DNA from: an uncultured Gammaproteobacteria bacterium
GTDB lineage: Bacteria > Pseudomonadota > Gammaproteobacteria > Pseudomonadales > Azotimanducaceae
Reading direction: 5' to 3'
DNA length: 40,819 nt
Assembly (NCBI GenBank): GCA_913049815.1
Contig: CAJWYI010000008.1
Span: 1-40,819 of the forward strand
A program made the position numbers and the translations under genes. The notes below the pieces were generated by a model. That model saw nothing but the letters and a program-made list of their open reading frames with translations. It did no database searches and had not been told where the DNA came from. Each line of letters begins with the position of its first letter. Positions within the stretch are counted from its first letter, which is position 1. Of this stretch, positions 1 to 40,819 are shown piece by piece.

Positions 1-471
1 GAGCGTATGAAACAGACCCTCGACGATGAAACGGTCCAGGTGCAGCCCCTGCTGGTGCCGTTGACACTCCATCTGAGCGAAAAGGAATGTGACCTTATTG
101 AAATCTTCAGTGCACAGTTGACCGAGTTCGGGTTGTATGTCGCCCGGATGGGCGTCGAGTCTGCAAAGATAGAGGCGATCCCAGCACTTTTGCTCCGTTC
201 GGAGGCTGAACAGCTAGTTCGGGATGTGATGGCTGATGTGACCACATTCGGTACAAGTGAACGCCTGACACAGCATCGCGATCAGCTCCTGGCGACTATG
301 GCATGTCATGGCGCGGTCAGGGCTAATCGGCAACTGAGTATCAAAGAGATGAATGCACTGCTACGTGACATCGAGCAGACCGAACGCAGTGGGCAGTGTA
401 ATCACGGTAGACCGACGTGGATTGAGCAGCCTTTGTCTGCGCTTGATCGATTATTCCTGCGAGGTCAGTGA
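1..471 (+). CDS. mutL: DNA mismatch repair protein MutL, C-terminal part (5' end outside window)
   Basis: The reading frame is open from the first base, so this is the 3' end of a longer gene; the ATG at 7 is internal. About 155 residues remain, and they match the MutL C-terminal dimerisation domain. The clearest marks are the block ACHGAVRANRQLS and, near the end, the strongly conserved TERSGQCNHGRPTW. MutL couples MutS mismatch recognition to downstream repair; the N-terminal GHKL ATPase lies upstream of the window. The TGA stop sits just before the start of miaA, the usual mutL-miaA neighbour pair in gammaproteobacteria. Identification is firm; only the missing 5' end is unknown. Confidence 0.95.
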   Translation, partial: ERMKQTLDDETVQVQPLLVPLTLHLSEKECDLIEIFSAQLTEFGLYVARMGVESAKIEAIPALLLRSEAEQLVRDVMADVTTFGTSERLTQHRDQLLATMACHGAVRANRQLSIKEMNALLRDIEQTERSGQCNHGRPTWIEQPLSALDRLFLRGQ

Positions 472-475
472 CCAA

Positions 476-1420
476 TTGTCTCCTCCGCAGTGTATCTGTC
501 TCATGGGACCGACTGCGTCTGGTAAGTCGGATCTCGCGATTCGATTGGCTCAGAAACTGGCGGATGACCGTCCCGTAGAGATAATCAGCGTTGATTCGGC
601 GATGGTCTATCGCGGTCTGGATATCGGTACGGCGAAACCAGACATCGTGGAGCGGGCGGGTATTCCGCATCACCTGATTGATATTCGAGACCCGCTGGAT
701 CCCTACTCAGCGGCAGATTTTCTGAACGACGCACGCCAATTGGTGGGTGATATTGTCAGAAAACAGCGTACTGCACTGCTCGTAGGTGGGACGATGCTGT
801 ACTTCAAGGCGCTAAAGGATGGGATTGCTGACTTACCACCCGCCGATGATACGATTCGTCGATCGATTGTGGAATTTGCTGGTCAGAATGGTTGGGCTGC
901 TGTTCACGAACGACTTCAAGTGATCGACCCGGTAGCTGCTGAACGTATACATCCTAACGACCCACAACGCTTGCAACGCGCGTTGGAGGTCTATGAGCTG
1001 ACAGGTCAATCGCTGACGACGTTGCAACAAGCCGGCAGACAGCGACAAGGGCTGGCGGGCTCAATTTGTCAGATTGCGATTGTCCCGTCAGACCGGGAAA
1101 AGCTGCATACGCGGATTGCATCTCGGTTTAAAGAAATGCTGGCCAACGGTCTGATCGAAGAGGTTGCCTGCCTGTTTGACCGAGGGGATTTAACGGCGTC
1201 GTTGCCGGCTATTCGGTCTGTAGGTTATCGACAGGTGTGGCAGCATCTGGCAGGTGAACTCAGCTATTCAGAGATGGTTGAGCTTGCGTTGATTGCAACT
1301 CGGCAGTTGGCCAAACGACAATTTACGTGGCTCCGCAGTTGGAAGGATCTCGATATTCTCTCGGCTCCTATTGAGGAGGACGCCTTGAAAATACTTAGGT
1401 CGCGCTGCATATTAAGTTAG
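476..1420 (+). CDS. miaA: tRNA dimethylallyltransferase MiaA
   Basis: MiaA transfers a dimethylallyl group to N6 of A37 in tRNAs that read codons starting with U. The P-loop GPTASGKS lies at residues 11-18, followed by DSAMVYRGLDIGTAKP, which carries the family's DSA and GTAKP signatures. The product is about 314 residues, normal for the family. The frame is open further upstream, inside mutL, but the family begins roughly ten residues before the P-loop. I therefore choose the TTG at 476, four bases after the mutL stop, with GAGG at 461-464 as a possible ribosome site; an ATG at 503 would leave only one residue before the P-loop. It lies between mutL and hfq, the standard arrangement. Confidence 0.93.
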   Translation: MSPPQCICLMGPTASGKSDLAIRLAQKLADDRPVEIISVDSAMVYRGLDIGTAKPDIVERAGIPHHLIDIRDPLDPYSAADFLNDARQLVGDIVRKQRTALLVGGTMLYFKALKDGIADLPPADDTIRRSIVEFAGQNGWAAVHERLQVIDPVAAERIHPNDPQRLQRALEVYELTGQSLTTLQQAGRQRQGLAGSICQIAIVPSDREKLHTRIASRFKEMLANGLIEEVACLFDRGDLTASLPAIRSVGYRQVWQHLAGELSYSEMVELALIATRQLAKRQFTWLRSWKDLDILSAPIEEDALKILRSRCILS

Positions 1421-1459
1421 ACGCATCTCTCTTTGAGGTGTTAGTTATCGGAGAACCAC

Positions 1460-1687
1460 ATGTCAAAGGGACAATCTCTACAAGACCCTTTCCTGAATGC
1501 CCTTAGGAAAGAAAAAGTCCCGGTGTCGATTTATCTGGTGAGTGGAATCAAACTGCAGGGTCAGATTGAATCTTTCGATCAGTTCGTGATTCTGCTGAGA
1601 AACTCCGTCAGTCAGATGATCTATAAGTCTGCGATTTCCACCGTCGTGCCGTCTCGCAACGTGAAGATCTCAGACGAAGAGGGCTAG
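1460..1687 (+). CDS. hfq: RNA chaperone Hfq (short form, variant Sm2 motif)
   Basis: A 75-residue Hfq, which as a hexamer pairs small RNAs with mRNAs. The N-terminal run [15 protein letters not shown] and the Sm1 region [14 protein letters not shown] are canonical, with Q8 and Q41 of the proximal pore present. The Sm2 motif reads [12 protein letters not shown] where the family has YKHAIST: the proximal-face His57 is Ser (codon TCT). The rim patch reads RKEK rather than RRER, which conserves charge. The long disordered tail of enterobacterial Hfq is absent, as in many other gammaproteobacteria. It lies 39 bases after miaA and shortly before hflX, the usual order. Confidence 0.97.
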
Positions 1688-1725
1688 CGCACCTAGGAGC
1701 AAGCTGGCCGCGATAGGTATAAAGC

Positions 1726-3009
1726 ATGTCAGTGTTTTTTGACCGCCCAGCCACCGGAACACGGGCGCTACTTGTCAACGTCGTACAAGATGATGAAACT
1801 GAGCAAGAGCTCAATGAACTCGCGGTTTCGGCGGGCCTCTTACCTGTATTACGGGTGCGTGCTCCCCGTCGGGTTCCGGACCCAAGAACGTATGTTGGTG
1901 TTGGAAAGCTTGATGAAATTTCGGGCCTCGTCAGGCATTGTGATGCCGGTATCGTCCTGTTCGACGTTGAACTGACGCCCACACAGGAGCGCAGCCTTGA
2001 GGCTTCGCTTGAAAACCGCGTGCTGAGTCGTACAGGGTTAATTCTAGAAATCTTCGCACGTCGTGCCCGGACCCATGAAGGACATCTTCAGGTTGAACTC
2101 GCTCAGATGCAGCACCTTTACTCACGGCTAGTGCGTGGGTGGACCCACCTGGATAGACAGCGAGGCGGCTCTGGCCGCACAGGAGGCGGCAGTATGGGGG
2201 TCGCAGGAGCTGGAGAAACTCAGCTCGAGGCCGACCAGAGGATGGTGCGAACCCGTATCAGCAAAATAAACAGTCGACTTGATCGTGTTCGAACGCAACG
2301 GCAACAGAGTCGGCGGTCGAGAAGCCGCGCCAATGTCAGCACAATCTCACTGGTGGGCTATACTAATGCGGGAAAATCGACTTTGTTCAATAGCGTATGT
2401 GAATCCGATGTGCATGCGGCAGACCAGTTATTCGCGACGCTAGATCCGACGTTTCGCAAGCTGCAACTTCCCGTCATCGGCGAGGCAATCCTGGCCGATA
2501 CCGTGGGATTTATTCGTCGTCTGCCGCACGACCTGGTGGATGCGTTTCGTGCAACATTAGAAGAGGTGTGTCAGGCTGACCTCCTGTTGCATGTGGTGGA
2601 TGCGTCCTATCCGGATTACCAGCAACGTATCCAAGAGGTAGATGAAGTGCTTTCGAGCATTGGTGCTGGACAGGTGCCCCAGTTGCTCATTTTTAACAAA
2701 ATCGATGCGGTCGCACATGAGGCGAGGATTGATCGCAACCCAACGGGTTTGCCAGGACGTGTTTGGTTGTCAGCTCAGACCGGCGAGGGTGTACCGGCAC
2801 TTCTTGAAGCTCTGAGCGAACGATTGGGTCAGGGGGTTGTGGAAGGGGCAGTTTGGTTGATGCCGCATCAGGGCAACCTTAGAGCCGCACTCTATGATTT
2901 GGGCGATGTGCTGTCAGAGCAGATTGGCGAGGATGGATCGATTATCTTGCAGGTCCGCATTGAGCAGTATCGGCTTGATCGGCTAGGTCTCTCGCTGTCG
3001 CAACCTTAA
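1726..3009 (+). CDS. hflX: GTPase HflX, ribosome-splitting factor
   Basis: HflX is a ribosome-associated GTPase that splits stalled or heat-damaged 70S particles. Of 427 residues, the N-terminal half is the HflX-specific domain, with the glycine-rich GGGSMGVAGAGETQLE segment that precedes a basic helical stretch (SRLDRVRTQRQQSRR). The GTPase domain follows: G1 loop GYTNAGKST from residue 211, G3 DTVGF near 258 and G4 NKID near 324. Start ATG 1726 fits the usual length. The stop codon lies inside the left arm of an 11-base inverted repeat (3004-3014) that begins a structured intergenic element. Confidence 0.96.
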   Translation: MSVFFDRPATGTRALLVNVVQDDETEQELNELAVSAGLLPVLRVRAPRRVPDPRTYVGVGKLDEISGLVRHCDAGIVLFDVELTPTQERSLEASLENRVLSRTGLILEIFARRARTHEGHLQVELAQMQHLYSRLVRGWTHLDRQRGGSGRTGGGSMGVAGAGETQLEADQRMVRTRISKINSRLDRVRTQRQQSRRSRSRANVSTISLVGYTNAGKSTLFNSVCESDVHAADQLFATLDPTFRKLQLPVIGEAILADTVGFIRRLPHDLVDAFRATLEEVCQADLLLHVVDASYPDYQQRIQEVDEVLSSIGAGQVPQLLIFNKIDAVAHEARIDRNPTGLPGRVWLSAQTGEGVPALLEALSERLGQGVVEGAVWLMPHQGNLRAALYDLGDVLSEQIGEDGSIILQVRIEQYRLDRLGLSLSQP

Positions 3010-3080
3010 TCTTTTCAAACTCCTGACACCGGCTGACGTTGAAGAACGGTGGTGAGTACCCCATGTACTAAAGATTAAGG
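3004..3080 (+). repeat. Structured element between hflX and hflK: 11-base inverted repeat enclosing inner hairpins
   Basis: The arms CCTTAATCTTT (3004-3014) and AAAGATTAAGG (3070-3080) are perfect complements. Between them lie two further stems: CACCG/CGGTG (3027-3031 with 3047-3051) and AGTAC/GTACT (3055-3059 with 3065-3069, loop CCCAT). Together they could fold as a three-way junction of 77 nt. There is no U-tract after the 3' arm, so it does not look like an intrinsic terminator. The left arm includes the hflX stop codon. Function is unknown to me; an RNA processing or mRNA-stability element is one possibility. Confidence 0.5.
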
Positions 3081-3209
3081 CGCGTCGAATCATCGCGCTC
3101 GGGCGTATGACTTTGTTTTTTGTTAATGTGACAATACGCTTCTGCTTGTATCGGGCTGCACGATGTATGCTAGGACAATGCGAAGGTTGCCAGTCAGGTG
3201 GAGAGAGAA

Positions 3210-4358
3210 ATGGCATGGAATGAACCCGGTGGTGGGAACCAAGGCGGTGATCGTGATCCCTGGGGAAATCGTGATGACCAGGGTCCTCCGGACCTTGATG
3301 AGGCGTTTCGAAAGCTCCAAAACAATCTATCTGGAATGTTTGGCGGCGGCCGTGGTGGCTCGGGTTCTGGTGGTGCTCGAACACCATCGCTAAACCTGAA
3401 CTTGCTGTGGCTGGCGCTGGGGGTACTGCTACTCGTCTGGTTGCTAGCAGGTGTGTACACCCTCGACGAGCAGGAGCGCGGCGTTGTCTTGCGGTTCGGT
3501 GAGGTTCAAGACGAAATCATTTTACCGGGTTTGCATTGGAATCCGCCGATCATTGATGAAGTGAAGTTTGATAACGCGACTCAGGTTCGATCAGTACAGC
3601 ATAATGCTGAAATGCTCACAGAGGACGAAAATATCGTCAAGGTCAGGATGTCGGTTCAGTACGTCATCTTCGATATCAAAGCGTTTCTGCTGCGGGTCAA
3701 AAATCCTGAGATAAGTCTCAGGGAATCCATGGAGAGTGCCCTGAGACATGAAGTGGGCAGTGCATCGATGAATGATGTCCTTACTGAAGGTCGAGCCGTC
3801 TTGGGGCTTGCTGTCAAAGAACGACTTCAGACCTATATGAATCGGTACAACACGGGGATTGAGGTCACTCAGGTGAATATCGATGACACTGCGCCACCGG
3901 ATGCAGTTAAGGCAGCTTTCGACGACGTTATCAAGGCGCGAGAGGATGAAGTGCGGTTCAGGAATGAGGCGAACGCGTACGCTAATCAAATTGTTCCTGA
4001 GGCTCGTGGTCAGGCCCAGCGTCTATTGGAAGAGGCGCAGGCTTATCAGCAATCAAAAATTGCCGAGTCACGAGGTGAGGCAGAGCGCTTCAACAAATTG
4101 CTCGCCGAGTACGCGCTTGCGCCTGAAGTTACCCGAGAACGAATCTATCTGGATACGCTTGAGTCCGTAATGAGTAACTCGACTAAAGTGATGGTCGATG
4201 TTGATGGTGGCAACAACCTGCTATACCTGCCTCTTGACAAGATCATGCAGTCGACAGCGGACAGCAATGATCGTAGGACGCCAACCTACACTCCGTCCAA
4301 CTCGTCAAATGATCGGCGGGAGACCAACCGTCCCACCAGTCGTCGCACCGATCGATAA
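3210..4358 (+). CDS. hflK: FtsH protease modulator HflK
   Basis: HflK and HflC form a membrane cage of SPFH proteins around FtsH and modulate its proteolysis. The product is about 382 residues. It begins MAWNEPGGG and has the family's Gly-rich cytoplasmic leader (DRDPWG, then GMFGGGRGGSGSGG), a single membrane segment at about 64-84 (LNLLWLALGVLLLVW), an SPFH domain, and a coiled region with EARGQAQRLLEEAQAY. I choose ATG 3210 rather than the in-frame GTG at 3198 because HflK proteins start MAWN and GGAGAG lies just upstream. The C-terminal tail is rich in Thr, Ser, Asn and Arg. hflC follows after 12 bases. Confidence 0.96.
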   Translation: MAWNEPGGGNQGGDRDPWGNRDDQGPPDLDEAFRKLQNNLSGMFGGGRGGSGSGGARTPSLNLNLLWLALGVLLLVWLLAGVYTLDEQERGVVLRFGEVQDEIILPGLHWNPPIIDEVKFDNATQVRSVQHNAEMLTEDENIVKVRMSVQYVIFDIKAFLLRVKNPEISLRESMESALRHEVGSASMNDVLTEGRAVLGLAVKERLQTYMNRYNTGIEVTQVNIDDTAPPDAVKAAFDDVIKAREDEVRFRNEANAYANQIVPEARGQAQRLLEEAQAYQQSKIAESRGEAERFNKLLAEYALAPEVTRERIYLDTLESVMSNSTKVMVDVDGGNNLLYLPLDKIMQSTADSNDRRTPTYTPSNSSNDRRETNRPTSRRTDR

Positions 4359-4370
4359 GGAAAATTAGAT

Positions 4371-5240
4371 ATGAGCTTCAGATCCATACTTTTGCTGATT
4401 GTGCTCGGTGGCGTTGCGCTCGTTGGTTACAACAGTATCTATGTCGTCACTGAACTGCAGCGCGCTGTATTACTTCAGTTCGGCGAACTGGTTGAAGGCA
4501 ACCTTGCACCAGGGCTGCACTTTAAGAAGCCCTTCATTAATGATGTTGTGCGCTTTGATGCGCGGGTACTGACCTTAGATGCAAGACCTGAGCGGTTCCT
4601 GACGCTGGAGAAGAAAGCGGTCATCGTGGACTCTTTTGCGAAGTTCAAAGTTGATGACGCAGCGAAGTTCTATACGTCCACATCGGGTGACGAAACCCGC
4701 GCCGAGTCTTTGCTTTCACAGCGAATTAATACTGGGCTGCGAAATGAAATCAGCATGAGGTCTCTGCATGAGGTTGTGTCTGGCGAACGTGATCAGTTGA
4801 TGAATATTCTCACAAAAGCGCTAAATGAGGTGGCTCGTGAAGAACTGGGCGTCGAGATTGTAGATGTGCGGGTAAAACGCATCGACTTGCCCGACGAGGT
4901 TAGTGACTCCGTGTATGAACGGATGAACACCGAAAGGGACATTGAAGCAAGAGAGCACCGCGCTCAAGGGCAAGAGCTGGCTGCGGGGATTCGTGCGGAC
5001 GCAGACAAACAACAGTCGGTAATTCTTGCAGAAGCTTATGCTGAAGCGGAAGAAATCCGTGGTGAAGGGGATGCGCAGGCTGCGGCTATCTATGCAGCGG
5101 CCTACAAAAAAGATCCGGAATTCTACAAGTTCAATCGCAGCATGCAGGCATATGCGACGACGTTCGCAGACAAGGGTGATATTATCCTTGTCCAACCGGA
5201 CAGTGATTTCTTTAAGTACCTGAAGAACTCAACGCAATAG
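4371..5240 (+). CDS. hflC: FtsH protease modulator HflC
   Basis: Partner of HflK in the periplasm-facing SPFH complex that regulates FtsH. Of 289 residues, the N-terminal membrane anchor lies at about 4-22 (RSILLLIVLGGVALVGY). The SPFH domain follows, with LQFGELVEGNLAPGLHFKKP and the HflC-like stretch VKRIDLPDEVSDSVYERM, and the end is YKKDPEFYKFNRSMQAY. Length and ends match the family. It is only 12 bases after hflK and has the purine-rich AAGGAAAA before its ATG, so the two genes are one transcription unit, as is usual. Confidence 0.96.
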   Translation: MSFRSILLLIVLGGVALVGYNSIYVVTELQRAVLLQFGELVEGNLAPGLHFKKPFINDVVRFDARVLTLDARPERFLTLEKKAVIVDSFAKFKVDDAAKFYTSTSGDETRAESLLSQRINTGLRNEISMRSLHEVVSGERDQLMNILTKALNEVAREELGVEIVDVRVKRIDLPDEVSDSVYERMNTERDIEAREHRAQGQELAAGIRADADKQQSVILAEAYAEAEEIRGEGDAQAAAIYAAAYKKDPEFYKFNRSMQAYATTFADKGDIILVQPDSDFFKYLKNSTQ

Positions 5241-5259
5241 CTAGCTCTGGAGTGCCACG

Positions 5260-5448
5260 ATGTGGCATGACTTGGGTACTGCTTTGTGCCTCGTTCTGAT
5301 CATAGAAGGCATCGTACCATTCCTATATCCTAACCGATGGAAGAAAATGGCAACGCGCATGGCGGATGTTGACGCCAGTGCGATGCGTATTGGCGGTTTC
5401 ATCAGTATGTTAGTGGGTACGTTGCTACTGGTTCTGATCAGGGGGTGA
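5260..5448 (+). CDS. Small inner-membrane protein, DUF2065 (YjeT family)
   Basis: A 62-residue protein with two hydrophobic segments, at about 4-21 (DLGTALCLVLIIEGIVPF) and 44-61 (IGGFISMLVGTLLLVLI). They are separated by a short basic loop starting PNRWKK. The EGI-P-F-YPNRWK pattern is typical of DUF2065 proteins, which sit directly after hflC in many gammaproteobacteria. That position supports the call and suggests a link to the HflKC-FtsH membrane complex, but no biochemical role is known to me. TGGAG lies upstream of the ATG. Confidence 0.88.
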   Translation: MWHDLGTALCLVLIIEGIVPFLYPNRWKKMATRMADVDASAMRIGGFISMLVGTLLLVLIRG

Positions 5449-5504
5449 ACACCTGAGTCTATGGCACTCCCCATGACCGAGTTGTTGGAAAGTGATCAAT
5501 CAAG

Positions 5505-6668
5505 ATGAGTGACTCGAATCGCTGGCTGTTACCGGACGGCGTTGAGGATCTACTGCCACCATTGGCGGGGGATCTGGAAAGCCTTCGGCAGCGTTTACTG
5601 GGTCTGTTTGAGCGCTGTGGGTATGAAATCGTGATTCCGCCGCTGGTTGAGTTTGTGGATTCACTGCTGACGGGGACGGGGCAGGATCTTGATCTCAAGA
5701 CCTTCAAGTTTACCGACCAGACATCTGGACGACTGATTGGTGTTCGTGCCGACATGACGCCTCAGGTGGCACGTATCGATGCGCACAGTCTGAATCGATC
5801 AGAAACAACACGGCTTTGTTACACAGGAACGTTATTGCATGCGCAAGCAGAGCACATGCTTGCGTCTCGTACCCCCATCCGTGTTGGCGCTGAGTTGTTT
5901 GGTGATACGGGTATATCTGGTGACCTCGAGATAATCAGTCTTATGGTGCAGGCTGCCAGAGAAGCAGGATTGGAGGAGCTGCGTCTAGAAATTGGTGATG
6001 TTGGTGTATTTCTGGAATTGCTCGCTGACAGCCAGATTTCGGGAGATCAGGTGTCAACACTCTTTGATCTGATACAGAAAAAAGCGCCACGAGACCTCGA
6101 AGCTGTGGTCAGTGAGATGGCATTGCCAGATGAGATCACAACCGCCATGGTCGTCTTACCTTCGCTATTTGGCGGAGACGAAGTCATCGAGGCTGCATTA
6201 CGTTACTTTGGCGCTTTCCCTACGATTCTGCGTCGGCTTGACGCTTTGTCAGCGGTGTTACGCGGTTTGGAACAACGGTTCGATGATATCGATATTTATG
6301 TTGATCTCAGTGAACTGCGCGGACTTGGCTATCACACTGGCCTTGTTTTTGCTGCCTATGCCGGACACCGAAGTGATGTGATTGCTAGAGGTGGTCGATA
6401 CGATGATGTCGGCAAGGTTTTTGGGCGTGCACGAGGCGCGACAGGGTTTGATATGGATCTCCGCGGGTTAGTTGAGATGCAGACACGGCCTACGGACACG
6501 AGACAGAGTGTCCTTGCTCCGGTAGGGTCCGTTCCGGCGCCGGACGACCTTTGGCGGACGATCGTTAAACTACGTGACGAAGGTTATGTTGTTGTTGAGG
6601 CGGCCGGTACACCGCCACCCACGGACCGGACGCTCTATCATGACGGTGAGCGTTGGACTCTTAAATAA
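5505..6668 (+). CDS. hisZ: ATP phosphoribosyltransferase regulatory subunit HisZ
   Basis: HisZ resembles a catalytically inactive histidyl-tRNA synthetase and is required with short-form HisG for the first step of histidine synthesis. The 387-residue protein has the class II synthetase-like core: WLLPDGVEDLLPP at the start, RADMTPQVARI (motif 2-like), YTGTLLHAQ, and later GGRYDDVGKVFG. The product ends at WTLK with no anticodon-binding domain, as expected for HisZ rather than HisS. Its presence predicts a short HisG elsewhere in the genome. In related bacteria purA follows hisZ; here it does not. Confidence 0.94.
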   Translation: MSDSNRWLLPDGVEDLLPPLAGDLESLRQRLLGLFERCGYEIVIPPLVEFVDSLLTGTGQDLDLKTFKFTDQTSGRLIGVRADMTPQVARIDAHSLNRSETTRLCYTGTLLHAQAEHMLASRTPIRVGAELFGDTGISGDLEIISLMVQAAREAGLEELRLEIGDVGVFLELLADSQISGDQVSTLFDLIQKKAPRDLEAVVSEMALPDEITTAMVVLPSLFGGDEVIEAALRYFGAFPTILRRLDALSAVLRGLEQRFDDIDIYVDLSELRGLGYHTGLVFAAYAGHRSDVIARGGRYDDVGKVFGRARGATGFDMDLRGLVEMQTRPTDTRQSVLAPVGSVPAPDDLWRTIVKLRDEGYVVVEAAGTPPPTDRTLYHDGERWTLK

Positions 6669-6967
6669 GCGTAGGTTTCCGTTCCATTAGAACGAACTAG
6701 CCGCGCGAACGGTGAATGACTCCGCAGTTCAGTTCGATGTAACTCGGGAGGAAGATCTCCGCCTGAGCACTGGCAGGAAATGTGCCTGCCGCTAAGACGC
6801 CAACCTTCCCTGTTGCGTCAACAGCTTATCCTGCAACAAAAGTGACGCCGCCACGAGGTGCCGCGCGTATCCCCAACGTGCAGTTGAAGTTGATTAAAAG
6901 GAGGTTTTGACAAAGTCACGGGAGCTGTGCGTTGCGCGATGGTCGGTTATGTCGTCTTGCAGGATCG
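6669..6967. other. Gap between hisZ and tRNA-Leu: no gene seen, several small hairpins
   Basis: About 300 bases with no credible coding frame on either strand. I looked for purA, which normally stands here, and found no recognisable fragment. The sequence has several local inverted repeats: GGCAGG/CCTGCC (6772-6777 with 6785-6790, 7-nt loop), TGTTGC/GCAACA around 6810-6840, and GTTC/GAAC near 6683. The AAAAGGAGG at about 6896 resembles a ribosome site but leads to no plausible gene. It could hold a small RNA, but I have no direct support for that. Confidence 0.4.
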
Positions 6968-7054
6968 TGGTGCCGAGGAGAGGACTTGAACCTCCACGGG
7001 GTTACCCCCACTAGCACCTGAAGCTAGCGTGTCTACCAATTTCACCACCTCGGC
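6968..7054 (-). tRNA. tRNA-Leu(CAG)
   Basis: Read on the minus strand, this is an 87-nt tRNA with a perfect seven-pair acceptor stem (GCCGAGG with CCTCGGC), discriminator A and an encoded CCA. The anticodon stem is CTAGC/GCTAG around loop TTCAGGT, giving anticodon CAG, which reads CUG. The long variable arm is that of a class II leucine tRNA, and the T arm carries GGTTCAAGTCC. All conserved positions I checked are intact. It is transcribed against the neighbouring genes from a promoter at 7067-7096. Confidence 0.97.
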
Positions 7055-7066
7055 ATGAGGCGCGGA

Positions 7067-7096
7067 AGATTACTAGGGGGGTATCGACCGTGTCAA
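7067..7096 (-). promoter_or_regulatory. Sigma-70 promoter for tRNA-Leu
   Basis: On the minus strand there is a perfect -35 TTGACA (7091-7096), an 18-base spacer and a -10 TAATCT (7067-7072). The bases after it (TCCGCGCC) form a G+C-rich discriminator of the kind seen at stringently controlled stable-RNA promoters. Transcription would begin a few bases before the tRNA 5' end at 7054. Confidence 0.8.
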
Positions 7097-7166
7097 TCAG
7101 CACCGATGACCAGACCAGGTCCGAAACGCAGGCATTTTGTATAGAACGGTCAGGTATGATGCATCT

Positions 7167-9500
7167 ATGGCGAAACAAAACGGCGACAGACAGTTCACTT
7201 ACCAGATCCCCGACCGTTCCGAGATTATCCGATACGTGCTGGAATATGGCGAACCTGTTGCCTTTAAACGCCTAGCAAAGGAGCTGGGTATGGAGCTCCC
7301 TGGGGAGCGAGATGCCATTCGCTACCGACTTCGTGCAATGGTGCGTGACGGTGAGCTTGTTTCTGATCGCCGGAACCGTTACGCGATCGCAGATCACAGG
7401 ACGGAAACGCTGACAGGTCGAGTTGAGGCAACACTCGAAGGCTATGGTTTTGTCCTGATTGAAGGGCTTGAAGACGATATTTACCTCAACAAGCGTCAGA
7501 TGTCTGCGGTCACCCATGGTGATGAAGTGCAGATCAGACTGGTAGGAGAGGACCGTCGTGGACGCCCGCAGGGTGAAGTTGTGGAAGTCATCGCCCACGC
7601 CACGAGACAAGTCATTGGCCGATTGTACTTCGAGCGGCAGATGGGCTTTGTAGAACCGATGAACCCGAAGATTCATCACCGCTATCTTGCATCAGGGTTG
7701 CCACAAGAGAGGCATGATGGACAGGTGGTGATTCTGTCGGTGACTGAACATCCAACACAACACAAACTGCCTGCTGGCGACATTGTTGATGTGTTAGGGG
7801 ATCACCTGACGCCGGCACTTGAGGTTGAAGTGGCGATCCGAAACCATGAGCTGCCAGCGGAATGGCCGGATCAGGTACTTGCTGATTCAGATCGTGTGCC
7901 GGTGAAAATACCGAACAGTCAGATCAGTCAACGCGTCGACCTTCGAGCCCTACCCTTTGTCACTATCGATGGGGAAGACGCGCGCGACTTTGACGATGCT
8001 GTCTACTGTGAGGCTCGACCCCGAGGTGGCTATCGACTGCTGGTTGCGATCGCGGATGTGGCTCACTACGTGCATCCGAAATCCGCACTGGATCAGGAAG
8101 CCGCAAGGCGAGGAACGAGCGTTTACTTCCCCGGTCACGTCATCCCAATGTTACCGGAGGTGCTTTCTAACGGCTTGTGTTCTTTGCGACCTGATGAAGA
8201 TCGACTCGCATTGGTTTGCGACATGACGATCTCACAAATGGGAAAGTTGTCGGGATACCATTTTTCGGAGGCTGTGATTCGTTCGCGAGCTCGATTGACC
8301 TATACACAGGTAGCCGGTCTGCTGTCAGGTCAATCGCCGGTGGGGATGCCATATTTCAATACAAGGGATGCAGACCTGAATAGGCTGTATTCGTTGTACA
8401 AGTTGCTGCTTGATGAGCGGGGTCGTCGCGGGGCGCTCGAGTTTGATAGTACCGATATTGATTTCCGCTATAACGATGAGGGTCATATCGCAACCATTGA
8501 GCCTTCTGTGCGTAACGATGCTCATAGGATTATTGAGGAATGTATGTTGTGTGCCAATGTCGCGGCCGCCCGTCTATTGTCTCGTCAGGAGAGACCGGCG
8601 CTCTACCGTGTGCATGAACCTCCGGACGTTGATCGGAGCGAACAGCTACGAACTTTTCTGGCGTGTTTTGGCATTCAACTGACGTTCGGTGAGGAACCTC
8701 AACCATCAGACTTTCAGCGCGCAATCGACGCCGTCTCGCGGCTGAAGAACAGTCAGGTTCTCCAGACGGTGATTTTGCGTACGATGAATCAGGCGGTCTA
8801 TCAATCCAACAATCGAGGCCATTTTGGTTTGAATTATACGCGTTACGCGCACTTTACCTCGCCGATCAGGCGGTACCCGGATCTCCTCCTGCATCGGCTG
8901 ATTAAATCTCTGCTGGTGTCGGACAATGACTCACCGGTGCAACGAGTCGCGGGGCGAAAAGGGCATCGTCGAAGAGATGGTTACCCTTACGATGATGAGG
9001 CGATAGCTGTGCTTGGTGAACATTGTTCGTTCGCTGAACGTCGCGCAGAGTCTGCTGTGTATGAGGTGCTCGACTGGCTCAAGTGCGAGTATCTGAGTGA
9101 TCATCTCGGTGATGAATGTGATGGTGTGATTGCGGGGGTGACGCGCTTTGGACTGTTTGTTTTGCTGGCAGACAAACATATTGAAGGGTTAGTGCATATT
9201 AGCGCGCTGCAAGGGGATTACTACCGATACGACGCTGATAATCAGTCATTGATAGGTGACCGGACGGGTCGAGAGTACGGGATCGGTGATCCGGTGGTAG
9301 TGCAACTCGCGAGAATCGATAGTGATGAGCGGCGAATCGATCTTGAACTCATTAGCCATGCTCCTCTTAAGGGACGTCGTCGCGGGCAGGCGACAAACGC
9401 TCGTAATGAGAAGAAAGGTCGAGGCGCATCCGCGCGCCGTACCGGTCGGGATCGACGGCGTTCGTCGGGAGGAAATTCAAAAGGTAGGCGACGTCGATGA
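7167..9500 (+). CDS. rnr: Ribonuclease R
   Basis: RNase R is a processive 3'-5' exoribonuclease that degrades structured RNA and takes part in tmRNA-linked decay. The 777-residue product has an N-terminal helix-turn-helix-like part, cold-shock domains (LTGRVEATLEGYGFV near residue 80), the RNB catalytic domain with IDGEDARDFDDAV, whose aspartates bind Mg2+, an S1 domain (DGVIAGVTRFGLFVLL), and a very basic Arg/Lys/Gly tail. I choose ATG 7167 (MAKQNGDR) rather than the in-frame TTG at 7137. The leader shows only a weak AGG. TATGAT at 7155-7160 could be a -10 box very close to the start, but no -35 supports it. Confidence 0.96.
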   Translation: MAKQNGDRQFTYQIPDRSEIIRYVLEYGEPVAFKRLAKELGMELPGERDAIRYRLRAMVRDGELVSDRRNRYAIADHRTETLTGRVEATLEGYGFVLIEGLEDDIYLNKRQMSAVTHGDEVQIRLVGEDRRGRPQGEVVEVIAHATRQVIGRLYFERQMGFVEPMNPKIHHRYLASGLPQERHDGQVVILSVTEHPTQHKLPAGDIVDVLGDHLTPALEVEVAIRNHELPAEWPDQVLADSDRVPVKIPNSQISQRVDLRALPFVTIDGEDARDFDDAVYCEARPRGGYRLLVAIADVAHYVHPKSALDQEAARRGTSVYFPGHVIPMLPEVLSNGLCSLRPDEDRLALVCDMTISQMGKLSGYHFSEAVIRSRARLTYTQVAGLLSGQSPVGMPYFNTRDADLNRLYSLYKLLLDERGRRGALEFDSTDIDFRYNDEGHIATIEPSVRNDAHRIIEECMLCANVAAARLLSRQERPALYRVHEPPDVDRSEQLRTFLACFGIQLTFGEEPQPSDFQRAIDAVSRLKNSQVLQTVILRTMNQAVYQSNNRGHFGLNYTRYAHFTSPIRRYPDLLLHRLIKSLLVSDNDSPVQRVAGRKGHRRRDGYPYDDEAIAVLGEHCSFAERRAESAVYEVLDWLKCEYLSDHLGDECDGVIAGVTRFGLFVLLADKHIEGLVHISALQGDYYRYDADNQSLIGDRTGREYGIGDPVVVQLARIDSDERRIDLELISHAPLKGRRRGQATNARNEKKGRGASARRTGRDRRRSSGGNSKGRRRR

Positions 9501-10228
9501 GCATGCTGTTTGGCGTTAATGTTGTCCAGGCACGGCTGAAGTCGGGCAAACACGGTATTCTCGAGATGCTCGTGCGTCGTGGTGCTCGATCCTCAAGGTT
9601 ACAGAAGGTCGTAGCGCAGGCTGAACGTCTGTCGATACCGATCCGAATGATAGATGCTGCAGCGTTGGATGAACTGACCGATACCAACCACCAAGGTATT
9701 GGTTTGTCGGTAGAATCGGTTCCGAATATTTCAGAGAAGGAACTGGACGAACTGGCCGATTCACCCAATGTACTGTTTCTCGTTCTCGATGGTGTTACGG
9801 ATCCGCGTAATCTGGGCGCTTGTCTCCGAAGTGCCGCGACACTAGGCGTGACGGCCGTGATAATTCCGAAAGACCGATCTGCGTCGGTCACTGATGCCGC
9901 CAGCAAGGCTGCCAGCGGGGCAGATCAACAGATTCCACTGGTGGTCGTCACCAACCTGTCTAGATGTCTCCGAAGACTTGCTGAGCGGGGAGTCTGGATA
10001 GTCGGGACGGTGCTGGACGGTGACACAGAGATTGCCAACGTCGACCTGACGGGCCGTATTGCCATGGTGATGGGATCTGAGGGACGGGGAATTCGTCAAA
10101 AGTCCCGTCAACACTGTGATCATCTGGCGATGATCCCGATGGTCATTGATACGTTTGGGTTCAATGTCTCGGTGGCCACTGGTATTTGTCTGTACGAAGC
10201 ACATCGCCAAAGACATATCGGGTGTTGA
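9497..10228 (+). CDS. rlmB: 23S rRNA (guanosine-2'-O-)-methyltransferase RlmB
   Basis: A SPOUT-family methyltransferase that modifies G2251 in the peptidyl-transferase loop of 23S rRNA. The 243-residue product starts with the substrate-binding domain (MSMLFGVNVVQARLK). It has the three SPOUT signatures: LDGVTDPRNLGACLRSA, MVMGSEGRGIRQKS, and a final FGFNVSVATGICLYEAHR, where the family more often has LNVSVA. The start ATG overlaps the rnr stop (ATGA), so translation is probably coupled, as in other gammaproteobacteria with rnr-rlmB. Confidence 0.95.
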   Translation: MSMLFGVNVVQARLKSGKHGILEMLVRRGARSSRLQKVVAQAERLSIPIRMIDAAALDELTDTNHQGIGLSVESVPNISEKELDELADSPNVLFLVLDGVTDPRNLGACLRSAATLGVTAVIIPKDRSASVTDAASKAASGADQQIPLVVVTNLSRCLRRLAERGVWIVGTVLDGDTEIANVDLTGRIAMVMGSEGRGIRQKSRQHCDHLAMIPMVIDTFGFNVSVATGICLYEAHRQRHIGC

Positions 10229-10258
10229 GCACTGTGGTGCACGATTGAGGTGACTACG

Positions 10259-10287
10259 TTGTATTGGTGGCCTCTTTTCACTAGAAT
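10259..10287 (+). promoter_or_regulatory. Likely sigma-70 promoter for the rpsF operon
   Basis: TTGTAT (10259-10264), a 17-base spacer and TAGAAT (10282-10287) match a sigma-70 promoter well. It lies in the 200-base gap between rlmB and rpsF and would give a leader of about 135 nt. The leader contains a possible stem TTGCTTC/GAGGCAA (10376-10382 with 10404-10410, one G-U pair) directly before the ribosome site. In many bacteria this leader is where S6 and S18 bind their own mRNA; I cannot confirm the conserved fold here. Confidence 0.55.
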
Positions 10288-10429
10288 CCGCTGTCCGTAT
10301 ATTACCAGCAATGCGTATACAGGTAGATGAGCCAGATGGCTAAGTAGCCAAAAGCCTGGCGCAGACAAATACTCCTTGCTTCACCTGTCTTGATTTAAAC
10401 GGGGAGGCAAATTCCGAGAGGAGCCGCAG

Positions 10430-10897
10430 ATGCGACACTACGAAATAGTGTTCTTGGTGCATCCTGATCAAAGCGAACAGGTCGCCGGAATGATCCAACG
10501 ATATTCCAATATCATCACAAGCGGTGGTGGTTTTGTGCACCGGGTTGAGGACTGGGGGCGACGTCAGCTGGCGTTTCCTATTCAGAAGGTCCACAAAGCT
10601 CACTACATCCTGATGAATGTCGAGTGCAACAAGGAAGGCCTGGAAGAGATCAATACAGCCTTTCGTTTTAATGACGCTGTTCTGCGTAATCTGGTGATGT
10701 CCCGGAAGGGACCCGAAACGTCGGAGTCACCGATCATGAAAGAAGAGCGCGAGAGCAAAGAGAAAAAAGAGCAGGATGATGGTTCACGTTCGCGTGATCA
10801 GGGCGAAGGTCAAGAGCGAGAAAATCGTGATCAAGACAGCCGTCCTCATGACAATAGCGATCGAGACAATCAGCGGGACAGCGAAACCGTCGCGTAA
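10430..10897 (+). CDS. rpsF: Small ribosomal subunit protein S6
   Basis: S6 binds S18 on the platform of the 30S subunit. The conserved ferredoxin-like domain covers about residues 1-100 ([18 protein letters not shown], then [14 protein letters not shown] and [11 protein letters not shown]). The 155-residue protein carries a charged, low-complexity tail of about 55 residues made mainly of Glu, Asp, Arg, Ser and Gln. This is longer than the usual glutamate tail, which RimK extends in E. coli. GAGAGGAG stands before the ATG. It opens the rpsF-rpsR-DUF2232-rplI operon. Confidence 0.96.
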
Positions 10898-10909
10898 GGA
10901 AAACAGCAC

Positions 10910-11140
10910 ATGTCATCATCATTTTATCGTCGTCGAAAATACTGCCGATTCACAGCAGAAGGGATCAAAGAAATTGATTACAAAGATATCGATCTCTTAA
11001 AACAGTACATTACTGAGACAGGCAAGATCGTGCCGAGTCGCATTACTGGAACCAAAGCCAAATATCAGAGACAGCTGGCACGCGCCGTCAAAAGGGCTAG
11101 GTTCCTGGCGTTGTTGCCATATTCCGACGCACACGATTGA
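10910..11140 (+). CDS. rpsR: Small ribosomal subunit protein S18
   Basis: S18 is a 76-residue basic protein that pairs with S6 on the 30S platform. The family features are present: [12 protein letters not shown] near the N-terminus, [17 protein letters not shown], and the RNA-binding end [21 protein letters not shown]. It starts 12 bases after rpsF. Length and sequence are typical. Confidence 0.97.
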
Positions 11141-11167
11141 GCTACGGCCGGAATGGCGGCTTGAAGA

Positions 11168-12010
11168 ATGCGCGTGCTAGCAGAACGGGTCATGATGGGC
11201 CCGCGTCATGCGATTGTACTGACGGTCGCGTTGAACGCTATTCCGCTCGTGCAATTTCTGGGGATCGCTCTGATCGCGCTTGTCGTGCTGCGGCAGGGGG
11301 CTCAGGGTGGACTGATGGTTGCTGGCTGGAGTCTGCTGCCACTGGGTTTGTGGTCAATGTTCCTGGCAGGCCCCCCCATTTCGATACAACTACTGATGAT
11401 CATGATCATTGGGGCACTCGTATTGAGAGAGACGAGCTCCTGGCGAGTCATCACGGTTGTTGCGATTATTCACGGGATCTTATTGACCATCATTATCGAT
11501 CTATTCGCGGCAGAGTGGTTTCGTCAGATAACGGAACCGGCCGTTTTGTTCCAGGAACAGTTAGCACCAGAAGGCGTGACGAGAAGACAGTTGTATGTCA
11601 GCACATTGGCCTGGATTGGTGCGTTTCACGCACTGATGTTTATCAGTCTGATGATGCTGGCGCGCTGGTGGCAGAGCACGCTCTACAACCCTCTGGCGTT
11701 TGGTCGAGAGATGCGAGGACTGCGGTTGTCACCGATATTTGTGCTGGGGCTGATTGTTGCCGCCCTGCTGTGCATTCTGGTAGGCAGTCCCGAGACGATC
11801 GTGATTCTGTTCGTCCCGTTGCTGGTATCAGGGCTCGCATTGATTCACTGGCTGGTCGCAGATCGCGAACTTGGGGCGGGACCCCTGGTGGCGATATATC
11901 TGGTTCTTCTGGTGGTGAATCAGGTGATTATTCCACTGGTCTTGTTGTTGAGCCTGCTGGATAGCAGTTTTGACCTGAGGAAAAAATTGGCCGCGGAACA
12001 CAACGATTAA
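11168..12010 (+). CDS. Multi-pass membrane protein, DUF2232 type
   Basis: A 280-residue hydrophobic protein with about eight predicted membrane segments, for example IVLTVALNAIPLVQFLGIAL, LSPIFVLGLIVAALLCIL and IYLVLLVVNQVIIPLVLLL. It ends in the charged tail RKKLAAEHND. An uncharacterised membrane protein of this type sits between rpsR and rplI in Pseudomonas and relatives, and that position is the main basis for the call. Its function is unknown. The start at 11168 has a poor ribosome site, so the ATG at 11192 (MMGPRHA) is a possible alternative. Confidence 0.8.
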   Translation: MRVLAERVMMGPRHAIVLTVALNAIPLVQFLGIALIALVVLRQGAQGGLMVAGWSLLPLGLWSMFLAGPPISIQLLMIMIIGALVLRETSSWRVITVVAIIHGILLTIIIDLFAAEWFRQITEPAVLFQEQLAPEGVTRRQLYVSTLAWIGAFHALMFISLMMLARWWQSTLYNPLAFGREMRGLRLSPIFVLGLIVAALLCILVGSPETIVILFVPLLVSGLALIHWLVADRELGAGPLVAIYLVLLVVNQVIIPLVLLLSLLDSSFDLRKKLAAEHND

Positions 12011-12075
12011 TCGTGACGTCAGTGAATCGCGAACATTCGAAATTAAAGCACTCATGGAATAGATGAGGTATTGAT

Positions 12076-12525
12076 ATGCAGGTTATCCTACTTGAGAAGA
12101 TCGCAAACCTTGGTGATCTGGGTGATCAGGTCTCAGTGAAATCAGGTTACGGCAGGAATTACCTTGTGCCCCAAAACAAGGCCGTACCGGCGACCGCCGA
12201 AAACATTGCACAGTTTGAAGAGCGTCGTGCAGAATTGGAGCGAACCTCCAATGAACGCCTTGGCGAAGCGCAAAGCCGAGCCGATAAGATCAGTGGTACG
12301 CAGGTCACCATTACCTCAAAGGCTGGCGAAGAGGGTAAGTTGTTTGGCTCGATTACGGTGCGTGACATCGCGGAAGCTGCTGGCCGTCGAGACATCCGTC
12401 TGGACAAAAGTGAAATTTTGTTGCCTGATGGACCACTGCGAACCCTGGGCGAGTACGACGTTGACACAAAACTGCATCCGGAGGTGATCGCAACCCTGAA
12501 GGTCACAGTGATTGCCGAACAATAG
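12076..12525 (+). CDS. rplI: Large ribosomal subunit protein L9
   Basis: L9 is a two-domain protein near the L1 stalk base that helps maintain reading frame. The 149-residue product has the N-terminal 23S-binding domain [19 protein letters not shown] with [15 protein letters not shown], a long connecting helix (about 40-75), and a C-terminal domain with [15 protein letters not shown]. Length is standard. It closes the ribosomal protein operon. Confidence 0.97.
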
Positions 12526-12557
12526 TAGGCGACCGCACCCGTTTCATCGGTCAACCT

Positions 12558-12620
12558 GTCCGAACTGTGGAGTTTACAGACAGAATCTGGGCTAAGCCCG
12601 ATTCTATCGACAGCTCGGAC
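12558..12620 (+). repeat. Structured element between rplI and dnaB: nested inverted repeats
   Basis: An outer stem GTCCGA/TCGGAC (12558-12563 with 12615-12620) encloses two hairpins. One is CTGT/ACAG (12565-12568 with 12576-12579, seven-base loop). The other is AGAATC plus GGGC paired with GCCC plus GATTCT (12582-12605, one bulged T, loop TAA). The second hairpin has ten pairs. No T-run follows it, so a simple terminator is unlikely. The 250-base gap also serves as the dnaB leader. Role unknown. Confidence 0.45.
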
Positions 12621-12776
12621 TGGCATTCTGTGAGAATCTTGTGGACGGCGTGGATTCCATTCATTCAAGATGAATTTTATCGTCAGCGATGCTGCGCTGC
12701 ATGACGAATTGATTTATCTTTAATCTCCCATCACACGTTACTGGTGCCGGGTTCGGTTTGGTTCGGATGATTCCTT

Positions 12777-14153
12777 TTGGCGACTGCTCCTGACGACAAC
12801 GCAACGACCTTGTTAAAGGTTCCACCACACTCGGTTGAGGCGGAGTGTTCTGTGCTGGGTGGGCTGATGTTGGATGATTCTGCCTGGGACACCGTTGCCG
12901 CACTCTTGATTGACAGTGATTTCTACCGTGCGGAACACAAAGAGATCTTCCGGTGTATGGGCAACCTCGCAGAGCTGAATAAGCCACTGGATATTGTGAC
13001 GCTAGCTGAAGCTTTGGATGCGGTGGGCGAACTTGACCGTATTGGTGGTATCGCATATCTATCTGAATTGGCCAACAGCACACCGTCCGCCAGCAACGTG
13101 GCTGCCTATGCGGAAATCGTCTCAGAACGGGCGACCATGCGACAGTTGATCGGGGTGGCCAATGAAATTGCAGACAGTGCATTTACGCCACAGGGGCGAT
13201 CATCAGCGGATTTGATCGATCTGGCAGAATCTCGCGTGTTTGCCATATCCGATGAACGTCCGAGCACGGGTGGCCCACAGAGTATCCGTCCACTGCTTGC
13301 CAAAGCGGTGGAACGCATTGATGAGCTCTTCGAGAATAAGGGGGCGCTCACTGGTCTCAGCACGGGATTCCGAGATATCGATGATCTTACTCAGGGCCTG
13401 CAGCGCGGCGATCTTGTTGTCGTGGCTGGCCGACCCTCCATGGGTAAGACAAGTTTCGCTATGAATATCGCCGAGAGCATCGCGATCGCCGAAGAGCTGC
13501 CAGTTCTCGTTTTCAGTATGGAGATGCCTGCCGACTCGTTGATACTGCGTATGCTGTCATCATTGGGGAAGATTGATCAAAGCAAGATACGAAGCGGACA
13601 GCTTGCGGACGAAGACTGGCCACGATTGACCTCTGCAGTCACATTGTTGACTGACCAGCGCTTGTATATCGATGACACCGCAGCGCTAACCCCAAACGAG
13701 GTCCGTTCGCGTGCACGACGGGTCGCGCGCGAGTATGGCGAGTTGGGTTTGATCGTAGTGGACTACATTCAACTAATGCGTGTTGCAGGGACGGCAGAAA
13801 ACCGGACTGGAGAAATCTCGGAAATCTCACGATCCCTTAAAGGTATTGCGAAAGAGTTCAATTGTCCATTGATCGCGTTGTCACAACTCAATCGCAGCCT
13901 TGAACAGCGACCAGACAAGCGCCCGATCATGTCGGACCTGCGCGAGTCTGGAGCGATTGAGCAGGATGCAGATGTGATCTTCGCGATCTACCGCGATGAG
14001 GTCTACCATGAAGATGGTGAGACGGGTGTTGCAGAAGTGATTACGCTGAAACAACGTAACGGACCAATCGGTAAACGTCGTGTCTCGTTTCAAGGCCAGT
14101 TCACGCGATTTGAGGATCTGGCTCACGACTACCAGAACGACTATCCGGTCTGA
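12777..14153 (+). CDS. dnaB: Replicative DNA helicase DnaB
   Basis: Hexameric 5'-3' helicase of the replication fork. The 458-residue product has the N-terminal DnaG-interacting domain (PHSVEAECSVLGGLMLDD) and a RecA-like motor with Walker A GRPSMGKTS from residue 218, Walker B LIVVDYIQLM and the loop LRESGAIEQDADVI. An in-frame TGA lies immediately upstream at 12768-12770, and no ATG or GTG precedes the conserved N-terminus. The TTG at 12777 is therefore the only reasonable start, with weak ribosome-site support. It is usually followed by alr, as here. Confidence 0.96.
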   Translation: MATAPDDNATTLLKVPPHSVEAECSVLGGLMLDDSAWDTVAALLIDSDFYRAEHKEIFRCMGNLAELNKPLDIVTLAEALDAVGELDRIGGIAYLSELANSTPSASNVAAYAEIVSERATMRQLIGVANEIADSAFTPQGRSSADLIDLAESRVFAISDERPSTGGPQSIRPLLAKAVERIDELFENKGALTGLSTGFRDIDDLTQGLQRGDLVVVAGRPSMGKTSFAMNIAESIAIAEELPVLVFSMEMPADSLILRMLSSLGKIDQSKIRSGQLADEDWPRLTSAVTLLTDQRLYIDDTAALTPNEVRSRARRVAREYGELGLIVVDYIQLMRVAGTAENRTGEISEISRSLKGIAKEFNCPLIALSQLNRSLEQRPDKRPIMSDLRESGAIEQDADVIFAIYRDEVYHEDGETGVAEVITLKQRNGPIGKRRVSFQGQFTRFEDLAHDYQNDYPV

Positions 14154-14182
14154 CAGGAGAATGACCAGACAGTGAATCGCTA

Positions 14183-15247
14183 ATGTCGAACGATGCCAAA
14201 GTCCTGCAGCGAAACGGACCGGTCGCGCATATTGATCTGGCTTCGATTGTGCACAATTGTCGGGTTGTCCGAGATGCAGCGCCCAATAGCCAGATAATGG
14301 CAGTGATCAAGGCGGACGCCTATGGCCACGGTCTGGGCCAGGTAGCCAGAACGTTATCGCCCCATGTAGATGCACTGGCGGTGGCGCGTGTTACGGAAGC
14401 CTGCGAGTTGCGGGATGTTGGTATTGAGGATGCCATCATTGTTCTTCAGGGATTTGCTTCGAGGTCAGAGCTGGATCAATGTATTGAGGGGGGATTTCTT
14501 CCCGTGATTCATTCGGACGCACAGGTTGGAATGATGTTGACCGAGCCTGAATACCCTGTCTGGCTGAAGGTCGATACCGGGATGCATCGATTGGGGCTAA
14601 GACCTTCCCAGTTGATGGAGGTTTGTCCGCAGCTCAATGTGATTGGCGTGATGAGCCACCTTGCCAACTCAGATCAACCAGATCATCCCCTGAATGCAGC
14701 TCAACTCGAGGCGGTTCAATCCTGCACCGAAGGACTGCCATACCCACTGAGCCTAGCGAATTCAGGGGCAGTACTATCGATGCCTGATTGTCATCTCGAT
14801 TGGGTTAGGCCTGGCGTCATGTTGTTTGGGTCATCTGCGGACGGTCGTCAAGACGACCGTCTTCGAGAGAGCATGTCTCTCAGCGCTCCTATCCTCTCGG
14901 TTCAGCTGCTCGACGAAGGTGATAGGGTCGGATATGGCAGCACATGGACAGCGGAGGAACGGTGTAGGATCGCTGTGGTTGGCGTAGGCTACGCAGATGG
15001 CTATCCACGAGAAATCAGTCACGCGGAAGTACAGACACATTTGGGCAGGAGGACGGTCGTTGGTCGAGTCTCGATGGACATGCTAACTATTCTACTAAGG
15101 GACGACGATGCGTTTAAGGTCGGGGATCGTGTGACGCTGTGGGGCGAGGGTCTCAGTATCAGCCAGGTAGCGATGTGGGCAGGAACAATTCCTTATACGC
15201 TTATGACAGGTCTGGCGGGACGCGTTCATCGGGAATATGCTGACTGA
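14183..15247 (+). CDS. alr: Alanine racemase
   Basis: PLP-dependent interconversion of L- and D-alanine for peptidoglycan. The 354-residue protein has the PLP lysine in VIKADAYGHG (K43) and the second catalytic base Tyr251 in VGYGSTW. VGYADGYPR and GRVSMDM follow in the C-terminal barrel. The usual size is about 360. It follows dnaB by 29 bases, and radA starts 10 bases after its stop. Since dnaB-alr is a common pair, this is probably the housekeeping racemase. Confidence 0.95.
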   Translation: MSNDAKVLQRNGPVAHIDLASIVHNCRVVRDAAPNSQIMAVIKADAYGHGLGQVARTLSPHVDALAVARVTEACELRDVGIEDAIIVLQGFASRSELDQCIEGGFLPVIHSDAQVGMMLTEPEYPVWLKVDTGMHRLGLRPSQLMEVCPQLNVIGVMSHLANSDQPDHPLNAAQLEAVQSCTEGLPYPLSLANSGAVLSMPDCHLDWVRPGVMLFGSSADGRQDDRLRESMSLSAPILSVQLLDEGDRVGYGSTWTAEERCRIAVVGVGYADGYPREISHAEVQTHLGRRTVVGRVSMDMLTILLRDDDAFKVGDRVTLWGEGLSISQVAMWAGTIPYTLMTGLAGRVHREYAD

Positions 15248-15257
15248 TGGCTTGCCT

Positions 15258-16631
15258 GTGGCTAAAGTAAAGACGATCTATGTCTGCACAGAGTGTGGCG
15301 CTGAACATGCGAAATGGCAGGGTCAGTGCAATGATTGTGGTGCTTGGAACACACTGAAGTCGTTTAGTACCGGGCCAGCCTCTCGATCACGTATTCATCC
15401 AGCAGGTGGTTATACCGGACAACACGAACCGCCAAAACCTCTCGCGGACGTCGACACTCGTTCAGTACCCCGGATCGACACGCGCTCAGCGGAGCTGGAT
15501 CGTGTTCTGGGAGGGGGGTTGGTTCCGGGCTCGGCGGTCCTGATTGGTGGCGAGCCTGGCGCGGGCAAAAGTACACTGCTGATTCAGACGTTGTGTCGAC
15601 TGGCAGAAGACCATCGCGCATTGTATGTCACTGGGGAGGAGAGCCTCGCACAACTGGCGATGCGAGCATCCCGGCTTCAGCTACCTCAAGAAAAGCTGCA
15701 CGTGATGGCACAGACCAGCGTGGAAACGATCACGACTTACTGGCGTGACTATGATCCAACGTTGGTGGTGGTCGATTCAATTCAGGTGATGCAGGCTGAC
15801 CATGTTGATTCAGCGCCTGGTGGTGTAGCGCAGGTCAGAGAATCTGCCGCCGCATTGATTCGCCTGGCAAAACAGACAGACACGGTGCTCATCCTGGTCG
15901 GACATGTCACGAAAGATGGCAATCTGGCAGGACCTAGGGTGCTCGAACATATGATCGATTGTTTTGTCATGCTGGAGGGCGATCCTGATTCTCGGTATCG
16001 CACCTTACGCGGCAACAAAAATCGTTTTGGTGCTGTGAATGAGTTAGGTGTCTTCGCAATGACTGACAAGGGTTTGATGGAAGTCAGTAATCCATCTGCC
16101 ATATTCCTGAACCGGTCCGAAGAGGACACGACGGGAAGTGTCGTCATGGTGGTATGGGAAGGGACAAGGCCGCTGCTCGTCGAAGCACAGGCACTGGTTG
16201 ATCAGGGCGCTGCGGGTCATCCAAGACGAGTAGCGGTCGGTTTTGAAACCAACCGATTGGCGATGCTTTTAGCAGTATTGCATCGGCATGGGGGTTTGCA
16301 GTTGTCGGATCAGGATGTTTTTGTCAATGCAGTGGGCGGCATTCGCGTCGGGGAGACGAGCAGCGACCTCGCCCTTCTGCTGGCTATCATTTCAAGTTTT
16401 CGGAACCGACCGCTGCCTCAGGATCTGGTTTGTTTTGGTGAGGTAGGCCTCTCTGGCGAAATTAGACCCGTGCCCAATGGCGTTGAACGGCTGCGCGAGG
16501 CGGCGAAACACGGTTTCAAGCGGTGCATTGTGCCCAAAGCCAACGTACCTAAAACGCCCATTGACGGGATGTGCGTCACGGGAGTCAGTAAACTGGTTGA
16601 AGCGCTGGACGTGCTCGACGAAGGTCGATAG
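15258..16631 (+). CDS. radA: DNA repair protein RadA (Sms)
   Basis: RadA is a RecA-like branch-migration helicase in recombinational repair. The zinc finger has C10, C13, C24 and C27 (CTECGAEHAKWQGQCNDC). Walker A is GGEPGAGKST, the signature NKNRFG follows, and the C-terminus is the Lon-like domain (VNAVGGIRVGETSSDLA). The frame is open back to 15237, but the GTG at 15258 gives the family N-terminus MAKVKTIYVC with about 457 residues and avoids overlapping alr. This is a standard housekeeping gene. Confidence 0.95.
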   Translation: MAKVKTIYVCTECGAEHAKWQGQCNDCGAWNTLKSFSTGPASRSRIHPAGGYTGQHEPPKPLADVDTRSVPRIDTRSAELDRVLGGGLVPGSAVLIGGEPGAGKSTLLIQTLCRLAEDHRALYVTGEESLAQLAMRASRLQLPQEKLHVMAQTSVETITTYWRDYDPTLVVVDSIQVMQADHVDSAPGGVAQVRESAAALIRLAKQTDTVLILVGHVTKDGNLAGPRVLEHMIDCFVMLEGDPDSRYRTLRGNKNRFGAVNELGVFAMTDKGLMEVSNPSAIFLNRSEEDTTGSVVMVVWEGTRPLLVEAQALVDQGAAGHPRRVAVGFETNRLAMLLAVLHRHGGLQLSDQDVFVNAVGGIRVGETSSDLALLLAIISSFRNRPLPQDLVCFGEVGLSGEIRPVPNGVERLREAAKHGFKRCIVPKANVPKTPIDGMCVTGVSKLVEALDVLDEGR

Positions 16632-16718
16632 GCGAAAAACGATGCCTAGAAGTGATGACGAACGTTAGTTCTGTCGCTGCCCTTCAATCGCATTCTGTGT
16701 CAATAAAGGAGAGAGTGT

Positions 16719-17165
16719 ATGCGAGTTCCCGAATCCCTCATTCGTATGCTGAACCCTATCGTGCATCTTTTTCTGGCGACACCCTTGCGCCTTGTCTTCG
16801 TTCGCACTTTACTGGTTCTGCGGGTAAAAGGTCGAAAAACAGGAAAAACCATCACAACGCCGATGCGATTTGAGCAAGACGGCTCACATGTACGGTGTTT
16901 TTCTTCCGTGGATACGTACTGGTGGCGGAATGTCCAGGCCGCTGACGGTGTTGAGCTACTGATCAATGGGCAGTGGTACAAGGCGACCGCTGTGGTCACG
17001 TCTCGAGACCCTCAGGTATTGCGTCCCGCGCTCTTGAAGATGTTGAAGATCTATCCACAGGATGCGCCATATCAGAATATCCGAATGGAGAACGGAGTTC
17101 CGCATCCGGATGATCTTGAGGCGGCATCAGCACTGGCCGTGATGGTGGATTTCACGCTGTCCTAG
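16719..17165 (+). CDS. Nitroreductase / deazaflavin-dependent reductase family protein (PF04075-like)
   Basis: A 148-residue protein that resembles the Ddn-type split-barrel family. The key blocks are LVLRVKGRKTGKTITTPMRF, VDTYWWRNVQA and VELLINGQWYKATA; the GRKTG--RTTP and WW-N patterns are those of actinobacterial F420H2-dependent quinone reductases. The first 25 residues are moderately hydrophobic. Few gammaproteobacteria make F420, so the cofactor here could be a flavin or something else. AAAGGAGAG stands before the ATG. It lies between radA and a dioxygenase family gene, outside the conserved block, so it is accessory. The family call is moderately sure; the reaction is not. Confidence 0.7.
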   Translation: MRVPESLIRMLNPIVHLFLATPLRLVFVRTLLVLRVKGRKTGKTITTPMRFEQDGSHVRCFSSVDTYWWRNVQAADGVELLINGQWYKATAVVTSRDPQVLRPALLKMLKIYPQDAPYQNIRMENGVPHPDDLEAASALAVMVDFTLS

Positions 17166-17280
17166 GATCTGACAGGCTGACAGGGCTCTGCCTTGGCTTT
17201 AGCTGTGAGATTGTGGAGATGAAACCGCTGCTTGGCTGACTTATGATCCGACCCTTCTTTTGACGTTAATGGATATCCCC

Positions 17281-18429
17281 ATGTCCGAGACACAGGATAA
17301 GAGCTCTTCAGCCTCCGGCGAGCTGCCGGTACCCGCAGATGCCCAAGAAACCATCGTCCGATTGCAGGCTGAGAATGCGTCGCTGCGTGCGGAGCTGGAA
17401 CAGTTAAGGGGATTCCCGGCAGTGGCTCTTGAAGAGACTGACGACAGAACCTGGGAATCTGAGATGGCGAAGGGTATTACCTACGCAGATGGCGTCTCGC
17501 ATGACAGTGCTAGAACGTCGGGACGTATCCTCAAGCAACTGACAGGTTTGTCGGGGACTCGTGGGGACACGGGTCAAATCTGGGATAGTAGTGATTTTGA
17601 CTATCTGCCCAAACCCAGCAGTGACCAGGGTCAATTGGAAGCGGATTTTGTACGCTGGGGATATTGTCTGGTCGAGGACGCGATGTCTCCCGAGCAGGTC
17701 AATGCGCAGGTGGATCGGCTGGTTGAACAAGCGGAAGCGGAGCGCAATTTGGACCAGGCGATTAACACCAGTGCCAACAAAACAAGCCAGCTGGTGAATA
17801 ATCTTGTTCTCAAAGGACAGGTATTCAGAGACGCCGTTGAGTTTCTGGAGTCTGCGGCGCAGAAAGGACCGCTGGTCGATGAGCTGCTGACAAAGATCAT
17901 GGGTAAAGGTTTCGGTTTGGGATGTGCACACGGATCCATCGTGCATGAAGGTGGTGGCCTGCAGGAGATCCATATCGACCAGGGAATTGTACCCATGCCC
18001 TATCCTCCTTTTCCTTTCGGCTCATTGATTATCTGGTGTTACACCGAGTTCAATCTGGACAATGGAGGAACTTACATCGTGCCAGGGTCACATCGTAGTG
18101 CCCGTGGCGCAACAACGTTCCATGCGGGTTCGGATCTGATTGCGATGCTTGATAGTGAACCCGGCCTGGTGGCAATTTGTGCGCCACCCGGGACCTGTAT
18201 CGTGACGGATACTCGTGTTCTGCACTGTGGCGGAAAGCGGACAGCATCTGGCACACGCTACGCCATGCGATGTCACTACAACCGACATTACATTCGTGCA
18301 CTACACGAACACTCGCAGGCGAACCTACATGTCCCCAACGACGTCTATCAGGTGCTATCGGACAGGCTCAAACACATGATGGGGATCTCGATGAACATCT
18401 CTGATCCAGTCAAAGAGATGAAGGCCTAG
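17281..18429 (+). CDS. Phytanoyl-CoA dioxygenase (PhyH) family protein
   Basis: Likely an Fe(II)/2-oxoglutarate-dependent oxygenase. The iron site is visible as H231-x-D233 (EIHIDQG) and a distal H315 ([14 protein letters not shown]), with the downstream Arg that usually binds 2-oxoglutarate. [16 protein letters not shown] is typical of the PhyH fold. The first 55 residues are an acidic leader with a short coiled coil ([18 protein letters not shown]), unusual for the family. In-frame starts exist at 17260 (TTG), 17269 and 17281 (ATG); none has a clear ribosome site, and I prefer 17281. The substrate cannot be read from sequence. Its stop codon shares a CTAG with the convergent ettA. Confidence 0.85.
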
Positions 18430-20096
18430 CTTAACCCCCGATATTTGACGCGGGTTGGTGTATCGGCTCTGTCACCGAGCCGCCGTTTACGGTCCTCTTC
18501 GTACTCGGTGAAATTGCCCTCAAACCACTCGACGTGGCTACCACCTTCAAACGCAAGCATATGGGTCGCGATTCGATCAAGGAACCATCGGTCGTGCGAG
18601 ATGACAAGGACAGTTCCGGGAAATGCTTCGATTGCTACTTCCAAGGCCTGCAGTGTTTCGACATCAAGATCATTGGTAGGCTCGTCCAAAAGCAGGACAT
18701 TCGCTCCCTTCTTCAAAAGCTTGGCCAGGTGGACACGATTTCGCTCCCCCCCAGATAGATCACCTACGCGCTTTTGCTGGTCCGCCCCTTTGAAGTTGAA
18801 TCTACTGACATAACCCCGTGAGGCGGTCTCGTATTTACCAACCTGAAGAATGTCGAGGCCATCCGAAATTTCCTCCCAGACATTCTTTTCTCCGTCAAGA
18901 TCGTCTCTCGACTGGTCAACGTAACCGACTTCGACGGTCTCACCGATTGTGATCGTGCCTTCGTCGGGTGTCTCCTGTCCGCAGATCATTCGAAACAGTG
19001 TCGTCTTCCCTGCACCGTTACCACCAATGATGCCGACAATGGCTCCTTTGGGAATGCTAAAGGTCAGGTTGTCGATGAGTAACTTGTCATCAAATCGCTT
19101 GGACACGCCTTTGGCGTCGAAAACTAGATCACCCAATCTTGGTCCTGGTGGAATGTAGAGTTCCAGAGTCTCGTTGCGTTGTTGAAATTCTTCCGAATTC
19201 AGCTCTTCAAACCTCTGCATCCGCGCCCGATTCTTCGCTTGCCTGGCCTTAGGTTGCGTGCGAACCCATTCCAGCTCCTGTTTGATGGTGCGCATGCGAG
19301 CTGCTTCGCGTTTCTCTTCTACCTCGAGACGCTTTTCTTTGGCACCTAGCCAGGTGGAGTAGTTGCCCTCAAAGGGGATTCCTCGACCGCGATCCAGTTC
19401 AAGAATCCAACCCGCGACATTGTCGAGAAAGTAGCGATCGTGGGTCACCGCGACGACAGTACCTGGAAAATCGTGGAGAAAACGCTCGAGCCACCCGACG
19501 CTTTCTGCATCAAGGTGGTTGGTGGGCTCGTCCAGAAGCAACATATCAGGCTTGGAGAGCAGCAATCGGCAGAGTGCGACCCGCCTTTTCTCTCCGCCGG
19601 ACAACATGTTCACATCGGCGTCATAGGGTGGAATGCGCAGCGCGTCGGCGGCCATCTCGATGCGTCTTGCCAGATCCCAACCATCGACGTTGTCAATGGT
19701 GATCTGGAGTTCGCCTTGTCTTTCCAACAAAGTGTTCATTTCGTCATCCGACATCGGTTCCGCGAACTTGTCACTGATTGCGTTGAACTCGTCGATAAGA
19801 TCCTTGATCTCTCTGACGCCATCCTCGACGTTCCCGAGAACATCCTTCTCTGGGTCAAGTCCCGGTTCCTGTGCGAGATAACCAACCCGGATGTCCGTTT
19901 TTGGTCTCGCTTCACCAATGATGTCCGTATCGACACCGGCCATGATTTTGAGCAGCGTGGACTTCCCCGCGCCATTCAGGCCGAGTACGCCGATCTTCGC
20001 GCCCGGGAAGAAGGACAGTGAAATGTCTTCCAATATCTTTCGATTCGGAGGGACGATTTTCCCAACCCGGGACATCGTGTAGACGTGCTGTGCCAT
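18426..20096 (-). CDS. ettA: Energy-dependent translational throttle protein EttA (ABC-F ATPase)
   Basis: EttA binds the ribosomal E site and gates the first peptide-bond steps according to ATP/ADP. The product is about 556 residues with two ABC domains: Walker [10 protein letters not shown] and signature LSGGEKRR in the first, GGNGAGKTT and LSGGERNR in the second. The arm and linker lie between them, with the basic stretch [14 protein letters not shown]. The start ATG at 20096 gives [17 protein letters not shown], the family N-terminus. The frame is open five codons further, but those are not conserved. It is convergent with the dioxygenase gene and divergent from nrdR. Confidence 0.96.
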
Positions 20097-20167
20097 CTGT
20101 GCTGGTCTCAATTATTGATAGTCAGGGTGGTGATATAAGTATCGCGGACGAAGTGTATCAAAGTCGA

Positions 20168-20194
20168 TGTTCCTTCGGAGTTCCTAAAGGAACA
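20168..20194. repeat. Inverted repeat in the ettA-nrdR divergent gap
   Basis: TGTTCCTT (20168-20175) and AAGGAACA (20187-20194) are perfect 8-base complements separated by 11 bases. The element lies 70 bases before the ettA start on one side and 110 before nrdR on the other. It could be an operator or an RNA hairpin in the ettA leader. Nothing links it to a known regulator. Confidence 0.4.
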
Positions 20195-20304
20195 GGATTG
20201 ATTCTGGTATTGATCGTACTGATATAGTGTCTGATGCTGTGCGCATAGGGTTCTCTCAACGGGCCGAGTAGAATTGACCAACATTGTCGATGTGAGGAAG
20301 TGCA

Positions 20305-20808
20305 TTGTTCTGTCCGTTCTGCGGTCATGCAGAAACCAAGGTAATCGATTCGCGCCTGGTCGCCGAGGGCAATCAGGTTCGGCGTCGTCGGGAGTGTGCC
20401 AGTTGCGGCGAACGGTTCACGACCTTTGAGGCTGCCGAACTCATGATGCCAAGGGTCATCAAGTCCAACGGATCACGACAACCGTTTGATGAAGACAAGC
20501 TGCGCAGTGGCCTGGTGAGGGCACTGGAGAAACGTCCGGTGAATGCCGAACAGACGGACGCACTAATGGCACGCATCGTTCATCGACTGCGTGCAACGGG
20601 AGAAAGGGAACTTCCCACAGTCATCGTCGGTGAGACGGTCATGGATGAACTGCGCGAGCTGGATGATGTGGCCTATGTGCGTTTCGCATCGGTCTATCGT
20701 AGCTTTGAGGACATTAGTGAATTTAGCCAGGAAATTGATCGCCTGAAACGTGGCAAGCGAGGTGGAAAATTGAGATCCAAATCAAAACGAAAACGAGATC
20801 GTGAGTAA
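20305..20808 (+). CDS. nrdR: Transcriptional repressor NrdR
   Basis: NrdR senses ATP/dATP through an ATP cone and represses ribonucleotide reductase genes. The N-terminal zinc ribbon has C3, C6, C31 and C34 (FCPFCGH and CASCGERF), followed by the ATP-cone domain ([20 protein letters not shown] and [15 protein letters not shown]). At 167 residues it is slightly longer than usual because of a basic Lys/Arg tail. The only start compatible with the C3-x2-C6 N-terminus is TTG 20305, with GAGGAAG at 20294-20300. It overlaps ribD by 8 bases, the usual nrdR-ribD link. Confidence 0.95.
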
Positions 20809-21910
20809 GTCTTTAAAGGATCACGAGGCTATTATGGCGCGTGCCCTGCGCTGTGCCGAGAAAGGCCTGTTGACCGCACACCCGAATCCACGGGTGGGTG
20901 CTGTCGTCGTGCGGGACGGTCGTGTCCTCGGCGAGGGCTTCCACCAGAGAACTGGTGGTCCGCACGCCGAAGTTGAAGCTGTCGCCGCTGCCAACGGTGA
21001 CGTCACGGGTGCCTCTGTATATTGCACGATGGAGCCTTGCAGCTTTGAAGGTCGAACACCTTCTTGTGCGCAGATGTTGATTGACCACGGGATTAGTCAA
21101 CTGGTCTATGGTATGGAAGATCCGCACCCCAAAAACAGAGGGCGGGGCTTCTCAATGTTAAGGGCAGCTGGTGTTGAGGTGATTGGTCCGATTCTCGAAG
21201 AATCCGCGAGACGATTAAACCCAGGGCATATCAAGCGATATGAAACAGGTGTTCCGTACGTGCGATTGAAGTTGGCTTCCAGTCTGGATGGTCGGACCGC
21301 CCTTGCCAGTGGTAAGAGTCAGTGGGTAACGGGAGACTCGGCGAGGCGCGACGTACAGCGGCTGCGAGCACGCAGTGGGGCGATATTAACGGGCGTGGGT
21401 ACGGTGAACGCCGATGATCCATCGCTGAAGGTTAGAGTCAGTGAGCTGGATTCTCCTTACGCATCGATCAGTGCTGAGGTAACGAGAACCATTGCGGTGG
21501 TGGATTCTTGGGGGAGGATGAGCCCCAATGCCGCTCTTTGTAATGACCCTTCATTGATCCACTACAGTCAGCATCCTGGTAACCTCGCGATCAAAGGGCA
21601 ATCGATTGAGGCACCTCTGGTAAATCGTCGAGTCGATCTACAGTGGGTGTTGTCTGATCTCGCTGGAAGAGATTGTCATGAGGTGCTGGCGGAATGTGGG
21701 TCTACACTTGCTGGCGCATTGGTCGCTTCCTGTCTTGCAGACGAAATCGTGTTGTATTTGGCACCCAAGTTGATGGGTCAGGATGCAAGACCGTTACTGG
21801 ATATCGCAAAAATTGATAGTATGCAGGCCGTTAAGAGTTGGCAACTAGAAGATGTTCGACAGGTGGGGCAAGACCTGCGACTGACGATGTTGCCTCCGAT
21901 CGACAGCTAA
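20801..21910 (+). CDS. ribD: Bifunctional riboflavin biosynthesis deaminase/reductase RibD
   Basis: Carries out the second and third steps of riboflavin synthesis: deamination of the pyrimidine, then NADPH reduction of the ribosyl chain. The deaminase zinc site is visible as H55-x-E57 ([10 protein letters not shown]) with C80 and C89 ([12 protein letters not shown]). The reductase domain starts at about 150 ([15 protein letters not shown]) and has [12 protein letters not shown]. The product is 369 residues. Start is GTG 20801, overlapping the nrdR stop. The usual next genes ribE and ribBA are absent; ribH follows after 57 bases. Confidence 0.95.
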
Positions 21911-21967
21911 CAGATGGAACCAACCGGTAAATTAACGAATGCGCCCCATGTACCATAGAGAGGAGCC

Positions 21968-22432
21968 ATGAAAACGATCGAAGGGGATTTGACGGCAACG
22001 ACGGCACGGTTTGCTATCGTTGCAGGTCGCTTCAATGGATTTGTTGTTGAGAGTATGGTTACTGCTGCGGTGGACACTTTGCGCCGACATGGCGTTGACG
22101 AAAACAGTATCACGCTGGTGCGAGTACCAGGTGCTTTTGAGTTGCCGATTGCCGTAGGAAAGATCATTGATCAGCGTAATGTAGACGCAGTCATTACGCT
22201 CGGGGCTGTCATTCGGGGTTCAACACCTCATTTTGAGTATGTTGCTAGCCAATGTGCATCGGGTATCGCTGCCATCTCGCGGGAAACCGGTGTGCCGGTT
22301 TCCTTTGGCGTGTTGACAACAGAGACGATCGAGCAGGCGATAGAACGAGCAGGGACCAAGATGGGTAACAAAGGCGTGGATGCTGCGATGACTGCTCTTG
22401 AAATGGTCTCTTTGCTCCGTCAACTTGAGTGA
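21968..22432 (+). CDS. ribH: 6,7-dimethyl-8-ribityllumazine synthase
   Basis: Condenses the RibD product with 3,4-dihydroxy-2-butanone 4-phosphate to give lumazine, the penultimate flavin precursor. The 154-residue protein shows the family blocks [32 protein letters not shown] and [15 protein letters not shown], the last with the catalytic His. ATAGAGAGGAGCC before the ATG is a good ribosome site. nusB follows after 12 bases, as in most proteobacteria. Confidence 0.96.
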
Positions 22433-22444
22433 TGTTGGTGCCTG

Positions 22445-22882
22445 ATGGCCGATGGTAACAAGTCCCCTGCGGCGCGTAGCAAGGCGAGACGTTTTGCACT
22501 CCAGGCGTTGTACCAGATGCAGATGACCGCGTGTTCCCACTACGATGTGTTATCTGAGTTTATGGCCGATCACGACATGAAAAACGTTGATACCGATCTG
22601 TTGTCAAACCTGTTGGGCGGTATAGAAGCGCACAAAGAGAACCTGTTTGACGCGTTGGTGCCTTTCATGGAGCGTGAAGCCGATCGCCTTGATCCTATAG
22701 AACGAGCCGTGCTGATGATTGGTGCCTTCGAGCTATCATTTTGCCCTGAGGTTCCCTATCGGGTGGCAATCGATGAGAGTATTGAATTGTCCAAGCGATT
22801 CGGTGCAACCGAGAGCCACCGGTTTATCAATGCAGTACTGGATCGGCTGGCCAGGAAAATTCGCATCCATGAGGTTATCTAG
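22445..22882 (+). CDS. nusB: Transcription antitermination factor NusB
   Basis: NusB with S10 binds boxA RNA and supports rRNA antitermination. The 145-residue all-helical protein has the N-terminal ARSKARRFALQALYQMQM, DRLDPIERAVLMIGAFEL in the middle, and the conserved end VAIDESIELSKRFGATESHRFINAVLD. Length and ends are typical. It follows ribH closely in the same operon. Confidence 0.96.
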   Translation: MADGNKSPAARSKARRFALQALYQMQMTACSHYDVLSEFMADHDMKNVDTDLLSNLLGGIEAHKENLFDALVPFMEREADRLDPIERAVLMIGAFELSFCPEVPYRVAIDESIELSKRFGATESHRFINAVLDRLARKIRIHEVI

Positions 22883-22884
22883 AT

Positions 22885-22914
22885 GTTCGACCTGGTGAGG
22901 CAGTCAGGTCGAAC
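22885..22914 (+). repeat. Perfect 10-base hairpin after nusB
   Basis: GTTCGACCTG (22885-22894) and CAGGTCGAAC (22905-22914) are perfect complements around a 10-base loop, two bases after the nusB stop. A run of T is lacking, so it may be an RNA-processing or mRNA-stability hairpin, or an operator, within the 118-base nusB-thiL gap. Confidence 0.6.
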
Positions 22915-23000
22915 TCACAAGGAATCAGGAACCGGCAACTGGGAAGCGAGCAGCGGCGCGTCGACACCAGCAGCCGCCATATCCAGAGGGGTCCGTGACC

Positions 23001-24026
23001 ATGGCGGATGAGTTCGACATCATCAATCGTTACTTCGCGGGCTTGCCGCAATCCGATCTGGTCAAGCTGGGGCCCGGCGATGATTGCGCGATACTTTCGC
23101 CAACGCCGGGTCAAGACATCGTCGTATCCACGGATACCCTGACCACAGGTGTTCACTTTCCGCACGATGCGCGCGGCGCGATGGTTGTGCAGCGTGCGAT
23201 GGGCGCGAATCTCAGTGATCTTGCGGCAATGGGTGCGGCGCCTTTGGCGGTGTTGTCGGCCTTGACACTACCCCACGTTGACGATCAGTTTCTCCAAGAT
23301 CTATCGGATGCTTTTCGGCGTGAATGCGATGCGTGGCAGGTACCGCTTGTTGGTGGCAATCTCTGTCGTGGCGAACTGAGTCTGACTTTGACTGTGATGG
23401 GAACTGTGCCAGAGGGCTCTGCATTGCGCAGAGACGGCGCGCAGGCTGGCGATGACCTTTATGTGAGTGGGGCGTTGGGGGAGGCTGCGGGTGGTTTGGT
23501 ATGCCTGAACGCTAACAGTGAAAACGGGGAAACTAAGGTTGAGCGACCAGAAGACGTTCAACGTAGAGAATCCGTTGCTCAACTCATTCAGCGATATGTG
23601 CACCCGACACCCAGACTGATGGTCGGCCAGCGTATACGGTCTATTGCCAGCGCGGCCATTGATATCTCAGATGGATTTACGGCGGACCTGGGACATCTTT
23701 GTCGTGCGAGTGGCGTGGGTGCCAAGGTTGAGGTCTCCGACTTACCGCAGTCTGATGCGTTGAACCAATTGTTCTCTGACGAGGCAGATCAAATGTCGTT
23801 GTATGGCGGAGACGACTACGAGCTGTGTTTCACAGCAGGCACCGAATATCGCGATGAAATCGAGGCCATTAGTCGTGATCTTCAACTGGCGCTGACCCGG
23901 GTAGGCAGAATGACCGAAGTGGAAGACGGCGCCGTGGTGATGTTGATACAAAACGGCTTGGAGATTGACGCCGCACATGCCGGGTATCGTCACTTCTCAA
24001 CGGATGGTCCAGGTGGTGGCGAATGA
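23001..24026 (+). CDS. thiL: Thiamine-monophosphate kinase
   Basis: Phosphorylates thiamine monophosphate to the active diphosphate. The product is about 341 residues of the PurM-like fold: MADEFDIINRYFAGL at the start, then LGPGDDCAIL (ATP/Mg2+), STDTLTTGVHF, RAMGANLSDLAAMGA and, later, ISDGFTADLGHL and YGGDDYELCF. I prefer ATG 23001 with AGAGGGG upstream; the GTG at 22995 is also in frame. The end of the gene overlaps the pgpA frame, an arrangement seen in many gammaproteobacteria (nusB-thiL-pgpA). Confidence 0.95.
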   Translation: MADEFDIINRYFAGLPQSDLVKLGPGDDCAILSPTPGQDIVVSTDTLTTGVHFPHDARGAMVVQRAMGANLSDLAAMGAAPLAVLSALTLPHVDDQFLQDLSDAFRRECDAWQVPLVGGNLCRGELSLTLTVMGTVPEGSALRRDGAQAGDDLYVSGALGEAAGGLVCLNANSENGETKVERPEDVQRRESVAQLIQRYVHPTPRLMVGQRIRSIASAAIDISDGFTADLGHLCRASGVGAKVEVSDLPQSDALNQLFSDEADQMSLYGGDDYELCFTAGTEYRDEIEAISRDLQLALTRVGRMTEVEDGAVVMLIQNGLEIDAAHAGYRHFSTDGPGGGE

Positions 24027-24051
24027 CTCTATTTGTCAGCTGCGACGAACG

Positions 24052-24564
24052 ATGGATCCCAAGATGACGAGCCAGAACCCGATGAGCCACTTGCTTAACC
24101 CATGGGTCTTTCTGGCAACGGGTTTTGGCGCTGGATTCACGCCGAAAGCGCCCGGAACGGTGGGCACACTGTTGTCTATGCCACTTTTTATTGTGCTGGC
24201 CTATTGGCACTGGGCTGTTTCTGCAGCGGTCCTGATTGTGATGTTTGGTGCGGGCGTGGTCATATGTGACCGTGCGGCCGCGATTCTGAGGCTTAAAGAT
24301 CCCGGGAGTATCGTCTGGGATGAGTTTGTTGGCATGGGGATTACGGTGTTGGCGTTGACCCCAATTCTGAGTTTTGCAGACGCGGTTTGGTGGCTGGTCG
24401 CCTTCATTTTGTTTCGATTGTTTGATATTGCCAAACCCTGGCCAGCTCGTTATTTCGATCGATGGTCGGGAGGAATGGGTATTATGATGGATGACGTTGC
24501 CGCAGGATTGTACGCATTGTGTTGCCTACAAGCGCTGATTTTGCTCGACGCCTGGTTGCTGTGA
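24052..24564 (+). CDS. pgpA: Phosphatidylglycerophosphatase A
   Basis: Dephosphorylates phosphatidylglycerophosphate to phosphatidylglycerol in the inner membrane. The recognisable part, from LLNPWVFLATGFGAGFTPKAPGT through GSIVWDEFVGM, FRLFDIAKPWPARYFDR and GIMMDDVAAGLYA, holds all the family's conserved Asp and Glu residues. There are three or four membrane segments. The start is uncertain: the frame is open back to 23965 inside thiL, and ATG 24052, ATG 24064 and GTG 24016 are all possible, none with a clear ribosome site. About 170 residues from 24052. Confidence 0.93.
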   Translation: MDPKMTSQNPMSHLLNPWVFLATGFGAGFTPKAPGTVGTLLSMPLFIVLAYWHWAVSAAVLIVMFGAGVVICDRAAAILRLKDPGSIVWDEFVGMGITVLALTPILSFADAVWWLVAFILFRLFDIAKPWPARYFDRWSGGMGIMMDDVAAGLYALCCLQALILLDAWLL

Positions 24565-24749
24565 GCCCTGCTTTCGTAACCGTGCTTGCCGCAATGTCGA
24601 CGTTCGCGTTGCCTAGGGCCTTCACCTTTGTTGATTTTGATGTGAAGGATGTTGGTCTCTTCATGGGCAACGCTGTCCTCGAAATCGAAGGAGAGCAGTT
24701 ACCGCTGAAGGCGGAAGGTGAACATGCGGGTGTCGGGTCTTGGTCTTCC
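24565..24749. other. Gap between pgpA and ribA: open frames on both strands, no recognisable gene
   Basis: Both strands are open for 230-300 bases across this gap, but neither translation resembles a family I know. The minus-strand frame 24784-24482 would overlap the end of pgpA and consists largely of Ser, Thr, Lys and Arg. The plus-strand frame 24519-24755 overlaps pgpA in another phase. I consider both more likely chance than genes. Confidence 0.3.
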
Positions 24750-24758
24750 TGGTAGAAT
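24750..24758 (+). promoter_or_regulatory. Possible extended -10 promoter for ribA
   Basis: TGGTAGAAT (24750-24758) matches an extended -10 element (TGN then TAGAAT), with no convincing -35. Transcription would start near 24765, about 24 bases before the GTG start of ribA, which suggests that ribA has its own promoter apart from pgpA. Confidence 0.4.
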
Positions 24759-24788
24759 GCGCCACCGATTCCCACGCGAGACACTGGC

Positions 24789-25385
24789 GTGACTGTTGTC
24801 TACATTGAATCTGCTGTACTACCGACCCACCTGGGTGAGTTTATGCTGCACGGGTTTGAGGACCCAGACACGGGCAAGGAGCATGTGGCATTGACCATGG
24901 GCGTTGTGACCGATGGTCAACCAGTTTTGTGCAGACTGCATTCTGAATGCCTTACCGGTGATGCGTTATTCAGTCTTCGCTGTGATTGTGGTCCGCAATT
25001 GGAAGCGGCATTGACCCAGATAGCCAAAGAAGGCAGAGGTATTCTGCTCTACCTGCGCCAGGAGGGTCGGGGTATTGGACTGATTAACAAAATCAGAGCG
25101 TACAAACTTCAGGATGGTGGTGCAGACACAGTTGAGGCGAACGAGCGGCTTGGGTTTGATGCCGATCTACGTGACTACAGCATGTGTAAGTTCATGTTTG
25201 CGCACTTTCAGATCCAACAAGTGCGCCTGATGACCAACAATCCGGTGAAGACAAACGCCTTGACGAAGCTGGGTATCGAGGTTGTTGATCGTATCCCTTT
25301 GCTGACCGGACACAACGATCACAATGCTCGCTACCTTGCGACAAAAGCCGGGAAACTAGGTCACCTGCTGAAACACCAGAATTGA
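24789..25385 (+). CDS. ribA: GTP cyclohydrolase II
   Basis: First step of riboflavin synthesis: converts GTP to a diaminopyrimidine plus formate. The 198-residue single-domain protein has the zinc site and active region [21 protein letters not shown], the arginine finger region [18 protein letters not shown], and [12 protein letters not shown]. It carries no DHBP synthase domain, so it is a stand-alone RibA and not RibBA. Start is GTG 24789. It is convergent with xseB, with only three bases between the stops. Confidence 0.96.
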
Positions 25386-25388
25386 TGG

Positions 25389-25628
25389 TCAGCGATCACC
25401 ACTATCAAAGGGCGCAACGCTGATTTCGCCCTGTTTCTTCACAAGTTCGTTAACCTTCAGCTCAGCTTCCTGAAGGGCCTGTTGACATTCCCGAGTGAGC
25501 TTGACGCCTTCTTCGAACGTCTGCATGGATTCCTCTAAAGTTAGGTCACCCGATTCCATGCGGCTGACAAGTGCTTCGAGGCGCTCAAATGCATCCTCAA
25601 ACGGATAAGGCGTCTTGGTTTTGGCCAT
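25389..25628 (-). CDS. xseB: Exodeoxyribonuclease VII small subunit
   Basis: The small subunit that associates with XseA to degrade single-stranded DNA. The 79-residue helical protein has the family pattern FEDAFERLEALVSRMESGDLTLEESMQTFEEGV followed by a second helix (basis split: PYPFEDAF and LEESMQTF are the clearest blocks). Usually it precedes ispA and dxs; here it stands last in a minus-strand cluster, seven bases after the cytochrome c' gene, with no isoprenoid genes in sight. Confidence 0.93.
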   Translation of the reverse strand: MAKTKTPYPFEDAFERLEALVSRMESGDLTLEESMQTFEEGVKLTRECQQALQEAELKVNELVKKQGEISVAPFDSGDR

Positions 25629-25635
25629 CAGTCAG

Positions 25636-26073
25636 CTAGCTCTTAGCGCGAAAGTCATCGTGACAGCCTTTGCAGGAACCGCCGAGTCCTCGTAGCGCTT
25701 GCCCTACGGCGCCTTGATCACCAGAATCCGCGGCTTCCGCGAATGCTTCTGATGCATCGATAAAGCGTTGCGTCGCCTTGCGGAAAGCGTCGGGCTTTTC
25801 CCAGATGGCTGGAAGCGCCTCGGAACGACCGACGTTGCTACCTTCCGGATAAATCGATTGTGATTTTTTGGCGAGCGCAGCCAGTGCGTCAGCATGGAAC
25901 TTCAATGAATCACGATGGATTCCCTGGCGCATGATCATGCTGATTGCGGTCATATGGCCACCGACGGACGTCATGACACCCTGGCGGTATCGCGCTTCCC
26001 CTTCTGGATTGGCGCTTGCGATCAATACTGCACTACCGAGTAACAGGCTGGTCATGAGGCGAATAACTTTCAT
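25636..26073 (-). CDS. Cytochrome c' family protein
   Basis: A 145-residue periplasmic haem protein. A signal peptide covers about residues 1-20 (MKVIRLMTSLLLGSAVLIASA). The mature part is helical and ends with the haem-binding CKGCHDDFR, the C-terminal CxxCH expected of cytochrome c'. MTSVGGHM near residue 35 matches the first-helix region of the family. I choose ATG 26073, which directly precedes the signal peptide and has AGGGTGAC upstream; the frame extends 24 codons further without support. Cytochromes c' bind NO or CO, or transfer electrons. The cytochrome b561 gene directly upstream suggests an electron donor. Confidence 0.88.
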   Translation of the reverse strand: MKVIRLMTSLLLGSAVLIASANPEGEARYRQGVMTSVGGHMTAISMIMRQGIHRDSLKFHADALAALAKKSQSIYPEGSNVGRSEALPAIWEKPDAFRKATQRFIDASEAFAEAADSGDQGAVGQALRGLGGSCKGCHDDFRAKS

Positions 26074-26198
26074 CGTTGTCACCCTGGACATTGCTCCAAA
26101 AAAATGAATTAGCTTCCATTCCGGACTGAACGGATAAGTCATCAAACCTCAATCGGTGCGCGAACGCAATGCAGCCAAATGTAAGGATTATGTTCGGT

Positions 26199-26897
26199 TT
26201 ACCACCAGAGGACATCCACAATGACGTAGACCGATAGCGACGCAGTCGTAAAGAGTACAATCGCCATCAAGGGCTTGTGTTGGGTGTCCGTTACGGTGGC
26301 GAACTTCTCGGGAAGTTGCTTACGCCCGGTGATCATGGGCCAAACAATCCGGTCCTTCAGTAGGATTTCATGGACCGCGACTGCAAGCAGGTGCAGCGCA
26401 ATCAATCCCATGAGCAACTTGCTGGACAGGTGGTGCAACCCAGTGAGTGTTCGACTCTGTTCATAACTCACCAGGTGAATGAGCGGTCCTTCAATAAAGA
26501 TATCATCACTGGCGAATAGTCCCGTCACAGCTTGTGACAGCAAAAGAAAAATCATGGCAACAATGGCATAGCCACCCAGCGGGTTGTGCCCTAGAGGATA
26601 TTCTGCCTCAGGTTGCTTGTGACGGGATGGATTTCCTAGACTTCGCAAATATTGCCAAACGCGATGGGGTGACACTATGAACGATAAAAATCGAGCATGT
26701 TTGCTTCCTATGAAACCCCACATCAATCGAAATATGAGCAAAGCAAGGACGCCATAACCGCTGACCATATGTAGGTCCATTTCATCAAGGCCCCCCGATA
26801 AACCGGTGTAAAGACAGGTCGAGACCAGGATCACCAGTGACCAATGAAATAGTCGGGTTGCAAGATCCCAGATGACGGTCATTTTGGGCTTGACCAT
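26199..26897 (-). CDS. Cytochrome b561 family membrane protein
   Basis: A 232-residue integral membrane di-haem cytochrome of the bacterial b561 / Ni-Fe hydrogenase b-type family. The N-terminal WDLATRLFHWSLV (His18) is the hallmark, with further probable haem ligands in DLHMVSGYG and LTGLHHLSSKLLMGLIALHLLAVAVHE. There are four main membrane segments plus a C-terminal one (PLMAIVLFTTASLSVYVIVDV). It starts one base after the stop of the upstream metalloprotease gene, so the two are co-transcribed. It probably passes quinol electrons to the cytochrome c'. Confidence 0.9.
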   Translation of the reverse strand: MVKPKMTVIWDLATRLFHWSLVILVSTCLYTGLSGGLDEMDLHMVSGYGVLALLIFRLMWGFIGSKHARFLSFIVSPHRVWQYLRSLGNPSRHKQPEAEYPLGHNPLGGYAIVAMIFLLLSQAVTGLFASDDIFIEGPLIHLVSYEQSRTLTGLHHLSSKLLMGLIALHLLAVAVHEILLKDRIVWPMITGRKQLPEKFATVTDTQHKPLMAIVLFTTASLSVYVIVDVLWW

Positions 26898-26898
26898 G

Positions 26899-28089
26899 TC
26901 ATCGTTCTCCGATCGCTTGCAAGGCGTCCATCGCGTGCTGTGTAGGTAAAAATTCCTGAGATCGTGTCAGATCGGCTTTTGCTGAACCGAACCGCCGAAG
27001 ATTGGCATATGCAAGACCACGACCAAGAAAATACTCATAGTAGCCGCTGTCGAGGGTGATCGCTTTTGAGTAGGCCGCTATCGCGCCTTCATGATCCCGT
27101 TGGTTATATAGGATCGTTCCGAGTGTGCCGTGGAAACGGGCTTCGCCCGGTACGGCGCTGATCGCTTCCCTGATGGTGTCCACGGACTTCTGATGCTCAT
27201 CGACTCCTGCATATCGAAGAGCGCGTTGCATGAGAAAGTAGGCGGGGGCGGTTTCGCGAAGCCTTGCGGTCGCGTTGAGATAGGCTTGTTCACCCAATCG
27301 CCCACCCGCCGGATATTGAGCGACCGTTTGCCGGTTTCGTTCGTAGCGCTCGAGTGACGGAGGATGACTCGCGAACAATTCATCGAATGAACTATTAGAC
27401 TGTCGCGCCATATCTCTGAACGTAGACTGGAGTGTCACGGCGGCACTCGGATCATAACCGGCGCGTACCATATATCGGATGCCATATTCATCGGATTGGT
27501 GCTCCGCCTGACGACTGTAACGTTGGTTAAAGGCGAACAGCGCGGTTTGCTTGCCTTGTTGAAGGACGTCGGTATTACGCCACTCCTCCTCGATTGCGGC
27601 ATCAATCAGAATGTTGGCGCTCAGTTCGAGTACAGAAGCTCTCGAGAGTGACCTTGCATAGTGTCGGGCGGCAGCATGGACGATTTCATGACCGAGCACG
27701 GCTGCCAGTTCGGCTTCATTACGAAGCTGTAACAACAGGCCGCGATTGATCGCAATTTTGCCCCCGGGCAGTGCCCATGCGTTGGGCGTGCTGTTATTGA
27801 TCACCACAAATTCGTAAGGGATCGCACTGTCCGCAACGGCTGCCAAGCGTCGGCCCACTTGACGGACATAGGCACCCAGAGCTGGATCGGTTCGATAGAT
27901 GCCGCCTTGGGATTGTTGGTTCGGCAGGTACTCCCGCTCGCCAATGGAGAGTTCCTGAGTGGGCGATACGATAAACAACTCGCGTTTACCTGTGACCGGA
28001 TTAGTGCTGCAGGCGGACAGCACCAATACAAACATCACCGAAGCGAAAGTGATTCGTACAGTCTGTGGTAAAGGGTCCCGTCGGATCAT
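26899..28089 (-). CDS. M48 family metalloprotease lipoprotein with TPR repeats (BepA-like)
   Basis: A 396-residue protein with a lipoprotein signal (lipobox LSAC, Cys27) and the zinc motif HEIVH at residues 134-138. The third ligand is likely in HQSDEYGIRYMVRAGYDP. The C-terminal third contains TPR-like helices (GTLGTILYNQRDHEGAIAAYSKAI). This is the architecture of BepA/YfgC, a periplasmic protease and chaperone that acts on outer-membrane proteins such as LptD. It heads the minus-strand cluster with the two cytochromes, which is not its usual context, so the exact orthology is inferred. Confidence 0.88.
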   Translation of the reverse strand: MIRRDPLPQTVRITFASVMFVLVLSACSTNPVTGKRELFIVSPTQELSIGEREYLPNQQSQGGIYRTDPALGAYVRQVGRRLAAVADSAIPYEFVVINNSTPNAWALPGGKIAINRGLLLQLRNEAELAAVLGHEIVHAAARHYARSLSRASVLELSANILIDAAIEEEWRNTDVLQQGKQTALFAFNQRYSRQAEHQSDEYGIRYMVRAGYDPSAAVTLQSTFRDMARQSNSSFDELFASHPPSLERYERNRQTVAQYPAGGRLGEQAYLNATARLRETAPAYFLMQRALRYAGVDEHQKSVDTIREAISAVPGEARFHGTLGTILYNQRDHEGAIAAYSKAITLDSGYYEYFLGRGLAYANLRRFGSAKADLTRSQEFLPTQHAMDALQAIGER

Positions 28090-28232
28090 GCTGCTTTCGG
28101 TCTTGGTTTGAATGCATCGTACGGTTCAGATCCGTCGAACGCTACCAGACCAGCCAAAATGATCCGGACACAGGGTGCCGCAAGTGTTCATGAACCGTTA
28201 GTATGCACAGCGTCATTAGTCCCAGGATTGTT

Positions 28233-28841
28233 ATGTCCCTTACGAGTATCCATGCAATCGAAGATCGGCTGCAGACCTTTGTCATGACGCCGGGCGTGAT
28301 GGAACCAGGTGCTCGCGAAGCCGCTGTAGCCGCTGTTTTACGTGCCTCTGGCAACGATACAGAGGTCCTCTTCATACAAAGGTCGAAGAAACCTGGGGAT
28401 CCCTGGTCAGGACATATGGCGTTCCCCGGGGGACACCGGGATAACATCGACGCCTCGTTGCAACACACCGCGGTTCGCGAAACCCTGGAGGAGGTTGGTC
28501 TGGATCTGACGACCCATGGTCGATACATCGGCCAGCTTGAGACCGTTCGAGCTAATCCGCGCGGGCGTACCATCGACATGATGGTGTCACCTTTTGTGTT
28601 TGAACTGGAGGTTTCTGATCCTCAGCTGACAATGAACCATGAGGTTGCCGATATCCACTGGGGTCGACTAGGAGATATGTTGCATGGCAGAAACTACGCT
28701 CCCGATGCATGGCAGGGAGCGCCCGGCACGCAGGCGTTTCCAGGACACCACGTTGGAGGACAGGTCGTCTGGGGCCTGACATTTAGAATGCTTGAGAACC
28801 TTTTCTCCCTGCTATCACCTGGTTTCGAAAAGCGAGGGTAA
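28233..28841 (+). CDS. NUDIX hydrolase, coenzyme A pyrophosphatase (NudL-like)
   Basis: About 202 residues with VLFIQRSKKPGDPWSGHMAFPGGHRDNID and a NUDIX helix ending TAVRETLEEVGL. The family's SGQ-AFPGG plus D-S-TALREA-EEV pattern is that of CoA pyrophosphatases, which explains why the helix lacks the first Glu of the general NUDIX box. The conserved RETLEEVG supplies the Mg2+-binding acids. I choose ATG 28233 because AGGA stands a few bases upstream; the frame opens at 28203. Divergent from the metalloprotease gene. The exact substrate is inferred from the family. Confidence 0.85.
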   Translation: MSLTSIHAIEDRLQTFVMTPGVMEPGAREAAVAAVLRASGNDTEVLFIQRSKKPGDPWSGHMAFPGGHRDNIDASLQHTAVRETLEEVGLDLTTHGRYIGQLETVRANPRGRTIDMMVSPFVFELEVSDPQLTMNHEVADIHWGRLGDMLHGRNYAPDAWQGAPGTQAFPGHHVGGQVVWGLTFRMLENLFSLLSPGFEKRG

Positions 28842-29013
28842 CCTCGACCGTAGAAATTAGTCCGGCGGACGAGAAAACTCGCTCACCGGCTACACTGAAT
28901 GTCCTTAATGTCTTAACAATCATTGCCATAAACGGAAATAGACACGGGACTGGTGGTTGTCTTGGTCGCTTTGCAGCAGAACTCAGCCTGCTGCAGATCT
29001 CTAGATGGTGGTC

Positions 29014-29464
29014 TAGGTGCTGGTGCTCGTCGGAATGTCTCTGCTGCTCGTGAACTTCATGTTGAGACAGGTGCAACTTCAGGCTGAAACCATGGCAAGC
29101 CAGGCCAGCGATCCGGAGCATGCTTTGTCATCAGCACAATAACAACTGATCGAGATCGCAACCACTGACGAGGTTACAGGCTGTTCAAATCAAAAACATT
29201 TCCTTGAAATGCTGGAGCGTCATCGAGCCATGGCCGTTGGGAGTCAGTATCATTTTTCAATCGAGGTCTGCCGCGCGGATCCATTCGACACGATTATCGC
29301 TGAACATAGTCTCTCTGCGGGTAACGAGGTACTGCAACTATTTTTTTACCCGGATTGCAGCCGCTGGTTTGAGAGAGGTAGATCTAGTTGCAACGCTAGA
29401 AGAGGATCGGTTTGCGTTGCTGCTGGCAGAAGCGGCCACAGAAGAAGCGCGAACATCCGCGTGA
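29014..29464 (+). pseudogene. Remnant of a membrane-anchored diguanylate cyclase (GGDEF) gene
   Basis: In one frame I read a membrane-like segment (VLVLVGMSLLLVNFML), a stop at 29140-29142, then the GGDEF-domain opening ATTDEVTGCSNQKHFLEMLERH and later AGNEVLQLF. After a run of seven T at 29341-29347 the domain continues in another frame as VDLVATLEEDRFALLLAEA. That matches the D-L-V-A-R-L-GGDEF-ALLL block of active enzymes with the catalytic GGDEF changed to EEDRF. Another stop lies at 29014-29016. With at least two stops, a frameshift and a lost catalytic motif, it is dead. The 3' part overlaps hemH on the opposite strand. Confidence 0.8.
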
Positions 29465-30492
29465 GAACGGGCATGTGACCAATGTTGCTTAGCGAGGGAA
29501 GATAACAAGTCAACGTGACTCTGCTTGTCATTGAGCGCCTTAACGTATGTGAAGGTTGTTCCGCCTGCCTCCAAAAAGTACTCTCTGTTTTCGACGTTGA
29601 TTTCGTCCAGAGTCTCGAGGCAATCCACAGCGAATCCAGGACAGGCGACGATGAGATGCTCGATCCCACTCATACCCAGCGCCTTAATTCTCATGTCAGT
29701 GTAGGGTGAGAGCCATCGCATCGGTCCGAACCGGGATTGAAAGGTCATTTCCCAGGAATCAGGTGGTAGATCCAATGTGCGGGTTATCAACTCGCTCGAG
29801 GTTCTGCATTGCTCAAGGTATGGGTCTTTCTTCGACTGCGACATTGGAATGCCATGATAGGACAGGATCAGCTTGCAATCGGGTTCATTTAGATTATCTC
29901 GATACGGAGCCAGTTGAGCACACAGGGCGTCGATGTACTCAGGGTGATCGTGATAGTCATCCACCATTGATAATGCGAATGCCGGTGCACCGTTCTCAAT
30001 TGGATACCTATCGGAAAGCTTTGCGATTGAGCGCTTGATAGCGGCCGCGATTGCGCCCGTTGTTGCGGTGGCATTTTGCGGGAACAGCGGGATGGCCAGG
30101 ATATCTTCTACGCCGGATGACATCAGTGACTCGAGTGCCTGGCTGATGGACGGTGCCCCATAAGTCATGGCTGAGCGTACCTCGATCCTGGAGTCGTCCA
30201 GGACCAAAGCAACCTTCTCTGCCAACTGCTCGCCAAAGTAGCGAATGGGCGAGTCTCCATCTTCATCTCCGGAAGTTGTCCAGATGGACTGATATCGTTC
30301 AACCAGTCGTGCTGGGCGTGCTCGCAAAATGATGTTTTTCAGGATAGGTAGCCAGATCCATCGCGGCAGCGTCACCACCTTCGGGTCAGAAAGAAATTCT
30401 TTCAAATAGCGGCGGATCGCATCCTCGGTCGGAGCGTCTGGTGTACCCAGGTTGATGAGCAAGAGGCCACGTTTGGGTGGAGTGGTTTTCAT
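29338..30492 (-). CDS. hemH: Ferrochelatase with an added C-terminal tail
   Basis: Inserts Fe2+ into protoporphyrin IX, the last step of haem synthesis. Family blocks are clear: GLLLINLGTPDAP at the start, PLFPQ, the catalytic LSYHGIPMSQ, SRFGPMRWL and CPGFAVDCLETLDEI. From ATG 30492 it is about 384 residues, some 45 more than usual. The normal end would be near LLSSLAKQH. The remaining 47 residues are rich in Ser, Ala and Arg and are encoded by the strand opposite the dead GGDEF gene, so they look like readthrough into non-native sequence. The catalytic domain appears intact. Confidence 0.95.
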   Translation of the reverse strand: MKTTPPKRGLLLINLGTPDAPTEDAIRRYLKEFLSDPKVVTLPRWIWLPILKNIILRARPARLVERYQSIWTTSGDEDGDSPIRYFGEQLAEKVALVLDDSRIEVRSAMTYGAPSISQALESLMSSGVEDILAIPLFPQNATATTGAIAAAIKRSIAKLSDRYPIENGAPAFALSMVDDYHDHPEYIDALCAQLAPYRDNLNEPDCKLILSYHGIPMSQSKKDPYLEQCRTSSELITRTLDLPPDSWEMTFQSRFGPMRWLSPYTDMRIKALGMSGIEHLIVACPGFAVDCLETLDEINVENREYFLEAGGTTFTYVKALNDKQSHVDLLSSLAKQHWSHARSHADVRASSVAASASSNANRSSSSVATRSTSLKPAAAIRVKK

Positions 30493-30571
30493 GTGCGGAT
30501 TATCCAACCCTGCTTTTCAATACGAAAGGCCTATTGTTTTGATCGTGCAAAGGGAGAGAAGGGCTCACGCT

Positions 30572-30597
30572 AACGCTGGCGTTCGGGGCGTAGCCCC
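30572..30597. repeat. REP-like pair of short hairpins
   Basis: Two adjacent inverted repeats: AACGC/GCGTT (30572-30583) and GGGGC/GCCCC with loop GTA (30585-30597). Clustered palindromes like these are typical of REP elements downstream of genes. Here they lie between hemH and the tRNA-Ser remnant, in a gene-free stretch of about 200 bases. Only one copy was noticed in this window. Confidence 0.35.
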
Positions 30598-30680
30598 AAT
30601 TGCCACGTAATTCCCCAAATGTGCTTTCCTGCACCCGTGTTGAACTTGAGGGTTCTCTTCCAACCCCTCTCGCAAATCTA

Positions 30681-30701
30681 AAAGGATCCAATGCATCCTT
30701 T
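30681..30701 (-). terminator. Possible terminator downstream of tRNA-Ser
   Basis: AAAGGAT/ATCCTTT form a perfect 7-pair stem with a 7-base loop, 7 bases beyond the tRNA CCA on the minus strand, and a run of four T ends the arm. A short U-tract makes it a weak intrinsic terminator. Confidence 0.45.
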
Positions 30702-30707
30702 AATATT

Positions 30708-30797
30708 TGGCTGAGTGAGAGGGATTGTAACCCTCGGAACGCAAAGCGTTCACTTGATTTCGAATCAAGCCCGTTCGGCCAACTCCCGCACCTCTCC
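30708..30797 (-). tRNA. Degenerate tRNA-Ser(CGA), possibly a pseudogene
   Basis: Read on the minus strand, this 90-base sequence has the plan of a class II serine tRNA. The anticodon stem CTTGA/TCAAG around TTCGAAA gives anticodon CGA, the variable arm AACGC-TTT-GCGTT is intact, the T stem is GAGGG/CCCTC, and CCA is encoded. Several normally fixed points are broken: acceptor pairs 1-72 (G-A) and 5-68 (A-A) are mismatched, D-stem pair 11-24 is G-G, and the T loop reads TTACAAT, losing the near-universal C56. It may be non-functional; a standard tRNA caller would score it low. Confidence 0.7.
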
Positions 30798-30837
30798 GAG
30801 ATTTTTATCCGACGTTGGAAGATTGAATGAATGAAGC

Positions 30838-30884
30838 AAAAAAAAGATTGCGTGCGCCACCTGCTAGTGGAATTGCGATCTTTT
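30838..30884 (-). terminator. Intrinsic terminator of tmRNA
   Basis: On the minus strand, just after the tmRNA CCA end, AAAAGAT pairs with ATCTTTT, continues with further pairs and encloses an inner CCAC/GTGG hairpin. It is followed by a run of eight T. This is a strong rho-independent terminator in the expected place. Confidence 0.8.
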
Positions 30885-30889
30885 GGAAT

Positions 30890-31258
<369 letters not shown>

Positions 31259-31386
31259 TTGTCCGTTTAATCCATTAGTTCCGGAGATGCCATTGTCATT
31301 AAGCACTTTTGAAGAACCAATCTTTGGGATTTGTTATCGGGAAAGTATCTTACGCGAAAATTCATGTGTTTAAACGGGTATCGAAC

Positions 31387-31857
31387 TCATCGTGCTTTCA
31401 TGAGGCGCTGTTTGTCGCGCTGCCAGTCCCGGTCTTTGATGGATGCCCGTTTATCGTGGCTTTGCTTGCCAGTAGCAAGCGCAATATTGCATTTGACATG
31501 AGGCCCCTTCCAATGGAGTGACAATGCAACGCAGGTCTGTCCTTTCTGCTGAGTAGCGCCGATCAGGCGCGAGATCTCACGTTTGTGCAGTAGGAGCTTT
31601 CTGTTGCGGGTTGGGTTAGTGTCAGTATGCGAAGACGCGCTTGAAAGCGGTGTGATGTTGCAACCGTGCAGAAACGCCTCACCTTTATCGACCTGGACGT
31701 AGCTGTCGGTGAGTTGCACGCGACCTGCACGCAAAGACTTAACTTCCCATCCCTTGAGCGCGAGACCCGCTTCAAACTGCTCGTGTAGGTGATACTCAAA
31801 TCGCGCCTTTTTGTTGGCGATAATGAGGTCGGATGAGGCTTTCGGTTTTTTGGCCAT
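31387..31857 (-). CDS. smpB: tmRNA-binding protein SmpB
   Basis: SmpB binds the tRNA-like end of tmRNA and places it in the A site of stalled ribosomes. From ATG 31857 (MAKKPKASSDLIIANKKA) it has 156 residues: an OB-like core with YHLHEQFEAGLALKGWEVKSLRAG, LHGCNITPLS, then the basic tail KDRDWQRDKQRLMKAR that inserts into the mRNA channel. The frame extends further upstream, but those codons are not conserved. It lies about 130 bases before ssrA on the same strand. Confidence 0.96.
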   Translation of the reverse strand: MAKKPKASSDLIIANKKARFEYHLHEQFEAGLALKGWEVKSLRAGRVQLTDSYVQVDKGEAFLHGCNITPLSSASSHTDTNPTRNRKLLLHKREISRLIGATQQKGQTCVALSLHWKGPHVKCNIALATGKQSHDKRASIKDRDWQRDKQRLMKAR

Positions 31858-31967
31858 TTGGGGTCGGGACCGCAGTCGTCGTAGGCACAGTCTAGCGCAG
31901 GAATGTGCAGGGTGCCTCGGTTGTGGCTTCCAGCGCAATCGCTGACAATGTTGGGAAAGGGGTTTGA

Positions 31968-33326
31968 ATGGCAGAGCAATCGATACACGGCATGTGGTCG
32001 TCCCGGCTCATCTTTGTGCTAGCGGCGGCAGGCTCGGCAGTCGGGCTTGGAAACATCTGGCGATTCCCTTACGTAACAGCTGAGAACGGCGGCGGGGCCT
32101 TTGTGCTGGTTTATCTGGGTTGTATTGCTCTGATCGGCGTACCGATTGTCATCGCAGAGGTGGTTCTCGGAAGGGAAGGTCGTCAGAGTCCAATTAACAC
32201 CATGGCGGAGCTTTCGAGACGATCGGGACGAAGCACCTTCTGGCAGGTCGTCGGTTGGATGGGGGCTGGCACGGGATTCATTATCCTGTCCGTATACTCA
32301 GTCATTGCTGGTTGGGTCATGGCCTACGTGGTTCGCATGGCGAGTGGTGACCTTGCCGGCGTTGATGCCGCGTCTGCCGGTGCCGCCTTTGAGGGATTTA
32401 CCCAGGATGCAACGTCGGTCCTGGGCTGGCACACCTTGTTCATGATCCTGACGATGTTCATTGTGGCGCGTGGTGTGGGTCGTGGTATTGAAGTGGCTGT
32501 CAAATACCTGATGCCAGCGTTGTTCTTTTTACTGTCGATGCTGGTCGTTTATTCGGTGGTGACGACGGGGCCGGCCTTCGCGGAGGGTCTAGCCTTCATG
32601 TTCTCGTTCAAATTTGAACAGCTCTCTTGGGCAGCCGTGCTGCTCGCCATGGGACAGGCTTTTTTCACGCTGAGCCTGGGTATGGGTACGATGATGACCT
32701 ACGGCGCGTATATGCCATCGAAGGCATCCATACCTCGCACTGCCGCGATGATTGCGGTCTTGGATACGTCGGTCGCGATCATGGCGGGCATCGTGATTTT
32801 TCCATTGGTGTTCGCGAACGATCTGACGAGTTCATCGGGACCGGGTTTGATGTTTGTGACCTTGCCCATTGCGTTCGGTCAGATGACAGGTGGTCAGATA
32901 TTTGGGACCACCTTTTTTGTGCTTGTTTCTTTCGCCGCGGTCACATCGTCAATATCGATGATCGAACCGGCGTGCGCTTGGTTGGTTGAAAGGACCCGAC
33001 TCAGTCGACCGAAGGTGGCGGCTTTGCTGGGAGCCATCGCCTGGCTACTGGGATTGGGCAGTGCATTTTCATTCAACTATTGGAACGACCTTCAGTTGAT
33101 TGGCGGTCTAAACTTTTTTGAATCGATGGATTATCTGGCGAACAATATCATGCTGCCGTTGGGGGGGATGTTGATTGCACTGTTCACTGGCTGGGTTGTC
33201 GATCGCTCGATCGTTCGGCATCAGATGTCGGTGTCGGACGCTAGCCTGACATTTTTTCTGTGGATCGTGCGTGTTGTTGCACCGACTGCAGTCTTTGTCG
33301 TGTTCGTCATGACGTTACTTAGATGA
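31968..33326 (+). CDS. Sodium-dependent symporter, NSS (SNF) family
   Basis: A 452-residue membrane protein with 11-12 predicted segments. The family signature around Na+ and substrate sites is clear near residues 18-45: LAAAGSAVGLGNIWRFPY followed by ENGGGAFVLVY. Later blocks include FSLSLGMGTMMTYGAY-like sequence (about residue 235) and SSISMIEPA. The fold is that of LeuT/MhsT-type amino-acid carriers. The substrate, probably an amino acid, cannot be read from the sequence. Divergent from smpB. Confidence 0.9.
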   Translation: MAEQSIHGMWSSRLIFVLAAAGSAVGLGNIWRFPYVTAENGGGAFVLVYLGCIALIGVPIVIAEVVLGREGRQSPINTMAELSRRSGRSTFWQVVGWMGAGTGFIILSVYSVIAGWVMAYVVRMASGDLAGVDAASAGAAFEGFTQDATSVLGWHTLFMILTMFIVARGVGRGIEVAVKYLMPALFFLLSMLVVYSVVTTGPAFAEGLAFMFSFKFEQLSWAAVLLAMGQAFFTLSLGMGTMMTYGAYMPSKASIPRTAAMIAVLDTSVAIMAGIVIFPLVFANDLTSSSGPGLMFVTLPIAFGQMTGGQIFGTTFFVLVSFAAVTSSISMIEPACAWLVERTRLSRPKVAALLGAIAWLLGLGSAFSFNYWNDLQLIGGLNFFESMDYLANNIMLPLGGMLIALFTGWVVDRSIVRHQMSVSDASLTFFLWIVRVVAPTAVFVVFVMTLLR

Positions 33327-33348
33327 TGACAGACTTGTCAGCGCCAGC

Positions 33349-33783
33349 ATGAAGGTGACTCGATCGGTTCTGGTTCCGTATGATGCTGAAGAGATGTTCG
33401 ATGTGGTCAATGATGTGTCGTCCTACCCGTCTTTTGTCCCGGGCTGTATGGATGCCACCGTCCTGGAATCAACACCGGAAACAATGCGTGCGACCTTGAT
33501 GATTAAGCGCGCAGGTGTGTCGCTGACCTTGACCACGAACAACAGACTGAATCGCCCATCGAGCATTGAACTAGGATTGGTTGACGGTCCTTTCAGGTAC
33601 CTGAGTGGTCAGTGGCGGTTCGAGCCTCTGGGTGATGACGGTTGTCGGGTTGCTCTGAATCTCGATTTTGCAGCGAGCAGCCTGACAGCGCTCGTGATCG
33701 AATCGATGTTCGGTCGGATGGCGGACGAGATGGTGGATGCCTTTGTAGCACGAGCTGAGCATTTGTATACCGATGAGAACTGA
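33349..33783 (+). CDS. ratA: SRPBCC family protein RatA
   Basis: A 144-residue START/polyketide-cyclase-like fold of the RatA (Coq10-like) family. Blocks include MKVTRSVLVPYDAEEMFDVVNDVSSYPSFVPGC, where family members have A-MF-LV-D--YP-FLP, and LVDGPFRYLSGQWRFEPL. RatA has been described as a toxin that blocks 50S-30S joining, but a role in ubiquinone binding is also suggested by the Coq10 relationship; I cannot decide between them. The following RnfH-family gene overlaps by 11 bases, and bamE and smpB are close, as in other gammaproteobacteria. Confidence 0.9.
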   Translation: MKVTRSVLVPYDAEEMFDVVNDVSSYPSFVPGCMDATVLESTPETMRATLMIKRAGVSLTLTTNNRLNRPSSIELGLVDGPFRYLSGQWRFEPLGDDGCRVALNLDFAASSLTALVIESMFGRMADEMVDAFVARAEHLYTDEN

Positions 33784-34084
33784 CGGAACCCATGAATCCA
33801 TAAAGATTGAAGTCGCGTGTGCGTTACCGACACGCCAGCGCATTGTATCTCTGTCAGTTTCGATGGGGTGCACAGTGGTGCAGGCGGTCGAAGAAAGTGG
33901 CATCGCTGCTGACTTTCCGGAGCTGGATATATCTACGGTCACCTTCGGAATTTTCGAACGACCGGTCGAGGCGGGGACGGTCCTTGCAGAAGGAGATAGA
34001 GTCACCTTGCTGCGACCACTGGTCGTTGATCCAAAAGAGCAGCGGCGCCTGCGTGCTAGACGCCAGAAATCAAGCAATTGCTAA
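33773..34084 (+). CDS. RnfH (RatB) family ubiquitin-like protein
   Basis: A 103-residue small beta-grasp protein. IKIEVACALPTRQRIVSLSV, then VVQAVEESGI and VEAGTVLAEGDRVTLLRPLVVDPKE are typical; LRPLxxDPKE is the strongest mark of the family. It ends with an Arg/Lys-rich tail. It overlaps ratA, so the two are translated together. Function is not established; the name RatB reflects only the neighbourhood. Nine bases separate it from the convergent bamE. Confidence 0.88.
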   Translation: MRTDGTHESIKIEVACALPTRQRIVSLSVSMGCTVVQAVEESGIAADFPELDISTVTFGIFERPVEAGTVLAEGDRVTLLRPLVVDPKEQRRLRARRQKSSNC

Positions 34085-34093
34085 CAGATCGTT

Positions 34094-34477
34094 CTAAAAG
34101 GACGCTGTGCTATCTGCTGTTGCGGTTTCAGTGAGGTCTTTGATGGCGGGCCTGAAGTTCCCGTTGAAGTGACTCAAACGGTTATCGATAAAGTGGACCT
34201 GCAGTTTGACCTTGATAGGCTCGCTGCCGCCGACCTTCATTGAATACACATAGTCCCAGCGGTCCTGGACCAACTGATCGTCGATGACCGGATTACCCAA
34301 TACAAATTGAACCTGACGTCGTGTCATTCCGGGTTTGAGTTTGTCGACCATATTCTGGGAAATGACATTTCCCTGCTGGATGTTAATACGATGAACGCCT
34401 GGAAACCTCAACGTTTCGCAAGCGGTCGCAAGCAAGAGGATGCACGCGACGGCGATTGTTTGGGTTAATTCTTTCAT
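34094..34477 (-). CDS. bamE: Outer-membrane protein assembly factor BamE
   Basis: A small lipoprotein of the BAM complex. The 127-residue product has a signal peptide with lipobox ATAC (MKELTQTIAVACILLLATAC), then FPGVHRINIQQGNVISQ, GMTRRQVQFVLGNP and WDYVYS, all family-specific. I choose ATG 34477; the frame opens two codons earlier only at a TTG. Divergent from fur and convergent with the RnfH-family gene. Confidence 0.95.
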   Translation of the reverse strand: MKELTQTIAVACILLLATACETLRFPGVHRINIQQGNVISQNMVDKLKPGMTRRQVQFVLGNPVIDDQLVQDRWDYVYSMKVGGSEPIKVKLQVHFIDNRLSHFNGNFRPAIKDLTETATADSTASF

Positions 34478-34527
34478 TTCCAATGCAAAGCCGAGATACT
34501 AGATTTAGACAAGGAGATCGGCGAATC

Positions 34528-34953
34528 ATGCCCAGCGAAACTCAGGAACTCAAGGACGCAGGTCTGAAGATCACGCTCCCAAGAGTGAAGATCCTTCAGA
34601 TCATGGAAAGTTCCGAGAAACATCATCTTTCCGCTGAGGATCTCTACAAGCAATTGCTACAGAACGGCGAGGAGATCGGCCTTGCTACGGTATACCGCGT
34701 ACTAACCCAATTCGAATCCGTTAATCTCGTTCAGCGACACTTTTTTGAAGAGGGTCATTCTGTCTTTGAGATCAAACGTGCCGGCCATCACGATCACATT
34801 GTGTGTGTGAAGTGTGGTGCGATCGAGGAGTTTGAGGATGAGGAAATTGAAACGAGGCAACGCAATGTCGCAACCCAACATGGGTACGTGTTGACTGGTC
34901 ACCAATTGAACCTCTATGGCATTTGTCCGATCTGCCAGGCAAAAGACGCGTAA
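34528..34953 (+). CDS. fur: Ferric uptake regulator Fur
   Basis: Iron-responsive repressor of 141 residues. The winged-helix N-terminus includes LKDAGLKITLPRVKIL and GLATVYRVLTQFESVNLV. The metal-binding core has FEIKRAGHHDHIVCVKCGAIEEFEDEEIE, and the end has ICPICQ with the C-terminal Cys pair. AAGGAGAT stands nine bases before ATG 34528; the upstream open frame is discarded. Only 50 bases separate it from bamE, the usual divergent pair. It probably regulates iron uptake and storage genes outside this window. Confidence 0.97.
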   Translation: MPSETQELKDAGLKITLPRVKILQIMESSEKHHLSAEDLYKQLLQNGEEIGLATVYRVLTQFESVNLVQRHFFEEGHSVFEIKRAGHHDHIVCVKCGAIEEFEDEEIETRQRNVATQHGYVLTGHQLNLYGICPICQAKDA

Positions 34954-34968
34954 TTTCTGCGCCGTTTG

Positions 34969-34992
34969 GGCCGTCATGGAAATTGACGGGCC
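34969..34992. terminator. Hairpin in the fur-recN convergent gap
   Basis: GGCCGTCA (34969-34976) faces TGACGGGCC (34984-34992) with one bulged G and a seven-base loop, between the convergent stops of fur and recN. It may act as a shared terminator, but no T-run follows on either strand. Confidence 0.35.
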
Positions 34993-35002
34993 GCGACGTC
35001 CT

Positions 35003-36688
35003 TCACACACTCTTATATTTGTTCGAGTTTTTTTCAACTACGGCGCCGATCATTGCCTCTGCATGTGCCCTGGATTCGACTGTCAGGTCCTGTCCTGCAA
35101 GCATCCTGGCGAGTTCGTCGATTCGTTTAGTTTCGTTGAGCGTCGTAATTGCGGTTCTTTGCTTACGCCTCCCACCCATCTTCTCAACGACCAGGTGGTG
35201 ATGCCCTTGCGCCGCAACCTGTGGCAGGTGAGTGACGCAGAGAATCTGCTGGTAGCGACCCAATGTTCTGAGTAGTCCGCCCAGGATGTCTGCTGTCGCG
35301 CCACCAATGCCGACATCAACCTCGTCGAAGACAAGCGTCTGGTGCTGACCACTCGTCTCGGCGATGGCTAACTGGATCGCGAGGCTGATTCGAGATAATT
35401 CACCACCTGAGGCGATGCGCCGTAAGCTGCCGGGTGTCTGGTTCGGGTTGGTTGCAATCAAAAACTCAAGATCATCGATCCCGGTTTCGCGAACAGCATC
35501 ACTCTGAAGTTGCGTTACCTCCATCCTGGCACTTTCCATGTTGAGTTGCGCCAGTATTTCGCCGACACGATTTTCAAGAGCGATGGCAGCGGTGGCTCTC
35601 CGACGGCTCAGAACTTGCGCAAGATCCAAGAGCACTGCTTCCTGTTCGATACATAGTTTTGTCAAAGAGGCAATGTTGTCCTCGTCGTTATTTATCTGCG
35701 CCAATTCTGAGTGGATGGAAGTGACCAGCTTCGAAAGCGCGTCGGGTTCGATGCGATGTTTCCTTGCGAGTTCGTAGAGACGTGACAGACGTGTTTCGAC
35801 TTCGCTGAGTCTTTGAGGATCAATGTTGACCGCGTCTCGGTAGCGATTCAGCTCAACGAGCGCTTCAGCCACCTGAATGGCTGCATTGTCCAGTAGTTCT
35901 TTGGCTTCCTTCGCTTCGCTCAGATGCGGATCGGAAAGATGGCGTATCGCGATTTCAATGTGGTGCATTGCACCGCGATCAGGGTCATCTAATAGGCTGT
36001 CTATGTCCGTCAGGTGTTGCGTGATGCTCTGTGCATTGGCCAGCCGTCGTTGTTCCTGTTCTAGTGAGGCCTGTTCCCCTTCGGTGACGTTCGCTTCTTG
36101 CAGCTCTTCCAGCTGGTAACTCAGCAACTGGCGATGGGCATCAGTTTCTTGGTTTCTCTTGACAAGTGAGTCGAGTTTTTTCGAGGTGTTGGACCAGGCG
36201 TTGTAGGCGTCAAGGGTAGCGTCCACGTCGTCCTGCAAACCGCCGAACGCATCGAGCAGTTGAAGGTGGCTTGCTTTGCGCGCGAGTGACTGGTGTTCGT
36301 GCTGCGAGTGGATGTCCATGAGTAACTCGCCCAGTTCTTTCATATCAGAAGCGGTGCTGGGACTGCCGTTGATGAAAGCACGACTCCGGCCGTCGCGGTT
36401 GATGACCCGCCGCAAGATGGCAACTTCGTGCTCCAATTCCCGTTCAGACAACCATAGGAATGCAGCTGAATCAGGATTAATATCAAAGACAGCGTGAATT
36501 TCTGCACGTTCACGTTGCGGAGCGATCAGAGATTGATCGGCACGATCACCCAGGGCCATCGACAATGCATTGAGTATGATGGACTTTCCCGCTCCAGTCT
36601 CACCGGTTACTACGCTCATACCATCGGCGAAGTCGATTTCCAGTTCGTCTACGAGTACGAAATGACTGACTGAAAGATGGCTCAACAT
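35003..36688 (-). CDS. recN: DNA repair protein RecN
   Basis: An SMC-like ATPase in double-strand break repair. The 561-residue product from ATG 36688 starts MLSHLSVSHFVLVDELEIDF and has Walker A GETGAGKS near residue 30, a DIHSQHEHQ block, a long coiled-coil middle, and the C-terminal head ASGGELSRISLAIQLA with Walker B LVFDEVDVGIGG. The frame runs 22 codons further upstream without conservation. Divergent from the hrcA remnant, as in many relatives where recN, hrcA and grpE adjoin. Confidence 0.95.
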   Translation of the reverse strand: MLSHLSVSHFVLVDELEIDFADGMSVVTGETGAGKSIILNALSMALGDRADQSLIAPQRERAEIHAVFDINPDSAAFLWLSERELEHEVAILRRVINRDGRSRAFINGSPSTASDMKELGELLMDIHSQHEHQSLARKASHLQLLDAFGGLQDDVDATLDAYNAWSNTSKKLDSLVKRNQETDAHRQLLSYQLEELQEANVTEGEQASLEQEQRRLANAQSITQHLTDIDSLLDDPDRGAMHHIEIAIRHLSDPHLSEAKEAKELLDNAAIQVAEALVELNRYRDAVNIDPQRLSEVETRLSRLYELARKHRIEPDALSKLVTSIHSELAQINNDEDNIASLTKLCIEQEAVLLDLAQVLSRRRATAAIALENRVGEILAQLNMESARMEVTQLQSDAVRETGIDDLEFLIATNPNQTPGSLRRIASGGELSRISLAIQLAIAETSGQHQTLVFDEVDVGIGGATADILGGLLRTLGRYQQILCVTHLPQVAAQGHHHLVVEKMGGRRKQRTAITTLNETKRIDELARMLAGQDLTVESRAHAEAMIGAVVEKNSNKYKSV

Positions 36689-36849
36689 GAGGTGATTAAA
36701 CTGCGGTACCTGGATCAAAACAACCCAGCGTAGCACGTGGTCTCTGTGAGCCATCTTTGACGGTCGTGCTTTATTGGCGCCGGCCGCTAAACTGAATCCA
36801 GGCGCAATGAGAGACGGAATTACGGTAACGTCTGGAGAGTAAGCGTCGG

Positions 36850-37895
36850 ATGGTTATCGCGCGGCAGGAATCAGCGATCGATCGCAGCATATTTTGAAAT
36901 CGCTCGTTGGGCTTTTACATCGATGGGGGACAGCTTGTCGCCTCCCAGAGATTGTCGAAGTACAGTGCACCATCTCTAAGTTCTGCAACTGTTCGGAATA
37001 TCCTGGCTGAACTCGAAGGAGAGGGCTATGTAGGATCTCCGCGCACTTCAGCGGGTAGGTTACCACCAGCAAAGCTTACCGATTGTTTGTCGACAGCCTG
37101 ATTCAGGGGCAGCCGATCGAGAGTGAAAATCTCGATGAGCTGAAACGTCAGTTGGATCCGGACAAAAGCTCACAGGGGCTCGTGAAAACAGCATCAGGAT
37201 TGCGTTCAGAAGTAACTCGCATGGCAGGATTGGTCACACTGCCAAAGCGAGATCAGGTTGTCCCTCGACATGTCGAGTTTCTGAGCCTAGGCGATCATAG
37301 AATTCTGGTTATCCTGGTACTCGATGATCTTGAAGTTCAGAACAGGGTCATCTATGCCAATGAGCCCTATTCAGATGCCCAGTTGCGTGAGGCTGCGAAT
37401 TTCCTTAATCACAAGTTCAGTGGACAGGTGCTATCGGGCACCCGAAATCATCTCATTAGTTCGATGAAATTAGACCAGTAACATATGAACCGAGTGATGG
37501 AGACCACTCTGGCTGGGGCAGAAAAGGCGTTTGTTCAGAAAGAGGAATCGGACTATGTCCTTGCCGGCCAGGATAATCTGATTTCTGAAGACGATCCTCT
37601 TGTTATTTCAGACATCTGCGAGTTGTTGCAAGCCTTCGCAATCAAGGCAGACATTCTTGACCTGTTGGAACGTTGCATGGGCTTCCCTGGGATTCAGCTG
37701 TTCATTGGCTCTGAATCCGGATACTAGCCCCTCTACGACTCCAGTCTTGTTACAGCGCCCTATGGTGTTGCAGGGGATACGGTCGGTGTTCTTGGCGTCA
37801 CCCGAGCGACAAGAATGGCTTATGATCGAGTGACTCCGGTCGTCGAAGCGACCGCACGTGAGCTGAGTGCAGCGTTGAACAACTCCCGTCACTGA
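36850..37895 (+). pseudogene. hrcA: Decayed heat-shock repressor HrcA
   Basis: Three frames together give an almost complete HrcA, which normally represses heat-shock genes through CIRCE operators. The order is: DRSQHILKSLVGL (36876-36914), a one-base insertion in TTTT at 36913-36916, YIDGGQLVASQRLSKYS and SSATVRNILAELEGEGYV, a one-base deletion near 37073, then YRLFVDSLIQGQPIES. A TAA at 37479-37481 and a TAG at 37725-37727 break the last frame, which still reads on through LVTAPYGVAGDTVGVLGV and TRMAYDRVTPVVE to a natural stop at 37893. No clean start codon is visible. Four lesions make sequencing error unlikely. Confidence 0.9.
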
Positions 37896-37926
37896 GTTTC
37901 TGATACCTGCATTCCGGTGTCTTGCC

Positions 37927-37955
37927 CTTGAATGAAGGGTGGCGCGCCCCCATAT
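37927..37955 (+). promoter_or_regulatory. Sigma-32 (RpoH) heat-shock promoter of grpE
   Basis: CTTGAA (37927-37932), a 15-base spacer and CCCCATAT (37948-37955) match the sigma-32 consensus CTTGAA and CCCCATNT exactly. It lies about 88 bases before the grpE ATG. I saw no CIRCE inverted repeat (TTAGCACTC with GAGTGCTAA) in the 36700-38820 region. Confidence 0.88.
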
Positions 37956-38042
37956 CGAGATGGTCGGCAGAGGTGGCACCTTGCCAAGTCGGTATTGAGT
38001 GGATTTCCACGTCATCGCATGTGAGCACGAAGGCAAAGCAGG

Positions 38043-38702
38043 ATGAGCGTTAAAGACGACAGCGAGCAGGACAACGGGCAGAACAACGATCTGGACGCCG
38101 ATGCGTGCCCAGACGACGTTGGGCGTGAAGTGGCGGGCGCCCAAAAGGATAGCGTAGCTAGCAGTGCTACAGATGAATCCGCAGCACCCGACGGTAACGG
38201 GTGCCAGGCGGATGAAAATGCCAAAGCTGCCCTGGAAGCCGCGCTTGCCGAGGCAGAGAAACTTCGTGATGTAGCGCTTCGTGCCGAAGCAGAGATGCAG
38301 AACGTACGTCGGCGAGCTGGGATTGATGTAGAGAACGCCCATCGTTTTGCCCTGGAGCGCTTTGTGAATAATCTTCTGCCTGTCGTGGATTCCCTGGATA
38401 AGGCGGTTGAAAGCTTAGAACAGACCGTGGCGATGGATGACACGACACAAGCTATCGCTGAAGGTGTTGGGCTGTGTCAGAGGATGCTTGTCGATGTGCT
38501 AGAAAAAGAGGGTGTGTCCGTGGTTGACCCTGCCGGGGAGCCCTTCGATCCTAATCTGCATCAGGCGATGTCGATGGTTGAGAATCCGGATGTTGAGCCC
38601 AATTCGGTGGTTGCGGTGGTTCAGCGGGGTTACACGTTGAACGATCGTCTGGTGCGACCAGCGATGGTCATGGTGTCCAAAGCTAGTGAAGGAACGAACT
38701 GA
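38043..38702 (+). CDS. grpE: Nucleotide exchange factor GrpE
   Basis: GrpE releases ADP from DnaK. The 219-residue protein has an acidic, disordered N-terminus of about 60 residues, a coiled coil (ALEAALAEAEKLRDVALRAEAEMQNVRRR), the four-helix bundle (FVNNLLPVVDSLDKAVE) and the beta-wing with FDPNLHQAMSMVE and VVQRGYTLNDRLVRPAMVMV. The sigma-32 promoter stands upstream, and dnaK follows after 118 bases. Confidence 0.96.
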   Translation: MSVKDDSEQDNGQNNDLDADACPDDVGREVAGAQKDSVASSATDESAAPDGNGCQADENAKAALEAALAEAEKLRDVALRAEAEMQNVRRRAGIDVENAHRFALERFVNNLLPVVDSLDKAVESLEQTVAMDDTTQAIAEGVGLCQRMLVDVLEKEGVSVVDPAGEPFDPNLHQAMSMVENPDVEPNSVVAVVQRGYTLNDRLVRPAMVMVSKASEGTN

Positions 38703-38820
38703 AACAAACATCGCATTGAATGCCGGTCATCCGCACCACAATTAATATTAGATATTGAACAGAGAGAAACTTGTCGCCCGGCGACACACCTAGAGCCAGA
38801 GGCGTAACGGAGACAGACAC

Positions 38821-40740
38821 ATGGCAAAAATCATTGGAATCGACCTGGGTACGACGAACTCTTGCGTCGCGGTACTGGAAGGTGACCGTGTCAAGATCAT
38901 TGAAAATTCGGAAGGTGATCGAACAACCCCTTCCGTCATTGGTTATAGCGATGATGATGAAACGCTTGTGGGGCAAGCGGCGAAACGTCAGGCGGTTACC
39001 AATCCCGAAAACACTCTCTTTGCAGTCAAGCGGCTGATTGGGCGCCGTTTTGAAGATGCTGTGGTGCAGCGAGATATCGATATGGTCCCTTACAAGATTG
39101 CCGGTGCCGACAATGGAGATGCGTGGGTCGAGGTCAAGGGCGAGAAGATGGCACCGCCTCAGATCTCGGCACAGGTCTTGTCGAAGATGAAGAAGACCGC
39201 TGAAGACTACCTTGGAGAGACCATTACAGAAGCGGTCATCACGGTACCAGCCTATTTCAACGACTCGCAGCGGCAGGCGACGAAGGATGCTGGGCGAATT
39301 GCGGGATTGGATGTAAAGCGCATTATCAACGAGCCGACAGCCGCCGCACTGGCGTACGGCATCGATAAGGACCGTGGTGATTCCACGATCGCGGTGTACG
39401 ACCTGGGTGGTGGTACGTTCGATATTTCTATTATCGAAATTGCAGACGTTGATGGGGAAAAGCAGTTTGAGGTGTTGTCGACCAATGGCGACACATTCCT
39501 CGGAGGAGAGGATTTTGATCTTCGAATCATTGACTACCTGGCTGAGGAGTTCGAAAAGGAAAATGGTATTGACCTCCACAACGATCCATTGGCATTACAG
39601 CGCCTGAAGGAAGCTGCAGAAAAAGCCAAGATTGAGTTGTCCAGCAGTGGACAAACCGAGGTTAATTTGCCGTACATCACAGCCGATTCAACAGGTCCAA
39701 AGCACTTGGTCTTGAAAATGACCCAGTCAAAACTGGAGTCGCTGGTTGAAGATCTCGTTGATCGCACGATCGAGCCGCTGAGAACGGCCCTTAAAGATGC
39801 AGGGACTGGTGTTTCCGAGATCGACGAGGTGATTCTGGTGGGCGGTCAGACTCGGATGCCCCTGGTCCAAAGCAAGGTTCGAGAGTTCTTTGGCAAAGAT
39901 CCACGTAAAGACGTCAACCCTGACGAGGCCGTGGCAATGGGTGCAGCTATTCAGGCTGCGGTTTTGGCTGGCGATGTGAAGGATGTTCTGCTGTTAGATG
40001 TGACACCACTGTCGCTGGGCATCGAAACGATGGGTGGTGTGATGAGTGCGTTGATCGATAAGAACACGACGATCCCTACCAAGAAGGCGCAGGTCTTTTC
40101 GACGGCTGATGACAATCAACCAGCAGTGACAATTCATGTCCTACAGGGTGAGCGTAAGCAGGCAGGGCAGAATAAATCTCTAGGAAGATTTGATTTGGCC
40201 GATATTCCACCAGCGCCCCGTGGTGTGCCACAGATTGAAGTGACGTTCGACATCGATGCCAACGGTATCCTCAATGTGTCGGCAAAAGACCAGGCTACCG
40301 GGAAGGAACAATCAATTGTGATTCAGGCTTCTTCAGGGCTATCCGAGGACGAGATCGAGCAGATGGTGCGCGATGCGGAGTCGCATGCAGAAGAGGATCG
40401 GAAATTTGAGGAGCTCGTGACGGTTCGCAATACGGCCGACAGTCTCATGCATGCCACCGGCAAGACGCTGGAAGAGTCTGCAGATCAGGTTGAACCTGAG
40501 GAGAAGGCTGCCATTGAATCAGCCCTGGCTGATCTCGAGGAAGCCCTTAAGGGTGATGACAAGGAAGAGATTGAAGCGAAAACCCGAGCGTTGACTGAAG
40601 CCTCTGGCGGCCTAGCACAGCGCATGTACGAAGAGCAGGCGGCGGCCGCAGCCGATGGAGGTCCGGCGCCGGAGTCCAGCGCAGAGCCAGACGCGGTTGA
40701 TGCCGAATTCGAAGAAGTGAGAGATGACAAAAAGGACTAG
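38821..40740 (+). CDS. dnaK: Chaperone DnaK (Hsp70)
   Basis: The 639-residue Hsp70 is complete. The ATPase domain starts [19 protein letters not shown] and contains [29 protein letters not shown] and [11 protein letters not shown]. The substrate domain follows from about residue 390 ([15 protein letters not shown]), then the lid, ending in a Glu/Asp/Ala-rich tail with the conserved EFEEV motif near the end. ACGGAG precedes the ATG. It is presumably transcribed with grpE from the sigma-32 promoter. An intrinsic terminator follows, so dnaJ, if next, has its own promoter or relies on readthrough. Confidence 0.98.
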
Positions 40741-40782
40741 GTGGGTGTTTGGTAACGCCCAATTCTGAGTCTGTCACACGGA

Positions 40783-40808
40783 ACGCAGGACCTTGTCCTG
40801 CGTTTTTG
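40783..40808 (+). terminator. Rho-independent terminator after dnaK
   Basis: ACGCAGGAC pairs perfectly with GTCCTGCGT (9 pairs) around loop CTT, and the T-run TTTTT overlaps its end. A weaker hairpin GGGTGTT/AACGCCC precedes it at 40742-40760. Both lie in the 80 bases after the dnaK stop, with no further gene in the window. Confidence 0.85.
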
Positions 40809-40819
40809 TGTTAAGGGGT

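Follow-up and report, generated by a model that had tools for sequence, protein, structure and literature searches.

The hrcA locus and its neighbours

The window, by which we mean the whole 40.8 kb stretch of DNA analysed here, makes up contig C8 of a 2.78 Mb metagenome-assembled genome (MAG), which comprises 218 contigs and is 86% complete. The genome (G000) belongs to the genus of OM182 bacterium MED-G24, a marine gammaproteobacterium, and the MED-G24 genome (G001, whose contig C59 matches NTKD01000062.1 at 100%) is the only one of the same genus among the 57 relatives searched. A search of the open literature returned no paper on the OM182 clade among the matches listed. In the window, recN on the minus strand is followed by hrcA and then by grpE and dnaK on the plus strand (38043-40740), and G001 has the same gene order. 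The features are:

35003-36754, minus strand: recN, intact neighbour and control gene (PF02463)
36840-36842, plus strand: in-frame TAA met by the upstream start candidates of hrcA (read from the sequence)
36861-37895, plus strand: hrcA pseudogene, whole remnant (PF01628 with two inner stops; aligned with G001)
36861-36863, plus strand: GCG in place of the likeliest start, GTG, of G001 (alignment; start inferred)
36913-36916, plus strand: TTTT run with a +1 frame shift (sequence and alignment)
37073-37076, plus strand: -1 frame shift (sequence and alignment)
37479-37481, plus strand: in-frame TAA (read from the sequence)
37725-37727, plus strand: in-frame TAG (read from the sequence)
37927-37953, plus strand: sigma-32-type promoter CTTGAAT-N14-CCCCAT before grpE (12/13 letters)
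38043-38702, plus strand: grpE, intact (PF01025, 169.8 bits)
38821-40740, plus strand: dnaK, intact (PF00012, full length)

The window also holds a tmRNA gene with the tag ANDENYALAA (30890-31258, minus strand) and genes for tRNA-Leu (6968-7054, minus) and tRNA-Ser (30708-30797, minus). Similarity to phage records gave no match.

The preliminary description of the locus reported an hrcA broken by a +1 shift in the TTTT run, a -1 shift near 37073 and stops at 37479 and 37725, next to intact heat-shock genes. All four lesions were recovered by reading the sequence and from the Pfam pieces, and the Pfam matches to grpE and dnaK agree with the second part of the claim. The HrcA reading frame is left at the TTTT run and regained near 37073-37076, such that the two shifts compensate. 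We found one further lesion: the GTG of G001 (V-SEISDRS) is GCG in the window, with starts inferred from the alignment, and the start candidates further upstream in the hrcA frame are stopped by the TAA at 36840. With two shifts, two stops and a changed start, the window copy offers no single open frame with a start codon.

The C-terminal domain of HrcA (PF01628) is present in three pieces separated by the stops (profile positions 3-99, 106-177 and 181-214), and the score of 157.6 bits on read-through in the profile search is high enough that a chance match is not an issue. The winged-helix family PF03444 matches above the cut-off in the hrcA of G001; the in-frame piece at 36919-37071 of the window had no match up to an E-value of 0.1, although this piece is short and the result is weak when taken alone. 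Judged by its sequence, the hrcA of the window is dead.

Intact orthologues are close at hand. The hrcA frame of G001 is open, and an HrcA domain was matched in 33 of the 36 other same-family genomes (the 37 genomes G000-G036 include that of the window), none of them with an inner stop. In the comparison with close relatives proposed earlier, the copies of G001 and 32 further same-family genomes are thus free of inner stops. Of these matches, 31 span the whole domain and two are cut at contig ends (G011 and G029). There was no match in G024, G025 and G036. Nor did the profile search find a second hrcA in the 86%-complete assembly of the window genome.

Reality and age of the damage

Within the 40.8 kb of the window, 36 other genes with a frame match in G001 are unbroken within their own limits, and on this ground we rejected low assembly quality or widespread pseudogene formation across the window as the cause. 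Two genes common to L238 and L239 were entered once in this count. Three of the 36 have a single stop within the match, ahead of where the window's own frame has its first start codon. In L239 9955-11442, residues 1 to 81 align with a different frame lying opposite a gene on the plus strand, and this part was taken as non-coding. Window frames 21968-22432 and 22445-22882 were left out, as were small, antisense or non-matching G001 frames (L240: 6052-6306; L238: 791-1270, 5505-5795 and 7002-7484; L239: 4484-4807, 4813-5379, 7015-7383, 12038-12304 and 12365-12667) and 11 frames without a match. Several of the left-out frames have stops in the window and were treated as non-coding.

Constraint was compared at invariant columns, defined for hrcA from 18 of 80 named relatives' loci (the G001 record aside, the 12 of highest similarity and six of lower rank) and for the controls recN, grpE and dnaK from 17 of the same relatives. 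Among 103 invariant columns of hrcA, 13 are changed in the window alone, none in G001 alone and one in both. The corresponding counts are 0, 3 and 2 in 90 columns of recN, 0, 0 and 2 in 37 columns of grpE, and 0, 1 and 2 in 324 columns of dnaK, such that the pooled controls (451 columns) have no change in the window alone and four in G001 alone. Constraint on hrcA is thus relaxed beyond the lesions themselves (13/103 versus 0/451, Fisher p ~2e-10; versus recN and grpE only, 0/127, Fisher p ~2e-5; the columns are not fully independent). The changed residues include the winged helix and the core. In overall divergence from G001, hrcA is not above its neighbours (82% identity, versus 73% for recN and 69% for grpE), and in these alignments the relaxation is visible at conserved columns only.

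The shifts and stops could in principle have been introduced into an intact gene by faulty sequencing or assembly. The sequence comes from a metagenome assembly, one of the shifts sits in a four-T run, and the overall identity of hrcA to G001 is normal. However, hrcA has both shifts, both stops and the start loss, together with the 13 window-only changes at invariant columns, whereas the 36 comparable neighbour genes are unbroken. Given that the damage is concentrated in one gene and in its most conserved residues, random base errors are unlikely. We consider an error of this kind very improbable, and from the alignments the damage to hrcA looks real. Less probable still is programmed frame shifting combined with stop read-through, which the compensating shifts and the still recognisable domain might suggest: hrcA lacks an in-frame start, its winged helix and core differ at otherwise invariant positions, and the hrcA genes of relatives are plain open frames. 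We rejected this reading on the start loss and the changed residues, and give it practically no weight.

The surviving sequence had also been taken as a sign of recent loss. Over 339 readable codons, hrcA of the window and G001 share 82.3% amino-acid identity, with dN of 0.096 and dN/dS of ~0.04. Six neighbour genes with computable dN/dS range from 0.026 to 0.078; in dnaK, grpE and recN synonymous sites are saturated between the two genomes. Given that hrcA lies within the range of its neighbours, most of its divergence accrued under selection. Simulated neutral decay (transition bias of 3, all sites alike) of 0.05-0.08 substitutions per site produces on average 9.7 to 15.4 changes among the invariant residues, along with 1.4 to 2.3 stops. 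With 0.03 substitutions per site, at least 13 changes arise with P 0.006, and at 0.10 substitutions per site 13 or fewer changes arise with P 0.10. Under this model hrcA would have decayed by about 0.05-0.08 substitutions per site, and the changes at invariant columns together with the simulation support a recent loss. It may fall in roughly the last tenth of the lineage, taking a synonymous distance between the two species of ~2 or more, a value that is itself poorly known.

Operators and promoters in the genome and the family

HrcA binds the CIRCE operator and releases it when GroEL is occupied. We searched 58 genomes for CIRCE (TTAGCACTC-N9-GAGTGCTAA) with up to three mismatches, and located groES, grpE and rpoH in the same genomes. 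In the window genome, the only CIRCE within three mismatches lies before groES on a contig other than that of hrcA (C54:15476-15502). It is perfect, with all 18 arm positions equal to the consensus, and sits directly behind a promoter-like TTGAAA-TATTAT that is also sigma-32-like (11/13 letters). The 400 bases before each of the two rpoH genes hold no CIRCE (best 9 and 7 mismatches), nor do the 400 bases upstream of rpoH in G001 (best 8 mismatches). Of groEL in the window genome only a C-terminal piece was assembled, and it lies on another contig; neither groES nor groEL was found in G001.

Across the 37 same-family genomes, groES was found in 35 and is preceded by CIRCE in 33 (all but G025 and G028; the count includes G026, where CIRCE lies 203 bases from groES, beyond the 200-base limit). 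The rpoH gene was found in all 37 and has CIRCE in front in 26; the 11 without are G000, G001, G002, G008, G009, G021, G023, G026, G033, G034 and G036. Of the CIRCE-like sites with at most two mismatches, 57 of 59 lie before groES or rpoH, and the other two are one in G027 close to the end of a contig and one in G005 that is unassigned. The 13 sites with three mismatches comprise one at groES (G007), one at rpoH (G015), a second groES site (G009) and 10 elsewhere. Sites of this class are partly due to chance, given that a reversed control pattern also matches in many genomes, three times in that of the window. Among 11 similar named relatives, one of which (G066) is the same assembly as G015, CIRCE with at most two mismatches precedes groES in 10 and rpoH in eight, with a ninth rpoH site at three mismatches; one of the 11 has no CIRCE at all.

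Examples of CIRCE before rpoH are L038, L046, L048 and L055, and in most rpoH promoters inspected by eye the right arm overlaps a probable -10 box. A second CIRCE-like site with three mismatches occurs 41 bases upstream of the main groES CIRCE in L039, L218, L227, L230, L234 and L235; it overlaps a probable -35 box (TTGACT) and is missing in the window genome. A second rpoH above the family cut-off is present in 7 of the 11 genomes without CIRCE at rpoH and in 4 of the 26 with it (Fisher p 0.006, uncorrected for kinship and assembly gaps).

The 72 CIRCE-like sites of the 37 same-family genomes include none next to grpE. The promoter before grpE follows the sigma-32 consensus CTTGAAA-N11-16-CCCCAT, as given in PMC545781. 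No shuffle out of 200 gave as good a match (base composition kept only), and at least 11 of 13 letters are retained in 16 of 17 genomes; 15 of the 80 relatives' loci were drawn for the promoter and decay analyses. The grpE-dnaK genes are probably under sigma-32 (RpoH) through their own promoter. The original proposal of a repressor dropped while its targets are kept thus stands for the repressor, but not for the adjacent grpE-dnaK as HrcA targets. A search for CIRCE upstream of groES and dnaK had been suggested, and an intact second hrcA with CIRCE sites had been named as evidence against loss; of this only the groES operator was found, with no site beside grpE-dnaK and no second hrcA.

The perfect groES operator could mean that HrcA function persists, supplied by a second, intact hrcA within the 14% of the genome missing from the assembly or by an unrelated CIRCE-binding protein, and a MAG completeness of 86% leaves room for the former. 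However, among 40 genomes with an hrcA match not one has two overlapping copies (G029 has two non-overlapping pieces), and at the estimated age of the loss a perfect CIRCE requires no HrcA; we regard this as quite unlikely. The probability that a perfect CIRCE survives 0.05-0.08 neutral substitutions per site is 0.41 to 0.24. Given that the loss is recent, the operator is compatible with it, and selection on the orphan CIRCE is not implied; as a necessary reading we rejected it. Selection for an HrcA-independent role, for example at the transcript 5' end, would nevertheless account for 18 of 18 consensus arm positions beside a dead hrcA, and G025 has CIRCE at rpoH with no hrcA found. Against this stand the survival by chance alone and the loss of CIRCE from groES in G025, and we hold such a role to be unlikely. 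A recent loss of hrcA with a surviving operator remains our preferred reading.

Other members of the family show related losses. Of the two rpoH genes in G025 (96% complete), one has a CIRCE with two mismatches (L131); hrcA was not found in the genome, groES has no CIRCE (best 8 mismatches; L130), and the 8 kb around grpE gave no recN or hrcA match, using a set of hrcA queries that left out G035. Its operators are the reverse of those in the window genome, with CIRCE at rpoH and none at groES. In G036 (1.7 Mb, 91% complete; L133), recN adjoins grpE with hrcA missing between them, groES and groEL were not found, and rpoH has no CIRCE. G024 (72% complete) lacks both hrcA and grpE and both of its CIRCE sites are perfect, so we took the absence of hrcA as an assembly gap. 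The genomes with hrcA lost or broken tend to be small (completeness-corrected sizes of 3.2, 2.2 and 1.9 Mb for G000, G025 and G036; one-sided Mann-Whitney p 0.006 versus 33 genomes, n=3, kinship not corrected).

A proposed order of events and its meaning

From the distribution of operators, the probable binding sites of HrcA in this family are the CIRCE at groES and, in the majority of genomes, that at rpoH, and grpE-dnaK would follow sigma-32. Given that neither genome of the genus of MED-G24 has CIRCE at rpoH, the loss of the rpoH operator probably predates the split between the two species, with that of hrcA following it; gain of the rpoH site in the other genomes, instead of loss in this genus, is less likely. 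The loss at rpoH would have left groES as the sole predicted HrcA target. Then hrcA would have died in the window species, with the groES CIRCE outliving it, and groESL would now be expressed without the HrcA brake, presumably at a raised level. By analogy with Lactobacillus plantarum, it is likely that groESL loses its repressor and that sigma-32 keeps heat control. According to PMC3842655, HrcA repression depends on GroELS availability, and removal of hrcA in Lactobacillus plantarum raises groES-groEL and not grpE-dnaK-dnaJ. We are confident in the core of this scenario, namely a recent hrcA pseudogene, a probable earlier loss of the rpoH operator, groES as the only predicted target left, and groESL that would be unrepressed with heat control left to sigma-32. 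That HrcA of the family stood above sigma-32, gating both chaperonin and sigma factor, and that the window genome records a stepwise collapse in which the last operator outlived hrcA, is a broader proposal that could equally well prove right or wrong.

The remnant belongs by sequence and place to the HrcA/CIRCE system (PF01628, PF03444), and shares with it a perfect CIRCE before groES; it differs in that the repressor gene is dead and the grpE-dnaK operon has no CIRCE. A close parallel is Geobacter sulfurreducens, for which PMC545781 predicts an HrcA site before both groESL and rpoH. However, hrcA is intact there and CIRCE is also found at the hrcA-grpE-dnaK-dnaJ operon, whereas the family of the window has none at that operon and its genus has no rpoH site. 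Erosion of the HrcA branch is likewise described in Desulfotalea psychrophila, which lacks hrcA and CIRCE (PMC545781), and in Spiroplasma melliferum, whose CIRCE is decaying (PMC5138195). Decay in Spiroplasma affects the sites, whereas the window genome shows a gene remnant and a perfect operator together. Loss of hrcA as a type of event is already known, and HrcA control of rpoH has already been predicted for Geobacter sulfurreducens (PMC545781). For a gammaproteobacterial hrcA pseudogene, CIRCE without HrcA or CIRCE before rpoH in this group of bacteria, a search of the open literature, mostly without subscription journals, gave no report among the matches listed, and we claim no priority.

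Loss of hrcA is a common kind of event, with no match in 15 of 21 other-family genomes of the same order, and what we describe is ordinary gene loss caught unusually early. It rises above the routine in that the remnant coexists with a perfect operator and the CIRCE sites of the family point to rpoH as an HrcA-controlled gene. Given that repressor and operator have decayed to different extents across neighbouring lineages, the order in which such a regulon collapses is testable. With CIRCE preceding rpoH in 26 of the 37 genomes of the family, HrcA may repress the heat-shock sigma factor, which would put a sigma factor under the control of a repressor in uncultured bacteria of the ocean.
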